DNA from: Gallaecimonas mangrovi
Lineage (GTDB): Bacteria > Pseudomonadota > Gammaproteobacteria > Enterobacterales > Gallaecimonadaceae
Direction of reading: 5' to 3'
DNA: 64,000 nt
Assembly: GCF_003367375.1 (NCBI RefSeq)
Contig: NZ_CP031416.1
Span: forward strand, 1,495,501 to 1,559,500
A program made the translations under genes and the position numbers. The stretch's first letter is position 1, and every line of letters begins with the position of its first letter. The notes beneath the pieces are model-generated. The model searched no databases. It was not told the DNA's origin and saw only the letters and a program-made list of their open reading frames with translations. Below, one piece after another: positions 1-64,000 of the stretch.

Positions 1-45
1 ACTGCCAAGGTTGCGGGCCTTAGGCTGTCACTGCTTAGCTAACAG

Positions 46-939
46 CTACAGCGCTTTGAGCGCAACATTAAGTGCCTGGCGCAACTCTTGCTGTTGAAAA
101 TTAAAGCCGGCTTCCAGTAACCGTTTGGGGAGTACTTGTTGGCCATCTAGCAGCAGGGTTGCCCCTTCTCCCAACAGCAGCTTGGGAATAAAGGCGGGCA
201 TCGGCAGCACTGCCGGGCGGTGCAGGAGTTGGCCAAGGGTTTGGGCAAAAACCTTATTTGAAACCGGGTTGGGCGCGGTGCAGTTAAAAGCGCCGGAAAG
301 GTCATCACGGGCAAGCAGTAGCATGATGGCTGCCACCATGTCATCAAGGCTTATCCAGCTCATGATTTGTTCGCCGTTACCAATAGGCCCACCCAGGCCC
401 AATTTAAACGGTAAAAGCATTTTTTTAAGGCCGCCACCGTTGCCTAAAACCACGCCAGTGCGCAGCACACAAACCCGGGTAAAGGCTTGGGCTTTGAGTG
501 CCCGCTGCTCCCAGCCCGCACAAAGACGGTGGCCAAAGTCATCAGTGATAGCTGTGTAGTCTTCCGACACTATGGCATCAGCAGGTTGCGGGCCGTAGTA
601 ACCCAATGCTGAGCCACTAATAAAAACCTTAGGCGGCTTTGGCGCCATCGCCGCTACCAGCTCCTCGGTTAATTGCCAGCGGCTGCGTTCAATGCGCCTT
701 TTTTGATGGTCGCTCCAGCGCCTATTGGCAATGGGCTCCCCGGCCAGATTTATCACCACCTCGGTATCTTGAAGGTCAGGCACATTGCTACAAAAGGTCA
801 TATCCGGGCCTAAAATGCCGGTGGCTTTTTGCGGATCGCGGGTAAGGGCGGTAATGGCAAAGCGCGATTGCAGCTGTTTACAAAGTGCGCGGCCAATAAA
901 ACCGGTGGCGCCGGTGATGAAAAGCTTGGCTTTACTCAT
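46..939 (-). CDS. yfcH: TIGR01777 family NAD(P)-binding oxidoreductase (YfcH-like)
   Basis: A 297-residue SDR-type epimerase-like protein, the same length as E. coli YfcH. The N-terminus carries the dinucleotide-binding glycine motif GATGFIG (residues 10-16), and the last 50 or so residues (from PMPAFIPKLLLGEGA) look like the DUF1731 tail typical of this family. The substrate is not known for the family. The ATG start has a strong AGGAGG about 8 bases upstream. The gene is monocistronic here and diverges from the AI-2E permease. Family assignment is secure; the reaction is unassigned. Confidence 0.9.
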   Translation of the reverse strand: MSKAKLFITGATGFIGRALCKQLQSRFAITALTRDPQKATGILGPDMTFCSNVPDLQDTEVVINLAGEPIANRRWSDHQKRRIERSRWQLTEELVAAMAPKPPKVFISGSALGYYGPQPADAIVSEDYTAITDDFGHRLCAGWEQRALKAQAFTRVCVLRTGVVLGNGGGLKKMLLPFKLGLGGPIGNGEQIMSWISLDDMVAAIMLLLARDDLSGAFNCTAPNPVSNKVFAQTLGQLLHRPAVLPMPAFIPKLLLGEGATLLLDGQQVLPKRLLEAGFNFQQQELRQALNVALKAL

Positions 940-1064
940 CTGAATAACCTCCTGTTCTTACCTTGAGTATTAAGGAAAAAACCTCGAAACTCATTATGTT
1001 GTCTTACCTCAACGACACACTTTATTCATTTTTACAAAGCCGAAGGCAAAGGGATCGAATACCG

Positions 1065-2099
1065 ATGAGCCGAAATTGGATGCTATGGGTAGCCGCGTTA
1101 GTGGTGGTGGCTGCGGGCGTTAAACTGTCGGCTAATATGCTGGTGCCGTTCTTGTTGTCAGGTTTTATTGCCATCACCTGTAACCCGTTGGTCAATTGGT
1201 TGAATCAACGCAAGGTGCCAAGGCCACTGGCGGTGGTGTTAATTATCTTCCTGATTGTGCTGATCGGTTTCATGTTAACCGGGTTGGTCGGCAGCTCTGT
1301 TAACCAATTTACCGCCAATATTCCCCAGTATCGCGCTAAGTTACTCACCCAGTTTGCTTGGGTAACCGACCATTTGGCGGCGTTTAATGTGCACCTTGAC
1401 CGCCAGCAGTTGCAGAAAATTCTCGACCCGGGCGCCGCCATGAATATGGCAGCCAATACCCTAACGGGTCTTGGCTCATTGCTCACTAACTTCTTTGTTA
1501 TCTTGCTGACCGTGGTGTTTATGTTGTTTGAAGCGCCGATGATGGCGCGCAAGGTCAATATTGCCAGCCAGGGGGATACTCAGGTTAACAAGGCCCTTAA
1601 GCGCTTTTTCACCTCGGTTAATCATTACTTGGCGATTAAAACCGTGGTGAGTCTGGCAACCGGGGTGCTGATTTGGGCTTGGACCTGGTCGGTAGGGGTA
1701 GACTTCCCGCTGCTGTGGGGCGTATTGGCGTTTTTGCTCAATTATATCCCCAACATCGGTTCTATTCTCGCCGCGGTACCGGCGGTGCTGCTGGCGTTAT
1801 TACAGTTGGGTCTGTTTCATGCCGGCATGACGGCGCTGGGTTTTTTACTGGTCAATACCTTGATGGGCAACGCGGTTGAGCCCCGCCTGATGGGCCGCGG
1901 CCTTAATTTATCGACCCTAGTGGTGTTTATCAGCTTAATTTTTTGGGGCTGGCTGCTGGGCTCGGTGGGTATGCTGCTGTCGGTACCGCTAACGATGATC
2001 ATCAAAATTGCCCTGGAATCGAACCACAACACCGCCAAGATTGCGGTATTGCTATCCAACGAATTGCCTCAGGAAGACAGTCGCGAAGAGGCCAGTTGA
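1065..2099 (+). CDS. AI-2E family transporter (PerM/YdiK type permease)
   Basis: A polytopic inner-membrane protein of about 344 residues, with hydrophobic helices at both ends and the conserved C-terminal permease core (LNYIPNIGSILAAVPA, then NAVEPRLMGRGLNLSTLVV). The family includes TqsA (AI-2 export), YdiK and sodium/proton antiporters, so the substrate cannot be named. I chose the ATG at 1065, preceded by AAGGGA, over an upstream TTG at 963 that has no ribosome binding site and would add a non-hydrophobic leader. Its 3' end overlaps the convergent LON-domain gene by 31 bases. A second member of the family (perM) lies at 30.6 kb. Confidence 0.85.
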   Translation: MSRNWMLWVAALVVVAAGVKLSANMLVPFLLSGFIAITCNPLVNWLNQRKVPRPLAVVLIIFLIVLIGFMLTGLVGSSVNQFTANIPQYRAKLLTQFAWVTDHLAAFNVHLDRQQLQKILDPGAAMNMAANTLTGLGSLLTNFFVILLTVVFMLFEAPMMARKVNIASQGDTQVNKALKRFFTSVNHYLAIKTVVSLATGVLIWAWTWSVGVDFPLLWGVLAFLLNYIPNIGSILAAVPAVLLALLQLGLFHAGMTALGFLLVNTLMGNAVEPRLMGRGLNLSTLVVFISLIFWGWLLGSVGMLLSVPLTMIIKIALESNHNTAKIAVLLSNELPQEDSREEAS

Positions 2100-2653
2100 T
2101 AGCAAAGGTAATGCAGGGCCTTTTCACAGTCAGGGTGCTCGATAAACGGTAGTTTGTCGGGTCCTGATAATGGCAAAATTTCTAACCAGCGTGCCGATAA
2201 CCAGGCGGCATCATCAAATTGCGGGCTAGGGTATAACTCAGCAAGCTCCGGGTGCTCTTCAAAAATTTGCATCAACAACTGTTGAAGGTTGATAGCATCA
2301 TCCGGCAAGGGACAATGTGGCCAATTCGGTAGCAGCGACACCGTTGCCACGTGTAACTTGTCATTTTCCTGGTAGCTGTCTTTGATTTGGTAGCGCTGGC
2401 GGCCTTCAACGGTAATGCCCAGACGGCCATCGGCGAGGGTTTCAAAGTCCACCACTTCCACCAGGGTACCGACTTGGCACAGCCCCGAAAGATGATGGGT
2501 TTGATTGCTGGGGCTAGGCATGCAAATGCCAAACTGGCGTCTGCCACCGGTTGCATCGGCGATCATACGCAGGTAACGCGGTTCAAATACCCTAAGTGGC
2601 ATGCGGCCACCTGGCAGTATTTGGCTTTGCAAAACGAACTGGGCAAGCTCCAT
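2069..2653 (-). CDS. LON peptidase substrate-binding domain protein
   Basis: A 194-residue cytosolic protein that aligns with the N-terminal LON (PUA-like) domain only: QSQILPGGRMPLRVFEPRYL at the start, then a GICMP strand and a VGTLVEVVDF strand, with no ATPase or protease domain. Stand-alone LON-N proteins are common in gammaproteobacteria and have no firmly known role. ATG start with AAAGGTC upstream. The last 31 bases overlap the convergent AI-2E gene. Confidence 0.85.
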   Translation of the reverse strand: MELAQFVLQSQILPGGRMPLRVFEPRYLRMIADATGGRRQFGICMPSPSNQTHHLSGLCQVGTLVEVVDFETLADGRLGITVEGRQRYQIKDSYQENDKLHVATVSLLPNWPHCPLPDDAINLQQLLMQIFEEHPELAELYPSPQFDDAAWLSARWLEILPLSGPDKLPFIEHPDCEKALHYLCYQLASSRLSS

Positions 2654-2718
2654 GACATGACCTTTACAACCATTATGCCGGTTATACCCGCCAGCGCTGA
2701 AAGTGGATCAGTAGTCAT

Positions 2719-2747
2719 AAAAAAGCCCGGCTTATGCCGGGCTTTTG
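2719..2747 (-). terminator. Rho-independent terminator after the S10 peptidase gene
   Basis: GC-rich perfect stem (AGCCCGGC/GCCGGGCT) with a TTAT loop and a run of U on the minus strand, just past the stop codon of the carboxypeptidase gene. Confidence 0.85.
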
Positions 2748-2762
2748 TCTTTAAATTTACCC

Positions 2763-4250
2763 TTAGTAGGCTTTTTTGATGAAGCTACGCAGGTTGTCTG
2801 CCAGCTCAGCCCGCGCTTTCGGATTCACGTACAGCATGTGACCGGAAGGGTAGTAGGTGAAAGACAGGTTTTTCTGAATTTGCGGCTCCAGGCCCAAGTG
2901 GCTGAAGGTGTATTCAGAGGCAAAGAAAGGGGTCGCCAGATCGTAGTAGCCACTGCATACCATGACTTTCAGCTTGGTATTGGTGCTCATGGCATGGCGC
3001 AGATCTTCAGTGACATTGGTGTAACCACGCCAGCCACCTTGGCCCCAGTCCCAGTTCATGATGACTTTGTAGTTAAGCGGGTAGTACTCGCTGTCATCTT
3101 TGAATTTCAGATCTTTACGTACGTAGTTGTTAAAGGCAGCAGTGTAAGGGCCGGAAAGGGCTACGTCGGCCGGATCTTGCTCGGCGTATTCACCGGCAAC
3201 ATCACCGTCAATACCAATAAAGCGGCTGTCTAAGCGGCCAACGGTACGGCGCTGGCTACGCAGCAGCTCTTTACTGAACTGCGAACCACTCACCCGCATA
3301 TTGGTTTGTGCCAGGTAGGTTTTAGACAGGCCAGTGTATTGGTGCAGCTTGTCGATGATATGGGCTTTTTCTTGTGCGCTGATATCAGAACCTTTAAACA
3401 GCGCCGCTGCGTATTCGGTGCCAGCGAAATGGCGTACTTCCTTCATGAAAGCTTGCAGATCTTTTGGCTTGTTGGGCAGCGTGTTGTGATACCAAGCGGT
3501 GGCGGCGTAGCTTGGCAGGTAAGTGATGTAGGGCAGGTCGTTACCTGGGGTAAAGCTGATGGTGGAGAAATCCAGCACGCTGGACATCAGAATGACACCA
3601 TTGATGTAAATGCCGTGGTCTTCCAGGTCATTTACCACCAGGGCGCTACGGGTAGTACCGTACGACTCGCCGGCCAGGAATTTTGGCGAGTTCCAACGCT
3701 CTGCCTTGGTCAGCCACAGACGGATAAAGTTGGTCATGGCTTCTTTGTCAGATTTGACGCCCCAGAAGTCTTTCCCTTTCTTTTTACCTTCGGCTTTGGA
3801 ATAGCCGGTGCCCACTGGGTCAACAAAGACTAAGTCGGTGGTATCTAAGATACTGTCTTGGTTATCCACCATTTGGTAAGGGGCATTGGCTGGCTCTTGC
3901 GCATCGGCAACTTTAACGATACGTGGGCCAAGGCCACCCATGTGCAGCCAGATAGAAGAAGAACCGGGGCCACCGTTATAGGTAAAGGTAACGGGCCGCT
4001 TGGACGGGTCATCGACACCGTCTTTGGTGTAAGCCACATAGAAGAAGCTGGCGGTAGGGTTACCGTCATCGTCTTTCAGTACCAGGGTGCCGGTAGTGGC
4101 TTTGTACTCAATTTTGTGGCCATGAATACGAACGCTATGTTCGGTTACAACCTGTTGATCTTTAACAGCAGGAACAGGAGCATCGGCTTTTTTGTCGGCA
4201 GCCAGGGCGGGTGCCATCACCAGCGCCAAGCTTAGCAATAGGGTCTTCAC
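2763..4250 (-). CDS. Peptidase S10 family serine carboxypeptidase, exported
   Basis: A 495-residue protein with a cleavable signal peptide (residues 1-18, ending APALA). The S10 hallmarks are present: NGGPGSSS (92-99, oxyanion region), GESYG with nucleophile Ser196, an Asp in CSGYYDLATP and a His in YYPSGHMLY near the C-terminus, completing a Ser-Asp-His triad. These enzymes remove C-terminal residues from peptides; in bacteria the location is probably periplasmic. The start is GTG at 4250, and no other start fits the signal peptide. The gene appears monocistronic, with its own terminator. S10 enzymes are less common in bacteria than in eukaryotes but recur in marine gammaproteobacteria. Confidence 0.88.
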   Translation of the reverse strand: MKTLLLSLALVMAPALAADKKADAPVPAVKDQQVVTEHSVRIHGHKIEYKATTGTLVLKDDDGNPTASFFYVAYTKDGVDDPSKRPVTFTYNGGPGSSSIWLHMGGLGPRIVKVADAQEPANAPYQMVDNQDSILDTTDLVFVDPVGTGYSKAEGKKKGKDFWGVKSDKEAMTNFIRLWLTKAERWNSPKFLAGESYGTTRSALVVNDLEDHGIYINGVILMSSVLDFSTISFTPGNDLPYITYLPSYAATAWYHNTLPNKPKDLQAFMKEVRHFAGTEYAAALFKGSDISAQEKAHIIDKLHQYTGLSKTYLAQTNMRVSGSQFSKELLRSQRRTVGRLDSRFIGIDGDVAGEYAEQDPADVALSGPYTAAFNNYVRKDLKFKDDSEYYPLNYKVIMNWDWGQGGWRGYTNVTEDLRHAMSTNTKLKVMVCSGYYDLATPFFASEYTFSHLGLEPQIQKNLSFTYYPSGHMLYVNPKARAELADNLRSFIKKAY

Positions 4251-4333
4251 GGGAAGGCTCTCTTGTTGTTTTGGAAAGTAACGTCAGTATTAACGCCCTG
4301 TTGGCCAAGAGAAACCGTAAAACGATAGAAAGT

Positions 4334-4362
4334 AAAAGGCCCGCGATTGCGGGCCTTTTTTT
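4334..4362 (-). terminator. Rho-independent terminator of mltD
   Basis: Stem GGCCCGC/GCGGGCC with a short ATT-containing loop and a U-tract on the minus strand. It starts on the mltD stop codon. Confidence 0.85.
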
Positions 4363-5971
4363 AGGTGCGGGTAACATCCACTAACAACTTGAGCACTTGC
4401 CCCGGTTGCAGGTAGTTGTCGGCATCCAGCTGATTCCATTTTAAAAGGTCGTTTACCGACACTTTAAATTTGTTGGCGATGGTCGACAGTGAATCACCAT
4501 TACGCACGGTGTAGCTGACATTGCGGTTAACGCCGCCGGGCACAGAATTCACCCAAATGGTCAGTTTGGTATTCAGTGCCAGCACCTTGGTGGTGGAAAT
4601 ACGGTTCCAATGGGCCAAGTCGTGCACTGACACCTGATACTTGTGGGCAATGGTCCACAAGTTATCGCCGTTACGTACCGTATAGGTAATGGCAGCACGG
4701 CGATTCACCACCGCTTGTTTGGGCCGGCCATCAGCCAAGGCTTGGCTTGATAGCGGGATCATCAGCTCTTGGCCAATACGAATAATATTGCCGTGAATGC
4801 CGTTGGCTTTTCTAAGCGATGCCACATCGGTGTCGTAAAGATGGGCAAGGCTTAGCAGGCTGTCGCCACTTTTCACCTTGTGGCGCGCCCAGCGCAGGCG
4901 TTTGCTGTCTGGCAACGAGGCTAACTGGGTAGAAAAGTTGTCAGCCTTATCTTTTGGGACCAGCAAGGTTTGGGTTTCGTTGGGACTGGTGGCCCAGCGG
5001 TTAAAACCCGGGTTAAGGGCGTGCAGCTTGCTAACGCTGATGCCAGCAAGGTCAGCCGCTACCGACAGGTCAATTTGCTTTTTCACCTTTACTTCGGCAA
5101 GGCGTGGCGTGTTGGCTACAACCTCAAAGTGCTTGCGGCCATCGGTGCTTTTTAGCATTTCTGCCAGTGCCAGTAGCCGCGGTACATAAGCGCGGGTTTC
5201 ACGGGGCAGGGACAGATGCCAAAAGTCGGTGGGGCGGTTGCGCTTTTTGTTGTAGGCAATGGCCCTTAATACCCGACCTTCGCCCGAGTTATAAGCCGCC
5301 AGGGCATTGAGCCAATCACCGTCAAACATTTGGTTTAAGTACTTGAGGTAGGCAATGGCTGCCTTGGTGGATTCGAGTACGTCGCGACGGCCGTCATACC
5401 AATAGTCTTGTTCAAGCCCAAAGCGTTTACCGGTACCACTGATAAATTGCCACATGCCAGCGGCGCGGCCGGTGGAGTAAGCAAAGGGGTCAAAGGCGCT
5501 TTCCACAATGGGCAGTAATGCCAATTCGGTGGGCATTTTGGCGTCTTCTAACTGCTGCACAATCAGGTACAGAAAGGGCTCGGCCCGTTTCGAAACGCGT
5601 TCGAGATATTTGGGGTGATTCTCAAACCAGCGTTTCTGCTGAACGATACGCGGCTGCTGGGCGTTGTAGGTCAGTGAGAAATCATGGGAGATCACATCCC
5701 AAAGATCGTTGTAAGGAACAACGTTTTTGGCCTGATTGTCGTCTGAGTCGTCAGATAGAACGTCAACCTCAGAACTGGCAGGCTCTGGGGGGAGGTTTTC
5801 ATCTCCTGCGGCGGCTACAGCGGTAGTATCGGTATCGTCCTGTTGCGAGTCGTTAGTCGCATTGGCGGTCGATGTTGGCTGTGAGTCAGGCGCAGGAGCC
5901 GATGTTGAATTCAGTGTCTGGCAACCGGCCAACAATACCGGCAGCAGTAGGGCTAAAGCTGTCTTTTTCAT
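4361..5971 (-). CDS. mltD: Membrane-bound lytic murein transglycosylase D
   Basis: A 536-residue lipoprotein: signal peptide with lipobox LLAGC (Cys17), a Thr/Ser/Asp-rich linker to about residue 90, a GH23 SLT domain with the catalytic Glu in LPIVESAFDP, and three LysM modules at the C-terminus (each opening with a VKSGDS or VRNGD(N/S) motif) that bind peptidoglycan. It cleaves the MurNAc-GlcNAc bond to give 1,6-anhydro ends, from the outer-membrane inner leaflet. I chose the ATG at 5971 over a TTG one codon upstream. It sits next to gloB as in E. coli. The count of three LysM modules is read directly. Confidence 0.95.
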   Translation of the reverse strand: MKKTALALLLPVLLAGCQTLNSTSAPAPDSQPTSTANATNDSQQDDTDTTAVAAAGDENLPPEPASSEVDVLSDDSDDNQAKNVVPYNDLWDVISHDFSLTYNAQQPRIVQQKRWFENHPKYLERVSKRAEPFLYLIVQQLEDAKMPTELALLPIVESAFDPFAYSTGRAAGMWQFISGTGKRFGLEQDYWYDGRRDVLESTKAAIAYLKYLNQMFDGDWLNALAAYNSGEGRVLRAIAYNKKRNRPTDFWHLSLPRETRAYVPRLLALAEMLKSTDGRKHFEVVANTPRLAEVKVKKQIDLSVAADLAGISVSKLHALNPGFNRWATSPNETQTLLVPKDKADNFSTQLASLPDSKRLRWARHKVKSGDSLLSLAHLYDTDVASLRKANGIHGNIIRIGQELMIPLSSQALADGRPKQAVVNRRAAITYTVRNGDNLWTIAHKYQVSVHDLAHWNRISTTKVLALNTKLTIWVNSVPGGVNRNVSYTVRNGDSLSTIANKFKVSVNDLLKWNQLDADNYLQPGQVLKLLVDVTRT

Positions 5972-6001
5972 CAAAATTCGTGTTGGTTATAAAGGGCGGA
6001 G

Positions 6002-6787
6002 TCAGCTTTCATCTTTAAAGCGTCGCAAAGCCGCAAAAACTTCGACTGCGTTCTTACAAGGCTGCTGGGCATAGTGCTCGGCAGCGGCCTTGACGACGGT
6101 CTCGTCTACGCGCAAGAAAGGATTTACCGCCCTTTCTTGCGCCAAGGTTGAGGGCACAGTAGGCAAGCCTTGTTGCCGCAGCGCCTCAACCTTTTCCATA
6201 TACATTACCAGTGCTTGATTTAGTGGCTCTATTCGTTTGGCAAAAGCCAAGTTTGCCTGGGTGTATTCGTGGGCACAATAAACCCGCGTTTCATCCGCCA
6301 AGGCAGCCAGTTTTTGCAAAGAGCTGTACATGGTGGGTGCATCACCTTCGAACATGCGTCCGCAACCACCGCTGAACAAGGTATCACCACAAAACAGCAT
6401 TTGCTCGCCATGGTAGGCAATATGGCCAAGAGTATGCCCGGGAACGCATAGTACTTGCAAAGGGAGCCTGGCTTGAAGGTGAACCTGATCACCCTCTGTT
6501 ACAGGGTGAGTAATACCGGCAATTTGCTCGTTCCCCGGGCCATAAACCGGCACAGAATACGTCTCGGTCAGCGTTTTTATGCCGCCGGTATGATCGCGAT
6601 GGTGGTGGGTGATTAAAATGGCACTGAGTGTGAGTTGGCGTTGATCCAGCGCAGCCAGCACCGGTTCGGCATCGCCCGGGTCAACAACCGCCACGCTGTT
6701 ATGGCCAGTTTCAATTGCCCAGATATAGTTATCTTTAAAGGCACTGATGCCAAAAACAGGATCTTGATGCGCTAACGGCTTGTTCAT
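6002..6787 (-). CDS. gloB: Hydroxyacylglutathione hydrolase (glyoxalase II)
   Basis: A 261-residue metallo-beta-lactamase-fold enzyme that hydrolyses S-D-lactoylglutathione to D-lactate and glutathione, the second step of methylglyoxal detoxification. The binuclear metal motif THHHRDH is at residues 60-66, followed by GHTLGH and FCGDTLFSGGCGR. The ATG at 6787 is preceded by GGAGAACC, and the protein then begins close to the E. coli start; an upstream in-frame extension lacks similarity. Encoded divergently from the yafS-like methyltransferase. Confidence 0.95.
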   Translation of the reverse strand: MNKPLAHQDPVFGISAFKDNYIWAIETGHNSVAVVDPGDAEPVLAALDQRQLTLSAILITHHHRDHTGGIKTLTETYSVPVYGPGNEQIAGITHPVTEGDQVHLQARLPLQVLCVPGHTLGHIAYHGEQMLFCGDTLFSGGCGRMFEGDAPTMYSSLQKLAALADETRVYCAHEYTQANLAFAKRIEPLNQALVMYMEKVEALRQQGLPTVPSTLAQERAVNPFLRVDETVVKAAAEHYAQQPCKNAVEVFAALRRFKDES

Positions 6788-6880
6788 CAGGTTCTCCAAG
6801 GGCACAGTGTCGACTAAGACACCCATGTTGAGTATGCCAGAATGCTTTTCAGTCCAATCAAGCACCGTCGCCAGAGCACC

Positions 6881-7585
6881 ATGCCCGAGTCTTGGCAAAG
6901 TCTCAAGGACGGCAGTTGGCTTCTTGAACAGGAAGCCTGCCAGCTGAGTTTATGGTGGCCGCGATTTTACGGTTATTACTTGGTTAAACTGGGGCCTTTA
7001 GCCGGTGCCTTTGATACATCAGCCGCGCGAATGCAGCGCCAATGGCATATGGGCTCCAGTGGCCAATTGCATTTTGCCGGTAACGAACTGCCACTACAGC
7101 GTTGTAGTGTCGACGTGATGGTATTATGCCATAACCTTGAATACAGCTCCGACCCCCATCAACTGATGCGTGAAGTCGAAAGGGTGTTAGTCGATGGTGG
7201 CCACTTGGTGCTCACCGGTTTTAATCCTTTATCGTTCATGCATTTAAGCGCTTTTTGGAAGAGGTCGCCGCCCTTTGACGGCCATTTTTATCACCCGTTA
7301 CGCATTAAAGACTGGCTGGCACTATTGGGATTTGAAATTTTGTCGGACCAACGCATGGTGTTCGGGCCGCTCAGTTCGAAAACGCCGCAGTGGCTTGAGG
7401 CCTTGGGCGAAAACTATGCGCCTTTTATGGGGGGCGTCTATGTGTTGGTTGCCCGTAAAAGGGCTATTCCGGCAACCGTAACGCCAGCGCTATCCAGACG
7501 GCGCCAACGGGTGGTCTCGCCATTGGGAAGCACCGTTACTGGCCGCGTAGCCAGGCTGGCAGACCCCAAAGGCCCTCGAGAATAA
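6881..7585 (+). CDS. yafS: Class I SAM-dependent methyltransferase, YafS-like
   Basis: About 234 residues. A Methyltransf_11-type core is visible: a VMVLCHNLEYSSDPHQLMRE segment (post-motif with the strand 4 region), then a GHLVLTGFNP strand. A clear GxGxG SAM loop is not obvious, which is also a feature of YafS. The position next to gloB and rnhA matches E. coli gloB-yafS-rnhA. The substrate is unknown. The start is uncertain: ATG at 6881 is taken because the protein then begins like YafS, but ATG at 6842 is also in frame. Its 3' end overlaps the convergent HAD gene by 50 bases. Confidence 0.8.
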   Translation: MPESWQSLKDGSWLLEQEACQLSLWWPRFYGYYLVKLGPLAGAFDTSAARMQRQWHMGSSGQLHFAGNELPLQRCSVDVMVLCHNLEYSSDPHQLMREVERVLVDGGHLVLTGFNPLSFMHLSAFWKRSPPFDGHFYHPLRIKDWLALLGFEILSDQRMVFGPLSSKTPQWLEALGENYAPFMGGVYVLVARKRAIPATVTPALSRRRQRVVSPLGSTVTGRVARLADPKGPRE

Positions 7586-8306
7586 CGTCAGGCTGGCGGC
7601 TTGCCTGCAGCTGTTGGTCTCGAAACTTACCGGTTTTAACCTGAATGCCGGTAAGGCCGGCATCCATAGCGGCGATAACATCTGATTCAAGGTCGTCACC
7701 CACCATGGCGACTTGCTCGCGAGGCAAACCTAATTGCCTTGCCCCGAGTAGGAAGGCTTCTCGCCCAGGCTTACCGCACACCACTAACGGCGCTTTTGCC
7801 GCCTGACTAAGTAGCTGTGCAAAGGGGCCCACGTCCAGCATTAGCTGGTTTTTACCTTGGTAAAAGGTTGAAAGACCCAAGCTAATAACAGGCACTTTGG
7901 GGTGTTCAACTAAATAGTTGAACACCATATTCAAAAGGCTATAGCTCCAATCATCGGCTAAATCGGCCACCACCAAGGCTTGTGGTTGATGTTTATCCAG
8001 CGCAAAACCGGCAAAACCACTTTTAAGGGCAGGGTCGGCCAGTAGCCAAATACGTTCAATCTGCCGCGATTCCAGCTCGGCGCGGGCGACAGTGATGGGG
8101 GTTATCACGTCCTCTGCCTTGGCCTCAATACCCATCTGCATAAGGCGCGTCGCTATCATTGCTGATGATGAACGGGTGGTGTTGGTAACAAATGCCAAGG
8201 GGATGCCGTCCGCTTGCAGCTGATTAACGGCATCAACTGCGCCTGGCAGCGGCTTACCGTCTTGATAAACCACGCCGTCTAAATCGCACAAAATGCCGTT
8301 AATCAT
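7536..8306 (-). CDS. HAD-superfamily subfamily IIA phosphatase (LHPP/NagD-like)
   Basis: A 256-residue HAD hydrolase: motif I DLDGVVYQDG at residues 8-17 with the nucleophile and acid/base Asp pair, motif II in FVTNTTRSSS, a C2A-type cap in the middle, and motifs III/IV with VCGKPGREAF then VAMVGDDLESDV. The overall pattern matches the LHPP (phospholysine/phosphohistidine phosphatase) and NagD (nucleotide phosphatase) group; the substrate cannot be assigned. It begins one base after the rnhA stop codon, so it is probably translated from the rnhA transcript. It interrupts the gloB-yafS-rnhA order known from E. coli. Confidence 0.85.
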   Translation of the reverse strand: MINGILCDLDGVVYQDGKPLPGAVDAVNQLQADGIPLAFVTNTTRSSSAMIATRLMQMGIEAKAEDVITPITVARAELESRQIERIWLLADPALKSGFAGFALDKHQPQALVVADLADDWSYSLLNMVFNYLVEHPKVPVISLGLSTFYQGKNQLMLDVGPFAQLLSQAAKAPLVVCGKPGREAFLLGARQLGLPREQVAMVGDDLESDVIAAMDAGLTGIQVKTGKFRDQQLQASRQPDVILEGLWGLPAWLRGQ

Positions 8307-8307
8307 T

Positions 8308-8772
8308 TCAACCTTCGAAACCGCTGTCGTCTAACAAGTTTTTAGACTCCGCCGCCGCCCTTGCCAACTGATCGACTTTTTCGTTTTCAGGGTGGCCGGA
8401 GTGGCCTTTAACCCAATGCCAGCTAATGTTATGACGACTGGCGGCGGCATCCAGGCGTTGCCAAAGGTCTTGGTTTTTAACCGGCTTCTTGCTGGCGGTG
8501 CGCCAACCGTTTTTCTTCCAGCCCGCTAACCAGGAAGTGATACCTTGGCGAACATATTGGCTGTCGGTCCAGATATCGATAACGCATGGCTCTTTTAATA
8601 CTTCCAGGCCAACAATGGCGGCCAGCAGTTCCATGCGGTTATTGGTGGTGAGTTTGTAGCCTTGGCTCAAGCATTTCTCATGCTGCCGATAACGAAGTAA
8701 TACCCCATAGCCACCAGGGCCGGGGTTACCAAGGCAAGAACCGTCTGTATATAGGGTTATCTGTTTTTGCAC
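8308..8772 (-). CDS. rnhA: Ribonuclease HI
   Basis: A 154-residue enzyme that degrades the RNA strand of RNA-DNA hybrids (primer removal, R-loop clearance). All catalytic acids are visible: Asp10 (LYTDGS), Glu48 (NRMELL), Asp70 (IWTDSQ) and the C-terminal Asp in NEKVDQLAR. The start is GTG at 8772. It diverges from dnaQ across a gap of about 76 bases, the arrangement seen in E. coli, where the two promoters overlap. Confidence 0.97.
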
Positions 8773-8848
8773 TGCAATTTCATTGGTAAGATGCCGATTA
8801 TCTATTAAGTGTGCCCTTCTCGGCGCTTGTCAGCAAACACAAGGTGTT

Positions 8849-9583
8849 ATGAGCGAAGTACATCAACGTCAGGTGGTTCTGGATACGGAAACCACCGGTA
8901 TGAACCAGGACGTGGGCCCGCATTGGGAAGGGCACCGCATTATTGAAATCGGTTGTGTGGAGGTGATTAATCGCCGACTCACTGGCCGGCACTTTCATGT
9001 GTATTTACAACCAGACCGCCCTGTAGACCCGGAAGCCTTTGAAGTACATGGTATTTCCGACGATTTTTTGAAAGACAAACCGCGCTTTGGTGAGGTGGCC
9101 CAAGACTTTATCGAGTTTATTCGTGGTGCCGAGCTGGTTATTCATAACGCCCCCTTTGATATCGGCTTTATGGACTTTGAGTTCCGGATGTGGAACCCGC
9201 AGCAGCCTAGTACCGAAACCTTTTGTTCGGTAACCGACTCCCTGGTGCTGGCCCGCCGTATGTTCCCCGGCAAGCGCAATAACTTGGACGTGTTGTGCGA
9301 CCGTTTCTTTATCGACAACTCCGGCCGCACCTTGCACGGCGCTTTGCTCGATGCCGAGATTTTGGCCGATGTTTACCTGGCCATGACCGGTGGCCAAACC
9401 AAGCTCAACCTGGTGGCAAGCGGTGGTGATGGCAGTGATACCGGCGGCAATGAAATTCGCCGTTTGGCGCTGGCTGCCGACGCGCTACCGGTTATTCGCG
9501 CCAGCGGTGAAGAGCTACAAGCCCATGAAGGGCGACTGGATTTGGTAGAGAAAAAAGGGGGCCATTGCCTGTGGCGTCAATAG
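8849..9583 (+). CDS. dnaQ: DNA polymerase III epsilon subunit (3'-5' proofreading exonuclease)
   Basis: A 244-residue DEDDh exonuclease that proofreads for the replicative polymerase. Exo I LDTETTG (Asp12, Glu14), Exo II HNAPFDIGFMD and Exo III HGALLDAEILAD are present, followed by a C-terminal tail that would contact the alpha subunit. The ATG at 8849 follows AAGGTG; an in-frame ORF extends upstream but crosses the rnhA promoter region. It overlaps the next gene by 13 bases, implying co-transcription. Confidence 0.97.
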   Translation: MSEVHQRQVVLDTETTGMNQDVGPHWEGHRIIEIGCVEVINRRLTGRHFHVYLQPDRPVDPEAFEVHGISDDFLKDKPRFGEVAQDFIEFIRGAELVIHNAPFDIGFMDFEFRMWNPQQPSTETFCSVTDSLVLARRMFPGKRNNLDVLCDRFFIDNSGRTLHGALLDAEILADVYLAMTGGQTKLNLVASGGDGSDTGGNEIRRLALAADALPVIRASGEELQAHEGRLDLVEKKGGHCLWRQ

Positions 9584-10821
9584 GGCGTTTAGGCTGGCTT
9601 GCCGCCACCCTTGTTGTGGTGGCATCTGCCCATGGTGCTGAAAAAAAACAAGATACCTTGCCGGTCTCTGAGCTTTACCTTCACAACCTTTTTCATATTG
9701 ATAAAGCCCCCTTTTATGAAGTGTTTCGGCGTAAAGAAGGTGCCGAGCCACTGATCTTTGTTGGCCCTCAGGGCAACAAGTTTTATTACCAGCGTCACCC
9801 TGACACCATGGCCTGGTTTTCCAGTTTTGGGCTGGATTTTATTCGTATGCAAAAGCCGGTTATCGGCCCTTGGCAGGCTTTGGGGCAGCTTGAAGAGCAC
9901 CAGCCTTTTAAAGGCTTTGTGTTTGGTGAGCCTACCTGGCCTAACGCGCATTACGTGGGAGAAGAGGCATTACTTTGCCAAGACGTGCACGACCTGGCTG
10001 GTATCTTGACCCCAAAAGAATTAAAACGGCTCGTCGATGCTCGTACCTGGTTCACTAGCGAACATTATGGCCAAGACGATAACTTTGCCTTTGGTTCTAC
10101 TGCCAAGGTGCATTTAAAGGCGAAAGGGGATAATCGCTACTGTGCCGATCTGCGCCTGCCCAGTCTTGCCGGGCATTATGTGTGGTCATTGCGCGACACT
10201 GCGGTATTTGATGCCAAGGAATACAGTCACAAAATCGAAGTAAAAGCACTGCCGTTCGCTATTGAAACGCCAGTGCCTGGCGACTATCTCAGCCCACTGA
10301 TTTATCGTTTAACACTGAACGATAAAAACATTAATCCTGAGTCGGTCAGAATAGCCCTGACCTTGCATCTGGGCGACGATAAAAGTGCCATTCGCATATT
10401 ACGCCTTAGCCAAGGGGTGGCAGAGTTGCGCTATCCGCAACAACCGGGCGCCACCATTACTACCTCAGGGGAAGTGGATTTTACCGATGCCAGTGGTCAG
10501 AAACGGCAATTGCGGTTACCTGACCGTGCCTTGATGTCGATGTCTACCCAGAGCATCCAAAAACAGGAACAAAAAGAGCAACAATTACTGGAAAAAGCCG
10601 CTGAAAAAAATACCAAGTCGGGTATTTCGCCATGGTGGTGGCTATTTGCACTGGTGCCGGTGATTTTTGGCACACTTTGGTGGTGGTTAAGAGCCCGTAA
10701 ACCGAAAGAAGCTTTACCTGAGCAGAGCCAGGAATCGCCCGAAACTCAACCGCAAGCACAAGAAAATGATGACTTTTTGCTCGATCTAAGCCGTCCGGAC
10801 GACATCGACGAAAAAAATTAA
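9571..10821 (+). CDS. TIGR03503 family exported, membrane-anchored protein
   Basis: About 416 residues, with an N-terminal signal segment, a large extracytoplasmic region and one C-terminal membrane helix (around WWWLFALVPVIFGTLWWWL) followed by a charged cytoplasmic tail. Two short patches resemble TIGR03503 proteins of Vibrio and Shewanella: a PQGNKFYYQRHPDTMAWF strand and the GPWQALGQ turn. Those proteins also lie between dnaQ and tRNA-Asp. Function is unknown. The start is GTG at 9571 (GGGGG 9 bases upstream); TTG at 9565 is possible. No terminator follows before the tRNA promoter. Confidence 0.7.
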   Translation: MASIGRLGWLAATLVVVASAHGAEKKQDTLPVSELYLHNLFHIDKAPFYEVFRRKEGAEPLIFVGPQGNKFYYQRHPDTMAWFSSFGLDFIRMQKPVIGPWQALGQLEEHQPFKGFVFGEPTWPNAHYVGEEALLCQDVHDLAGILTPKELKRLVDARTWFTSEHYGQDDNFAFGSTAKVHLKAKGDNRYCADLRLPSLAGHYVWSLRDTAVFDAKEYSHKIEVKALPFAIETPVPGDYLSPLIYRLTLNDKNINPESVRIALTLHLGDDKSAIRILRLSQGVAELRYPQQPGATITTSGEVDFTDASGQKRQLRLPDRALMSMSTQSIQKQEQKEQQLLEKAAEKNTKSGISPWWWLFALVPVIFGTLWWWLRARKPKEALPEQSQESPETQPQAQENDDFLLDLSRPDDIDEKN

Positions 10822-10830
10822 GAAAAGGTG

Positions 10831-10860
10831 TTGACGCTGGGCGCGCGCCAAACGTAGTAT
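10831..10860 (+). promoter_or_regulatory. Promoter of the tRNA-Asp array
   Basis: TTGACG at 10831-10836 and TAGTAT at 10855-10860 are separated by 18 bases, close to the sigma-70 consensus. The start site would fall near 10867. The stretch just after the -10 is GC-rich (TTGCGCCGCACC), the kind of discriminator found in stringently controlled stable-RNA promoters. Confidence 0.75.
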
Positions 10861-10901
10861 TTGCGCCGCACCGGGGGGATGACCACCGGAAAGCACAGTG
10901 C

Positions 10902-10978
10902 GGAGTGGTAGTTCAGTTGGTTAGAATACCGGCCTGTCACGCCGGGGGTCGCGGGTTCGAGTCCCGTCCACTCCGCCA
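10902..10978 (+). tRNA. tRNA-Asp (GTC), copy 1
   Basis: A 77-base cloverleaf with encoded CCA: acceptor GGAGTGG/CCACTCC, D-arm with AGTTGGTTAGA, anticodon loop CTGTCAC (GTC) and T-loop GTTCGAGTC. It differs from E. coli tRNA-Asp at only a few paired positions. Confidence 0.98.
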
Positions 10979-11099
10979 CTAATTTTAACGACAAGAGTTC
11001 GCTCTTGTTGTTGCGCTCAAAGGCAAAGCGCCTTTTGGTAAGCGCAATGTGACAATGTATCGCTCGGTAGCACGCCGATTGATAAAAAGAATAAAGTGC

Positions 11100-11176
11100 G
11101 GAGTGGTAGTTCAGTTGGTTAGAATACCGGCCTGTCACGCCGGGGGTCGCGGGTTCGAGTCCCGTCCACTCCGCCA
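11100..11176 (+). tRNA. tRNA-Asp (GTC), copy 2
   Basis: Identical to copy 1 over 77 bases, CCA encoded. It lies 121 bases after copy 1. Confidence 0.98.
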
Positions 11177-11234
11177 CTAATTATTAACAATAAGAGTTCG
11201 CTCTTGTTGTTGCGGAGGAAAGCCAAGGCTTTCC

Positions 11235-11278
11235 GGGTCGCGGGCCTAGCCGGCCGCGTTAAGTCCCGTCACTCCGCA
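11235..11278 (+). pseudogene. Decayed tRNA-Asp 3' half in spacer 2
   Basis: It keeps GGGTCGCGGG from the variable/T-stem region, then a foreign insert (CCTAGCCGGCCGCGTT), then a CCCGTC-ACTCCGCA acceptor end that has lost bases relative to the intact copies. The 5' half and anticodon are gone, so it cannot fold as a tRNA. It is followed by its own copy of the spacer hairpin. Confidence 0.6.
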
Positions 11279-11398
11279 CCCATTTTGACGATAAGAGCTT
11301 GCTCTTGTTGTTGCGCCCAAAGGCAGAGCCTTTTGATAAGCGCCATGTGACAATGTATCGCTCGGTAGCACACCGATTGATAAAAAAGAATAAAGTGC

Positions 11399-11475
11399 GG
11401 AGTGGTAGTTCAGTTGGTTAGAATACCGGCCTGTCACGCCGGGGGTCGCGGGTTCGAGTCCCGTCCACTCCGCCA
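11399..11475 (+). tRNA. tRNA-Asp (GTC), copy 3
   Basis: Identical to copies 1 and 2. It lies 222 bases after copy 2; the longer spacer contains a decayed tRNA 3' half. Confidence 0.98.
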
Positions 11476-11596
11476 CTAATTTTAACAATAAGAGTTCACT
11501 CTTGTTGTTGCGCTCAAAGGCAAAGCGCCTTTTGATAAGCGCAATGTGACAATGTATCGCTCGGTAGCACGCCGATTGATAAAAAGAATAAAGTGC

Positions 11597-11673
11597 GGAG
11601 TGGTAGTTCAGTTGGTTAGAATACCGGCCTGTCACGCCGGGGGTCGCGGGTTCGAGTCCCGTCCACTCCGCCA
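11597..11673 (+). tRNA. tRNA-Asp (GTC), copy 4
   Basis: Identical to the other copies, CCA encoded. It lies 121 bases after copy 3. Confidence 0.98.
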
Positions 11674-11717
11674 CTAATGTTAACGATAAGAGTTCGCTCT
11701 TATTGTTGCGAAGGAAA

Positions 11718-11750
11718 GGGCCGCGGGCCTAGCTGGCCGCGTTGAGCTCC
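11718..11750 (+). pseudogene. Second, weaker tRNA-Asp remnant after copy 4
   Basis: The stretch starting GGGCCGCGGGCCTAGCTGGC resembles the middle of the remnant at 11235-11278, including the same insert, but the acceptor end is further degraded. It ends just before the array terminator. Confidence 0.4.
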
Positions 11751-11770
11751 ATCCAGTCTGTTAATATTAA

Positions 11771-11800
11771 AAAAGCCCGACCGTCTGGTCGGGCTTTTTG
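11771..11800 (+). terminator. Rho-independent terminator of the tRNA-Asp array
   Basis: Stem AGCCCGACC/GGTCGGGCT with a GTCT-type loop followed by TTTTT on the plus strand, the first such signal after the promoter at 10831. Confidence 0.85.
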
Positions 11801-12128
11801 CTTTTCTCTTTTAATAAATCAGCCAAGGTGCTTTCGGCTTTTGCATCGGCCAGTACAAGCTGCCGATATTAATATGCCATTCACGGCCCTGCTGCGCTGT
11901 TCTATTCGTTATGCTTTCTACCCCTTGCACATGGCATTTATCTACGCTGTAGCCTTTAAGAGAGGGGCCTGCGCTATCTGCCTCGATAGCTTGTGCAACA
12001 GCCATTATATTCTCAGTCAGTTAGCATTATTCAGGCCGCCTAAAGCCATTGGTGTGTCTGGTGGTTTAATGGCGTCGATAAGCTACAGCCGGGCCATATG
12101 TCTAGTGAGGCAGAGCTTCACGGCCAAT
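11801..12128. other. Non-coding stretch between tRNA array and acrB
   Basis: About 330 bases with no convincing gene. The longest candidate, 64 codons on the minus strand (11811-12005), has no recognisable domain and no clear ribosome binding site. I see no repeat or integrase remnant here. Confidence 0.5.
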
Positions 12129-12156
12129 AAAAAAGCGCCCTTAGGGCGCTTTTTTA
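12129..12156 (-). terminator. Rho-independent terminator of acrAB
   Basis: Stem AGCGCCC/GGGCGCT with a TTA loop and U-runs on both strands. It lies 18 bases past the acrB stop codon. Confidence 0.85.
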
Positions 12157-12174
12157 AATGGAGGCAAGGTAAGG

Positions 12175-15100
12175 TTAATGCACCTTCTTACCACTTAGCT
12201 TGTGAGCAATACGCTCCACTATTACGAAGAACAGCGGTACAAAGAAGATACCGAGCAGGGTAGAGCTAACCATCCCACCTAGCACCCCGGTACCTACCGC
12301 ATGCTGGCTACCGGAGCCGGCACCACTGCTGATAGCCAATGGTACTACACCTAACCCGAAGGCAAGTGAGGTCATTAAGATTGGCCGCAGACGCATCCGC
12401 ACTGCATCCAAAGTGGCTTCGATAAGGTCTCTGCCTCCGTCATATTCCGCCTTGGCAAATTCCACAATCAAGATGGCGTTTTTCGCTCCCAAACCAATGA
12501 TAGTTAACAGCGCAACCTGGAAGTAAACGTCGTTAGACAGATCCCGCATATCGGTAGCGATAAGGGTACCGAGCACGCCCAGTGGGATAACCAACAGCAC
12601 CGCAAAGGGAATAGACCAGCTTTCATAAAGTGCAGCCAAACACAGGAACACCACCAAAATAGACAGGCTGTAAAGCCCTACCACTTGGCCGCCTGCTTGC
12701 TGTTCTTCATAGGACAGGCCTGTCCATTGCAGTGAGAAGCCCGGTGGCAGTTTTGCCGCCAGTTTTTCCATGGTAGCCATGGCATCACCAGAACTGATGC
12801 CTGGTGCAGGGGCGCCCATGATTTCAAAAGCTGGCAGGCCGTTATAGCGTTGCAGCTGCGGTGAGCCGTAACCCCAATGCCCAGAAGCAATGGCAGACAT
12901 CGGCACCATGTCACCGTCGCTATTGCGCACGTACCAGTCGTTGACGTTTTGCGGCTGCATGCGGTAAGGCGCGCCACCTTGAACGTAGACTTTCTTGATA
13001 CGACCGCGGTCGATAAAGTCATTAACGTAACTACCGCCCCAAGCAGTGGACAGGGTCGAGGTAATGTCGGAAACCGACACCCCTAAAGAACCGGCCTTTT
13101 TGTAGTCAACGTCAATGTTGTACTCAGGCTTATCCAACTGGCCATTAGGACGTACCGCAACCAAGTTATTCTGCTTGCCAGCCATACCCAGCATTTGGAA
13201 CAGTGCCTGCATCAGTTTTTGATGGCCCTGAGAGTTGCTGTCTTGCAGGTAGGCGTCAAAGCCGTTGGCTTGGCCGAGTTCAATTACCGCAGGAGGTGTG
13301 GCGGCGAAAACCTGGGCGCCTTTAATCTGCTGAAGAGCACCCATGGCACGTCCAGCTATCGAGGCTGCATCTTGGCCCGGGCCGGTACGTTCGTCCCAAG
13401 GTTTGAGTTTAACGAAGGCAATACCGACGTTCTGACCCATACCGGCAAAGGAGAAACCGCCAACGGCAAACACGGCCACCACGTTTTTCTTCTCTTTGGT
13501 TTCGAAATAATGCCGGACCTTTTTAAACACGGCGCTGGTTTGTTGTTGCGTTGCCGTTTCAGGCAGCTGCACCAAAGTGAAGATAACGCCTTGGTCCTCA
13601 TCGGGCAGTAATGATGTCGGCGTTTTGGTAAATAGATAGCCAACGGCAGCGATGATCAGCACATAGAAAATCATCATCCGGCCGCCACGTTTTAACAGGC
13701 CACCTACGGCACCTTGATACTTATTGGTGCCTTTATCAAAAACCTTGTTAAACCACCCAAAGAAACCTTTGTCACTGGCATGATGACCTTTCGCGATGGG
13801 CTTCATGATGGTGGCACAAAGGGCCGGAGTCAGGATCATCGCTACCAGTACCGAAAGCGCCATTGCTGACACGATGGTTACTGAGAATTGGCGATAGATA
13901 ACACCGGTAGAACCATTCATAAAGGCCATGGGCACAAATACGGCCGACAGAACCAAACCGATAGCAACCAAGGCGCCGGTGATTTGGTCCATCGACTTTT
14001 TGGTGGCTTCTTTAGGGGATAAGCCCTCTTCGCTCATCACCCGTTCAACGTTCTCAACCACCACGATGGCATCATCCACCAGCAAGCCGATAGCGAGCAC
14101 CATTGCAAACATGGTCAAGGTGTTAATGGTGTAGCCGAAGGCCGACAGCACGGCAAAGGTGCCCAGCAGTACCACCGGCACTGCAATGGTGGGGATCAAG
14201 GTAGCGCGGAAGTTCTGCAAGAACAGGTACATGATGAAGAACACCAGTACTACTGCTTCGACCAGGGTATGCACCACACCTTCGATAGATTTTTTAACGA
14301 AAGGCGTACTGTCGTAAGGAACAACCGCTTTCATCCCGGCAGGGAAGAACTTGGACATTTCCTTAATCTTCGCTTCAACGTTTTTCGCTGTATCCAGGGC
14401 GTTAGCGCCACTGGCTAAGCGAATACCGATACCGGTTGCGGCATGGCCATTAAAGGTTGAGGTGAAGTTGTAGTTTTCAGCCCCCATTTCGACTTTGGCA
14501 ACGTCTTTGAGGTAAACGTTGGCGCCTTGCGACGTGGTTCTGAGCAAGATATTACGGAACTGCTGCGGTGTTTGCAGGCGGCTTTGTAGATTGACGGTAG
14601 CGTTCAGCTCTTGGCCTTCAACGGAAGGCGTACCACCAATTTGGCCTGCGGTAACCTGAGCGTTCTGCGCTTCAATAGCGGAGCTAACGTCGTCAGGGGT
14701 AACGTTAAATTTTTTCAGCTTGTATGGGTCAAGCCAAATACGCATCGCATATTGCGAACCGAATACCTGCAATTCCCCAACGCCTTGAACCCGGCTAAGC
14801 GGGTCTTTGACATGGGAGTTGATGTAGTCGGCTAAGTCGTACTTATCCATTGAGCCGTCTGCCGAGTAGAAGGCATAAACCATCAGGAAGTTACGTACTG
14901 ACTTGGTAACGGTGATCCCTTGGCGTTGCACGGCTTCGGGTAATAGCGGTGTGGCCAGTTGCAGTTTGTTCTGCACCTGAACCTGCGCAATATCCGGGTT
15001 AGTGCCCTGAATAAAGGTCAGGGTAATGGTGGCCATGCCATTGGAATAGCTTTTTGACGACATGTACGTCAGGCCGTCAATACCATTCATTTGCTGCTCA

Positions 15101-15294
15101 ATAACCTGGGTTACTGAATTTGCAAGGGTTTCCGCAGAAGCACCAGGGTAGGTGGCACTTATAGTCACCGTCGGTGGTGCAATGCTGGGATATTGGGCGA
15201 TAGGCAAGCGATAAATCGCTATCACCCCAGCCAGCATAATGAGTATCGCGATCACCCATGCGAAGATGGGGCGATCAATGAAAAAACGTGGCAT
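12175..15294 (-). CDS. acrB: RND efflux pump inner-membrane transporter (AcrB/MexB type, HAE1)
   Basis: A 1039-residue proton-driven drug exporter, close to the 1049 of E. coli AcrB. It starts [16 protein letters not shown], has the periplasmic porter domain with YPSIAPPTV near residue 40, the proton-relay Asp pair in [16 protein letters not shown] (about residues 405-420), and the second half beginning around residue 540. It would work with the lipoprotein adaptor encoded 11 bases upstream and a TolC-type channel not in this window. No regulator gene is adjacent. The acrB symbol reflects family, not proven substrate range. Confidence 0.95.
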
Positions 15295-15305
15295 GAATGC
15301 TCCCC

Positions 15306-16445
15306 TTACTTCTGTTCAGCGGCTGCTTTGGCGGTGACGGCAACGCCAGGCTGAACTTTCTGCAAGCCATTGAGAATAACTTTATCGCCAGGCTTAAGGC
15401 CGCTGGTTACCTGCCATTTGTTGTCGACAACATTACCGGTAGTGACGGTGCGTTTTTCAACCTTGTTGCTGCTGTCAACGATATAGACATAAGCGTTCCC
15501 TTTCGGGTCGCGCATCACTGCTGACTGCGGCACTAATACCGCATTTTCGTCAACGCCGGTCACCACATTGGCGCGGGCATACATACCTGGCAGCAATACG
15601 CCGTCTTTGTTGGGGAATACGGCGCGCAGGGTTACGGTGCCGCTGTCTTTATCGACATAAACTTCGGAGTACTCAATTTTGCCTTTAACCGGGTAAGTGG
15701 TGCCGTCTTCCAGCTCCAGTGTTACCACAGCCGCCTGGGCAGGCTTGATGCTGCCATTAGCCATCTTGGCTTTTAATAACTGCAGGGCTGTACTGGACTC
15801 GGTTAAATCGACGTAGATAGGGTCAAGTTGCTGAACCCGAACCATTTCCTGAGACTGATTGGCAGTCACCAGCGCGCCCGGCGTCACAGAGGAAATACCG
15901 ATACGGCCAGCAATGGGCGATTTTACATCGGTATAGTTAAGATTGATTTCAGCGGTTTTAACCTGAGCTTGGGCAGACTTGATACCGGCCTCAGCCTGCT
16001 TATAAGTGGCTTCAGCTTGGTCCAAATCTTGTTGGCTAACATAGTTGGTTTTCACCAGTTTCTGATAGCGCTTATAGGTCAGTTCGCTAGAACGGGCATC
16101 AGCTTTGGCTTTGGCAACGGCCGCCTCTGCGCTGGCCAGTGCGGCTTGGTAAGGAGCCGGGTCAATCTGGTAGAGGGACTGGCCTTTTTCTACGGTGCCG
16201 CCTTCAGTGAACAGGCGTTTTAAAATAACCCCGCTGACTTGAGGCCGGATCTGTGCTTCCAGATAGGCATTAACGCGCCCTGGCAATTCAGTGGTAAGGG
16301 TAAGCGGCTGTGACTGGACCGTCATGATACCGACTTCCTGTGGGGGGCGCTGTTGCTGTCCCTGTGCACCCTTGTCGGCTGGGCTGCATCCCACTAAGGC
16401 CGCAGCAATGGCCAGGGCCAATATGGCACTTTTATGTTGTCGCAT
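15306..16445 (-). CDS. acrA: RND efflux periplasmic adaptor subunit (AcrA/MexA type)
   Basis: A 379-residue lipoprotein with lipobox ALVGC, a lipoyl half-motif, a long alpha-hairpin rich in Ala/Lys/Gln (about residues 95-170), the second lipoyl half ([18 protein letters not shown]) and beta-barrel/MP domains. It bridges AcrB and the outer-membrane channel. I chose the ATG at 16445 (AGAGG upstream) because it gives a normal lipoprotein signal; a TTG seven codons further upstream is less likely. First gene of a two-gene operon with acrB. Confidence 0.95.
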
Positions 16446-16520
16446 GACAAAAAACCTCTGTTTCAAAATGACGGTTCGTACAGGAACGCGGTATTTTTAG
16501 AACTGGCATCATATCAGAAC

Positions 16521-16536
16521 GAATGAACGTTCATTC
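16521..16536. promoter_or_regulatory. Perfect 16-bp palindrome upstream of acrA, candidate TetR-type operator
   Basis: GAATGAACGTTCATTC is fully self-complementary. It lies about 76 bases upstream of the acrA start, where efflux operators of TetR-family repressors (AcrR, TtgR and relatives) are normally found. No tetR gene is in the window, so the regulator would act in trans. Confidence 0.6.
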
Positions 16537-16639
16537 CAAATTTGCTGTTACAGTCCGTTTCGTGGTCGGGAACAAAGAACACTTGCTTTCTTTTCAAGAT
16601 CATAAGCAAAGCGCTTTGTCGTATTAGATTCTGTTAACA

Positions 16640-17266
16640 CTACCCTTGGAACAGGGTTTGGAATTGCCGGTCCATCCACAGTGCCAGCGGGCCTAAAACT
16701 GACCGAGAAGACTGGCATGAAAGGGGAGATTTTTGTGTTGTCGCTGCTTTAGCCTGGCGCACAAAAAGACCACTGTGACTACGATAGACTACGTAACCCT
16801 TGTTGGCATCCATCGGTGCATACACCGATGAGCCGTAATCAGTGTCGATGAGAAACGTCAGTTTATCCAGCCAAGCCGGTTTTACCCAAGTCTTGGGGGA
16901 TAAGGCGTAGGCGTGGTGCGGTACACTGTTTTCCTTATCGATGTCGCGAAAGCGGCCCTCAATGCGTTCCAAACGGTATTGTGGCTCAAAGCCTAATACC
17001 GTTAACCAATTGGGCCATTTAATAAAACGTGCATCTAGGCGCCAGTCATCGCCACGCAACGGAAATTGCCGGGCAATACAGTCATGGGGCGTGGTCAGTT
17101 GCAGCTGAAACTGTTCGGGAGCGAGCTTTTGAAATTGCACCCAAGCAACGGGCACTTCGCTACCCAGGCGTTGATAAGTTTGATAAAGCGCCAGAAAAAG
17201 TAAGCTACTGACCAAGACGGAGCTAAAAAGACTAAGTAGTAACAGTCGCCAGAGCCATTTGAACAT
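16640..17266 (-). CDS. Hypothetical protein with N-terminal membrane anchor
   Basis: A 208-residue protein with one strongly hydrophobic N-terminal helix (residues 5-28) and a soluble remainder that should face the periplasm. I recognise no domain or catalytic motif. ATG start. No terminator separates it clearly from acrA, but the gap to the palindrome and acrA start suggests a separate transcription unit. The coding character (no stops, normal codon use, no good competing frame) supports a real gene. Confidence 0.65.
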   Translation of the reverse strand: MFKWLWRLLLLSLFSSVLVSSLLFLALYQTYQRLGSEVPVAWVQFQKLAPEQFQLQLTTPHDCIARQFPLRGDDWRLDARFIKWPNWLTVLGFEPQYRLERIEGRFRDIDKENSVPHHAYALSPKTWVKPAWLDKLTFLIDTDYGSSVYAPMDANKGYVVYRSHSGLFVRQAKAATTQKSPLSCQSSRSVLGPLALWMDRQFQTLFQG

Positions 17267-17343
17267 CTGCTACCTGTGTCCTTGTCAGTTTTCGCTGTCT
17301 ATTAGCGTATCCGATTGCCTGCTGTAGATCATTAGCGGTAATT

Positions 17344-17383
17344 GATAAAAATAAACCCGGTACAGACCGGGTTTATTTTTATC
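17344..17383 (-). terminator. Long terminator hairpin after the azurin gene
   Basis: Perfect 18-base arms (GATAAAAATAAACCCGGT and its complement) around an ACAG loop, with A/T runs forming the outer stem so that it can act in both directions. It lies just past the azurin stop codon. Confidence 0.85.
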
Positions 17384-17394
17384 GGGAAGTAGGC

Positions 17395-17835
17395 TTAGTT
17401 GATGACGAATTTGCCATGCATCAAGGCAAAATGCCCCGGGAATGAACAAAAGAAGGTGTAATCACCTTGTTTGGTTAATTTGCTCATATCAACACTCACC
17501 TGTGTTTGCTCGCCACCACCAATGATGGGTGTGAAGGCCAGTACTCTGGCATCGTCTTTCGGCAGGTAATTGTTGGCAAGGCCTGCTTGCGCGCCAGCCA
17601 TCGCCAGGGCTTGATAGTCATCGGTTTTACTTAAAACCCAGTTGTGGCCCATGGTGTTTTTAGGCATCTTGCCAACATGTTTAAGGGTGACATCAAAACG
17701 TTTGCAGCTGGCAGGCACTGCTATCACCGTTTTATTAAACTGCATGGCATCGGTTGCCTCAAGGGTCGTGGCACACTCGTCAGCAAAAGCAGGCAGGGCG
17801 CTGAAAGCCAAAAAGGCCAGGGCGGCTTTTCTCAT
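17395..17835 (-). CDS. azu: Azurin (periplasmic type I blue copper protein)
   Basis: A 146-residue precursor; cleavage after AFA (residue 18) gives a 128-residue mature protein, the usual azurin length. In mature numbering the copper ligands fall at the canonical places: Gly45-His46 (MGHNW), Cys112 (FFCSF), His117 (PGHF) and Met121 (ALMHG), with the Cys3-Cys26 pair also present. It shuttles electrons in the periplasm, in some species to nitrite reductase or cytochrome c peroxidase; no partner is adjacent. The ATG at 17835 has GGAG upstream; a TTG five codons earlier is rejected. Confidence 0.97.
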   Translation of the reverse strand: MRKAALAFLAFSALPAFADECATTLEATDAMQFNKTVIAVPASCKRFDVTLKHVGKMPKNTMGHNWVLSKTDDYQALAMAGAQAGLANNYLPKDDARVLAFTPIIGGGEQTQVSVDMSKLTKQGDYTFFCSFPGHFALMHGKFVIN

Positions 17836-17976
17836 TGAATCTATCTCCAAAAGCTTATTATTAAGCCGGGCGCAGCCTGGCGGTTTTTTTGATTATTCTG
17901 CCGTTAAAAAAACATCTTTGGAAAGCTTTTAATGAAAAAAGGTGGCGTTGATTAAATTTATAGAATTAAAAAAAGA

Positions 17977-18001
17977 AAACCCCGCTAAATGCAGGGTTTT
18001 A
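17977..18001 (-). terminator. Probable terminator of fadE
   Basis: Imperfect hairpin AAAACCC...GGGTTTT with flanking A/T runs, 37 bases past the fadE stop codon. Weaker than the other terminators here. Confidence 0.55.
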
Positions 18002-18037
18002 TTCGGTACTAAAACTCAGGTTTTATCGAGTTAAATA

Positions 18038-20500
18038 TCAGGCTGCTTTACCTGATGCCTTTTTTTCTTTTTTAACCATGTCTTTATCGGCGGCCAAATA
18101 AAGCGGGTCGAAATCATCGACATTAATGGCGCGTAGGCGACCTTGCTCTGCCCGGCGCAATAATTGTGCTTCTTCATCGCTGATAAGACCCAACGCCAAA
18201 CCTTCTTCTGCCACTTTATCCAAACGCCAGAACAGGCGCTTGCGGTCAGTAGCCTTAGCGACTTTGTCAAACAGTGGCTCTACCGCCAGAATGTCTTCCA
18301 AGGTTTGTTCCAACATCCCCACCGCATTGTTTTCAACGCGGGTAAGGTGCTGGCTGCTACCCAAGCGGCTACGGGCATCTGACGGGGTTTGTAAGAAGGT
18401 GGCAACTTTATAATCGAGCTTGTCGCCAGGGCGGCTAACCGCAGGGCCCCAAGGCATAATGACCAACCGCAGTACCCGGCCTACCCATTTGTTGGGGAAG
18501 TTGCGCAGCAGTTCATCCAGACTGTCTTGCAGCTTGTATAAGGCGTCTTCCACGCCCCATTTCAGCAGCGGTAACTCTTCGCGGCGGCGGCCCTCATCAT
18601 TAAAGTGTTTGAGTGCCGCTGAGGCCAAGTACATTTGTGACAACAAGTCGCCCAAACGAGCAGATACCCGTTCACGGCGCTTAAGTTCACCACCTAAAAC
18701 TCCCATCGCCACATCAGACAATAGTGCCAGGTTGGCAGAGAAGCGGTTCATCTGCTGATAGTAGCGTTTGGTTTCGTCTTTAAATGGAGCGGCACTAAAG
18801 TGGGCACCGGTAAGCCCCAACCAGAAAGAACGGAAGAAGTTGGACATCGCAAAACCGATATGGCCAAAGACGGCTTTATCGAAGGCCATCAACGCCTGTT
18901 TTTTGTCTTCAATGGCTGCCGCTTCTAATTCAGCGAGTACATAAGGATGGCAGCGAATGGCACCTTGACCGTAGATCATCATCGAACGGGTCAAAATATT
19001 TGCCCCTTCGACGGTAATGGCTACCGGCGCGCCTTGATAGCCGCGAGCCAGGTAGTTTTCCGGGCCCATACAAATGCCCTTGCCGCCGTGAATGTCCATG
19101 GCATCGATAATGCCTTTTTGCATGCGGTCGGTCAGGTGGTACTTGACGATAGCAGTAATAACTGACGGCTTTTCGCCCAGGTCGAGACCGGTGGTGGTTA
19201 GTTCGCAGGTCGCACCCATCAAATACGCATTACCGCCGAGGCGAGCCAGCGGCTCTTGAATGCCTTCCATTTTGCCGATAGGCAAGCGGAACTGACGGCG
19301 CACCCGGGCATAGGCACCGGAGGCCAGTGCCAGGGTTTTTAAACCGCCTGTGGCATTAGAGGGCAGGGTGATGCCACGGCCAACCGACAGGCATTCCACC
19401 AGCATGCGCCAGCCTTGGCCGGCCATTTTCGGGCCGCCGATGATGTAATCGAGCGGTACAAAGACTTCATTGCCGCGGGTTGGGCCGTTTTGGAATGGCA
19501 CGTTCAGCGGGAAGTGGCGACGGCCGATTTCAACGCCCGGCGTGTGGGTTGGGATCAGAGCGCAGGTAATGCCCAGCTCTTCTTCACCGCCCAGAAGGCC
19601 ATCAGGGTCACGCAGTTTAAAAGCCAGGCCCAGCACGGTAGCTACCGGGGCCAGGGTGATATAGCGTTTATTCCAGGTGATTTTCATCCCCAGCACTTCT
19701 TGGCCTTCCCACTCACCCTTGCAGACCACACCGAAGTCGGGAATGGCGCCGGCATCGGAGCCCGCTTCTGGGCTGGTCAGCGCAAAGCAGGGAATTTCCA
19801 AGCCCTTGGCCAGGCGCGGCAGGTAGTAGTCTTTTTGTTCCTTAGTGCCGTAATGTTGCAACAGCTCACCCGGGCCCAGGGAGTTGGGTACACCCACGGT
19901 AGAGGACAGCACCATGGACACGCCGGTCAAGCGCTGCAGCACCAACGATTGGCAATAAGCAGAGAACTCCAGGCCGCCGTATTCTTTTTTGATGATCATC
20001 GCGAAGAAGCCTTTTTCTTTCATAAAGGCCCAGGCTTCTGGCGACAGGTCGGCTCTTTCGTGGGTGGTTTCCCAGTCAGACACCATTTGGCACAGTTCTT
20101 CAACGGGGCCATCAAGAAAGGCTTGTTCTTCGGCACTCAATTGCGGCTTGGGAAAACTGTGAAGTTTGTTCCAGTCAGGGTTGCCACGAAACAGCTCGCC
20201 GTCCCACCAGGTGGTACCAGCCTCAATGGCTTCGCGTTCGGTGCTGGACATTTCCGGCATGATTTTGCGGTAAAGCTTCAGGAAGGGACCTGAGATGTAG
20301 TTATGACGGATGCTAGTGACGTTGAGCGGCACCAAAATTATTAACGCCAGCAGCCACAGCCAGATAGAGGCTGTCCCCAAAAAGCTGCCAACGATTAATG
20401 CTGCAAACACCGACACCGTGAAGGTGATCAGCGATGCTCGGTAGTAGGCCAGTGCCCAGGCACCGCCGAGAACCACCAGCGTCCAAATTAGAGTCAACAC
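18038..20500 (-). CDS. fadE: Acyl-CoA dehydrogenase FadE
   Basis: An 820-residue protein (E. coli FadE has 814) catalysing the first step of fatty-acid beta-oxidation, acyl-CoA to trans-2-enoyl-CoA with FAD. Two N-terminal hydrophobic helices (residues 3-60) anchor it to the membrane, followed by the acyl-CoA dehydrogenase core ([18 protein letters not shown], later [19 protein letters not shown]) and the FadE-specific DUF1974 C-terminal part. A GTG at 20500 with a perfect AAGGAGG five bases upstream is the start; the open frame extends 20 codons further to another GTG with no such signal. Monocistronic, divergent from gmhA. Confidence 0.95.
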
Positions 20501-20654
20501 GATTCCCTCCTTATGGGTAACTATCTCTGCTAAGAGGTCTGACCTCTGTGTTGTAGCCACTTTTTAACGGATACGTGGCAGTGAATCAAGAAGGATTTAT
20601 TGATTATGGCTGGTTATACTGGTTTCCCCTTGGGACCACAGTGGAAGTTAGAGG

Positions 20655-21233
20655 ATGGAATTAACAGAAATCGTACGAGAGCAGTTAGTTGAAGCTGCCG
20701 AAGTGCTTGCCAAATTTAGTCAGGATGAGACTCAGCTAGCCGCAGTAACCGCTGCTGCCGAGTTGCTGGCTACCCAATTTAAAGCTGGCGGGAAAGTGCT
20801 TTCCTGCGGTAACGGTGGGTCGCATTGTGATGCCATGCATTTTGCGGAAGAACTCACGGGGCGTTTCCGTGAAAACCGCGCCGGGTTACCCGCCATTGCG
20901 ATTTCTGATCCAAGCCATTTATCCTGCGTGGGTAATGACTATGGCTATGAATATGTTTTTTCTCGCTATGTTGAAGCCGTCGGCCAACAAGGTGACGTGC
21001 TGTTTGGCCTGTCAACCTCCGGTAATTCTGGCAACATCATTAAAGCCGCAGAAGCGGCGAAAGCCAAAGGCATGAAAGTGATACTGCTGACGGGTAAAGA
21101 TGGCGGCAAGCTGGCGGGTATGGCTGATGTTGAGGTGCGGGTTCCGCACTTTGGTTATGCCGACCGTATTCAAGAAATTCATATCAAGGTCATTCACTCC
21201 ATTATTTTAATGGTCGAAAAATTAATGGCCTGA
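20655..21233 (+). CDS. gmhA: Sedoheptulose 7-phosphate isomerase
   Basis: A 192-residue SIS-domain protein, the same length as E. coli GmhA, converting sedoheptulose 7-phosphate to D-glycero-D-manno-heptose 7-phosphate, the first step of the LPS core heptose pathway. SIS motifs [20 protein letters not shown] (about residues 52-71) and [11 protein letters not shown] (phosphate binding) are clear, and the His in the [10 protein letters not shown] tail matches the active-site region. DiaA is a paralogue in the same fold, but the details here favour GmhA. Confidence 0.92.
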
Positions 21234-21249
21234 TGTTGCCCTTTGCCTA

Positions 21250-21276
21250 GAAAACCAGCTGCGGCTGGTTTTTTTA
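21250..21276 (+). terminator. Rho-independent terminator of gmhA
   Basis: Stem AACCAGC/GCTGGTT with a TGCG loop followed by a run of seven T, 17 bases past the gmhA stop codon. Confidence 0.85.
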
Positions 21277-21391
21277 TGCCTAACGAGTGGCGACATTATC
21301 TTACTTTGCTTACAGAGATTTCCTCTTGGCTGCATTAGCTACAACTGAGATAGTTTCTTTTAGGAAAGCTATTGATTAACAGGATGTTAGT

Positions 21392-21973
21392 ATGCGGTTT
21401 TGGATGATGTCGGCGCTGATAGTGATGCTATCAGGCTGTGCTGAGCCGACTCAAAAGACCATGTTGTGGGGGCAAGGCAGCCTTAGCAATCAACAGTCCC
21501 CAGCCCCAAGGCTGTTAATTGAGGTGCAATCAAGGCAAGGCGTTAATGACCCGGCGTTGTCGGCAGCGTTGCGCGATGCTGTTCGTCAGCAAGGTGTTGA
21601 TGCGCTAAGCCACGCCGCTGTCGGGCATGACCCTCAAAGGCCAAATTCAATCACTAAAATGCGTGAGCTCCAAGCTCAGGCAGTGACCCACGTGCTGTTG
21701 GTTAAGCCGGTCGCGCAATGCCTTGCAGCTGATCCCAATGATATTTATCAGCAGAAATCCACGCCGCTGTGGGTGGCCTGGGCCGCGCCAAACAATACCT
21801 CAGAGCCGCTAGGGCGCCAGCATTGCTGGCAGTTAAGCCTTTATCAGCTGGCATCGGGCGACTTGGTTTGGACACGATACAGCCGCCAACCCCCAACGGT
21901 GCTAGCAGCCTGGTATCAGCAATATCATCAAGGCTCTGCGTCAGGGGCCAATTTTGATAAGCTTTCGCCCTAA
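21392..21973 (+). CDS. Putative lipoprotein, unknown function
   Basis: A 193-residue protein with a lipoprotein signal (MLSGC, Cys16). The rest is soluble, with a VTHVLLVKPVAQCL strand resembling ABC-type lipoprotein subunits that assemble an alpha/beta sheet, but no named family is recognised. It is 22 bases upstream of yafJ and probably co-transcribed with it. Confidence 0.7.
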   Translation: MRFWMMSALIVMLSGCAEPTQKTMLWGQGSLSNQQSPAPRLLIEVQSRQGVNDPALSAALRDAVRQQGVDALSHAAVGHDPQRPNSITKMRELQAQAVTHVLLVKPVAQCLAADPNDIYQQKSTPLWVAWAAPNNTSEPLGRQHCWQLSLYQLASGDLVWTRYSRQPPTVLAAWYQQYHQGSASGANFDKLSP

Positions 21974-21995
21974 TAAAAGTAAAGAGAGCAAGGCG

Positions 21996-22778
21996 ATGTG
22001 CGAGCTACTGGGGATGAGTGCCAATGTACCCACCGATATCTGTTTTAGTTTCTCTGGGCTTATTCGGCGGGGTGGCGCAACCGGGCCACACAAGGACGGC
22101 TGGGGTATTACCTTTTACGAAGGTAAAGGTTGCCGCACGTTTAAAGATCCCGAGCCCTCGCACCAGTCCCCCATTGCCGGTTTTCTGCGTGACTATCCCA
22201 TTAAAAGCTGCAGCGTGGTTTCGCATATTCGCCAGGCAAACCGCGGGCGTGTCGGCCTTGAAAACACCCACCCTTTTACCCGCGAGCTGTGGGGCCGTAA
22301 TTGGACCTATGCCCACAACGGCCAATTAAGCGGTTATCAGCAACTGAAAACGGGCAGCTCTATTCCGGTGGGTAGCACTGATTCGGAACTGGCGTTTTGC
22401 CATATTCTGCATCGCATTCGAGAGCGTTTTCCTGACGGGCCACCGGCAAAGCCGGCTACGTTGTGGCGCTTTATTGCCAAGGTGGCAACTGAGCTGAAGG
22501 CCTTGGGCGTGTTCAATATGTTGCTTACCGATGGGCGCTATTTAATGGCCTTTTGCAGCACCCAATTGCATTGGCTAACCCGGCGTGCCCCTTTTGGCGC
22601 GGCCAAGCTCATTGACGAAGACATGGAAGTGGATTTTAGCGCGGTTACGACACCTGATGATGTGGTCTCTGTGATTGCCACTCGGCCCCTTACTGCAGGC
22701 GAGGCCTGGACTGCCCTGGCGCCAGGGCAGTTCGTGGTTTTTAAACTCGGGGAGTTATTCCTTACTGGGCCGAAGTAG
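21996..22778 (+). CDS. yafJ: Class II glutamine amidotransferase, YafJ-like
   Basis: A 260-residue Ntn-type glutaminase domain. The start must be the ATG at 21996 because class II enzymes need Cys right after the initiator Met (MCELLGMSANVPTDI), and the frame upstream overlaps the lipoprotein gene. Typical elements follow: HKDGWGITFYEG, SHIRQANRG, ENTHPF and the AHNGQLSGY segment. The acceptor of the released ammonia is not known. The 3' end overlaps the convergent DUF3108 gene by 17 bases. Confidence 0.9.
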   Translation: MCELLGMSANVPTDICFSFSGLIRRGGATGPHKDGWGITFYEGKGCRTFKDPEPSHQSPIAGFLRDYPIKSCSVVSHIRQANRGRVGLENTHPFTRELWGRNWTYAHNGQLSGYQQLKTGSSIPVGSTDSELAFCHILHRIRERFPDGPPAKPATLWRFIAKVATELKALGVFNMLLTDGRYLMAFCSTQLHWLTRRAPFGAAKLIDEDMEVDFSAVTTPDDVVSVIATRPLTAGEAWTALAPGQFVVFKLGELFLTGPK

Positions 22779-23472
22779 TTTGGCCCTTATCGTGATACTC
22801 GGATAACACCAGTTCCATTTGTTCAACGTTGTCTTTTGCCTGCCACAGTCGCACCAAGGCGTAGTGCAGTTTGGGTGCTAGCCAAAAAAGGGTATGGCGG
22901 CTGGAGTTTTTACCGCGCACCCGTTCAACCCGCAATGTATCAACAGCGCCATATGGCGTGGTAATGCGCTCTTCGCCCACCACCTTGAAATGATAGTGTT
23001 TGATTTTTAAATCTTTGACGATGTCGTAACTGACATCCTTTTTGCCAGCGGCTAAGTCCATTGCCAGTTGCTGTTGATAGGTAAGGGGGTCGTAAGCGGG
23101 GCCTTTTAAGGTCAGGCTGTTTTTATCACTTTTTACCGTGTTGCCATCGAAGGTCATTTTTTCCTTCTCGTCAGGCCCGGTACCGGTGCGCTTAAAGTCG
23201 TAGCTGGCAGGATTGATATGTTGGTTTTCAACCTGGAAGGTAGAGCTTTCTTCACGCTGGTCGGTGAAGATTAACCAACTCAAATCAGAGGCATTATGCA
23301 AGGTGTAGAGGTCGCCTGCTTTCGTCAGGCTACGTGTGCCTACACCCAGGGCCTTACCTTTACGCATAATTTTATAGGTTGCTTCGTAGGGCGTGAGCGC
23401 CGATGAAGCAAAAGCTGGCAGCGAAGCTGTCGCTGCCAGTGTCAAGCTAATCAGTGTGTTACGTAGCCACAT
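22762..23472 (-). CDS. DUF3108 domain-containing exported protein
   Basis: A 236-residue protein with a cleavable signal peptide (ends PAFAS, about residue 23) and a periplasmic DUF3108 beta-rich domain (LTPYEATYKIMRKGKALGVG near the start). DUF3108 proteins commonly follow purMN in Shewanella and relatives; the role is unknown, and a link to outer-membrane lipid handling has been proposed for related folds. The start codon lies inside purN (22-base overlap), so it is the third gene of the purM-purN operon. Confidence 0.85.
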   Translation of the reverse strand: MWLRNTLISLTLAATASLPAFASSALTPYEATYKIMRKGKALGVGTRSLTKAGDLYTLHNASDLSWLIFTDQREESSTFQVENQHINPASYDFKRTGTGPDEKEKMTFDGNTVKSDKNSLTLKGPAYDPLTYQQQLAMDLAAGKKDVSYDIVKDLKIKHYHFKVVGEERITTPYGAVDTLRVERVRGKNSSRHTLFWLAPKLHYALVRLWQAKDNVEQMELVLSEYHDKGQTTSAQ

Positions 23473-24089
23473 GCCGGTAAAACCTGTCCATCAAGCCAAG
23501 CCTTACCTTCGCCCATTTGCAATCTGCCGTCAACGAACCAACTGCAAACCAGTGGATAAAGTTGATGCTCTTGCTGATGGATTTTTTCAGCCAGGCTGTC
23601 GGCATCGTCACCGTCTGCAATGCTCACTTTCGCTTGTGCTATCACCGGGCCGCCATCAAGCTCGGCAGTAACAAAATGCACTGACACACCGTGTTCTTTA
23701 TCACCGGCGTCCAATGCCCGCTGATGGGTATGGAGGCCTTTATATTTTGGCAACAATGAAGGGTGAATATTCAGTAGCCGTCCTTCAAAAGCGCTGACAA
23801 AGACCGGGGTCAGAATGCGCATAAAGCCCGCCAGTACCACCAAGTCGGCGGCAAAGTCGTTAACAGCGCTAACGAGTGCAGCGTCGTAACTTTCTCTGTC
23901 GCCGTAGTCTTTGTGGCTCAGCACCCGTGTGGCAATGCCGGCGTTTTCGGCGCGGGTTAACCCATAGGCATTGGCTTTATTTGAGATAACACCAACGACC
24001 CGGCCGTTGATGCTACCTTGGCTGCAAGCATCCATAATCGCCTGCAGGTTACTGCCGCTGCCTGAGATCAGTACAACGATGTTTTTCAA
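23451..24089 (-). CDS. purN: Phosphoribosylglycinamide formyltransferase
   Basis: A 212-residue enzyme of purine synthesis transferring the formyl group from 10-formyl-THF to GAR. The N-terminus [16 protein letters not shown] binds phosphate, and the catalytic Asn/His segment ([13 protein letters not shown]) and the later [15 protein letters not shown] with the catalytic Asp are present. The start codon is TTG, sharing TTGA with the stop of purM (4-base overlap), which suggests translational coupling. No in-frame ATG upstream fits. Confidence 0.95.
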
Positions 24090-25126
24090 TGGATCTCTAC
24101 CGCTTTATCGCCGTCAGCGCGGTTGGCAATGGTACCGATGTGCCAAGGTTTTTCACCTTGTTCACTAAGCACTGCCAGGGCTTCTTCTAACTGCGAGTGG
24201 GGTACCACGAGCACCATGCCGACACCGCAGTTAAAGGTGCGGTACATTTCTTCGCGGGTAACGTTGCCTTCTTCTTTAAGCCAGTTAAATACCGCCGGCC
24301 ATTGCCAAGAGGCTTCGTTAACTACCGCTTTGGCATTTTGTGGCAGTACGCGGGGAATGTTTTCCCAAAAACCGCCGCCGGTAATGTGAGAAAGCGCTTT
24401 AACACGTACTTTGCGAAGCAACTCAAGCACCGGTTTCACGTAAATGCGGGTAGGTTCTAGCAGCAGGTCGCTAAGCGGCTTGCCGTCAACAACGGTATCT
24501 GCCGTTGCACCGGCAACTTCGATAATTTTACGAACCAACGAATAGCCATTGGAATGGGGGCCGGAGGAGGGCAGCGCAATAATTGCGTCACCTTCATTAA
24601 CACCGGAACCATCGATGATTTTTGATTTTTCGACTACGCCGACACAAAAGCCTGCCAGGTCGTAATCTTCACCTTCATACATACCGGGCATTTCGGCGGT
24701 TTCGCCACCAATCAGGGCGCAGCCTGATTGTTCGCAGCCGTTACCGATACCGGTTACCACTTGTGCGGCAACGTCGACATCCAGCTTGCCAGTAGCATAG
24801 TAATCGAGGAAGAACAGCGGTTCAGCACCTTGAACAATGAGGTCATTAACGCACATTGCAACCAAGTCGACACCAACGCCATCATGGCGTTTCCAATCCA
24901 GTGCCAAACGCAGTTTGGTACCCACACCATCGGTACCGGCAACCAAAACGGGCTCTTGGTAGCCAGCGGGAATTTGACACAGGGCACCAAAACCACCCAG
25001 GCCTCCCATCACTTCAGAGCGGCTGGTACGGCGAGCCACTCCCTTGATCCGTTCTACCAGGGCGTTACCTGCATCAATGTCTACACCGGCGTCTTTATAG
25101 GACAGGGACGTGCGTTTTTCGCTCAT
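24086..25126 (-). CDS. purM: Phosphoribosylformylglycinamidine cyclo-ligase
   Basis: A 346-residue ATP-dependent enzyme (FGAM to AIR), the same length as the E. coli enzyme. The N-terminal [19 protein letters not shown] and the GVGTKLRLA and [14 protein letters not shown] motifs are diagnostic. The ATG is preceded by AGAGGAAGACG. First gene of purM-purN-DUF3108, divergent from upp, as in E. coli. A weak PurR-like site lies 65 bases upstream. Confidence 0.97.
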
Positions 25127-25190
25127 CGTCTTCCTCTAGGGGATGTTGGGGGTTTTTGGGCGGGGCGTATTGTAGCCGGGCCGAGCCTAA

Positions 25191-25206
25191 GTTGAAACGT
25201 TTTCCT
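25191..25206. promoter_or_regulatory. Weak PurR-like box between purM and upp
   Basis: GTTGAAACGTTTTCCT matches the PurR palindrome ACGCAAACGTTTGCGT at 10 of 16 positions, including the central AAACGTTT. Position in the purM leader is as expected. Repression by PurR is inferred. Confidence 0.4.
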
Positions 25207-25289
25207 GTCGGCTTTTTCCGTTGTTCCTTGTTATAGGTAAAGGTAAAATCGATGGGTTTTGAGCCAGCAAAATGAAAAGGAAGCGCCTT

Positions 25290-25916
25290 ATGAAGATCTG
25301 TGAAGTCAAACATCCCCTGGTCAAGCACAAGCTAGGGCTAATGCGTGCCGCCGATGTCAGCACCAAGCGCTTTCGCGAATTAGCCTCCGAGGTGGGGAGT
25401 TTGCTGACCTATGAAGCAACAAAGGATTTTGAGCTGGAAACCGTTACCATTGACGGTTGGAACGGCCCGGTTGCTATTGAACAGATCAAAGGCAAAAAAG
25501 TCACGGTAGTGCCAATACTGCGTGCCGGTCTTGGCATGATGGACGGTGTTATGGAGCTTATTCCCTCGGCGCGGGTATCGGTTGTTGGCATGTACCGCAA
25601 CGAAGAAACCTTGGAACCGGTGCCGTATTTTGAAAAGCTCTGTGGCGATTTAGACGAGCGCGTTGCCCTGGTTGTTGACCCGATGCTGGCAACTGGCGGT
25701 TCCATGGTGGCAACCTTGAACTTATTAAAGTCGCGCGGCTGTAAGCAATTTAAGGTATTGGTGCTGGTTGCCGCCCCAGAAGGCATTAAAGCCCTAGAAA
25801 AAGCACACCCTGATGTAGAGCTCTACACTGCGGCTATCGATGAATGCCTTAATGAAAATGGCTATATCATCCCGGGGTTGGGGGATGCAGGTGATAAAAT
25901 CTTTGGCACCAAATAA
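25290..25916 (+). CDS. upp: Uracil phosphoribosyltransferase
   Basis: A 208-residue enzyme, the same length as E. coli Upp, converting uracil and PRPP to UMP. The ATG at 25290 (AAGGAAG upstream) gives [18 protein letters not shown], nearly the E. coli N-terminus; an ATG six codons earlier is rejected. The PRPP loop [12 protein letters not shown] and the uracil-binding [18 protein letters not shown] end are clear. The usual partner uraA does not follow here. Confidence 0.97.
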
Positions 25917-26151
25917 GGCGCTAGCGACAAGGTAATACCAATGCGGGAAGCGTAGGGTGCTTGATAAGTGCCTAACGTGGTGACAGTGCCACTTTTTAGT
26001 GATGGGACAGCCCCATATTGATAAAAGGTAGCGGCAGGTCAGGTTTGATAGATGTTTTTGCTGAACGGGATATTACCCACCACAGCGCCTTCATCTTGAG
26101 TCGTAACCGCGCTACCCCTATGATCGGGCACAATGTGGCATGGAGAACACC

Positions 26152-27180
26152 ATGAAAGCCTATGTTTTTGTTTGTCTGGCACTTTTTTGTAGTCAGGTGT
26201 TAGCGGTACCGGTCAGTGAGTTGTACCGTAGCCAAGTTTCGATATCTAGCCAGACCGATGCCGCCCGTGATGCGGCACTCAAAGATGCGATGGCACAAAC
26301 GCTGGTGCGTGTAACCGGTTCCAGCAGTGCCGCCACGTCGCCCCAGCTTGCTGACTTATTGTCTAATCCCTCTCCTTATTTGTTGTCATACCGTTATGAG
26401 CAGGGGCCTGATGGCCTTGAGCTTTATGCCGCCTTTGACCAGCACTTATTAGAGCAGGCCATTTGGCAACGTGGTTTTGGTGTTTGGGGCAGCGAAAGAC
26501 CAACCACATTACTGTGGCTGGCGGTGCAGCAAGATGGTCAGCGCGATGTGGTTGCCGACTCTTCCTTTCCTGAGCTGGCCAAAGCGGCCACAGATGAAGG
26601 CAAGGTGCGGGGTCTGCCGGTGATGCTGCCTCTTTGGGATTTAGACGACAAAACCAAATTGGATGCACTGGATGTTTGGGGCAAATTTGAAGAGCCCATC
26701 GCCGATGCGTCTAGTCGTTACCATGCTGAGCAATTTGTTATGGCCAGAGTCAGTCCCAGTGGCCAGGGCTTTGAGGCGTCATGGCAACTCGATGGCGTGC
26801 AAAATCTCAGTGGTGATGTGCAAGCAGACAATGCCGCTGACGCGATTAAAGCCTTGGTTGATGATGTGGCTGACAAGTTGTCGGGCACCCTGGCGGTTAA
26901 AGGCCAACTGGCCGAGCAACGTAACCAGCTTACCTTAACCGGTGTCAGTAGTGCGGCCGACTATTTAAAAGCCTTAGACGAATTACAAAAGCTGCCGGTA
27001 GTAGCTGACGCCGAAATTGTTGGCGTGCAGCAAGGTGCCGTTACCTTTAGCCTGCAGCTGCGGGGTGACCAAACACAATTGGCGCAGGCGTTGAGCCTTA
27101 GCCATCATTTTGCCGCTCAGCCAGATGGTGCTATTGGTAGCCCGACCAGCGTGCCGCAATATCAGTATGTCGATCGCTAA
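26152..27180 (+). CDS. DUF2066 domain-containing exported protein
   Basis: A 342-residue protein with a signal peptide (cleavage after VLA, about residue 18) and the DUF2066 pattern (VSELYRSQVSISSQTDAARD, then LLSYRYEQGPDGLELYAAFD). The function of the family is unknown. The ATG at 26152 has GGAGAA upstream. It is 9 bases from hda and likely shares its transcript. The 235 bases between upp and this gene hold no other gene. Confidence 0.85.
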   Translation: MKAYVFVCLALFCSQVLAVPVSELYRSQVSISSQTDAARDAALKDAMAQTLVRVTGSSSAATSPQLADLLSNPSPYLLSYRYEQGPDGLELYAAFDQHLLEQAIWQRGFGVWGSERPTTLLWLAVQQDGQRDVVADSSFPELAKAATDEGKVRGLPVMLPLWDLDDKTKLDALDVWGKFEEPIADASSRYHAEQFVMARVSPSGQGFEASWQLDGVQNLSGDVQADNAADAIKALVDDVADKLSGTLAVKGQLAEQRNQLTLTGVSSAADYLKALDELQKLPVVADAEIVGVQQGAVTFSLQLRGDQTQLAQALSLSHHFAAQPDGAIGSPTSVPQYQYVDR

Positions 27181-27189
27181 GGACAGGTT

Positions 27190-27882
27190 TTGCAGCTACC
27201 TCTTGCCGTACAACTGCCAGATGACGAAACCTTCGTCAGTTTCTACCCCGGCGACAATGCCCAGGTCGTAGCCGCCGTTAAAGGTGCGGCCAGGGCAGAA
27301 GGAAAGCGCGTACTTTATCTGTGGGGCAAGGGCATGAGTGGCCGCAGCCATTTATTGCACTCAGCCTGCGCGCTAGCCTCCGAACGTGGGGCGGCTGCCG
27401 CTTACCTGCCATTAAAATCCCGTGAGCAAATGGCACCAGCCATGCTGGAAGGCATGGAAAAACTGGCATTGGTGTGTATTGACGATGTTGGCGCCATTGC
27501 CGGTGACGATGCCTGGGAGCGGCAGGTGTTTGACTTATACAACCGCACCCTTGAGACCCGGGATGGAGCGCATCTGATCATTACCGCCGAGGCGCCGCCG
27601 CAGCAGCTTGGCTTGGTGCTGCCTGACCTCATTTCCCGGTTAGACTGGGGGGTGACTTACCAACTGCAACCGTTGGACGATGAGGGCAAGTTAGCCGCCC
27701 TGCAATTGCGGGCCGGATTGCGTGGTTTTATGTTGCCTGACGATGTGGGGCGCTTTTTACTCAACCGCTTGTCTCGCGATATGCGCTCTTTGTTTGAAGC
27801 GCTAGATGCCCTGGATACGGCCTCCATTGCTGCGCAGCGAAAGCTCACCATTCCATTTGTGAAGCAGACCCTGGAATTATAA
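27190..27882 (+). CDS. hda: DnaA regulatory inactivator Hda
   Basis: A 230-residue AAA+ protein that, with the DNA-loaded beta clamp, stimulates ATP hydrolysis by DnaA and so limits re-initiation. The clamp-binding motif QLPLA is at residues 2-6, followed by [15 protein letters not shown], a degenerate Walker A ([13 protein letters not shown]) and Walker B ([10 protein letters not shown]). The start is TTG at 27190 with AAGGACAG upstream; it must be here to keep the clamp motif. The C-terminus ([13 protein letters not shown]) matches E. coli almost exactly. Confidence 0.96.
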
Positions 27883-27907
27883 AAGGCCCGCAGTTGCGGG
27901 CCTTTTT
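27881..27907. terminator. Bidirectional terminator between hda and wrbA-like gene
   Basis: Stem AGGCCCGC/GCGGGCCT around an AGTT loop with A and T runs on the two sides, placed between two convergent genes. Confidence 0.85.
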
Positions 27908-27916
27908 AGTCTCTGA

Positions 27917-28459
27917 TTATTTGGCCAATGCTTGGGCGATATGGCCAAGCCGGCGGCCCATGGCAAGGCATAACGCCTTTTCATCACTGCTTATTGTTTG
28001 GTGTTCTGCCCAGTGGCTGGGGCCATAAGGCGTACCGCCGGTTTGGGTGCTGTGAAGCGCAGGTTCGGTGTAGGGCAAACCAAGCAACATCATGCCGTGA
28101 TGCAGCAATGGCACCATCATCGCCAATAAGGTGCTTTCGTGGCCGCCGTGCAAACTGGCGGCAGAGGTAAAGACACAAGCCGGTTTGTCCACTAAGCTGC
28201 CAGCCAGCCACTGCGGGGCGGTTTCATCCCAAAACGCTTTCATTGGCGCGGCCATGCCGCCAAAGCGGGTGGGGCTGCCCAGCGCCAGTGCGCAGGCTTG
28301 CGTCAACTCCTGCTCCGTGACTTTGGGGTCGTCCTCGCCATCAATGATGGTACGCAGCCAGCTCTCGGCACCGGTTTCCTCTACTCCTCTGGCAATCAGT
28401 CTTGCCATCTGCCTGGTTGCTCCGGTTTTGCTGTAGTAGAGCACCAGAACGGCGGTCAT
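27917..28459 (-). CDS. Flavodoxin-fold NAD(P)H:quinone oxidoreductase, WrbA-like
   Basis: A 180-residue FMN protein: phosphate-binding loop YYSKTGATRQMARLIA at residues 8-23, then a GSPTRFGGMAAPMKAFWDE segment and HGGHESTLLAMM, all features of the WrbA family (two-electron quinone reduction). It is a little shorter than E. coli WrbA (198). The ATG overlaps the arsC-like stop codon by 4 bases (ATGA), so the two are translationally coupled. Confidence 0.88.
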   Translation of the reverse strand: MTAVLVLYYSKTGATRQMARLIARGVEETGAESWLRTIIDGEDDPKVTEQELTQACALALGSPTRFGGMAAPMKAFWDETAPQWLAGSLVDKPACVFTSAASLHGGHESTLLAMMVPLLHHGMMLLGLPYTEPALHSTQTGGTPYGPSHWAEHQTISSDEKALCLAMGRRLGHIAQALAK

Positions 28460-28797
28460 AGGATCTCCAATACCTGCTCTGGCGGGCGGCCTAGGCGCGC
28501 TTTGTCACCATTGACCAAAATAGGGCGCTCAATGAGTTTGGGGTACTTGGCCATAGCCGCAATGAGTTCGCCTTCATCGGTGACCTTAGCCAGCTCCAAC
28601 GTCTTGTAAACCTCTTCTTTGGTGCGCATCAATTGGCGAGCAGAGTCAAAACCGAGCTTTTTAATAAGCGCCTTAATGGCGTTGGCATCGGGGGTTTCTT
28701 CCAAGTACAAGACTATCTCTGGAGACTGGCCGTTTTCTTCCAGTAGCGCCAGGGTCTGGCGCGACTTAGAACATCGGGGGTTATGGTAAAGCTGCAT
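28456..28797 (-). CDS. arsC: Glutaredoxin-dependent arsenate reductase-like protein (YfgD/ArsC family)
   Basis: A 113-residue thioredoxin-fold protein beginning MQLYHNPRCSKSRQTLALL with the family Cys in NPRCSKSR, and the RTKEEVYKTL and IERPILVNGDKARLGRPPE motifs. In E. coli yfgD lies beside hda, as here, so it may not act on arsenate in vivo. The ATG at 28797 has GGAG upstream; the open frame continues into the bepA terminus but that part is non-homologous. A second, distinct ArsC-family protein (YffB) is at 50.3 kb. Confidence 0.9.
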   Translation of the reverse strand: MQLYHNPRCSKSRQTLALLEENGQSPEIVLYLEETPDANAIKALIKKLGFDSARQLMRTKEEVYKTLELAKVTDEGELIAAMAKYPKLIERPILVNGDKARLGRPPEQVLEIL

Positions 28798-28843
28798 GAA
28801 AACTCCTTGGTAAACAGGCCCGTTAATGGGCCTGCTGCTATTG

Positions 28844-30307
28844 CTATCGGCCATTTTGCAAGGCTTTAAAACGCGCTTCTTTGGCACGAAGTTGGGCGAT
28901 GCGCCCTTCGATACGGCGCTGCTCAATGACATTGTCGCTCAGGTCTTGGTAAGCCTTGTTGAAATGATTAATGGCCATGTTAAAGGCGCCATAGTAAGCC
29001 ATTTTTTCTGCTTGCCATTCTTCGCGCTCGCCAGTGTTTTTCACCAGCTGCTGGGCCTGGATCATCAAATCCATGGCTAAGGGGTCATTTTTGTGCACAT
29101 AAAGGTACGGCTCGAGCACTTTAATGGCCTCTTCACCGTTTTTGGCATGAACCCAGGCATTGGCTAAATTGAGCGCAACTACCGGGCTATTGGGGCGAAT
29201 GCCCGCTTCAGGCGCCAAATACTTGGCCGCTTCAGTGCCCCTGTTCAAACCGTTGAGGGCATCAACCTTTAAGACTTTGTAATAGAGGCTGTTCGGGTGT
29301 GCTTTTATCAGCTTTTCAGCAATGTCTAGAGCCGTTTGGTAATCATCTTGCATCAGAGCAACTTGGCCTAAGCCGTAGTGTACCGCCTGCTCAAATACAT
29401 ACTGGTGGTGCTTGAGTTCATATTCGAGTTGCGGTTTGACTTTGTCTGGAGACTCTTCGTATTGGGTTCGAAGCAGCATTTTTACCAGCTCAAAGTCTAA
29501 CGACGGTTTGCGCTGCACTGGTGGCAGCTGCATTGCCCTGGCCCGCGCTTGGCTGACCCGGGTTTGTGACAAGGGGTGGTCCTGCAAAAAGGCCGGGGGC
29601 TGGCTGACGTAACGGTATTGCACCATCAGCTTTTCAAAAAAATCGGCCATGGCGGTAGGGTCAAACCCGGAGCGATAAAGCACCCCAAAGCCCACACGGT
29701 CGGCTTCAGCTTCATTGGCACGGGTGTAGTTGATGTTAAATTGCTGGCTGGCCGCCATGGATGCCGAAAGGCCCGCCATACCCAATTCGGGGTTGGCTAT
29801 GCCCACTAAAATAGAGCCGACAATACTGGCGATTGTCAGTGGCATACTCTTTTCACTGTGTTCCATTTTGCGCGCAAGGTGGCGCTGGGTAACGTGGGAG
29901 ATTTCGTGGGACATTACCGCTGCGAGTTCATCCTGGTCGTCAGCCTCGGTAATGATTTTGGTAAACAGCGCCACATGGCCGCCAAAATAGGCAAAAGCGT
30001 TTAATTCATCCGCTCTGATAACAGTAAAATCAAAGGGATAGTTAACGCCGTAAGCGTGAGACACCAGCCGGTGGCCCAGCGCTTCAATATATTCGGTCAC
30101 TAAGGGGTCGTGCACCATGGGGGCTTGGGCGCGTAGCTGATAGGTGTAAAGTTCCCCCAGCAGCTCTTCCTTTTCTAAACTCAGTGCCGCAAGACCTGCT
30201 GTGCCAATTTCGGGCAGATCGTATTGATCATATTGACCTGCTTGACTGGCCATAGGGCCGAACAAGCTCAGGCTAACAAGAGCGGCGATGATTCCTTTAT
30301 GCTTCAT
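28844..30307 (-). CDS. bepA: Beta-barrel assembly-enhancing protease BepA (M48 metalloprotease with TPR)
   Basis: A 487-residue periplasmic zinc protease and chaperone that checks assembly of outer-membrane proteins such as LptD. Signal peptide (ends ASQA, residue 23); HEISH zinc motif at 134-138; third ligand Glu in NEAEADRVGF; C-terminal tetratricopeptide repeats from about residue 310. It lies between arsC and perM as in E. coli. The start codon lacks a clear Shine-Dalgarno sequence. Confidence 0.93.
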   Translation of the reverse strand: MKHKGIIAALVSLSLFGPMASQAGQYDQYDLPEIGTAGLAALSLEKEELLGELYTYQLRAQAPMVHDPLVTEYIEALGHRLVSHAYGVNYPFDFTVIRADELNAFAYFGGHVALFTKIITEADDQDELAAVMSHEISHVTQRHLARKMEHSEKSMPLTIASIVGSILVGIANPELGMAGLSASMAASQQFNINYTRANEAEADRVGFGVLYRSGFDPTAMADFFEKLMVQYRYVSQPPAFLQDHPLSQTRVSQARARAMQLPPVQRKPSLDFELVKMLLRTQYEESPDKVKPQLEYELKHHQYVFEQAVHYGLGQVALMQDDYQTALDIAEKLIKAHPNSLYYKVLKVDALNGLNRGTEAAKYLAPEAGIRPNSPVVALNLANAWVHAKNGEEAIKVLEPYLYVHKNDPLAMDLMIQAQQLVKNTGEREEWQAEKMAYYGAFNMAINHFNKAYQDLSDNVIEQRRIEGRIAQLRAKEARFKALQNGR

Positions 30308-30565
30308 TCATTTGACTCGCTATGGCGGGCCTACACAACATACCAACTGGACCACAAAAAGTCCTGTTTGTTTCCTGCCGTTACTAAACGCATAATGGCA
30401 GCAATTCAAACTGCCCGGGCGGCGCGATAAACGGTGACAGGAATAGGTTGACCGCCCGTCGCGGTGTCGCGTTGTTGGTGGTATGTTTCCCCGCTGTTTT
30501 TTTCATGTTTCCCTCAACCAAGCCATGCCAAGCTTAACCGTTGAGTTCATTTTTCAGGAGATGCT

Positions 30566-31639
30566 GTGAAATCCTTAGTCCTTGATTGGTTTCGCCGCCG
30601 ATTTTCTGACCCTAATGCCATCACCTTGTTCCTGCTGTTGGTGTTTGGCTTCTTGGCTATTTATATGCTGGGTAATGTTATGGCGCCGCTGCTGGTGGCA
30701 CTAGTACTTGCCTACTTATTGGAATGGCCCGTTCAAAAATTAGTGGACTTTAAAATGAGCCGCACCTTGGCCACCATAGTGGTGATGCTGCTCTTTATTG
30801 GTCTTTGTTTGTTGGTCATGCTGTTTCTCGTGCCAACACTTTGGACGCAAACATCTAATTTAGTTAAAGAAATGCCCAACATGCTTGACCATGTCCGGCA
30901 TTTTGTACTCGAACTACCCAACCGCTATCCCAGCCTGGTGCACCCTCAGCAGGTGCAAACCCTGGTCGATGAATCGCAAAAAACCATGCTCAATTGGGCG
31001 CAAACAGCCCTGGGTTTTACCGTGGGGTCCTTGGGCAATGTGGTGGCAATATTGATTTACCTGATTTTGGTGCCACTGCTGATGTTCTTTTTGTTAAAAG
31101 ACAAGCAGAGCCTCATTGCCGGTTTGCAGCGTTTTATGCCAAGAAACCGCAAGTTAGCGCAGCAGGTTTGGCATGAAATGAACGTGCAAATCGTCAATTA
31201 CATTCGCGGCAAGGTGCTTGAAATTATCGTGGTTGGGGTGGCCAGCTACATTACGTTTGCCATTTTTGGGCTGCGTTACTCGGTGCTGCTTGGCCTAGGT
31301 GTTGGCTTGTCGGTACTTATTCCTTACATCGGCGCGGTGGTGGTTACTATTCCGGTGGCACTCGTGGCGGCTTTCCAATGGGGGCTTGATAGTACCTTTG
31401 TTTACTTGATGGTTGCTTACGGTGTTATCCAAGCCCTTGATGGCAACGTATTGGTACCTATTCTTTTCTCGGAAGCGGTAAATTTACACCCCATTTTTAT
31501 TATTCTGGCGGTGCTGTTTTTTGGCGGTATTTGGGGGTTTTGGGGCGTCTTCTTTGCCATTCCTTTGGCGACGTTAGTCAAGGCGGTACTCAATGCCTGG
31601 CCCATTGCCGATGAGCCTGAAGAGACAGCTAACGCTTAA
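30566..31639 (+). CDS. perM: AI-2E family permease PerM
   Basis: A 357-residue polytopic membrane protein, close to E. coli PerM (353), in the same position beside bepA. The core motif LIPYIGAVVVTIPVALVAAF and the following ALDGNVLVPILFSEAVNLHP are typical. Substrate unknown. ATG with CAGGAGATGCT upstream. A paralogue with a different N-terminus is at 1065-2099. Confidence 0.9.
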   Translation: MKSLVLDWFRRRFSDPNAITLFLLLVFGFLAIYMLGNVMAPLLVALVLAYLLEWPVQKLVDFKMSRTLATIVVMLLFIGLCLLVMLFLVPTLWTQTSNLVKEMPNMLDHVRHFVLELPNRYPSLVHPQQVQTLVDESQKTMLNWAQTALGFTVGSLGNVVAILIYLILVPLLMFFLLKDKQSLIAGLQRFMPRNRKLAQQVWHEMNVQIVNYIRGKVLEIIVVGVASYITFAIFGLRYSVLLGLGVGLSVLIPYIGAVVVTIPVALVAAFQWGLDSTFVYLMVAYGVIQALDGNVLVPILFSEAVNLHPIFIILAVLFFGGIWGFWGVFFAIPLATLVKAVLNAWPIADEPEETANA

Positions 31640-31641
31640 AT

Positions 31642-31669
31642 AAAAAAGGCCGCTAAGCGGCCTTTTTTA
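31642..31669. terminator. Bidirectional terminator between perM and the chemoreceptor gene
   Basis: Stem AAAGGCCGCT/AGCGGCCTTT with A/T runs on both flanks between convergent genes. Confidence 0.85.
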
Positions 31670-33181
31670 TTAGCTAGCAACGGGCAAATAGAGCATCCCC
31701 AGCTGCTTGTCCATACTTTGTTCTTGGCGATTGATACGAAGGGTGAGTTCTTCCAGCTGCTGTATTGCTGCCAGAATTTGCTGCTGGCGGGTACGCATCT
31801 CGGAAGCTGACTTCGCCATCTCTCTGGCCACTTGGTGTTGCTGCTGAGTGGCGGCGGCAACTTGGGTGATGTGATTACTGCCCAAATCCAACGTGTTCTG
31901 GCTTTGAGCAATGCGTTCGGCAACCGCTTCAGCGGCTTCGGCGCTGCTATTGGCCCTGTCTTCACAGGTCTTCATGGCACCGACTGCAGAGGCTACTTTG
32001 CGTTGCAAACGGTTGATAAAGTCGCCAATTTCCCCGGTAGATTTTTGTGTTTGTGCAGCTAAGGCCCTGACTTCATCAGCAACAACCGCAAAACCTCGGC
32101 CCGAATCACCGGCCCGCGCCGCTTCGATGGCGGCGTTAAGTGCCAGTAAGTTGGTTTTGTCGGCTATCTCGGCAATCACATCTAATACCTTACTGATAGC
32201 ATTACTGGCCTGGTTTACATCGCCTAACAGCTCTGCGGTTTCGCCAATTTGCTGGCGCATTTCAATGCTGGCATTGGCTGACACTTCGGTGGCCGATTTG
32301 GCTTGATGTTGCTGGTCAACGGCTTCTGAAACAAAGTGCTGGGCTTGCTCGGCGCTGCCGGCAACTTCGTTGGCGGAGGCAGACATTTGCTCAATGGCTG
32401 ATGCCAGTTCATGAAGCACTTTGCTACTTACTTCGCTGTCGTCACTGATGGATTCGGTTTGCCGTAACAAGTCTTTATTCAGAACTCCCAAGGCTTCTTT
32501 TTCGCGGCGCAAGGAATAGCCAAGGCCAACCAGTGAGGTTAAAAATTCATTAAAGCGTGTCAGCACCGCAGTCAGTGGCGGCACTTTCACATCGAGGTTA
32601 ATGACGCCATTGGTACCGGTCATGGCTTGGCTGGTTTCGGTTAACAGATCGCCCTGAATATGCTCTTGCCGTGATTGCAGGGCAACGGTGATGAGCACGC
32701 CGGTTTCAACAACGACATAGGCAGCGTGAATGCTCACCACAAACCAATGGTCTTCCATGCTTCTGAATAACCACACCGGGTAACCGGACATTTGCAGGTA
32801 ACAAAATAAGAAATGATGAACGGCAATGGTGCCGGCACCACTGATGAGGGTCCAAATCTGACGATAGACCGCCAAAATAGCCAGCATCACAAAAACCCCA
32901 AAATGGATTTCAATCATGCCGTGCGCTAAATGAATTTGCAGTGCCACCATCGCCATTTGTAAGGCAGCCATTAAAGGCCCACTTAACAGACTGCTGGCCA
33001 AAGTTAGCCGAACTGCAGCGGCCAAAATCAGCAGAATAAAACCAATGATCAGTCCTTGATTCCACATTCCATACCAGCTGGCCAGGTAAAGGCTAAATAA
33101 AAAGCCGATACCCATAACACCCAGCATCAGGCTGTTTGCCTGTACCAGCCTGGCAGCCATAAGAGATTGCTTGTTAGACAT
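31670..33181 (-). CDS. Methyl-accepting chemotaxis protein with multi-pass membrane input domain
   Basis: A 503-residue chemoreceptor. The first 180 or so residues hold about six hydrophobic segments with short loops and several His residues, rather than the usual periplasmic ligand domain between two helices. The cytoplasmic half is a standard MCP signalling coiled coil with the conserved hairpin tip near [20 protein letters not shown], which contacts CheA/CheW. The ATG at 33181 is preceded by GAGGAGGTAGCA; the frame continues upstream but lacks support. No che genes are nearby, so it feeds the general chemotaxis array. The signal is unknown; membrane-potential or redox-type input is a guess. 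Confidence 0.85.
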
Positions 33182-33279
33182 TGCTACCTCCTCGTCAGTA
33201 ATGCAGATACCGAAAATGGGATGTGAATAATATGTAAAGAAAAAAGAAATGGAAGTTTTTTGTGCAAAAAACACCCAAA

Positions 33280-33750
33280 TTAATCTAGGTGTTTATCCAT
33301 TGACCAATTTTCCAGAACTTCACCCATTCTCTGTACCTGATTTTTCGATAGCGTGCGGAACCCTTGCTTGAGAAAAAACGGTTTAGCCAGCTTGGACGCA
33401 TCGACAGTCAGCAGCTTTAATCCCTGACGGCGGGCAACGGTTTCAAGTTGGCTATAAATGGCTTGGGCAACTCCACAACGCTGGTGGTCAGGATGAGTAT
33501 AGGCAAGTCCAATCTCGCCGGTGGGAGATAAGCTCATAAAGCCGACTACGTTGCCGTCTTGTTCGGCAACAAAAGGGTGCAGCAGATCGAGGCGCAGCTG
33601 CCATAAATCGAAATCGATAGGGCGGGGAGCCCAGGCATTGAGTTGGTGGCGGGTATAAGGCCCCAATGCCGAAAGGTGGACACTGTCGTAGAACAGTGAC
33701 GCTAAGGTTTTAGCGTCACATGGGCTGTAGTTTCTAACCGTTAATGACAC
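33280..33750 (-). CDS. GNAT family N-acetyltransferase
   Basis: A 156-residue GNAT protein with the acetyl-CoA-binding segment [25 protein letters not shown] (about residues 78-102) following a [11 protein letters not shown] strand. Resembles the YafP/YiiD-type small acetyltransferases; substrate unknown. The start is GTG at 33750, overlapping the ltaE stop codon by 10 bases, so it is coupled to ltaE. A weak hairpin at the 3' end (AAACACC...GGTGTTT) may terminate the operon. Confidence 0.82.
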
Positions 33751-34748
33751 CGGTAAAAATCCGTGATGGCGGTGGCTAGCGCTTTTACTTCACTGCTTGT
33801 CACCCCTAAGTGCGTTACAAAGCGAATGGGGTTGCCGGCGTTAATCAAAATGCCTTTACCTTGCAGGAAGGTTTTAAGCTCGCTGGCTAAGCCGCGGCTA
33901 CATTGGGCATAAACAATGTTGGTGGGGGTTTCGGTTATCGCTAAGGCAGAAACCGGTTGTAGCAGTTCTGCAAGCAGGTGGGCATTGTCGTGGTCTTCTT
34001 GCAAACGGGCGGGCATTTTATCCAAGGCAATGTGAGCGGCTGCGGCAATAATGCCGGCTTGGCGCATGCCGCCACCGACCATTTTTCGAAGACGTCTGGC
34101 TTTAGCGATAAAGGCTTTATCGCCCATGAGTAGTGAGCCAATAGGTGCGCCTAACCCTTTCGACAAGCAAACGCTGACTGAGTCGTAATGCTGAGTAATG
34201 GCGCGTACATCGACGCCGCTAGCCACGGCAGCATTAAAAATGCGGGCGCCATCAAGGTGTAATTTCAGGCCGCGGGCCTTACAAAGTGCTGAGGCCTGCG
34301 CCTGATAATCCAGGCTCAATACCCGGCCGCCAATGGTATTTTCAAGGGATAGCAAACGGGTTTGGGCAAAATGAAAATCGTCGGCTTTAATGGCCGCTTC
34401 GATGGCATCTAACGGTAAAGAGCCGTCGATGGCATTGGTTATCGGTTGAGGCTGCACGCTGCCTAACACCGCAGCGCCACCCGCCTCGTACTTGTAGTTA
34501 TGGGCCTGTTGGCCACAAATGTATTCCTGGCCGCGCTCACAGTGGCTCATCAGTGCCAGTAAGTTTGCTTGGGTGCCTGAACTGGTAAAAAGTGCAGCTT
34601 CAAACCCTAGGCGATCACAGGCAAAAGCTTCTAAGGCATTGACGGTGGGGTCATCACCATAGACATCGTCGCCAACCGGCGCTTGTGCCATGGCCAAGCG
34701 CATTTCTTCGCTGGGTTGGGTTACGGTGTCGCTGCGAAAATCAATCAT
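33741..34748 (-). CDS. ltaE: Low-specificity L-threonine aldolase
   Basis: A 335-residue PLP enzyme (E. coli LtaE 333) cleaving L-threonine and L-allo-threonine to glycine and acetaldehyde. N-terminus MIDFRSDTVTQPSEEMR is diagnostic, the PLP lysine lies in VCLSKGLGAPIGS, and LHLDGARIFNAA carries the cofactor-contacting Asp. The ATG at 34748 (GGAAGGAT upstream) is chosen over an extension of 20 codons. Confidence 0.94.
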   Translation of the reverse strand: MIDFRSDTVTQPSEEMRLAMAQAPVGDDVYGDDPTVNALEAFACDRLGFEAALFTSSGTQANLLALMSHCERGQEYICGQQAHNYKYEAGGAAVLGSVQPQPITNAIDGSLPLDAIEAAIKADDFHFAQTRLLSLENTIGGRVLSLDYQAQASALCKARGLKLHLDGARIFNAAVASGVDVRAITQHYDSVSVCLSKGLGAPIGSLLMGDKAFIAKARRLRKMVGGGMRQAGIIAAAAHIALDKMPARLQEDHDNAHLLAELLQPVSALAITETPTNIVYAQCSRGLASELKTFLQGKGILINAGNPIRFVTHLGVTSSEVKALATAITDFYRCH

Positions 34749-34915
34749 TTCATCCTTCCTGGCTGCGGGCAGTGGCTTGGTTATATCGCAAGGGCAAGGC
34801 GGATGCACTGCCCATTATGCAAATTTGCTGACAAGGTTGTTGCGGCGGCAAAGATCGCCCCTGCCAGTTTGACAGTGTATCCTTGGCGCCAGTTTATTTG
34901 CTGTTATGAGGTTGT

Positions 34916-36769
34916 ATGTTTGGCTGGTTTGAAAAACGCCTAAACCCATTGCCAAAAGACGAACCACAGATGCCACCTCAAACCTTGGTGGCGTTTTGTC
35001 TGTACTTTACCAAAGGGGCCTGGCGCTTTTTAGCGCTGGTTGCGCTAATGACCGCGCTAGTGGCCATCTCTGAAGTCTGGCTGGTGGGTTTTATGGGCCA
35101 TATCGTCGACTGGTTGTCGGCCCAGAACCGCGAGACCTTTTTGAAAGACGAAGGCCTCAAGTTAGCCGCTATAGCGGGGCTGGTAGTGGTGGTAATGCCG
35201 GTGCTGGTGGCGCTCCATGCCATGGTGAATTACCAAACCCTGATGGGTAATTTCCCGATGCGGGTCCGTTGGCTGGTGCATCGCTATTTACTGCGCCAGT
35301 CACTGACTTATTACCAAGACGAATTCGCCGGTAGAGTTGCCACTAAGGTAATGCAAACGTCGCTTGCGGTGCGCGAGTGCGTGATGAAGCTGTTGGACGT
35401 GCTCAATTACGTGGTGGTGTATTTTCTTGGCGCGGTGGTCATAGTGGCAACCTCGGATTGGCGTTTAGCGTTACCCTTGGCGGTGTGGCTGCTGTGTTAT
35501 GTCTTTATGCTGCGTTATTTCGTGCCAAGACTGTCCAAGGTGTCTGCCATCCAAGCCGATGCGCGTTCAGTGATGACCGGGCGTATTGTTGACAGCTATA
35601 CCAATATTCAAACCGTTAAGTTGTTTTCCCATGCCCGGCGCGAAGCTGACTACGCCGAGGAGGGCATGCGTGGCTTTGTGAAAACGGTTTATAGCCAGAT
35701 GCGTTTGGTCACGCGTTTAAATATCAGCCTTTATATCCTCAATGTGTTGCTGCTTTGTGCGGTGGCAACCGTAGCCCTTTGGCTATGGCTGCAAGCCATG
35801 GTGTCGGTTGGCGCTGTGGCGATTGCCCTTAGCTTGGTGCTGCGTCTTTGGGGGATGTCACAATGGATCATGTGGGAAGTCTCGGCGCTTTTTGAAAACA
35901 TTGGCACAGTACAAGACGGTATTAGTTCTATTTCAGTGCCAAGGTTGGTGGAAGACAAAGCCGATGCTAAACCATTGGCCGTCACCGACGGTGGCATTCG
36001 TTTTGAAGACATCGGTTTTCACTACGGCAAGCAAAGTGGCGTGATTGACAAACTTAACCTCAGCATTAAAGCCGGTGAAAAGGTTGGGCTAATTGGCCGC
36101 TCTGGCGCAGGTAAGTCGACACTGGTGAATTTGTTGCTGCGCTTTTATGACCTGGAAAGTGGCCGCATTACTATTGATGGCCAAGACATCAGTGCGGTGA
36201 CGCAAGACAGCCTGCGCGCTGCGATTGGTATGGTGACCCAAGACACCTCACTGCTGCACCGTTCAGTGCGTGACAACATCCTCTATGGTCGCCCGGATGC
36301 TACCGAGCAAATGATGATAGACGCTGCCCACAAGGCCGAAACCGACACCTTTATTGCTGACCTAACTGACGCTCAGGGCCGCACCGGCTTTGATGCCCAT
36401 GTGGGTGAGCGCGGCGTGAAGCTTTCCGGCGGTCAGCGCCAGCGTATTGCCATTGCCAGGGTCATGCTAAAAGATGCACCGATTTTGATTTTGGATGAGG
36501 CAACCTCAGCGCTCGACTCCGAAGTGGAAGCGGCTATTCAGGAAAACCTCTACCGGCTTATGGCGGGTAAAACGGTGATTGCCATTGCCCACCGTCTATC
36601 CACTATTGCCGCCATGGACAAATTGGTGGTGATGGATAAAGGGGCGGTGGTGGAAGTGGGCACCCATGAGGAACTGCTGGCTAAAGGCGGTATTTATGCC
36701 CAGCTTTGGCAGCGCCAGTCGGGTGGCTTTTTGGACGCCAGTGACGATGAATCAGAAAAGCGGGCCTAG
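34916..36769 (+). CDS. ABC exporter half-transporter (fused membrane and ATPase domains)
   Basis: A 617-residue protein with six membrane helices (about residues 25-330) and one nucleotide-binding domain: Walker A GRSGAGKST, signature LSGGQRQRIAIAR, Walker B ILILDEATSALD and the switch His (IAHRLS). It should work as a homodimer exporting lipids, drugs or peptides, in the MsbA/MdlB group; substrate unassigned. GAGG precedes the ATG. No partner gene is adjacent, fitting a homodimer. Confidence 0.88.
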   Translation: MFGWFEKRLNPLPKDEPQMPPQTLVAFCLYFTKGAWRFLALVALMTALVAISEVWLVGFMGHIVDWLSAQNRETFLKDEGLKLAAIAGLVVVVMPVLVALHAMVNYQTLMGNFPMRVRWLVHRYLLRQSLTYYQDEFAGRVATKVMQTSLAVRECVMKLLDVLNYVVVYFLGAVVIVATSDWRLALPLAVWLLCYVFMLRYFVPRLSKVSAIQADARSVMTGRIVDSYTNIQTVKLFSHARREADYAEEGMRGFVKTVYSQMRLVTRLNISLYILNVLLLCAVATVALWLWLQAMVSVGAVAIALSLVLRLWGMSQWIMWEVSALFENIGTVQDGISSISVPRLVEDKADAKPLAVTDGGIRFEDIGFHYGKQSGVIDKLNLSIKAGEKVGLIGRSGAGKSTLVNLLLRFYDLESGRITIDGQDISAVTQDSLRAAIGMVTQDTSLLHRSVRDNILYGRPDATEQMMIDAAHKAETDTFIADLTDAQGRTGFDAHVGERGVKLSGGQRQRIAIARVMLKDAPILILDEATSALDSEVEAAIQENLYRLMAGKTVIAIAHRLSTIAAMDKLVVMDKGAVVEVGTHEELLAKGGIYAQLWQRQSGGFLDASDDESEKRA

Positions 36770-36794
36770 TTCGGCCCCCTTGATTAAGGTAATG

Positions 36795-36821
36795 AAAAGC
36801 CGCCCCTGGGCGGCTTTTTTT
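36795..36821. terminator. Bidirectional terminator after the ABC exporter
   Basis: Stem AAGCCGCC/GGCGGCTT with a CCTG loop and T-run, between convergent genes. Confidence 0.85.
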
Positions 36822-37320
36822 ATTGGCTCAGTAAGGCGCTTTTAAGGCTTTGCATCAGTTGAGTGCCGCCTTTGGCTTGCACGTAGCTTAAAATCGTTGG
36901 CAGAAAACGGCGCACCATGTCGGAATCCATGCCTAGCGACTCAAAATCGCCGGTCAGGTCTTCAATGCCGTCGTTATCGCCCAGCATCGAAGTGGCTTTA
37001 CCTAACAGGCTGGAAGTGCCGCCGTCTTGCTGGTCGGAGTCAACTTGAGAGGCCGAAGGGGCGGCGCTCAGCAGTGAAGACATATTGGGAATAATGCCGC
37101 TGAGTTTAGAAAAATCAACGGTGCTCATTTTCTCTTTCGCCAGTGCCATGATGGCGCCTGCGCCACCGGTTGCCTGATCTTTAGAGACCCCGAGTTGTGA
37201 AACCAAAGAAGAAATTAAATCGCCCTGCTGCGTCTGGGAACTGGCTAGTTTACTGAGATCATAAGCGTGAGCAGGCAAGGTACTGGCGGCTAAAACGGCC
37301 GCAACAAGAAGCACTTTCAT
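36820..37320 (-). CDS. DUF2780 domain-containing exported protein
   Basis: A 166-residue protein with a signal peptide (ends PAHA, residue 19) and a DUF2780 domain: SQLGVSKDQATGGAGAIMALAKEKM, then repeated short helical segments rich in Ser/Asp. Related Vibrio proteins (VcgC/VcgE) have no known function. ATG start. Confidence 0.8.
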   Translation of the reverse strand: MKVLLVAAVLAASTLPAHAYDLSKLASSQTQQGDLISSLVSQLGVSKDQATGGAGAIMALAKEKMSTVDFSKLSGIIPNMSSLLSAAPSASQVDSDQQDGGTSSLLGKATSMLGDNDGIEDLTGDFESLGMDSDMVRRFLPTILSYVQAKGGTQLMQSLKSALLSQ

Positions 37321-37407
37321 CTTTTCTCCTAGGGGCGACGGGTGACGCCCGGTAAGTCGCTCCTGGCAAATTTTGCCAAAAATCTATTTGCCCCAGGCAA
37401 CGCCCAA

Positions 37408-37438
37408 TAAAAAAGGTGCCATCGGCACCTTTTTTATT
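37408..37438 (-). terminator. Rho-independent terminator of gcvR-bcp
   Basis: Stem AAAGGTGCC/GGCACCTTT with an ATC-type loop and A/T runs at the bcp stop codon. Confidence 0.8.
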
Positions 37439-37913
37439 AACCGTTTTCAGCAAGCCAGTCGAGCACCACTTGATGGTGATCACTGGTTTTGAACTTGTCG
37501 AAACGGTGGCGGACCTTGCCATCGGGCCCCACTAGAAAGCTTAGGCGGTGAATACCGTCGAATTCGCGACCCATGAATTTTTTCAGGCCCCAGACACCAA
37601 AGGCTTCCGCTACCTGATGGTCTTCATCCGACAGCAATTTGAAATTGAGACTTTGTTTTTGTTCAAAGTTTTTTAGTCTTTTTACCGGGTCGGGGCTAAT
37701 ACCCAGCACCGTTACGCCTTTGGCGTTGAGCTCACCTAAGGTATCTCTTAGGCCACAAGCTTGTACTGTGCAGCCAGGGGTGCTGGCTTTGGGGTAGAAA
37801 TACACCAGCACTTGCTGGCCTGAAAAATCACTGAGTTTGACACTGTTGCCGTCTTGGTCGGCCAGGGTAAAGTCGGGTGCTTTATCACCCGCGCTTAGGG
37901 GATTGATAGACAT
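37437..37913 (-). CDS. bcp: Thioredoxin-dependent thiol peroxidase (BCP family peroxiredoxin)
   Basis: A 158-residue peroxiredoxin reducing hydroperoxides, with the peroxidatic Cys in FYPKASTPGCTVQACGLR (Cys of the GCTVQAC motif plus resolving Cys). Two ATG codons lie in frame; AAGGAG upstream is 5 bases from the ATG at 37913 but only 2 from the one at 37916, so 37913 is preferred. Its leader overlaps the gcvR stop codon, giving a two-gene operon as in E. coli. Confidence 0.93.
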   Translation of the reverse strand: MSINPLSAGDKAPDFTLADQDGNSVKLSDFSGQQVLVYFYPKASTPGCTVQACGLRDTLGELNAKGVTVLGISPDPVKRLKNFEQKQSLNFKLLSDEDHQVAEAFGVWGLKKFMGREFDGIHRLSFLVGPDGKVRHRFDKFKTSDHHQVVLDWLAENG

Positions 37914-37915
37914 CA

Positions 37916-38452
37916 TCACTCCTTGTGGCGAATTTCAGTCAAAGGGGTCAGGTGAGAAAGCTGGATGTCCAACTCTGCGTTCTGACACAATGGCGCCAGC
38001 GATGACTCAAAGTCGGCCAATTTGGCGCCGTCTGGCAAGTTGATACGCACCGTCATGTGTAATTGTTCACCCACAGTGCTGGTAGACAATGACGAAATAT
38101 CCACTTGTTGTTCGGCCATAAATTGGGTGAGCTGGGAAATAACGCCAGGCCTGTCGTGGGTGATGGCAACCAGCTCCAAACGGTGGGCATACTGCTTGGC
38201 TTGGTGCTGACCGGTGCGCTTCATCATGGTTAGCAGGTTATGGTCTCTTGCCATCACTGGCAATTGGCTTTCCAGGCGAGCCACAGCATTCCAGTCACCG
38301 CTAACCAGTAGGATAAGAGAAAATTCGTTACCTAATATAGCCATGCGACTGTCAACAATATTGCAGTTGCATTGACTGGCCGTCTTGACCAGTTCGTTGA
38401 CGATGCCTGGCCTGTCTTCACCGACAGCGGTAACCACCAGAAATTGGCTCAT
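37916..38452 (-). CDS. gcvR: Glycine cleavage system transcriptional repressor GcvR
   Basis: A 178-residue protein made of two ACT domains (LVVTAVGEDRPGIVNELVK near residue 5 and LVAITHDRPGVISQLTQF near residue 95). It binds glycine and antagonises GcvA at gcvTHP. ATG start. Divergent from dapA across 90 bases, as in E. coli. Confidence 0.92.
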   Translation of the reverse strand: MSQFLVVTAVGEDRPGIVNELVKTASQCNCNIVDSRMAILGNEFSLILLVSGDWNAVARLESQLPVMARDHNLLTMMKRTGQHQAKQYAHRLELVAITHDRPGVISQLTQFMAEQQVDISSLSTSTVGEQLHMTVRINLPDGAKLADFESSLAPLCQNAELDIQLSHLTPLTEIRHKE

Positions 38453-38542
38453 TCATTGTCCTTTCAAAGCGTTAACAGCTGGCTTGTGTTGCGTAATCGG
38501 CAAAAGTACCATACCAAGCCAACGAGAAAACAGGAGCATAAC

Positions 38543-39421
38543 ATGTTCAGCGGTAGCATCGTCGCTCTGGTCACGCCAATGACCATTGAAGGCGCAGTGG
38601 ATTTTGATGCCCTTAAGTCCCTGGTTAAATGGCATATAGAGCAGGGAACGCAAGGCATTGTTGCCGTTGGGACCACCGGGGAATCAGCGACGCTGGAAAC
38701 CGATGAGCACCTGGCAGTGGTTAAAGCCGTCTGTGAAGCGGCCAACGGGCGTATTCATGTTATCGCCGGTAATGGCGGCAGCGCCACCCATAAGGTAGTG
38801 GCGCTCACCGAAGCGCTGGATGCCTTGCCTATTGATGGCTTCCTTACCGCCACCCCGGCTTATAACAAGCCGACTCAGCAGGGGCTGATCGCCCATTTTA
38901 AAGCGGTAGCCAAGGCGACAGATAAGCCCATCGTTCTATACAATGTTCCCGGCCGTACCGCCGTGGACATGAAACCGCAAACTGTTGCAGTTCTGAGTGA
39001 ACTTAACAACATAGTGGGTATCAAAGAGGCCACGGGTGACTTGGTACGCTTAGCGGATTTGCAAGCACAGGTACAACCTGGCTTTGCATTGCTGTCCGGT
39101 GATGATGCCACTAGCCGCGCCTTTATGCTGGCTGGCGGCCATGGCGTAATTAGCGTTACCGCCAACGTGGCGCCCAAAGCCATGCGCACCCTTTGTGACC
39201 AAGCATTGGCCGGGCACGGTGCCGATGCTTTGGCAACAGATGGCCTTATTCAAGGGCTGCACCGCTCTTTGTTTATTGAAGCCAACCCAACGCCTGCAAA
39301 GTGGGCCCTCAAACGGATGGGGGTTCTGGCAACTGACAACTTACGACTTCCGCTTGTTCCCCTGACTCAGGCCGGGCAGGCGAGTGTTGAGGCCGATCTG
39401 AAAATCGCTGGCCTTATTTGA
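38543..39421 (+). CDS. dapA: 4-Hydroxy-tetrahydrodipicolinate synthase
   Basis: A 292-residue enzyme, the E. coli length, condensing pyruvate and aspartate semialdehyde at the head of lysine and diaminopimelate synthesis. The Schiff-base lysine is Lys161 (GIKEATGD) and the proton-relay Tyr133 is in LYNVPGR, with TTGES near residue 44. The ATG at 38543 is preceded by CAGGAG; an in-frame extension back into gcvR is not coding. Co-transcribed with bamC 10 bases downstream. Confidence 0.97.
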   Translation: MFSGSIVALVTPMTIEGAVDFDALKSLVKWHIEQGTQGIVAVGTTGESATLETDEHLAVVKAVCEAANGRIHVIAGNGGSATHKVVALTEALDALPIDGFLTATPAYNKPTQQGLIAHFKAVAKATDKPIVLYNVPGRTAVDMKPQTVAVLSELNNIVGIKEATGDLVRLADLQAQVQPGFALLSGDDATSRAFMLAGGHGVISVTANVAPKAMRTLCDQALAGHGADALATDGLIQGLHRSLFIEANPTPAKWALKRMGVLATDNLRLPLVPLTQAGQASVEADLKIAGLI

Positions 39422-39430
39422 GGTATTTGG

Positions 39431-40531
39431 ATGACCACCATAAGAAAAACGACTCTGGCGCTGGCTGTTATTGCTGTTGCAGGTTGTAGCTCCACTGTAG
39501 ACCGCCGTAATCCTGACGGCAGCTTTGATTATGCAAAGGTAAAATTAAACGCGCCGCTGCAAGTGCCAGCGGGCCTGCAAGCCCCTAAGGGCGCTAGCAA
39601 ATATGATATTCCAACCATCAAGGACCCGAATGCACCTGTTGCTAAAGCCGTTGATATTCGGGCTCCTAGCTTGGTGTTGACCGTGGTTGACGGTTCTCGT
39701 ATTTCGGAAGACGAGGCGGGTGCCAAGGTTGAAATTGATGCCCGTGAAGACCAGAACGATGTGGTTTCTATCATTCACCAGCGTCTGGACCAGTGGCTTA
39801 AAGACAAGAAAATCCCCGTTCAAAGCCGCACCGATAAAAGCATCGAAACCGGCTGGTTTGTACCCCACGATATGAAAGGGCAAATTCAGTACGCTGATGA
39901 CTTCCCGGTTAAACGCCGTTTTAAAATCACCGTCGACGCCCCTGATCACGCCCGCAGTGCTGAAGTTCATGTCAGCAGCATCGGCGCCCAAAAGGTGTCA
40001 GGTGCTGATGAGGCCAACCTGACCATTGGCAGCGGCGAACGGGCCTCTGTGGCCGTGCTTAACGACTGGCTTGGCTATTACGCAGGCCTTGATAAACACA
40101 AAGCCAAAGTTGTGGCATTGGCCAAGTACCGACCCATTGCCGTTACTATGGGCACAAACAATTCTGGCCTGACCGCTTATAAGCTTGATGCTGACTTTGA
40201 GCGTGCCTGGGGCCGTGTACCGATGGTACTGGCGCATTTGGGCTTTGAAATCAAAGATATCGATAAGAGCTTGGGTACGTACTATGTAAGCTACAGCGGT
40301 AACCCGGAGCATTCGTTCTGGGGTAGTCTGTTTAGCAGTGATGACCATAAAGATCTGAATATTAAGCACAGCAAATATCAGGTGCAGCTGGGCGAAGTTG
40401 GCGATCACACCACCTCGATGACGATCACCGACAGCGACGGCCAACCCATTGCTGATGACAAGTACAAAGAAATCTTTACACCTTTCACACAGCTAATGGG
40501 CGATAGCGGTCTTAAAGAGATCAAGAAATAG
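39431..40531 (+). CDS. bamC: Outer membrane assembly lipoprotein BamC
   Basis: A 366-residue lipoprotein (lipobox AVAGC, Cys19) of the BAM complex that inserts beta-barrel proteins. The unstructured N-terminal stretch that wraps BamD (about residues 20-75, rich in Pro/Lys) is followed by two helix-grip domains. Gene order dapA-bamC-purC matches E. coli. Confidence 0.93.
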   Translation: MTTIRKTTLALAVIAVAGCSSTVDRRNPDGSFDYAKVKLNAPLQVPAGLQAPKGASKYDIPTIKDPNAPVAKAVDIRAPSLVLTVVDGSRISEDEAGAKVEIDAREDQNDVVSIIHQRLDQWLKDKKIPVQSRTDKSIETGWFVPHDMKGQIQYADDFPVKRRFKITVDAPDHARSAEVHVSSIGAQKVSGADEANLTIGSGERASVAVLNDWLGYYAGLDKHKAKVVALAKYRPIAVTMGTNNSGLTAYKLDADFERAWGRVPMVLAHLGFEIKDIDKSLGTYYVSYSGNPEHSFWGSLFSSDDHKDLNIKHSKYQVQLGEVGDHTTSMTITDSDGQPIADDKYKEIFTPFTQLMGDSGLKEIKK

Positions 40532-40567
40532 CGCTGACAAGCTCGATGGAGAGGATTACAATACGCG

Positions 40568-40594
40568 GGCCGCTAAAGAGCGGCCTTCTTTTTT
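40568..40594 (+). terminator. Hairpin with T-run between bamC and purC
   Basis: Stem GGCCGCT/AGCGGCC, loop AAAG-like, followed by TTCTTTTTT. It probably ends the dapA-bamC transcript before the purC promoter. Confidence 0.75.
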
Positions 40595-40601
40595 CGCCCA
40601 A

Positions 40602-40617
40602 GCGCAAACGTTTTCAG
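40602..40617 (+). promoter_or_regulatory. PurR box upstream of purC
   Basis: GCGCAAACGTTTTCAG matches the PurR consensus ACGCAAACGTTTGCGT at 12 of 16 positions, with the central CGCAAACGTTT intact. It sits 20 bases before the purC start codon, and purC is a PurR target in E. coli. Confidence 0.7.
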
Positions 40618-40636
40618 CAATCGGAGTCCTCATAGG

Positions 40637-41350
40637 ATGGAAAAACGCCAAGAGCTTTACCGTGGCAAAGCCAAATCTGTTTATACCACGGACAATCCTG
40701 ACTACCTGGTCCTGCATTTTCGCAACGACACTTCAGCATTCGACGGCCAACGGGTAGAACAGCTGGCGCGCAAGGGCATGGTGAACAACAAGTTCAACCA
40801 TTTCATCATGGAAAAACTGGAAGCCGCCGGTGTTCCCACGCAGATGGAAGAGCTGCTAGCCGACGACGAAGTGCTGGTTAAAAAGCTGGACATGATCCCG
40901 GTAGAGTGCGTTATTCGTAACTACGCCGCCGGCTCTCTGGTGCGCCGTCTGGGCGTGGAAGAGGGCAAAAAGCTGGCACCTCAAACCTTTGAACTGTTCT
41001 TAAAGAACGATGCGCTGCACGACCCAATGGTTAACGACAGCCTTTGTGAAGCCTTTGGCTGGGCCACCAGTGACCAACTGGCTGAGATGAAAGCGCTGAC
41101 CTACAAGGTTAACGAGGTGCTGTCTAAGCTGTTTGATGACGCTGGCATGTTGTTGGTGGACTTCAAATTGGAATTTGGTGTTTTCAAAGGCCAGATTGTT
41201 CTTGGTGACGAGTTTAGCCCTGACGGCTGCCGTATTTGGGATAAAGAAACCAAGAAAAAACTCGATAAAGACCGTTTCCGCCAAGGCCTTGGCGGTGTGG
41301 TAGAAGCTTATGAAGAAGTGGCTGCCCGACTGGGTTTGAAACTCGACTAA
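40637..41350 (+). CDS. purC: SAICAR synthetase
   Basis: A 237-residue enzyme, the E. coli length, joining CAIR and aspartate with ATP. Starts [19 protein letters not shown] and carries [16 protein letters not shown] and LVDFKLEFG, all family signatures. Separate transcription unit from bamC with its own PurR box and terminator. Confidence 0.97.
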
Positions 41351-41366
41351 GTCTATTTTGTTTTAT

Positions 41367-41396
41367 AAAAGCCCGGCCTTGTGCCGGGTTTTTTTA
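41367..41396 (+). terminator. Rho-independent terminator of purC
   Basis: Stem CCCGGC/GCCGGG with a CTTGT loop followed by TTTTTTT, 17 bases past the stop codon. Confidence 0.85.
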
Positions 41397-41467
41397 TGGG
41401 TGGCGCTTGTTATCGATTTGACCCAAAATGCTTTTTACTGGCGCGTTGTCCCTGCTAAGGAGTTTGT

Positions 41468-41851
41468 ATGGGAAGCTTAAGACACGGTATGTCCATTGGC
41501 GTAGAGCGAACAGGTGATCAGTTTTTTCTTATCTTACGAGCCCAAGGTACGCTTACCCATCGGGACTATGAAGTCATAACCCCGTTGCTTGAAAAGGCAC
41601 TGAGCGGCGTTGAAACGCCGCATATTAATGCCCTGGTGGACATGACGCTGCTTCGAGGTTGGGAATTACACGCCGCCTGGGACGATTTTCAGCTAGGGCT
41701 TAAACACGGCCAAGCCTTCGATAAAATTGCGCTGGTGGGCAATAAAGTCTGGCAACAACTTGCGGCCAAAGTGGGCGATTGGTTTATTAGCGGCAATATC
41801 CAGTATTTCGAGGACGAAACCGAAGCGCTAGGTTGGCTGCTGGAAGGATAG
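41468..41851 (+). CDS. SpoIIAA-like (STAS-fold) domain protein
   Basis: A 127-residue soluble protein with the SpoIIAA-like pattern of beta strands and helices: an early FLILRAQGTLTHRDYEVITP segment, the ALVDMTLLRGWELHAAWDDF middle and FEDETEALGWLLEG at the end. Family members bind lipids or act in membrane stress, but nothing specific is established here. ATG with AAGGAG upstream. 27 bases from the next gene. Confidence 0.82.
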   Translation: MGSLRHGMSIGVERTGDQFFLILRAQGTLTHRDYEVITPLLEKALSGVETPHINALVDMTLLRGWELHAAWDDFQLGLKHGQAFDKIALVGNKVWQQLAAKVGDWFISGNIQYFEDETEALGWLLEG

Positions 41852-41878
41852 CTGTAACGCGGCATTAGGGAGTACGGC

Positions 41879-42229
41879 ATGACACGCGGATCCTGGATAG
41901 GTGTTTTTATTGCGGCGGCCATCGTGGCTGCGTATTTTCTTGCCATGTATTTTTCTCCCCGGTTAAGCCTTTATAACCAGTCATCCCATGTTATAGAAAA
42001 AGCGGAAGTCAACTTGCCCCAAGGGCACCTTGATTTTGGGCAAATTAAAGCCGGCGCTAATAACAGCCTTTATTACAAACTTGACCAAGACGAAGGGCAG
42101 TACCAGTATCGGCTGCAGCTGGATAATGGCGACGTTATACAAGGCAGTTGTGGGCGGGTAAGCAAAGGCGAGCTAGCCAAAAGAGCCCGTATCAGCCTTG
42201 ATGCCAATGGTGTTGTTTACTGCCAATAA
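41879..42229 (+). CDS. Small membrane-anchored protein, unknown function
   Basis: A 116-residue protein with one N-terminal helix (about residues 7-22) and a beta-rich outer part (SLYNQSSHVIEKAEVNLPQG). No family recognised. GGGAG lies before the ATG. Probably an operon with the SpoIIAA-like gene upstream. Confidence 0.6.
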   Translation: MTRGSWIGVFIAAAIVAAYFLAMYFSPRLSLYNQSSHVIEKAEVNLPQGHLDFGQIKAGANNSLYYKLDQDEGQYQYRLQLDNGDVIQGSCGRVSKGELAKRARISLDANGVVYCQ

Positions 42230-42335
42230 GGGCTGTGCTGCCCAAAGCCCGTTTGAGCCAGGGCTAGTATCAAGCGTTAATCAGCTACCTGCCGCAGCCT
42301 TAGGCTTTGTGGTAAAGTGGGCGGCTAAACATGTG

Positions 42336-42527
42336 ATGAAAACCCAGATCAATATGCCGGTATTCAACTATTTCCTGATTTTACTGATGCTGATGGTGCT
42401 GGCGGTACTGACCGTTGGTGTACTCAAGGTATTTGGCTTACCCGCCTATGTTGGCTGGGTCGTTTTTGCCGTAGTGCTAGTGATTGCCGTACTGATTATT
42501 CAGCGCAGACGTCGACAGCGGTCATAA
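42336..42527 (+). CDS. Small two-helix membrane protein, unknown function
   Basis: About 63 residues: two hydrophobic helices (FLILLMLMVLAVLTVGVL and VGWVVFAVVLVIAVLII) and a basic RRRRQRS tail. The ATG at 42336 is a choice; 42354 (MPVFNYF) is also plausible, and neither has a strong ribosome binding site. A long open frame continues upstream but it overlaps the previous gene and looks non-coding. A terminator follows directly. Confidence 0.5.
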   Translation: MKTQINMPVFNYFLILLMLMVLAVLTVGVLKVFGLPAYVGWVVFAVVLVIAVLIIQRRRRQRS

Positions 42528-42553
42528 AAAAGGCGCTTAAAGCGCCTTTTTTT
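42526..42553 (+). terminator. Rho-independent terminator
   Basis: Stem AAGGCGCTT/AAGCGCCTT overlapping the small membrane protein stop codon, followed by TTTTT. Confidence 0.8.
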
Positions 42554-42618
42554 AATTAACTACTTGTCAAAATAACAAGCTTTGGCAATCTAATCCTTTT
42601 GGTTACAAGGATGTTGCT

Positions 42619-43050
42619 ATGAGTTTGCGGACAGTTGCTATTTTCTTATTGTGTGGGTTAGGGGGTTGCGCAAGCCCTGGGCCGGTTTTCCTCTCAGGAA
42701 CAAAGGCGTTACCCGCTCAAAAACAAACGGTGTTCGCTATTGAAAAGCGAGACCCCCACCTCAGTTCTCGCTTTATGTCGGTGGTTGATGATGAAGGGAA
42801 AACTCTTTGGAATTATTCCGACGCGAGTGGGGCCGTAAAGACGCTGGTTGTTGCGCCTGGGCGATATAAAGTCAGGGTAATGGTGTTCTATCCGAAAGAT
42901 GAACGTCACTTGTTAAAGTCACAACCGGTTGTCATCGTTGATGCAAAGGCTGGCGGGCAATATCTTTTTGATAGCTATTTTAGTTCGTCTGGCAAAGCCG
43001 TTGGTGTCAGCGTCCATCATTCTGACCACAGCTTACTTGCGACCAAATAA
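42619..43050 (+). CDS. Putative lipoprotein, unknown function
   Basis: A 143-residue protein with lipobox GLGGC (Cys17) and a predicted beta-sandwich (APGRYKVRVMVFYPKDE, with a GQYLFDSYF strand). No family recognised; the PGRY-type turn is seen in periplasmic lipoproteins binding surface partners, but this is weak. Ends 2 bases before the convergent symporter gene. Confidence 0.65.
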   Translation: MSLRTVAIFLLCGLGGCASPGPVFLSGTKALPAQKQTVFAIEKRDPHLSSRFMSVVDDEGKTLWNYSDASGAVKTLVVAPGRYKVRVMVFYPKDERHLLKSQPVVIVDAKAGGQYLFDSYFSSSGKAVGVSVHHSDHSLLATK

Positions 43051-43052
43051 CG

Positions 43053-44036
43053 TTATTCTGCTTCTGTCGCCATAATGGCTTGCGCCTTACTGTAGCGGCG
43101 GGCTAGGGCCGCACATACCATCAACTGGATTTGGTGAAACAGCATCAGCGGCAGGATCATGATGCCAACGCTGCTGGCGGGAAACAAAATATTGGCCATG
43201 GGGACGCCATTGGCGAGGCTTTTTTTAGAGCCACAAAAAACCAGGGTTATTTCATCGGCAGTATTAAAACCTAGCCGTCTTGCCAGCCAAGTATTTAGCA
43301 CCAATACCAATGCCAGCAGCAGCAGACAAAGTAGCACTATATAACTCAGTGCTTGCCAACCCACCTTGTGCCAAAGCCCTTGTAATACCGCCTCGCTAAA
43401 CGCGGTATACACCACCAAAAGAATGGAAGACCTATCTGTTTTCCCTATCCATTGCCGGTGGCGGGCTATCCAGGCACCGAGCCAGGGACGGCTTAAATGA
43501 CCCAACACAAATGGCAGCAGCAGTTGCAGCATGATTTTTCCCATCTGCTGCCAATGGTCGCCAGTGTGCTGGCCATGCACTTGCATCAGCATCGCCACCA
43601 GAAGCGGTGAAATAAAGATGCCCAAGAGGCTTGATGCCGATGCACTGCACACTGCCGCTGCTACGTTGCCGCCGGCAATGGATGTAAAAGCAATGGCTGA
43701 TTGCACCGTTGCCGGTAGCACACACAAATAGAGAAAGGCGCTGTAAAGAGCCGCAGAAAGCGGCAGCGGCGCCCACCATTGCAATAACAGTCCCAACACG
43801 GGGAACAGCACGAAGGTGCTGAGCATGACCACCGCATGCAAACGCCAATGGCTAGCGCCGTCAATAATGGCTTGGCGTGAGAGCTTGGCACCGTGCATGA
43901 AAAACAGCAGCGCAATAGCCGCCTTGGTGACATAGCCAAGGGTTGTGGCATAGCTACCTTGGGCGGGAAATAACGTTGCCAGTAGCACCGTTGCCAGCAG
44001 CGTTAAGGTGAAATTGTCAGGTAAGAATCGTCTCAT
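43053..44036 (-). CDS. Bile acid:sodium symporter family transporter (YfeH-like)
   Basis: A 327-residue polytopic membrane protein with about nine hydrophobic helices of the SBF/BASS fold; the crossover motifs LCVLPATVQSAIAFTSIAGGNVAAAVC and VFCGSKKSLANGVPMA (a G-S-K-K-S signature of the YfeH group) are seen. Substrate unknown; sodium-coupled uptake of an organic anion is the family role. Divergent from a LysR gene, which probably regulates it. Confidence 0.85.
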   Translation of the reverse strand: MRRFLPDNFTLTLLATVLLATLFPAQGSYATTLGYVTKAAIALLFFMHGAKLSRQAIIDGASHWRLHAVVMLSTFVLFPVLGLLLQWWAPLPLSAALYSAFLYLCVLPATVQSAIAFTSIAGGNVAAAVCSASASSLLGIFISPLLVAMLMQVHGQHTGDHWQQMGKIMLQLLLPFVLGHLSRPWLGAWIARHRQWIGKTDRSSILLVVYTAFSEAVLQGLWHKVGWQALSYIVLLCLLLLALVLVLNTWLARRLGFNTADEITLVFCGSKKSLANGVPMANILFPASSVGIMILPLMLFHQIQLMVCAALARRYSKAQAIMATEAE

Positions 44037-44104
44037 GGTCGCGTTATTTGTTATTGGCCACTGGTAGTGTGCCGCCGACAGTGCTAATGATGAAATTGAT
44101 TTAA

Positions 44105-44123
44105 TTCTTTTACTTATGAAGAA
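44105..44123. promoter_or_regulatory. LysR-type T-N11-A dyad between symporter and regulator
   Basis: TTCTT and AAGAA half-sites are separated by 9 bases, fitting the T-N11-A interrupted palindrome bound by LysR proteins. It lies just before the LysR start codon, a typical autoregulatory place. Confidence 0.4.
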
Positions 44124-44128
44124 AATTA

Positions 44129-45052
44129 ATGAATTACAGTTTGCGGCAGTTACGCACCTTTGTGGCGGTTGCCCACCATGGCAGTTTTAGCCGTGCCGGT
44201 GAAGCCATTGGTTTAAGCCAATCGGCGGTAAGCCACAGTATTCGCAGTTTGGAATCGGAAATGGGCTTACGGCTTTTGGATAGAACCACCCGGGAAGTGG
44301 TACTTACTGAGGCCGGTAAACGGCTGGCCAATCGTCTTGATAAGGTGTTAGAAGAACTGCACGGTGCCTTGCTTGATGCCCGCACCGCCGGTCATCAGTT
44401 AAGCGGTTTAGTTCGCCTAGCGTCAAGCCAAACTATATCAGCAAACCTGATGCCGCAATGTCTGGCAAAGGCTGCAACAACGTTCCCTGCCATTGAGGTC
44501 AGGCTTAGCGATCAGCCCCAGCAATGGGTATTACAGAGTGTGCGTAACGCCGAAGTCGATTTTGGGATCATTGTTGACCCTATCCAAAGCCCTGATTTTG
44601 ATTGCCAGCCCATTTTGAGCGAACCCTTTTTGGCGCTAGTCGCCGCCTCCGACCCACTGGCGGCAGAGCGCGCCATACATTGGTCGGCGTTGGCGGGAAA
44701 GGCGTTGGTGCTGCAGGATTACGCATCGGGCAGCCGCTACTTAATTGATAAGGCCCTTGAGCATTTTGATATTAAACCTGAGGTTACGCAGGAGATAGGC
44801 CACCCGGTGACGTTGTACCCGATGGTCGAGGCTGGGCTGGGTGTAGGTATTATTCCAGCCTTGGCGTTACCGCCACCAATGGGTTCCACCGTTTTGGTCA
44901 AACCCTTGCTGCCATCGATAAAAAGGCAGTTGATGCTGGTTAAACGCAAGAACCGTTCGCTATCACCGGCCGCCGAGCAAATATGGCAGCTGGTTGCCAA
45001 GGAGGCGGCAACGCTGGCGGCTATCCGTCAAACCAATGTATTGTTTCAATAA
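44129..45052 (+). CDS. LysR family transcriptional regulator
   Basis: A 307-residue regulator: winged HTH at residues 1-60 (MNYSLRQLRTFVAVAHHGSF, then the recognition helix SQSAVSHSIRSLE), a linker helix and a C-terminal periplasmic-binding-type effector domain from about residue 90. Divergent from the symporter gene. Effector unknown. Confidence 0.9.
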   Translation: MNYSLRQLRTFVAVAHHGSFSRAGEAIGLSQSAVSHSIRSLESEMGLRLLDRTTREVVLTEAGKRLANRLDKVLEELHGALLDARTAGHQLSGLVRLASSQTISANLMPQCLAKAATTFPAIEVRLSDQPQQWVLQSVRNAEVDFGIIVDPIQSPDFDCQPILSEPFLALVAASDPLAAERAIHWSALAGKALVLQDYASGSRYLIDKALEHFDIKPEVTQEIGHPVTLYPMVEAGLGVGIIPALALPPPMGSTVLVKPLLPSIKRQLMLVKRKNRSLSPAAEQIWQLVAKEAATLAAIRQTNVLFQ

Positions 45053-45224
45053 CAATGGCTTGTTAGCACTCACCTAAATCGAGGTGTCGGCCAGTCTTAC
45101 TCCGCCATCGCGACTTGATAGCAAAGCGCCAAGGACGGCATGAAAAAGGCTATGGGTAACCCTACTTGAGATGGCTGCATTAGCTGTGGTTTGCTATCGG
45201 CTCCTTTATTAGAACGGAGTCGCC

Positions 45225-45710
45225 ATGGCGCTCGATATTATTGTTGCTGATTACAACAACCCTGAACACTGCTTGGCATTGGTGAGCCTTTTAAACAGCT
45301 ATGCCTGCGATCCGATGGGTGGCGGTGAAGCCATTGCCCCCTCGGTACTTGAAACCTTACCTTCGAAACTGGCCAAACGTCGCGACGCTATCTCTCTGAT
45401 TGCCTATGTAGATGGTCATGCCGTTGGCCTTCTCAATGCTTTTGAGGGCTTTTCAACCTTTAAAGCCAAGCCGCTGTTAAACATCCATGATATTGCTGTT
45501 GAGCCACCGTATCGTGGCCAAGGTATCGGCCAACAACTGCTGGCGAAAGCCGAACAGTGCGCCCGTGAAAGAGGCTGCTGCAAACTCACCTTGGAAGTAT
45601 TAGAAGGTAATCTTGCCGCCCAACAAAGTTATACAAAATTCGGCTTTGCTGGCTACGAGCTGAATCCGCAAATGGGTAAGGCTCTGTTTTGGCAAAAAGA
45701 CTTGGTATAA
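45225..45710 (+). CDS. GNAT family N-acetyltransferase
   Basis: A 161-residue acetyltransferase with the CoA-binding loop EPPYRGQGIGQQLLAKAEQC (about residues 92-111) after an IHDIAV strand, and the C-terminal QQSYTKFGFAGYEL segment usual for the fold. Substrate unknown. ACGGAG precedes the ATG. Confidence 0.85.
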   Translation: MALDIIVADYNNPEHCLALVSLLNSYACDPMGGGEAIAPSVLETLPSKLAKRRDAISLIAYVDGHAVGLLNAFEGFSTFKAKPLLNIHDIAVEPPYRGQGIGQQLLAKAEQCARERGCCKLTLEVLEGNLAAQQSYTKFGFAGYELNPQMGKALFWQKDLV

Positions 45711-45762
45711 ACTGAAATTAGCAACTATTAAGGAAGTGTCACTTGTAGAAGGAATCGTTGTT

Positions 45763-46257
45763 ATGGGTTTGCTGGCGCTTGTTAGCCTAGCTTCCGCTTT
45801 TATTGGTGCACAGGCACCAGTGCCTGCGAAGACACATCAGGTCTCCTATCAGGGTGTCAGCCTTGCTGTTCCGCTGAATTGGCGCCGTAGTGGCAATGAA
45901 TTATTGGATCAAAAGGGCAGGGAAGTTGCCAGTTTTGGTTTGTATTATCCTACCGGGGAGTTAACCGGCCCCAATTTTGTTTCAACCTATCAGCGAGGCT
46001 TTTACGGCGAGCCTGAGCGTAATCAGTACGTTAAATCCGGCCAAACCCACCATGACGGCCAAACCACTTACTGGGTGTGTCGAAAAGTGGTGGATGAAAA
46101 CGATAAGGACGGCAGCGGCAGCCTGCGCTTTGAGCGCACTTTTCAGCTCAATTTAGGTGCCGAGGCTCATGAACTGCATTTTTATTCGTTCTCAACCTGT
46201 GACGATAACTTTCGCAATATTTTGGCGGTGGTCGCCAGTGCCAAAACGAGCCGATAA
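45763..46257 (+). CDS. Putative exported protein, unknown function
   Basis: A 164-residue protein with an N-terminal hydrophobic segment (GLLALVSLASAFIGAQA) that may be an uncleaved or cleaved signal. The rest is a small beta-rich domain (VSLAVPLNWRRSGNELLDQKG). The ATG at 45763 (AAGGAA upstream at good distance) is chosen over a GTG nine codons earlier. 52 bases after the GNAT gene; likely an operon. Confidence 0.6.
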   Translation: MGLLALVSLASAFIGAQAPVPAKTHQVSYQGVSLAVPLNWRRSGNELLDQKGREVASFGLYYPTGELTGPNFVSTYQRGFYGEPERNQYVKSGQTHHDGQTTYWVCRKVVDENDKDGSGSLRFERTFQLNLGAEAHELHFYSFSTCDDNFRNILAVVASAKTSR

Positions 46258-46283
46258 AAAAGCCCGCTACTGCGGGCTTTTTT
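46256..46283. terminator. Bidirectional terminator
   Basis: Stem AAAGCCCGC/GCGGGCTTT around TACT with A/T flanks, between convergent genes. Confidence 0.85.
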
Positions 46284-46287
46284 CGGG

Positions 46288-47346
46288 TTAGGCTGCGTTT
46301 TTAAGTGAAGCCATGTCGATAACAAAGCGATATTTTACGTCGCCTTTTTTCATGCGCTCATATGCCGCATTGATGTTCTGCATATCCAGCATTTCAACAT
46401 CACAGCTAATGTTGTGCTCGGCGCAGAAGTCTAACACTTCCTGGGTTTCCGGGATGCCACCAATCAAAGAACCAGCCAGCACTCGGCGTTTCATGATTAA
46501 GTTGCCGGCATGAACGGCAGGCTCTACCGGTTCAAGTAGCCCGACCAAAATATGAACGCCATCGTAAGTTAAGCAGTTCAGGTAAGGGTTGAGGTCATGC
46601 TGCACCGGAATGGTGTCGAGCAGAAAATCAAAATGCCCAGCCACGGCAGCCATTTGCTCAGCATCGGTGGAGATAACCACATGGTCAGCCCCTTGCTTTT
46701 TGGCTTCTGCCACTTTGCTTTCGGAGCGGGTGAAAATGGTAACTTCAGCGCCCATCGCTTTGGCGAATTTAACGCCCATGTGGCCAAGACCGCCCATGCC
46801 CAGTACACCCACTTTATGGCCCGCTTTTACGCCAAAGTGCTTAAGGGGAGAGTAGGTGGTGATACCTGCGCACAAAAGCGGTGCCGCCGTGGCAACGTTC
46901 AGCGCTTTCGGAACGTTAAGGACAAAACGTTCATGGACAACAATCGAATCAGAATACCCGCCATAGGTAATGGTACCATCGATTTTATCGGTACCGTTGT
47001 AGGTGCCAACAAAGCCGTTCAGGCAGTATTGCTCAAGCCCATCATCACAGGCTGCGCAGTCTTTACACGAATCAACCATACAGCCGACACCGACCACATC
47101 TCCGACTTTAAAGCGGCTGACACTGCTGCCAATAGCCGTAATATGGCCGATAATTTCATGGCCGGGTACCACCGGGTACACCGAATTGCCCCAGTCATTT
47201 TCAGCGGCGTGAATGTCTGAGTGGCAAACGCCACAGTAGTCAATTTCAATGGCTACATCGTCGCTGCGCAGCGCGCGGCGTTCAATGTTAAAAGGCGCTA
47301 GCGGCGACGTTGATGATTGAGCGGCATAGCTTTTTGCTTGAGGCAT
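46288..47346 (-). CDS. Zinc-dependent NAD(P)-dependent alcohol dehydrogenase (YahK/CAD-like)
   Basis: A 352-residue medium-chain dehydrogenase: catalytic zinc ligands in CGVCHSDIHAAENDWG (Cys41) and PGHE, the structural zinc Cys cluster CKDCAACDDGLEQYC, and the Rossmann loop GMGGLGHMGVKFAKAMG. The group reduces aldehydes with NADPH. Divergent from an AraC regulator that probably responds to an aldehyde or alcohol. Confidence 0.93.
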   Translation of the reverse strand: MPQAKSYAAQSSTSPLAPFNIERRALRSDDVAIEIDYCGVCHSDIHAAENDWGNSVYPVVPGHEIIGHITAIGSSVSRFKVGDVVGVGCMVDSCKDCAACDDGLEQYCLNGFVGTYNGTDKIDGTITYGGYSDSIVVHERFVLNVPKALNVATAAPLLCAGITTYSPLKHFGVKAGHKVGVLGMGGLGHMGVKFAKAMGAEVTIFTRSESKVAEAKKQGADHVVISTDAEQMAAVAGHFDFLLDTIPVQHDLNPYLNCLTYDGVHILVGLLEPVEPAVHAGNLIMKRRVLAGSLIGGIPETQEVLDFCAEHNISCDVEMLDMQNINAAYERMKKGDVKYRFVIDMASLKNAA

Positions 47347-47527
47347 AATGCAGGTTCCTCGCTAAATTCAAATAGGAAAAGCCTGACCATTGTCGGGAAT
47401 AAGCGCTGATATGGCCATTGGCATTTCTACGGATCTTTTGCCTTTTTCTACGAAAACACGTCCTGCCACTTAATGGCTGAAGATAATGTGTGCATAATAA
47501 AAGCGCCGTATTTGCTGGATAATACTG

Positions 47528-48388
47528 ATGAGTAGCCCCCTGGTTTCATTAATAACATCGCTATTACGATCTGACCATTTCTCTGAAAACCAACTGCCGG
47601 GGATCACATTGCTACAGTGTTATCGCTCTATTGCCCGCACGCCCATTCTTTATAATCAGCCCGGTATCGTGCTCATCGCCCAAGGCCGTAAAGTCGGTTA
47701 TTTGGGCGACAAAGAAATTCATTACAACCCGGGGCAGTACTTGGTGCAGACGCTGCCGTTACCGTTTGAGTGTGAAACCTTCGCCAGCGCGCAGGAGCCG
47801 TTACTGGGGTTGGTTGTGCGTATTGAGCCGGTTTTGCTGATGGAATTGGTGCATGACATGGGCGCGGTGGCGACAAAAGCCGAGCCTAGCCCCTTGGCGT
47901 CAGTAGCGATGACCGATGCCATGTTTGAGGCGGCCGAAAGGTTGCTAAAAACCCTGCATTCGCCACAGGAAACACGGGTGATGGGGGCGAGCCGGGTGCG
48001 AGAATTAATTTATGAAGCGCTTAAAGGCGAGCAAGGGCCGGCGCTTAGAGCCATGGTGCAAGGGCAGGGGCATTATGCGCGTATTACCCAGGTGCTTTCA
48101 CAGATGCGTGAGAATATCGAACAAGACATCACCGTTGAACACCTGGCGCGGGGCGCCAATATGAGTGTGTCGACTTTTCATCAGCATTTCAAAGACGTTG
48201 CCTTGTGCTCACCCTTGCAATACCTCAAGAGACTGCGGTTGTTAAAAGCGCAGTTATTGCTAACCCAAGACCGTTACAACGTTGGCCAAGCGGCGATGGC
48301 GGTGGGGTATAAAAGCGTTAACCAATTTAGCCGTGACTACAAACGCTACTTTGGGTTAACGGCCAACGACGAACGCCAAAGCGCCTAA
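47528..48388 (+). CDS. AraC family transcriptional regulator
   Basis: A 286-residue regulator with an AraC_N-type ligand domain (AQGRKVGYLGDKEIHYNPGQYL, residues 48-70) and two HTH motifs in the last 90 residues (LARGANMSVSTFHQHFK and MAVGYKSVNQFSRDYKRYFG). This AraC_N group often controls a neighbouring aldo/keto or alcohol dehydrogenase, and the dehydrogenase gene is divergent here. Confidence 0.92.
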   Translation: MSSPLVSLITSLLRSDHFSENQLPGITLLQCYRSIARTPILYNQPGIVLIAQGRKVGYLGDKEIHYNPGQYLVQTLPLPFECETFASAQEPLLGLVVRIEPVLLMELVHDMGAVATKAEPSPLASVAMTDAMFEAAERLLKTLHSPQETRVMGASRVRELIYEALKGEQGPALRAMVQGQGHYARITQVLSQMRENIEQDITVEHLARGANMSVSTFHQHFKDVALCSPLQYLKRLRLLKAQLLLTQDRYNVGQAAMAVGYKSVNQFSRDYKRYFGLTANDERQSA

Positions 48389-48398
48389 CAAGGTCTGC

Positions 48399-48502
48399 TT
48401 AATGCTGGCCTTTTCGAGGTTTGCGTTGCCGTTTCTTCGGCCACAGCAGTATTAAATTCCCGGCCAGAAACAGCACAATCACCACCGCAACTATCCAACC
48501 AA

Positions 48503-48506
<4 letters not shown>
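48399..48506 (-). CDS. 35-residue single-helix membrane peptide coupled to the M15 peptidase gene
   Basis: A small gene read directly: MIGWIVAVVIVLFLAGNLIL at the start, one membrane helix, then a very basic tail (PKKRQRKPRKGQH). Its ATG shares ATGA with the M15 peptidase stop codon, a strong sign of translational coupling. It resembles the DUF2897 group of small membrane proteins found near dapE in Vibrio, but I am not certain of that match. Function unknown. Confidence 0.55.
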
Positions 48507-50638
<2,132 letters not shown>

Positions 50639-50705
50639 TAATGGGTCCAGCTGTGGTCGTCTTTTCTCCATGTTAACAGGAGCAGCCGCGTTGCGGTACA
50701 GCCAT

Positions 50706-50732
50706 AAAAAAAGCCCCGTAAGGGGCTTTTTT
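50706..50732 (-). terminator. Rho-independent terminator of ptsHI-crr
   Basis: Stem AAAGCCCC/GGGGCTTT with a GTAA loop and U-run at the crr stop codon. Confidence 0.85.
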
Positions 50733-51237
50733 AGCGAAAGAGAGTGAGGATAACGTCCTCTCCTGCCTTCACTTTTCCGGTTTTTTTTCGGATATGACGA
50801 AAGTCGTCCATATTGGACACCACGATCGGCGTTAAGGTCGAGCGGGCGTTTTCTTCTAGGTAGCTGAGGTTGCATTCAAGGATAGGCTCGCCTTTTTGCA
50901 CCTTCTGTCCTTCCTGCGCCACCCGCAAGAAACCTTCACCTTTCAGTTCCACGGTATCAATACCGATATGCACGAAGATCTCGATGCCTTCGTCAGATTC
51001 AATGGAAAAAGCGTGGTTGGTTTCAAAAATCTTACCAATGGTACCGTTCACCGGTGCCACTACTTGGTGTGCCGTCGGCCGGATGGCAATACCGTCACCC
51101 ACGATTTTTTCAGCAAAGACCACATCAGGAACAGCTTCAATATCGACCAGCTCTCCACTGATGGGCGCATAAATAGGAATGCCATCGCCCTGCGGGCCAT
51201 CACCAAGTAACTGTTTGAGCTTATCCAGTAGCCCCAT
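50731..51237 (-). CDS. crr: PTS glucose-specific EIIA component (EIIA-Glc)
   Basis: A 168-residue cytosolic protein, with His75 (NHAFSI) and the phospho-accepting His90 (FVHIGIDTVELKGEGF) at the E. coli positions. It passes phosphate to sugar permeases and regulates adenylate cyclase and inducer exclusion. Last gene of ptsH-ptsI-crr. No membrane EIIBC is in the window, so its cognate permease is elsewhere. Confidence 0.96.
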   Translation of the reverse strand: MGLLDKLKQLLGDGPQGDGIPIYAPISGELVDIEAVPDVVFAEKIVGDGIAIRPTAHQVVAPVNGTIGKIFETNHAFSIESDEGIEIFVHIGIDTVELKGEGFLRVAQEGQKVQKGEPILECNLSYLEENARSTLTPIVVSNMDDFRHIRKKTGKVKAGEDVILTLFR

Positions 51238-51272
51238 GATTGCCTACGTTGTTTGAGTTTTTTCCAAGCTTA

Positions 51273-52922
51273 TCATGCTTTTTGTAAAAGCGTGCCCAGT
51301 TCAGTAACGGAACCTGCCCTTAGCAGTGCCTGGCGGTCCGGGATAGCCGGTGGGTTAACTAACTGCTGACGAATACCGGCAAGGGCGGCGGCCTGCATGG
51401 AAAGACCGGTCAGGCCCAAGCTTATCCAAATAGGTAAATAGTAGGGGTTGGCAGCAAGCTCGCCACATAAGGTTACTGGCAAGTTTTTGTCTTTTGCGGC
51501 ATCAACGACCCTTGCCATTAGCCGCAGCAACGCCGGCGAAACGGCATTAAGCCGGTCGGCAACCCTGGGGTTTTCCCTGTCGACCGCCAAGGTGTATTGC
51601 GCCAAGTCATTGGAGCCGATGGAGAAAAAGTCCAACTCTTCGGCCAGGATGTCAGCGAGCATGGCCGCCGAAGGGGTTTCCACCATGGTACCGAGCGGCG
51701 GACAAGGACAATCCAATTGCGCTGCCAAGGCTTGCAGTTGCTGTTTTACGGCAACCACTTCTTCTAGCTCGGTGACCATTGGCACCATGATGCGAAGCGG
51801 GTATTGGCGTGACACTTCCAGTAGTGCCCTTAGCTGTGTTTCCAGTAATTCGGGCTGATCGAGCAATACCCGAATGCCATGCCAACCAAGGGCCGGGTTA
51901 GGCTCCGAGGCTTTATTGAGCCAAGGCAGTGGTTTGTCGCCACCGGCATCAAGTAGCCGGAAGGTCACGGGAATTGGGGTGCATTCCTTGGCAATATGTT
52001 GGTAAATTTGAATTTGCCGCTCAAGGGTGGGGGCGTGCTGGCGGTTCGAAAACAACAGCTCGGTACGGCAAAGTCCCACTTCCTGAGCGCCACTTTGGCG
52101 AATATGCCGCGCTTCCATCAGGGTTGAAATATTGGCGTTAAGGGCAATAGGGGAAATTGACGGAATAACTTCAGCATCGCCCACTAAAGCGTGTTGATGA
52201 TAACTGGGGTAATCGGGCAGGGTGTCGCCTAAAAACAGCAGCCCTTGGTCACCATCAATGGCGGCCCAGTCACCATCACTGACCTTATCAAGGGCATTGC
52301 AGCCGGCTAGTGCCGGAATACCAAAGGCCCTTGCCATAATGGCGGCATGGGAATGGCGGCCGCCTTTGCGGGTAACAATGCCCAGCAACTTTTCATTATC
52401 TAGAAGTGCTAGCTGCGCCGGATAAAGCTCGTCAGCAAAAAGAATGACGGGGTTTTCCAGCACAATGTGGTCAGGGGGCATTCGGCCCTGCAACAGATGT
52501 ACCAAGCGGCCTGCGAGTTCTCGAAGGTCCGATGCGCGTTCTGCCAGGTAATCGTTACCGAGGTTTATCAGGGTGCGTGCTTGTTTATTCAGCACGTGGT
52601 AAACCGCGGCCTCAGCCCTTGCCTGTTTGCTGTAGATGTAGGTTTTCACCTCATCGATAAGCTCGGGGTCGGTTACCAATAGATGCAGGCCGACAAACAG
52701 CGCGGCGATATCGTCACCGAGTTTTTCTTGGGCTTGTTGATGCAGGGTTTCTAACTGACTTTCAGCCAGGGCAAGCGCTTGTTCAAAACGCTGCCATTCG
52801 CTGTCTTGCTGGCCTTTGGGGGCTAGGGTGAAGTCGAGGCGCAGATCTTGGCCAGGCAGTGTGAGTACCGGCCCTTTAATTTGGCCACTGCTGACACTCA
52901 GCCCTTTAATGCTGGCTGTCAT
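51273..52922 (-). CDS. ptsI: PTS enzyme I (phosphoenolpyruvate-protein phosphotransferase)
   Basis: A 549-residue enzyme that takes phosphate from PEP and gives it to HPr. The phospho-histidine is in GGRHSHAAIMAR (His192), the PEP-binding signature is GSNDLAQYTLAVDR and the C-terminal Cys lies in TLCGELAANP. It is about 25 residues shorter than E. coli PtsI (575) and lacks the usual Thr-Ser-His triplet (His-Ser-His here), which fits the family variation. Its start overlaps ptsH by 17 bases. Confidence 0.94.
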   Translation of the reverse strand: MTASIKGLSVSSGQIKGPVLTLPGQDLRLDFTLAPKGQQDSEWQRFEQALALAESQLETLHQQAQEKLGDDIAALFVGLHLLVTDPELIDEVKTYIYSKQARAEAAVYHVLNKQARTLINLGNDYLAERASDLRELAGRLVHLLQGRMPPDHIVLENPVILFADELYPAQLALLDNEKLLGIVTRKGGRHSHAAIMARAFGIPALAGCNALDKVSDGDWAAIDGDQGLLFLGDTLPDYPSYHQHALVGDAEVIPSISPIALNANISTLMEARHIRQSGAQEVGLCRTELLFSNRQHAPTLERQIQIYQHIAKECTPIPVTFRLLDAGGDKPLPWLNKASEPNPALGWHGIRVLLDQPELLETQLRALLEVSRQYPLRIMVPMVTELEEVVAVKQQLQALAAQLDCPCPPLGTMVETPSAAMLADILAEELDFFSIGSNDLAQYTLAVDRENPRVADRLNAVSPALLRLMARVVDAAKDKNLPVTLCGELAANPYYLPIWISLGLTGLSMQAAALAGIRQQLVNPPAIPDRQALLRAGSVTELGTLLQKA

Positions 52923-53175
52923 TAAATTGTTCCAACCATTGCTGCATTTCCTTTATTGCTTGGTAGGCATCTGTTCCTTCAGCGCAGAGTTCTATGGTGG
53001 CACCGCTGACCAGCGGGAGCTTTTGGAGGGCAAACAAACTTTTGGCACTGGCCTCTTGCCCTTCGCATTTTATCTGGATTTGCGCGTCATATTTACGCGC
53101 CATCGCAACAAGTAATGCAGCGGGGCGGGTGTGCAGCCCGTGGGGCGCCAAAATTCTTATGCAACAGCTTTCCAT
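52906..53175 (-). CDS. ptsH: Phosphocarrier protein HPr
   Basis: An 89-residue protein carrying phosphate from enzyme I to EIIA. His15 (PHGLHTRPA) is the phospho-site and Ser46 the regulatory position. Two Cys residues at positions 4-5 (MESCC) are not typical of HPr. ATG with GGATCC-type region upstream. First gene of the operon. Confidence 0.95.
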   Translation of the reverse strand: MESCCIRILAPHGLHTRPAALLVAMARKYDAQIQIKCEGQEASAKSLFALQKLPLVSGATIELCAEGTDAYQAIKEMQQWLEQFNDSQH

Positions 53176-53285
53176 CAGGATCCTACAGCGGTTGTAACAG
53201 CAAGGAGATTACCATTAAGCAATATGGTCGCCAACTGCTGCGAAACATCAGCTGCTGGCGTCGATCTTATTTATCTTAAATAACA

Positions 53286-53318
53286 AAAAGAAGGGGCAAT
53301 TTATTGCCCCTTCTTTAT
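53286..53318 (-). terminator. Rho-independent terminator of receptor gene 1
   Basis: Stem AGAAGGGGCAA/TTGCCCCTTCT with a TTTA-type loop and A/T flanks, 16 bases past the receptor stop codon. Confidence 0.85.
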
Positions 53319-53333
53319 TACTTATAGCCTGTT

Positions 53334-55763
53334 TTAAAACTTGTAGTTAGCCTTTATTGACCAACGCAAGCCGTCGATGCTGATGGGGGAGTAGCTCGAA
53401 TAGATTTGGCCATAAGAGCTGCCGTATTTGGACTTGTCGGGGTAGTTGTCAAAGAGGTTTTCAACACTGGCTGTCAGTGAGAAGTCGTCGGTGGCCATCC
53501 AGGTGGCGGCGGTATCTACCATCACTTCCGAACCGAAGGTTTGAATGTCGTAAGAGCCGTCCTCCGAGGTTTTCCACTTACCGTAGTAGCGCACACCAAC
53601 ATCAAACTTATAGACATCGATGCTGTGGGTGATATTGAAGTTAACCCGGGTTTTCGGCAGTTCATTTTCAATGTCTGACTTACGGTCAGCATCGATGACG
53701 GATGCATCGTAAGAGGTGACATCGGTTTTGTTGTAGTTGGCGGCCAACTGGAAGTTGGTGTCGCCTAAATCGGTGTGCAGGTTATAGGTGGTGACCCAGT
53801 CCATACCTTGGGTTTTGGTATCAAAGGCATTGGTAAAGTAGCGCACATAACCGTAGTCAGAAGCGCCTGACACGCCAGAGGCCTCGAGCGATGCTTTATC
53901 GGAGTCGCTCAACTCAAAGTTACTGGACAGGCCAATGCGGTCTCGCACATCGATACGGTAAAAATCCAGGGTGGAGGTCAGGTCAGAGGTAATGGTCCAG
54001 CCGAGGCCAACACTGTAGTTGGTGGATTTTTCCGGTTTCAGTGCTTTGGCACCAAAGTATTTCGCAACATCATTGGTAACTGAAATAGTACCCACTTCCA
54101 CCGGGGTTGAACTGTTATCGTAGAAGGTGGTTGAAACGCTGGTGGTGTGCGTTTGGCCCGGCGTTGGTGCTTTAAAACCGGTGCTGACGGTGCCGCGCAA
54201 CACCAGGGAATCGGTGGCATTGTAACGCAAAGACAACTTGCCATTGCTGGTGTCACCAAAGTCAGAGTAGTGCTCATAGCGGCCCGCTAAACCCACCAAT
54301 AAGGCGTCGCTTGGGTCCCATTCGGTATCAATGTAACCGGCATAGCTGGCGCGGCCCCATTCGCCTGCCTCTTCAGGGGTGATCCCCGGATAGCCGTTAG
54401 AGCCGATGCCAAGCTCGGTGTAGTCGCCTTGCTCCCAGGATGCTTCGTCCCCTTCTTCAATGGTGTAAACCTCATAGCGGTATTCGCTACCAAAGGCGAT
54501 GTTGAAATTGCCAATGGGATAGCTGAAGTCAGCATTCAGGTTTTTCTCGGTTTGCTGCAAGGTACCGGGTTTAAAGTCGGTTGGTGAATCTGGGCCAAGG
54601 GAGGGGTTAACGGTGTTGTGTAAAAAGTATTCGATGCGGTTACGGCCAAAGCTACCCGAAAAGTCGTAGTTAAGGTCGGGCAGTACCGGCAAATTACCTT
54701 TTAACCCCACCACTTGGCTAAAGTCGTAAATATCAGCACCAAAACTGGGGGTAAAGCCGCCTGGGTACCAGTTCTTGTAGCTCCAGGTAGAGCCATCATC
54801 AAGGGTTATGTCATTAAACAAAGTGGCTGTGAGGTTTCGATAATAAAAGGTACCTTCGGTATTGGTATCGGAATAGTTACCAAAGAAATACAGCTGGCGG
54901 TTAGCGTCCATATCAATGGCGCCGTTCCAAATTAGCCGTTTTGATTTATTTCGAGGTGTACCCCACGGAATAGCGGGGTCGGGAACGCCGCTTAACCCTT
55001 CATCGCTGTATTCTTGGGCGACAGGTTGCTGAGTTGCACGGACAGTGCGGTCGCGCTGCGTGACTTCGGTGGCGATATTTAAAAAGCCGGCATCAGAAAG
55101 GGCGGTGCCGTAATCGGCGTCAATCTTCCACTCGTCGCCGTCACCTTTTTTGGTGGAGCCATATTGGGCCTGGGTTTCCCAACCGTTGGTATCACTGCGC
55201 AGCACAAAGTTCATCACCCCGGCAATCGCATCGGAACCGTACTGGGCAGATGCGCCGTCACGCAACACATCCAAGCGGCCAAGGGCAATACTGGGAATAT
55301 TGGAAATGTCGGCGCCTTGCGCGCCTTGGGCTAAAGCGCCCCCGGCTAATTGCACCAATGCCGAGCGGTGATAGCGCTTACCGTTGATCAGCACCAGTGT
55401 TTCGTCGGGGGGGAGCCCCCTTAGGTTAGCTGGCCGCACAAATGAACTGCCATCGGAGATAGGCTGGCTTTGCACGTTGTAGGAGGGCACCAGTTTACGA
55501 ATGATCTCTTGCATATCGTTAGAACTGGGGCTTTGCAGTTGCTGGGCGGAGAAAATATCCACCGGAGCGGCCGAGTCGGCAGCGGTTCGCCCTGCTACCC
55601 GCGAGCCGGTGACCGCAATCACTTCAGTGTTGTCGTCCTTCTTTGCTTTCGTTGATGCATCGTCATCATCGGCGTGGGCAACATTTATATTGCTTAGTGC
55701 CATTAACACTGCAGCAGAGATTAATGTCCGCTGCGCCGTTTTGACTTTATTGTCCTTAGTCAT
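53334..55763 (-). CDS. TonB-dependent outer-membrane receptor, copy 1
   Basis: An 809-residue protein with a long signal peptide (cleavage near AHA, about residue 31), a TonB-box-like TEVIAVTGSRVAGR, the plug domain with LRGLPPDETLVLINGKRY and DVLRDGASAQYGSDAIAGV, and a 22-strand barrel ending in aromatic Phe (ANYKF). This TonB receptor group has wide substrates (peptides, glycans, siderophores); the ligand is not predictable from sequence alone. Strongly similar to copy 2 throughout. Transcription starts from the leader described at 55842-55920. Confidence 0.93.
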   Translation of the reverse strand: MTKDNKVKTAQRTLISAAVLMALSNINVAHADDDDASTKAKKDDNTEVIAVTGSRVAGRTAADSAAPVDIFSAQQLQSPSSNDMQEIIRKLVPSYNVQSQPISDGSSFVRPANLRGLPPDETLVLINGKRYHRSALVQLAGGALAQGAQGADISNIPSIALGRLDVLRDGASAQYGSDAIAGVMNFVLRSDTNGWETQAQYGSTKKGDGDEWKIDADYGTALSDAGFLNIATEVTQRDRTVRATQQPVAQEYSDEGLSGVPDPAIPWGTPRNKSKRLIWNGAIDMDANRQLYFFGNYSDTNTEGTFYYRNLTATLFNDITLDDGSTWSYKNWYPGGFTPSFGADIYDFSQVVGLKGNLPVLPDLNYDFSGSFGRNRIEYFLHNTVNPSLGPDSPTDFKPGTLQQTEKNLNADFSYPIGNFNIAFGSEYRYEVYTIEEGDEASWEQGDYTELGIGSNGYPGITPEEAGEWGRASYAGYIDTEWDPSDALLVGLAGRYEHYSDFGDTSNGKLSLRYNATDSLVLRGTVSTGFKAPTPGQTHTTSVSTTFYDNSSTPVEVGTISVTNDVAKYFGAKALKPEKSTNYSVGLGWTITSDLTSTLDFYRIDVRDRIGLSSNFELSDSDKASLEASGVSGASDYGYVRYFTNAFDTKTQGMDWVTTYNLHTDLGDTNFQLAANYNKTDVTSYDASVIDADRKSDIENELPKTRVNFNITHSIDVYKFDVGVRYYGKWKTSEDGSYDIQTFGSEVMVDTAATWMATDDFSLTASVENLFDNYPDKSKYGSSYGQIYSSYSPISIDGLRWSIKANYKF

Positions 55764-55841
55764 ATGTCCGCCTTAAAAACATCTTCAAAATAGATCTTTT
55801 GGTTAGAGCCGGAACTACAGGCCTTTCCATCCAGCCTTCTT

Positions 55842-55920
55842 TTAAAGCGGTATCACAGTCGTTAAAAATTCATCAAATTGAAATTACACATTTGATTTAA
55901 TATGTGTGACTTTGTTCTCA
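55842..55920 (-). promoter_or_regulatory. Receptor 1 promoter region with LacI-like and CRP-like sites
   Basis: On the minus strand, in order of transcription: a CRP-like site TGTGA-N6-TCACA-type (55905-55920, TGTGA and TCTCA halves, 9 of 10 half-site bases), a -35-like TTGATG (55871-55876), then TGATACCGCTTTAA (55842-55855), which fits the LacI-family pattern TGNAANCGNTTNCA at 8 of 10 fixed bases. An ACACAT/ATGTGT dyad lies at 55886-55907. Copy 2 has the same order and the same -35 to operator spacing. Confidence 0.5.
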
Positions 55921-56202
55921 AATGAACTTTTAAACCCCCTTTTATTTAACCTTTGCGTTATTTCCAGTGTCAGCAATGTCTTAAATTCATTTCTTTTTTA
56001 AAAATCAAAACCCATTTTGTTTTTAAGTGCGCGCCGGTATTTGTTTTTGGTTAAATTTGTAATTTAATTGTTTTAAAGTAACCATTGTTTATCATTTTGT
56101 GTTGAAGCGGCATATATCAACGCAATTTAAGCAATAAAATGTCATGCTATTTTGTTGAGCACTCTTAATGCTTTTGTTTGTTATTTAAAATGGTTTTAAT
56201 TG
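55921..56202. other. AT-rich intergenic stretch between the two receptor genes
   Basis: About 280 bases with no open frame of gene-like quality, no repeat and no clear promoter beyond the leader described separately. Low GC compared with the flanking genes. Confidence 0.5.
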
Positions 56203-56234
56203 TAAAAAAAGAGCGCCGTTTGGCGCTCTTTTAA
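56203..56234 (-). terminator. Rho-independent terminator of receptor gene 2
   Basis: Stem AAGAGCGCC/GGCGCTCTT with a GTTT-type loop and A/T runs, 18 bases past the stop codon. Confidence 0.85.
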
Positions 56235-56251
56235 TGATGAGATAAATTCAC

Positions 56252-58681
56252 TTAAAACTTGTAGTTTGCTCGCAGGAACCAGCGCATACCATCGGTGCTG
56301 ATCGGTGAACTACCCGAGTAAACTTGGCCGGTGCTGGCGCCATACTTGAATTTGTCTGGGTAGTTATCAAACAGGTTTTCTACGCCTGCGGTCATCGAAA
56401 AGTCTGAGGTGGCCATCCAGGTTGCTGAGGTGTCAACCATGAATTCAGAACCAAAGGTCTGATATTGCTCATCAGATGAATATTTCCACTTGCCGTAGTA
56501 ACGCACGCCTAAATCAAACTTGTACACGTCAACGCTGTGGGTCACGTTAAAGTTGACCCGGGTTTTTGGCAGCTGGTTTTCCAAGTCAGACTTACGGTCG
56601 GCATCAACCACACCGGTGTCTTTGATATCGGTTACTTCCGTTTTGTTGTAGTTACCGGCCAGGCTGAAGTTGGTGTCGCCCCAGTCAGAAGACAGGTTAT
56701 AAGTGACAACCAAATCAACCCCTTGGGTGCGGGTATCAAAGGCGTTGGTGAAGAAGCGGATCTGCCCATAGTCACCGGCATTGGATATGCCAGAGGCAAT
56801 TAAGGCGTCACGGGTGTCTTCATCAATGTCGATACTTTGTGACATGCCTATGCGGTCGCGTACATCGATGCGATACACATCTAAGGTTGTGGTTAGGTTA
56901 GGGGTAACGGTCCACCCCAAGCCCAGACTGTAGTTGGTTGATTTTTCAGGGGTAAGGGCTTTACCACCAAAGTATTCGGCAATGGGGTTAGTCGACGGAA
57001 TGGTACCTACCGCCACAGGCGTTGGGTCGTCACCAATAAAGGTGGTTGCAACGTTGATGGTGTGTGACTGACCAGGGGTTGGTGCCCTAAAGCCGGTACT
57101 GACAGTACCGCGTAACACCAAGTTGTCGGTGGCGTTATAGCGGGCTGATAGCTTGCCGTTGGAGGTGCTGCCAAAATCGGAGTAGTTTTCATAACGGCCG
57201 GCGGCGCCCAGCATCAAGTCCATATTGACGTCCCATTCCATATCCACGTAAGCGGAGTAGTTAGAACGTGTCCATTCCCCTGATTGCTCCGGGCTGTAGC
57301 CAGGGAAGCCGTTAGAGCCAATCCCCAAGGACGAGAATTCCCCAATCTCCCAGGAGGCTTCATCGCCAGAGATAATGGCGTAAGTTTCGTCGCGGTATTC
57401 ACCCCCGAAGGCGATATTCAATGAGCCAATAGGGTAGGTGAAATCGGCGTTTACGTTTTTCTCGGTCTGTTGCAGTGTGCCGGGTTTGAAGTTAGTGGGG
57501 GATTCGTTTGCCAGCGACGGGTTGATGGTGTTGTGAATAAAGTACTCGATGCGGTTACGACCGAAGCTTCCTGAGAAGTCGTAGCCCAGTTCGGGGGAGA
57601 TAAAAGGCATGGTGCCTTTGACGCCAACCACTTGGCTAAAGTCATAAATGTTGGCACCAAAAGACGGTTGGAAGCCGCCGGGGAACCAGTCTAAAAAGTT
57701 GAATGTAGAGCCGTCATCCAAGGTGATGTCGGTGAAGAAATCACGGTCGAGGTTACGGTAATAAAATGCCCCTTCGGTGTTGGTATCAGAATAGTTACCA
57801 AACAAATAGAGACTGGCCAGTGGGTTCATATCGATACCGGCATTCCACACTAACCGTTTGGATTTGTTACGAGGCGTACCCCATTTTTGCGCCGGATCCT
57901 GAACGTATGTATTACCCGCATCAATATAGCTTTGGGCGTCAGGGCGCTGATCGGCGCGAACGGTAGCGTCGCGCTGGGTCAGCTCCATACTCAAGTTTAA
58001 AAAACCCTTATCGGTCATTTCGGTGCCGTAGTTCGCAGAGAACTGCCACTCGTCACCATCGCCTTCTTTGGTCGAGCCATATTGCGCCTGAGTTTCCAGG
58101 CCATTGGTATCGCTACGCAGCACAAAGTTCATTACCCCGGCAATCGCATCTGAGCCGTACTGAGCGGATGCACCATCACGCAACACATCTAGGCGGCCAA
58201 GGGCAATGCTGGGAATGTTTGATATATCCGGTGCTTGTGCACCTTGTGCCAGAGAACCACCGGATATTTGCACCAGCGCTGAGCGGTGAAAGCGTTTGCC
58301 GTTAACCAACACCAAGGTTTCATCGGGGGGAAGACCCCGCAGGTTAGCTGGGCGCACAAAAGAGCTACCGTCTGAAATGGGCATGGTTTCAACGTTATAA
58401 GACGGCACCAAGCGGCGAATGACTTCGTTCATGTCATTACTGCTCGGTTGTCTTATCTGTTGGCCAGAGAAAATATCAATCGGTGCGGCCGAGTCGGCAG
58501 CGGTACGGCCGGCCACACGTGAGCCTGTGACTGCAATGACTTCCGTATTGTCATCGCCCTTTGCTTTTGCTTTGGCAGCATCGTCATCGTCAGCAAAAGC
58601 GGAGGCATTACTTAGTGCCATAACAACGGCAAGAGAAAGCAAACTCCGTTTCTGCAACACGACTTTTTTATCTTTAGTCAT
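56252..58681 (-). CDS. TonB-dependent outer-membrane receptor, copy 2
   Basis: An 809-residue paralogue of copy 1, the same length, with signal peptide (cleavage near AFA), the same TEVIAVTGSRVAGR box, plug motifs and the aromatic barrel end ANYKF. The two are close along their whole length, with the differences concentrated in loops of the barrel, as expected if ligand specificity diverged after tandem duplication. It has its own terminator and leader. It is divergent from the flavoprotein operon, 409 bases away from its start codon. Confidence 0.93.
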   Translation of the reverse strand: MTKDKKVVLQKRSLLSLAVVMALSNASAFADDDDAAKAKAKGDDNTEVIAVTGSRVAGRTAADSAAPIDIFSGQQIRQPSSNDMNEVIRRLVPSYNVETMPISDGSSFVRPANLRGLPPDETLVLVNGKRFHRSALVQISGGSLAQGAQAPDISNIPSIALGRLDVLRDGASAQYGSDAIAGVMNFVLRSDTNGLETQAQYGSTKEGDGDEWQFSANYGTEMTDKGFLNLSMELTQRDATVRADQRPDAQSYIDAGNTYVQDPAQKWGTPRNKSKRLVWNAGIDMNPLASLYLFGNYSDTNTEGAFYYRNLDRDFFTDITLDDGSTFNFLDWFPGGFQPSFGANIYDFSQVVGVKGTMPFISPELGYDFSGSFGRNRIEYFIHNTINPSLANESPTNFKPGTLQQTEKNVNADFTYPIGSLNIAFGGEYRDETYAIISGDEASWEIGEFSSLGIGSNGFPGYSPEQSGEWTRSNYSAYVDMEWDVNMDLMLGAAGRYENYSDFGSTSNGKLSARYNATDNLVLRGTVSTGFRAPTPGQSHTINVATTFIGDDPTPVAVGTIPSTNPIAEYFGGKALTPEKSTNYSLGLGWTVTPNLTTTLDVYRIDVRDRIGMSQSIDIDEDTRDALIASGISNAGDYGQIRFFTNAFDTRTQGVDLVVTYNLSSDWGDTNFSLAGNYNKTEVTDIKDTGVVDADRKSDLENQLPKTRVNFNVTHSVDVYKFDLGVRYYGKWKYSSDEQYQTFGSEFMVDTSATWMATSDFSMTAGVENLFDNYPDKFKYGASTGQVYSGSSPISTDGMRWFLRANYKF

Positions 58682-58762
58682 AATCTGTCCGCTCTAATTA
58701 AAACGATTTAAATTCATTTTTAATTTGGCCGGAACAACAGGCTGTTAACCATCCGGTAACTA

Positions 58763-58850
58763 TTAAAGCGGTACCACAACGACAAATTTCCTATCAAAAC
58801 AAATTCACCTTTTGCCCTTATAAGATTAATTATTTGTGAATTTGATCCCA
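58763..58850 (-). promoter_or_regulatory. Receptor 2 promoter region with LacI-like and CRP-like sites
   Basis: Minus-strand order: CRP-like TGTGA-N6-TCCCA (58835-58850), -35-like TTGATA (58792-58797), LacI-like TGGTACCGCTTTAA (58763-58776). The -35 to operator distance is identical to copy 1. A 9-base dyad CAAATTCAC (58800-58808)/GTGAATTTG (58836-58844) overlaps the CRP-like site. Confidence 0.5.
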
Positions 58851-58922
58851 GATGTTAACTGAACCTTTCATTTTTATTACCTTTACGTAAACGTAATCTT
58901 CTTTTTTAAACAGTCACTTACG

Positions 58923-58940
58923 CTAGAGTTAGTGCTCTAG
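58923..58940. promoter_or_regulatory. CTAGAG/CTCTAG dyad in the divergent intergenic region
   Basis: Six-base perfect arms around TTAGTG, in the 240 bases between the receptor 2 leader and the flavoprotein start. It could be an operator of the flavoprotein operon or, with the T-run that follows, a weak hairpin. The rest of this stretch holds a long T-run near 59000 and nothing else recognisable. Confidence 0.35.
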
Positions 58941-59090
58941 TTTTTGTGAAATAGGCCTCAAAACGTTACAAGCTGGTGACAATCGGGTTTCGTAATTAAT
59001 TTTTTTTTGGTTAGGTAAAACGGTGTTCTGAAAAAAATACGGCCATGAAGATTTAGATGTAAAAACACGTTGTTAACTATTGGTGTACTT

Positions 59091-60674
59091 ATGACAAAAG
59101 GGCTTTCAAGGAGGCAATTGCTCGGTTTAATCGGGCGTGCCGGAGGAAGTGCAGCGATGTTTCATGCTGCAGGATTGATGGGAATAACTAGCATGTCAGC
59201 GCAAGCGGCACCGCTTAAGTTAAAGCCCCTTACCACTGGAAAAAAACGTTCTGTTGTAATTTTAGGTGCCGGTATTAGTGGGTTAACCTCTGCCTACGAA
59301 TTAAGTCGAGCCGGTTATGATGTTACCGTTTTAGAAGCCTCGCATCGCGCTGGCGGGCGAAATTTTACCGCCCGGCATGGTGATTTTATTGATGAATTTG
59401 GTAACCCCCAAATTTGTAAGTTCGACGATAAACCCTATCTCTACATGAATTGCGGCCCCGCCCGTATTCCTGCGGTACACACCGGTTTGATGCATTATTG
59501 CCGTGAATTGGGAGTGGAATTAATGTTGTTCTCCAACGACAACGTTAATTGCTACACCCAAGACGATAAGGCGTTTGATGGCAGGCCTATTCGCATTCGT
59601 GAATACCGGGCAGACATTCGTGGCTATATGTCTGAGCTGCTCGAAAAAACCATGGCTTCAAGCGCTCACCTTGACGCACCTTTTGACGAGGTTGATCTCG
59701 ATAAAATGGTGCAGTTTGTAAAAGATTACGGCGATTTAGGCTCAGACCTTAAATACCACGGCTCGGAAAGGGCGGGCTTGGTGTCTGGTGGTTTTGTTTC
59801 CGAACCCGTTATTAAAGATCCGCTCCGTTTTGCAGACTTAATGAAATCAAGCTATTGGGCGGGGGCACTGAACTTTGCCGAAGGCCTTGATCAGGCACCG
59901 GCGATGCTAACCCCTGTAGGTGGTATGGATCACGTGGTTAAGGGCTTTCTTAAACACGTTAAAGACAAAATTAGCCTCAAGGCACAAGTGCAAAAAGTGT
60001 GGCTTGAAGACAAAGGCGTTGAGGTTAGCTACCTGCACGACGGTGTGAATAAGAAAATCAAAGCCGATTACTGTATTAACTGTATTCCTACCCACATTAT
60101 GGCGGGCATCGAAAACAACTTCCCCACTGAATACGCCGAGGTTCTGGGCAAAATTCAGCGCGGCAAGCTGTTTAAAATCGGTTTCCAAGCCAAAGAACGT
60201 TTCTGGGAAAAGGAAGGCATTTATAACGGCATTACCTGGACCAGCCAAGATATCAACCAGATTTGGTATCCCGAACACAGCCCAATGCGACCTAAGGGGA
60301 TCTTCCTTGGTGCCTATACCTGGGATCCGGCGGTCGGTGAACGCTTTGCACAAATGAGCAATCAACAGCGCATGAATGAAGCGATTCGCCAGGGTTCAAA
60401 AATCCATCCCGACTATGCCAAGTACGTAGAAACCGGCATTACCGTCTGCTGGGAACGCATGAACAACATGATGGGCTGCAGTTCGCAATGGCCGGAAGAC
60501 ATTCGCGATAAGTTTGCATTACTGCAAGCGCCTGCTGGTAACCGTCATTACATGGTGGGTGACCAAATCAGCCACCATTCCGGTTGGCAAGAAGGAGCTA
60601 TTCGCTCGGCTTGGCACGCTCTTGAAGATATCGAGCAGAAGGAAGGCATGCTCAGTGCCCGGGAGGCATCATGA
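59091..60674 (+). CDS. Tat-exported flavin amine oxidase, L-amino-acid oxidase-like
   Basis: A 527-residue protein. A twin-arginine signal is at the N-terminus (SRRQLLG, residues 6-12, then a hydrophobic stretch ending SAQA). The FAD-binding GAGISG is at 59-64 with LEASHRAGGR after it. Snake-venom-type L-amino-acid oxidase landmarks are seen: GPARIP (Arg125, the carboxylate-binding position), VGGMDHV, IWYPEH (Tyr) and SHHSGWQEGAI (the active-site Trp region), so an alpha-amino acid is the likeliest substrate. The ATG at 59091 follows no strong Shine-Dalgarno; a TTG seven codons earlier is rejected. The stop overlaps the cytochrome start (ATGA). Confidence 0.85.
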   Translation: MTKGLSRRQLLGLIGRAGGSAAMFHAAGLMGITSMSAQAAPLKLKPLTTGKKRSVVILGAGISGLTSAYELSRAGYDVTVLEASHRAGGRNFTARHGDFIDEFGNPQICKFDDKPYLYMNCGPARIPAVHTGLMHYCRELGVELMLFSNDNVNCYTQDDKAFDGRPIRIREYRADIRGYMSELLEKTMASSAHLDAPFDEVDLDKMVQFVKDYGDLGSDLKYHGSERAGLVSGGFVSEPVIKDPLRFADLMKSSYWAGALNFAEGLDQAPAMLTPVGGMDHVVKGFLKHVKDKISLKAQVQKVWLEDKGVEVSYLHDGVNKKIKADYCINCIPTHIMAGIENNFPTEYAEVLGKIQRGKLFKIGFQAKERFWEKEGIYNGITWTSQDINQIWYPEHSPMRPKGIFLGAYTWDPAVGERFAQMSNQQRMNEAIRQGSKIHPDYAKYVETGITVCWERMNNMMGCSSQWPEDIRDKFALLQAPAGNRHYMVGDQISHHSGWQEGAIRSAWHALEDIEQKEGMLSAREAS

Positions 60675-61285
60675 AAAAGTGGTTGATGATGGCGCTGGTA
60701 CTGGCGGCGGCGACGGCCCAAGCCAAGCAGGACAGCTCGCAGTATTGTTTAGTGTGCCACGGCTCCAATGCCGCCAGTAACCCAACTGTTAAAGGGCCTA
60801 ACCTCACCATACTGCCGGCCTGGTATATCAAGGAGCAGTTATTAGGTTTTCAAAAGGGGTGGCGCTCCGGTGGCAAGGGCGATATTCACGGCCATGAAAT
60901 GTTGTCGGTGGCCAAGATAATGAAACCTAAGCAAATTGAAGATGCCATTGCCTTTATTGGTAAGCAGCCAACGAAATCGGCGCCGGTTAAATTGCTCAAG
61001 GCTGACATCAGCCATGGCAAGAGTCTTTATCAAAGCTGCGCCGGTTGCCACGGTGCTAGCGGTGAAGGTATGGCCGCGGTAAAGGCGCCGCCACTGGCGG
61101 GTCAAAGCGACTGGTACATTCTTAAACAATTACAGGCGTACAAGTCCGGCGAAAGGGGTACAGCCAGTGGCGATCAGAACGGTGCCATTATGCGCCAGTC
61201 TGCCATGATGCTGGGGTCGGACAAGGACATGCAGGACGTGTCGGCATTTATTGCCTCACTGCCCGCTCAAAAACCAAAAGGATAA
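60671..61285 (+). CDS. Periplasmic di-haem cytochrome c (c4/c553-like)
   Basis: A 204-residue protein with a signal peptide (ends AQA, residue 18) and two CxxCH haem sites, C26-L-V-C29-H30 and C123-A-G-C126-H127, each followed by a domain with a candidate Met ligand (Met77; a Met in the IMRQSAMML stretch). This two-domain layout is that of cytochrome c4. It begins within the flavoprotein stop codon, and GGGAGG precedes its ATG. The likely role is to accept electrons from the flavoprotein; this is inferred from coupling. Confidence 0.9.
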   Translation: MKKWLMMALVLAAATAQAKQDSSQYCLVCHGSNAASNPTVKGPNLTILPAWYIKEQLLGFQKGWRSGGKGDIHGHEMLSVAKIMKPKQIEDAIAFIGKQPTKSAPVKLLKADISHGKSLYQSCAGCHGASGEGMAAVKAPPLAGQSDWYILKQLQAYKSGERGTASGDQNGAIMRQSAMMLGSDKDMQDVSAFIASLPAQKPKG

Positions 61286-61289
61286 CGTC

Positions 61290-61778
61290 ATGAAAAAAGC
61301 ACTGCTACTGGGTGCCACCCTAATGTTAGCTGCAGGCACGGTGTCTGCTGCCCAAGTGAAACGCTACCCACTGCCTGGTGGCAGCACTTTCCCTATTGCC
61401 TCTGCGGTTGAAGTGGACGGCACCGTCTATCAAAGCGGTATGGTTCCTGCCCCTAAAAACCCCAAGGCGGCCAAAGGCTCAGAAGCCTACTGGGGCGATA
61501 CCCAAGCACAAACCCTAAGTGTGCTGACACGCATTCAGGCATCGCTGAAGGAAAAAGGCTTGGACATGGGGGATGTGGTAAAGATGACGGCCTTTCTGGT
61601 TGGCGACCCGAAACATGGCGGCAAGCTTGATTTCGCGGGCTTTATGAAGAGTTATACCCAGTTCTTTGGCACCAAAGCCCAACCGAATTTACCGGCCCGC
61701 AGTGCGGTGCAGGTAGCGGCACTTGCCGGTGAAGGGATGCTGGTGGAAATTGAAGTGATAGCCGTGCGCCCGAAATGA
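61290..61778 (+). CDS. RidA family protein with signal peptide
   Basis: A 162-residue protein: signal peptide (ends VSA, residue 20) followed by a YjgF/RidA domain with the catalytic Arg in LPARSAVQVAAL (Arg137) and the VYQSGMVP opening. Ordinary RidA is cytosolic and about 128 residues, deaminating 2-imino acids to 2-oxo acids. An exported version next to an amino-acid-oxidase-like flavoprotein fits imine clearance in the periplasm. AAGGAT precedes the ATG at 61290, five bases after the cytochrome stop. Confidence 0.88.
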   Translation: MKKALLLGATLMLAAGTVSAAQVKRYPLPGGSTFPIASAVEVDGTVYQSGMVPAPKNPKAAKGSEAYWGDTQAQTLSVLTRIQASLKEKGLDMGDVVKMTAFLVGDPKHGGKLDFAGFMKSYTQFFGTKAQPNLPARSAVQVAALAGEGMLVEIEVIAVRPK

Positions 61779-61790
61779 AATTTAAGCCAT

Positions 61791-61819
61791 AAAAAAAGGG
61801 GCCTTGGGCCCCCTTTTTG
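61791..61819. terminator. Bidirectional terminator between ridA-like and fadL-like genes
   Basis: Stem AAGGGGCC/GGCCCCTT around TTG with A and T runs, between convergent genes. Confidence 0.85.
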
Positions 61820-61829
61820 CTGGGTGCTA

Positions 61830-63182
61830 TTAGAAGCGGTAGTTACCTTGCACAGACAAAATTTGGGCATGGCCCGACATTTCACCGGTAAAGTTACCGG
61901 TCAAAGAAGGGGAGCCGTCTTCAATAACGGAGCCTTCATCGATGTTGGCCTTTTTGGCATCCAAATAGTTGTAGGCAAAGTCGACATCAAAGTCTTTATT
62001 GAAGCTGTAGGTCATACCCACGCTGTACCAGGTACGGTCGGTGTCTGGAATACGCAGGTTACGATAATCAGCGTTAACCGGGCTTTGGTCATACTTGATA
62101 CCGGCCCTTAAGGTAATGTCGTTGGTGGCGACGTAGGTCAAGCCCACAGCACCATACCAAGTGTCATCCCAGTCTTCGGTTTCATCTAGCAGCTCTGCAC
62201 CAACGGCGCTATTGGCTTCCAGTTTGTCAAACTCTGACCATTCAACACGGTTAATGGATGCTTGCACTGATAACACTTCGTTGATTTTTTGGTTTACGGC
62301 CAATTCCCAAATGGCTGGCAGTGTTAAGTCCACTGAGTCGCCAAAGGAAGAGGGCAGGCTTGCCAAAAAGGCAGCACTGGTGCTGCTGGAGTCTTGAGCA
62401 TAAAGTGCGGCGCCCAAGGTTGGCAGAATACCGGTGTTGATATCACCTTTGATGGTTAAATCCACTTTCGAGCGATACGCAAAGCCCACACGCGTGTCGG
62501 TACTAAAGTCGTAGCTCAAGCCAAAGTTCCAGCCAAAGCCATAATCATCGCCCTTAAGCTCGGTGATCTTTTGACCGGCAAAAGCGGCACCCGGCACGCT
62601 GGAGTCAAGGTTGGTTGGCATCGACGCGTTCAACGTTGCCTTGGCGTAAACCACGTCCAGACCAAAGCCAACAGAGAAACTGTCGTTAACCTTGTAAGCA
62701 ATGCTGGGGTTGAGGTTGTAAGTTTTCAGGTCGGTCTTGTCGGCCAGCGGTGCACTCATTGAGCCGCCATCATAGTCGCTGACCAGGCCAAAGTTAGAGA
62801 AGCCGCCTATCCCCCAGGCCCACTGGTCATTAATGGGCGCTACATAGAAGGCCTCAGGCACAAACTCGTTGGGTGCAACATCATAGGAGTTGCTGGGTAC
62901 GGTTTGGGCACCGGTGGTGAAGTAGTTGGTAACGCTGCCCTGCATGTCGATGTCCGGCATGATGTAAGCACCGGTGATACTGACAATAGGACGGTTAAAT
63001 TGGGTCATCAATGCCGGGTTAGCGGCGACGACGGAACCATCAGCCGCGACGGCGGCTTCACCCGCATTAGCACGCCCCAGTGCTTTTGCTGAGTGTTCAC
63101 TGATCTGGAAACCTGCTGCCATGGCACCAGAGCAGACGCTGAAAATGGCTGTTGCTACGAGTGATTTTCTGACTAACTGCAT
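61830..63182 (-). CDS. FadL/TodX family outer-membrane transport protein
   Basis: A 450-residue barrel with a signal peptide (ends AMAA, about residue 23) and the FadL-type N-terminal hatch (GFQISEHSAKALGRANAGEAA, residues 24-44), followed by NPALMTQF and a C-terminal Phe (GNYRF). The family imports long-chain fatty acids or hydrophobic compounds across the outer membrane. fadE is elsewhere in the window, but no direct link is shown. Confidence 0.92.
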   Translation of the reverse strand: MQLVRKSLVATAIFSVCSGAMAAGFQISEHSAKALGRANAGEAAVAADGSVVAANPALMTQFNRPIVSITGAYIMPDIDMQGSVTNYFTTGAQTVPSNSYDVAPNEFVPEAFYVAPINDQWAWGIGGFSNFGLVSDYDGGSMSAPLADKTDLKTYNLNPSIAYKVNDSFSVGFGLDVVYAKATLNASMPTNLDSSVPGAAFAGQKITELKGDDYGFGWNFGLSYDFSTDTRVGFAYRSKVDLTIKGDINTGILPTLGAALYAQDSSSTSAAFLASLPSSFGDSVDLTLPAIWELAVNQKINEVLSVQASINRVEWSEFDKLEANSAVGAELLDETEDWDDTWYGAVGLTYVATNDITLRAGIKYDQSPVNADYRNLRIPDTDRTWYSVGMTYSFNKDFDVDFAYNYLDAKKANIDEGSVIEDGSPSLTGNFTGEMSGHAQILSVQGNYRF

Positions 63183-63390
63183 AATATTTTTCTCTCTCTT
63201 CAGGCATCCGTGACTAAAGTCCGCTCAGCGGACCTGTTGCGATATTATCAAAACTTCTGACTATTCGCCCAAAATTGCACCGGTTAAATGCGATATTTTG
63301 TACAAAAAAGTTACTGAACCGCAGTCAGTAATCAAGGGGGCGACAAATACAAGAATTGCCCGCATTTTAGGGGCTTAGGGTTTCTGCGCA

Positions 63391-63420
63391 ACCTAAAAAT
63401 AACCCGGCCGAAGCCGGGTA
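63391..63420 (-). terminator. Probable terminator of the DUF3379 gene
   Basis: Stem ACCCGGC/GCCGGGT with a CGAA loop and a T-rich end on the minus strand, 25 bases past the stop codon. Confidence 0.6.
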
Positions 63421-63445
63421 TCAGGTCAATGGCGAATGAATGTCG

Positions 63446-64000
63446 TCAGGTGGACCAATCGAGGTTTTTTTTCAACTTTGTTTCCATGATGTTAAGGGGC
63501 TCACCCTTCTCGCCGATCAAAATGATTTGGTGGTCACCCATCTGTTCGGTTACGCCGTCGAACTGGCCATCAGCAAATACCGACTTTTCTTTTGCTCCGG
63601 CTTTGACCTTATTTTTGATAATAAAAACCGTTACCCGGCCTTTGCTGCCGGCAAACACGGCATGCAGGCTCTTGACGCCGTTAAAATCGCAGAAGTTAAC
63701 GTAATAAATGTGGCCAATATTGCGGGTGAGGGTGGCCCCATAAACCGCAGACTTACTGTTAAAGGTTGCCAATGTGGCCTTTTCATCCACCGCATCGGTC
63801 ATGGTGCTGTATTCGTGGTAGACGTGGGCGAGGGCATATTGGCTAAAGCCCAGTTGGCCCCTGTCGAGGGTAAAAAAGCTCAGCAGCGTGCCGGCAGTGA
63901 AGGCTAAGGAGGCGGCGATGGCGAGGTGCCAACGGCTCCGGCGTCGCTGGCGCTGCTCAAAGTCTTTGAGGCTTTGATTTAAAATAATGCGGCTTTGAAG
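63446..64000 (-). CDS. DUF3379 family membrane protein (partial, runs off the window)
   Basis: The C-terminal 184 residues are in the window; the frame stays open to position 64000 and an ATG at 63802 is internal. Visible are a basic stretch (FEQRQRRRSRW), one membrane helix (HLAIAASLAFTAGTLLSFF), the ALAHVYHEYSTMTDAVDEKA segment and a beta domain with FCDFNGVKSLHAVF. DUF3379 genes usually follow an ECF sigma factor gene, which would lie beyond the edge. A role as a membrane anti-sigma-like partner is only a guess. Confidence 0.75.
   Translation of the reverse strand, partial: LQSRIILNQSLKDFEQRQRRRSRWHLAIAASLAFTAGTLLSFFTLDRGQLGFSQYALAHVYHEYSTMTDAVDEKATLATFNSKSAVYGATLTRNIGHIYYVNFCDFNGVKSLHAVFAGSKGRVTVFIIKNKVKAGAKEKSVFADGQFDGVTEQMGDHQIILIGEKGEPLNIMETKLKKNLDWST

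What the first reader, a model, noticed from the sequence alone, without database searches (positions are those of the whole stretch)
59091..61778. Candidate periplasmic amino-acid deaminating module: Tat flavoprotein, di-haem cytochrome c and exported RidA
The sequence shows a three-gene operon with coupled starts (ATGA overlap, then a 4-base gap). All three products carry export signals: Tat (SRRQLLG), Sec (cytochrome, two CxxCH) and Sec (RidA domain). The flavoprotein keeps L-amino-acid-oxidase landmarks (GPARIP Arg125, the Trp region in HHSGWQEG). Family knowledge: such oxidases make 2-imino acids and RidA hydrolyses them. The inference is that electrons go to the cytochrome rather than oxygen, which avoids peroxide, and that an exported RidA protects the periplasm from reactive imines. 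A RidA with a signal peptide is unusual.
Basis: partly seen in the sequence, partly recalled or inferred. Interest (0 to 1): 0.75.

Follow-up and report, generated by a model that had tools for sequence, protein, structure and literature searches.

The report
Exported amino-acid deamination operon
Three linked genes encode an exported amino-acid-oxidising flavin enzyme, a two-haem cytochrome and an exported imine-hydrolysing protein, a set already glimpsed in one plant bacterium and found here in several bacterial groups, with enzyme and imine hydrolase sent to the same cell compartment wherever both could be read.

Summary
The flavoprotein is closest to Rhodococcus L-amino acid oxidase, the cytochrome to cytochrome c4, the third protein to subfamily Rid3 (not RidA). 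The set is not accidental: of 398 Pseudomonadota genomes, 25 hold a Rid3-like gene, and 24 of these 25 carry the flavoprotein in the same cluster; 22 of those 24 Rids have signal peptides. An exported Rid is the rule here. In one Pseudomonas clade the Tat signal looks decayed and the Rid has no signal either. Two cytochrome families that barely resemble each other accompany two separate flavoprotein clades. Partner genes (a TonB receptor; TatA in Bacillota) fit export. The kind is known: Gluconacetobacter lao-cccA-ridA (2016) and cytochrome-using flavin amine dehydrogenases (2025). New, as far as I searched: the di-haem version, its receptor, and compartment matching. Electron transfer to the cytochrome is inferred, not shown. 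Against a simple respiratory route: the only haem-copper oxidase found in this genome is a quinol oxidase.

The parts
59091..60674 (+). [quoted passage not shown]
   Evidence: Pfam PF01593; best PDB sequence match 2jae E 3e-75 and best fold match 2jae, TM 0.8-0.9
60671..61285 (+). Sec-exported di-haem cytochrome c, cytochrome c4 fold, 204 aa
   Evidence: Pfam PF00034; c4 best in PDB by sequence and by fold; both CxxCH invariant in 20 aligned sequences
61290..61778 (+). Sec-exported Rid3-type imine deaminase, 162 aa
   Evidence: PF01042; 9bkc PFL1385 E 9e-32 and 9bka PSPTO3006 E 1e-31 against 8e-11 for the next match
61798..61812 (+). terminator-like hairpin after the Rid gene
   Evidence: pattern match only
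56252..58681 (-). TonB-dependent receptor, divergent neighbour; homologues adjoin the operon in 19 of 20 di-haem loci (the window counted)
   Evidence: Pfam; neighbourhoods; only 3 close copies of this type in the genome
53334..55763 (-). second TonB-dependent receptor, 73% identical to the first

Best explanation
A periplasmic amino-acid (or amino-acid-like) deamination unit. The folded FAD enzyme is exported by Tat and oxidises the substrate to a 2-imino acid. Its reduced flavin is re-oxidised by the co-encoded di-haem c4-type cytochrome rather than mainly by O2. The exported Rid3 protein speeds hydrolysis of the imine to keto acid and ammonium in the same compartment. A TonB-dependent receptor of a particular type probably brings the substrate across the outer membrane. 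Shown here: gene order, export signals, family membership, conservation of the set, compartment matching, two cytochrome families in the same kind of operon. Inferred: substrate class, cytochrome as acceptor, Rid acting on this enzyme's product, the receptor's cargo.
For: Export signals on all three. L-amino acid oxidase branch, with Arg125 and Trp499 kept. Rid3 with the catalytic Arg (R137), Glu and the Rid3 Ile (I36) (criteria from passages of PMC4433059). Published: Rid3 proteins PFL_1385 and PSPTO_3006 hydrolyse imines from an L-amino acid oxidase (PMC5619798, passages). Rid-first survey: 24 of 25 genomes have the flavoprotein in the cluster, with a cytochrome in 17 of those 24. Two cytochrome families (best mutual E 8e-6) go with separate flavoprotein clades; on the tree three cytochrome states need only 3 changes. 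D. shibae plasmid: cytochrome oxidase subunit I, two further genes, flavoprotein, cytochrome c. TatA after the Rid in 8 of 8 Bacillota loci and in a Metabacillus plasmid. Published genetics on a homologous operon: insertions in lao abolish indole acetate in G. diazotrophicus, and cytochrome c maturation mutants are cited as making only 5% (PMC5053998).
Against: No biochemistry. 40 of 80 close homologues show no cytochrome of either family in the stretch held, so the enzyme family can probably work without one; in the Rid-first set 7 of 24 have none. The window's genome has one COX1-family gene and it is CyoB, a quinol oxidase, so the reduced cytochrome has no haem-copper cytochrome c oxidase to feed; the near relatives G001 and G003 have in addition COX1 genes of the size of cytochrome c oxidases, but another di-haem genome (G935) also shows only one, of 703 codons. 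The TonB receptor suggests a substrate that porins do not pass well, which fits free amino acids poorly. Signal peptides were called by simple scripts and by eye, not by SignalP.
Confidence: 0.66

Rival explanations
1. The flavoprotein is a periplasmic oxidase that uses O2 and makes peroxide; the cytochrome serves elsewhere, for instance handing electrons to a cytochrome c peroxidase that removes the peroxide.
For: 40 of 80 homologues show no cytochrome. This genome shows no haem-copper cytochrome c oxidase but three CCP/MauG-family genes, each with two CxxCH. Most Tat-bearing, cytochrome-less amine oxidases tested in PMC12224317 were O2 oxidases (passages).
Against: The cytochrome gene overlaps the flavoprotein gene by 4 bases, and a second, very different cytochrome family takes the same place in another clade. 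PMC12224317 found Tat signal plus operonic cytochrome c a good predictor of dehydrogenases, in other clades of the superfamily.
Confidence: 0.2
2. The substrate is not a free amino acid but another primary amine or amino acid derivative imported by the TonB receptor; the same chemistry otherwise.
For: A TonB receptor of one type adjoins 19 of 20 di-haem loci, the window counted, has only 3 close copies in this genome, and lies between flavoprotein and Rid in two other genomes.
Against: Nearest solved relative is an L-amino acid oxidase with Arg125 and Trp499 kept. The homologous lao of G. diazotrophicus acts in tryptophan use (PMC5053998).
Confidence: 0.25
3. The three genes are neighbours by chance.
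For: None found.
Against: Order and strand kept in several phyla; Rid-first sampling gives 24 of 25.
Confidence: 0.01

Closest known systems
Gluconacetobacter diazotrophicus lao-cccA-ridA operon (PMC5053998, 2016)
   Same: Same order and three protein kinds; Tat-signal L-amino acid oxidase; the authors already propose that cytochrome c and RidA assist the oxidase.
   Different: Acetic-acid-bacterial relatives seen here (Komagataeibacter, Acetobacter) carry a mono-haem cytochrome of another family. The passages and part 1 of 2 of the results that I read describe a signal on the oxidase, not on the Rid or the cytochrome, and no TonB receptor.
Cytochrome c-using flavin amine dehydrogenases: NicA2/CycN, Pnao and relatives (PMC9396064, PMC12224317)
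   Same: FAD amine oxidoreductase with Tat signal plus Sec cytochrome c in one operon.
   Different: Found by similarity to NicA2; the terms L-amino acid and RidA do not occur in the main text of PMC12224317. Here the best matches are L-amino acid oxidases, and a Rid is part of the set.
Rid3 proteins PFL_1385 and PSPTO_3006 (PMC5619798; PDB 9bkc, 9bka)
   Same: Closest solved relatives of the Rid; the 9bkc chain also starts with a signal-like stretch.
   Different: The paper's main text has no occurrence of 'signal'. PSPTO_3006-like proteins in the Pseudomonas sample lack a signal and sit beside a flavoprotein with a decayed-looking Tat signal.
Chlamydomonas periplasmic LAO1 with LAO2/RIDA (PMC10805672; a similar complex is cited in PMC5053998)
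   Same: Extracytoplasmic L-amino acid oxidase paired with a Rid-type protein.
   Different: Eukaryote; makes peroxide; no cytochrome in the cluster as described in the passages read.
Flavocytochrome c sulfide dehydrogenase (1fcd, 3vrd)
   Same: An FAD protein with a di-haem cytochrome subunit (recalled); that subunit is a fold match of this cytochrome.
   Different: Different flavoprotein and substrate; resemblance of the cytochrome fold only.
Pseudomonas dadA-dadX-dadY (PMC9714295)
   Same: FAD amino acid dehydrogenase with its own Rid.
   Different: D-alanine, Rid2; 'periplasm' does not occur in the main text.

Membership tests
L-amino acid oxidase branch of flavin amine oxidoreductases | Amino_oxidase fold, FAD Rossmann motif, best similarity to L-amino acid oxidases, Arg125 kept | tested here: met
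   (that this Arg binds the carboxylate is recalled, not from a call)
L-amino acid oxidase branch of flavin amine oxidoreductases | Activity on L-amino acids | not testable with these tools
   needs purified enzyme
Cytochrome c-using flavin amine dehydrogenases | Tat signal on the flavoprotein and Sec cytochrome c in the operon | tested here: met
   criteria from PMC12224317
Cytochrome c-using flavin amine dehydrogenases | Slow with O2, fast with its cytochrome | not testable with these tools
   kinetics
Cytochrome c-using flavin amine dehydrogenases | Place in clades 1-3 of the NicA2-based tree | not tested
   NicA2 and Pnao sequences were not in hand; the 60 of 113 PDB matches shown do not name them
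Rid3 subfamily | Catalytic Arg and Glu kept, the RidA Tyr replaced by Ile | tested here: met
   alignments (I36, R137, conserved Glu); criteria from PMC4433059
Rid3 subfamily | Closest to known Rid3 members | tested here: met
   two Rid3 proteins at E about 1e-31, next match 8e-11
RidA subfamily | Conserved Tyr and nearest similarity to RidA | tested here: not met
   (TIGR00004 60.6 bits, cut-off 106.25)
Cytochrome c4 | Two class I haem domains, c4 fold | tested here: met
   (TM 0.63-0.69 by query length, 25-28% identity)
lao-cccA-ridA operon | Order oxidase-cytochrome c-Rid on one strand | tested here: met
   order of PMC5053998
lao-cccA-ridA operon | Same cytochrome family | tested here: inconclusive
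   di-haem and mono-haem families differ, but Komagataeibacter/Acetobacter loci stand in for G. diazotrophicus, whose own sequence was not fetched

The most novel reading that the evidence does not exclude
The imine hydrolase follows the oxidase to whichever compartment it works in, and in this organism, which seems to lack a cytochrome c oxidase, electrons taken from amino acids in the periplasm are spent by di-haem cytochrome c peroxidases, so that amino acids fuel removal of peroxide outside the cytoplasm.
Probability: 0.1. Interest if true: 0.75.

Novelty: new variant of a known kind. Interest (0 to 1): 0.52.

Why it matters
The Rid papers opened here treat imine damage and its hydrolysis without regard to compartment in the parts read, and PMC4433059 (2015) says that nothing is known of the in vivo substrates of Rid1 to Rid3. 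Here a large group of Rid3 proteins is tied to one enzyme and to a place outside the cytosol, giving Rid3 a concrete candidate role. The same operons give a natural series (no cytochrome, mono-haem, di-haem, cytosolic) in which the switch between oxidase and dehydrogenase in L-amino acid oxidases can be tested. They are also candidate sources of keto acids, or of auxin from tryptophan, outside the cell.

Tried and rejected
Chance neighbourhood: rejected by the flavoprotein-first and Rid-first surveys. RidA membership: rejected for Rid3. Chitin oxidation (ong) cluster of Pseudoalteromonas, which also has a TonB receptor and a Rid: passages read; its deaminase is a PLP enzyme placed in the cytoplasm and its Rid is 127 aa, so it is another system. 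Third copy of the TonB receptor in the genome: no flavoprotein or Rid among the ORFs listed beside it (judged by eye). Automatic charge counting of Tat signals used misaligned windows; replaced by an alignment-based count; the counts are not used. The first signal-peptide script made false calls inside the Rid core; replaced. For four loci (L044, L074, L076, L085) the Rid signal was set by hand and found again by the script. The first cytochrome count (39 of 80) looked only between flavoprotein and Rid, or 1.5 kb downstream if no Rid; on checking it missed two loci (L044, L052) and counted one false match (L058), and the tree labels were corrected (3 changes instead of the 5). A test of joint loss of both signals had no power: only one independent event. 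I did not place the enzyme on the NicA2 tree (no sequences in hand).
Full report
What is there. The three genes lie exactly where the finding puts them: flavoprotein 59091-60674, cytochrome 60671-61285, Rid 61290-61778, all on the + strand, with an ATGA overlap and a 4-base gap. The flavoprotein opens with a twin-arginine signal (SRRQLLG); the other two open with ordinary Sec-type signals, read directly from the sequence. Pfam gives Amino_oxidase, Cytochrom_C and Ribonuc_L-PSP. None of the NCBIfam models shown reaches its cut-off (25 of 80 shown for the flavoprotein, all for the other two).

Identity of the parts. The flavoprotein's best solved relative is the L-amino acid oxidase of Rhodococcus opacus, by sequence (2jae, E 3e-75, 36% of 458 aligned residues) and by predicted fold (mean pLDDT 82, TM 0.8-0.9). 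Specificity cannot be read off. The cytochrome has two CxxCH motifs, invariant in 20 aligned sequences, and matches cytochrome c4 by sequence and fold (mean pLDDT 87); haem subunits of flavocytochrome c sulfide dehydrogenase are also among the fold matches. The third protein is not RidA: its best solved relatives are PFL1385 and PSPTO3006 (E about 1e-31; the next match is 8e-11), both assigned to Rid3 in PMC5619798. It keeps the catalytic Arg (R137) and Glu and has the Ile (I36) that PMC4433059 gives as the mark of Rid3.

Does the set travel together? (a) Flavoprotein first, biased to the 80 closest loci of the genome collection: a Rid lies downstream on the same strand in 47 of 80; 46 of these Rids have a signal peptide and one (L046) is unreadable. 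A cytochrome c of one of two families lies in the cluster in 40 of 80: 18 di-haem (one damaged, L046; in L052 after the Rid, in L044 about 3.7 kb further on) and 22 mono-haem (as corrected). Flavoprotein, cytochrome and Rid occur together in 32 of 80, L046 counted. Of the 33 loci without Rid, four have under 1000 bases of downstream sequence. (b) Flavoprotein in 369 genomes of the class: 6 hold one at E 1e-25 or better, the own genome included; of the other five, two have the trio, two flavoprotein and Rid, one neither. In the genus, 3 of 5 genomes hold it, each with the trio. (c) Rid first: 25 of 398 Pseudomonadota genomes hold a Rid at E 1e-15 or better, and in 24 of the 25 a flavoprotein of this family lies in the same cluster and strand; the exception (G702) has a shortened Rid gene and no flavoprotein in the 12 kb looked at. 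In 17 of the 24 there is also a cytochrome, and in 22 of 24 the Rid has a signal peptide. In one genome (L227) the order is reversed (receptor-Rid-cytochrome-flavoprotein).

Export is the rule. Outside Pseudomonas, 72 of 113 flavoprotein loci have a Rid next downstream, and 71 of these have a signal peptide (the other, L046, is unreadable; the 113 pool all three samples and eight plasmid loci, so they are not a random sample). Some look like lipoproteins (L150, L160, L162, L168). The signals span Pseudomonadota, Cyanobacteriota and Bacillota. They were called by a hydrophobicity script and by eye, not by SignalP. In Bacillota, where no cytochrome was seen, a TatA gene follows the Rid in 8 of 8 loci, with TatC within 5 kb in 5 of 8; a Metabacillus plasmid reads flavoprotein - Rid hydrolase - tatA - tatC in its public annotation. 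A linked Tat component is independent support for export of the flavoprotein.

A natural control. In Pseudomonas, 38 of 149 genomes hold the Rid, 40 places in all. Of the 39 places examined, 35 have the flavoprotein beside it on the same strand; the gap between them (at most about 250 bases to the Rid core) is too short for a cytochrome gene. Twenty of the 35 have an exported Rid and a clean Tat signal. Fourteen have a Rid without any signal, and in all fourteen the flavoprotein's Tat stretch carries two or more charged residues where exported Pseudomonas forms have none or one. One (L210) has an unreadable flavoprotein N-terminus. A fifteenth charged/no-signal case (L165) comes from sample (c). 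Outside Pseudomonas one exported locus (L089) also has charged residues there, so the charge count is not a perfect marker. On the tree the two changes fall on the same single branch: this is one event, a telling example and not a statistic. PSPTO_3006, a biochemically studied Rid3, resembles the cytosolic form and PFL_1385 the exported one.

Two cytochromes. On a tree of 113 flavoproteins the di-haem loci fall in one fully supported group of 25 rows; 23 of the 25 have the di-haem family, and the other two are L048 and L043, whose stretch ends early. Mono-haem loci lie elsewhere on the tree. With corrected labels the three states (none, mono, di) need 3 changes; the first labels gave 5. The root is not inferred, so gain and loss cannot be told apart. 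The two families barely recognise each other (best E 8e-6, around the haem motif), so the slot was filled at least twice or the cytochrome was exchanged; either argues that a cytochrome works with this enzyme. A Dinoroseobacter shibae plasmid places the flavoprotein and its cytochrome directly after cytochrome oxidase genes; D. radiodurans has a cytochrome of the mono-haem family upstream and no Rid in the stretch shown.

The receptor. In 19 of 20 di-haem loci, the window counted, a TonB-dependent receptor homologous to window 56252-58681 lies beside the operon (E 2e-98 or better). The own genome has three receptors of this type (67-100% identical), two of them here; the next match falls to E 9e-25. 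In two other genomes the receptor lies between flavoprotein and Rid. This points to a substrate imported across the outer membrane and is a reason to doubt that free amino acids are the only substrate.

Evidence against the simple respiratory picture. The window's genome (one contig, 100% complete) shows a single COX1-family gene, and it is CyoB in what looks by eye like a cyoABCDE cluster. The close relatives G001 and G003 have in addition COX1 genes of 539-541 codons, the size of a cytochrome c oxidase subunit (judged by length only). Another di-haem genome, G935, also shows only one COX1 gene, of 703 codons. So the operon survives here without a haem-copper cytochrome c oxidase. A cytochrome c1 gene is present, with ORFs that look like Rieske protein and cytochrome b beside it (by eye), and so are three CCP/MauG-family genes with two CxxCH each. 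Where the electrons go in this species is open.

What is known. A gene cluster of the same order, lao-cccA-ridA, was found by transposon mutagenesis in Gluconacetobacter diazotrophicus. Mutants lose indole acetate, the oxidase has a Tat signal, cytochrome c maturation mutants are cited as making 5% of wild-type auxin, and the authors suggest that cytochrome and RidA help the oxidase (PMC5053998; passages and part 1 of 2 of the results). Clustering of Rid3 with amine oxidase genes was reported in PMC4433059 (passages; signal, periplasm and cytochrome do not occur in its main text). Rid3 activity on imines from an L-amino acid oxidase is in PMC5619798 (passages and one section; 'signal' does not occur). 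Flavin amine enzymes that use a cytochrome c and are marked by Tat signal plus operonic cytochrome are in PMC12224317 and PMC9396064 (passages). Chlamydomonas has a periplasmic L-amino acid oxidase with a Rid-type partner (PMC10805672, passages). In the listings (titles and starts of abstracts), and in the parts of papers that I opened, I saw no description of exported bacterial Rid proteins or of compartment matching; the library holds open-licence papers only.

Verdict. A real, conserved and exported deamination unit. The window's copy is a di-haem, receptor-linked variant of a known operon kind. The mechanism is well supported at the level of parts and place, and inferred for electron flow and substrate.

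Noticed in passing
G000:C1:2048757-2050103 (L229): The only COX1-family gene found in the genome is cyoB; congeners G001 and G003 have additional, shorter COX1 genes. The species seems to have lost cytochrome c oxidases while keeping a cytochrome c1 gene and CCP/MauG-family genes.
   Followed up: partly
G000:C1:3647704-3648411 (L171, L186): A second Rid-family gene of this genome also encodes a signal peptide (MSIKTLIFAALVGTFAISATASA), near another Rid-like gene and a protein with a Tat-like start; no L-amino acid oxidase was recognised among the ORFs listed there.
   Followed up: partly
window 53334-55763 and 56252-58681: Two tandem TonB-dependent receptors 73% identical to each other; a third copy (67%) lies at G000:C1:728812 without related neighbours in the 16 kb looked at.
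   Followed up: partly
L063, L065, L068-L072, L077, L082, L084, L090, L091, L099: A group of gammaproteobacterial flavoproteins (Woeseiaceae and kin), several with a Tat start and all with a lipobox-like Cys before the FAD motif, without Rid or cytochrome: possibly membrane-anchored forms.
   Followed up: no
L227 (G555:C5): One genome carries two flavoprotein-cytochrome pairs on opposite strands (one flavoprotein cut by the edge of the stretch), two Rid genes and a TonB receptor within 10 kb.
   Followed up: no
L179 (Metabacillus plasmid NZ_OK052578.1): Flavoprotein-Rid-tatA-tatC on a plasmid, with a gene annotated as a subclass B1 metallo-beta-lactamase about 2 kb upstream.
   Followed up: no
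window 61830-63182 and 63446-64000: A FadL-type outer membrane protein and a DUF3379 protein follow on the opposite strand; a FadL homologue also adjoins the operon in the two congeners that have it.
   Followed up: no
L188, L222, L223, L224: Four Pseudomonas Rid places without a flavoprotein in the 4.5 kb fetched; L188 encodes an exported Rid.
   Followed up: no
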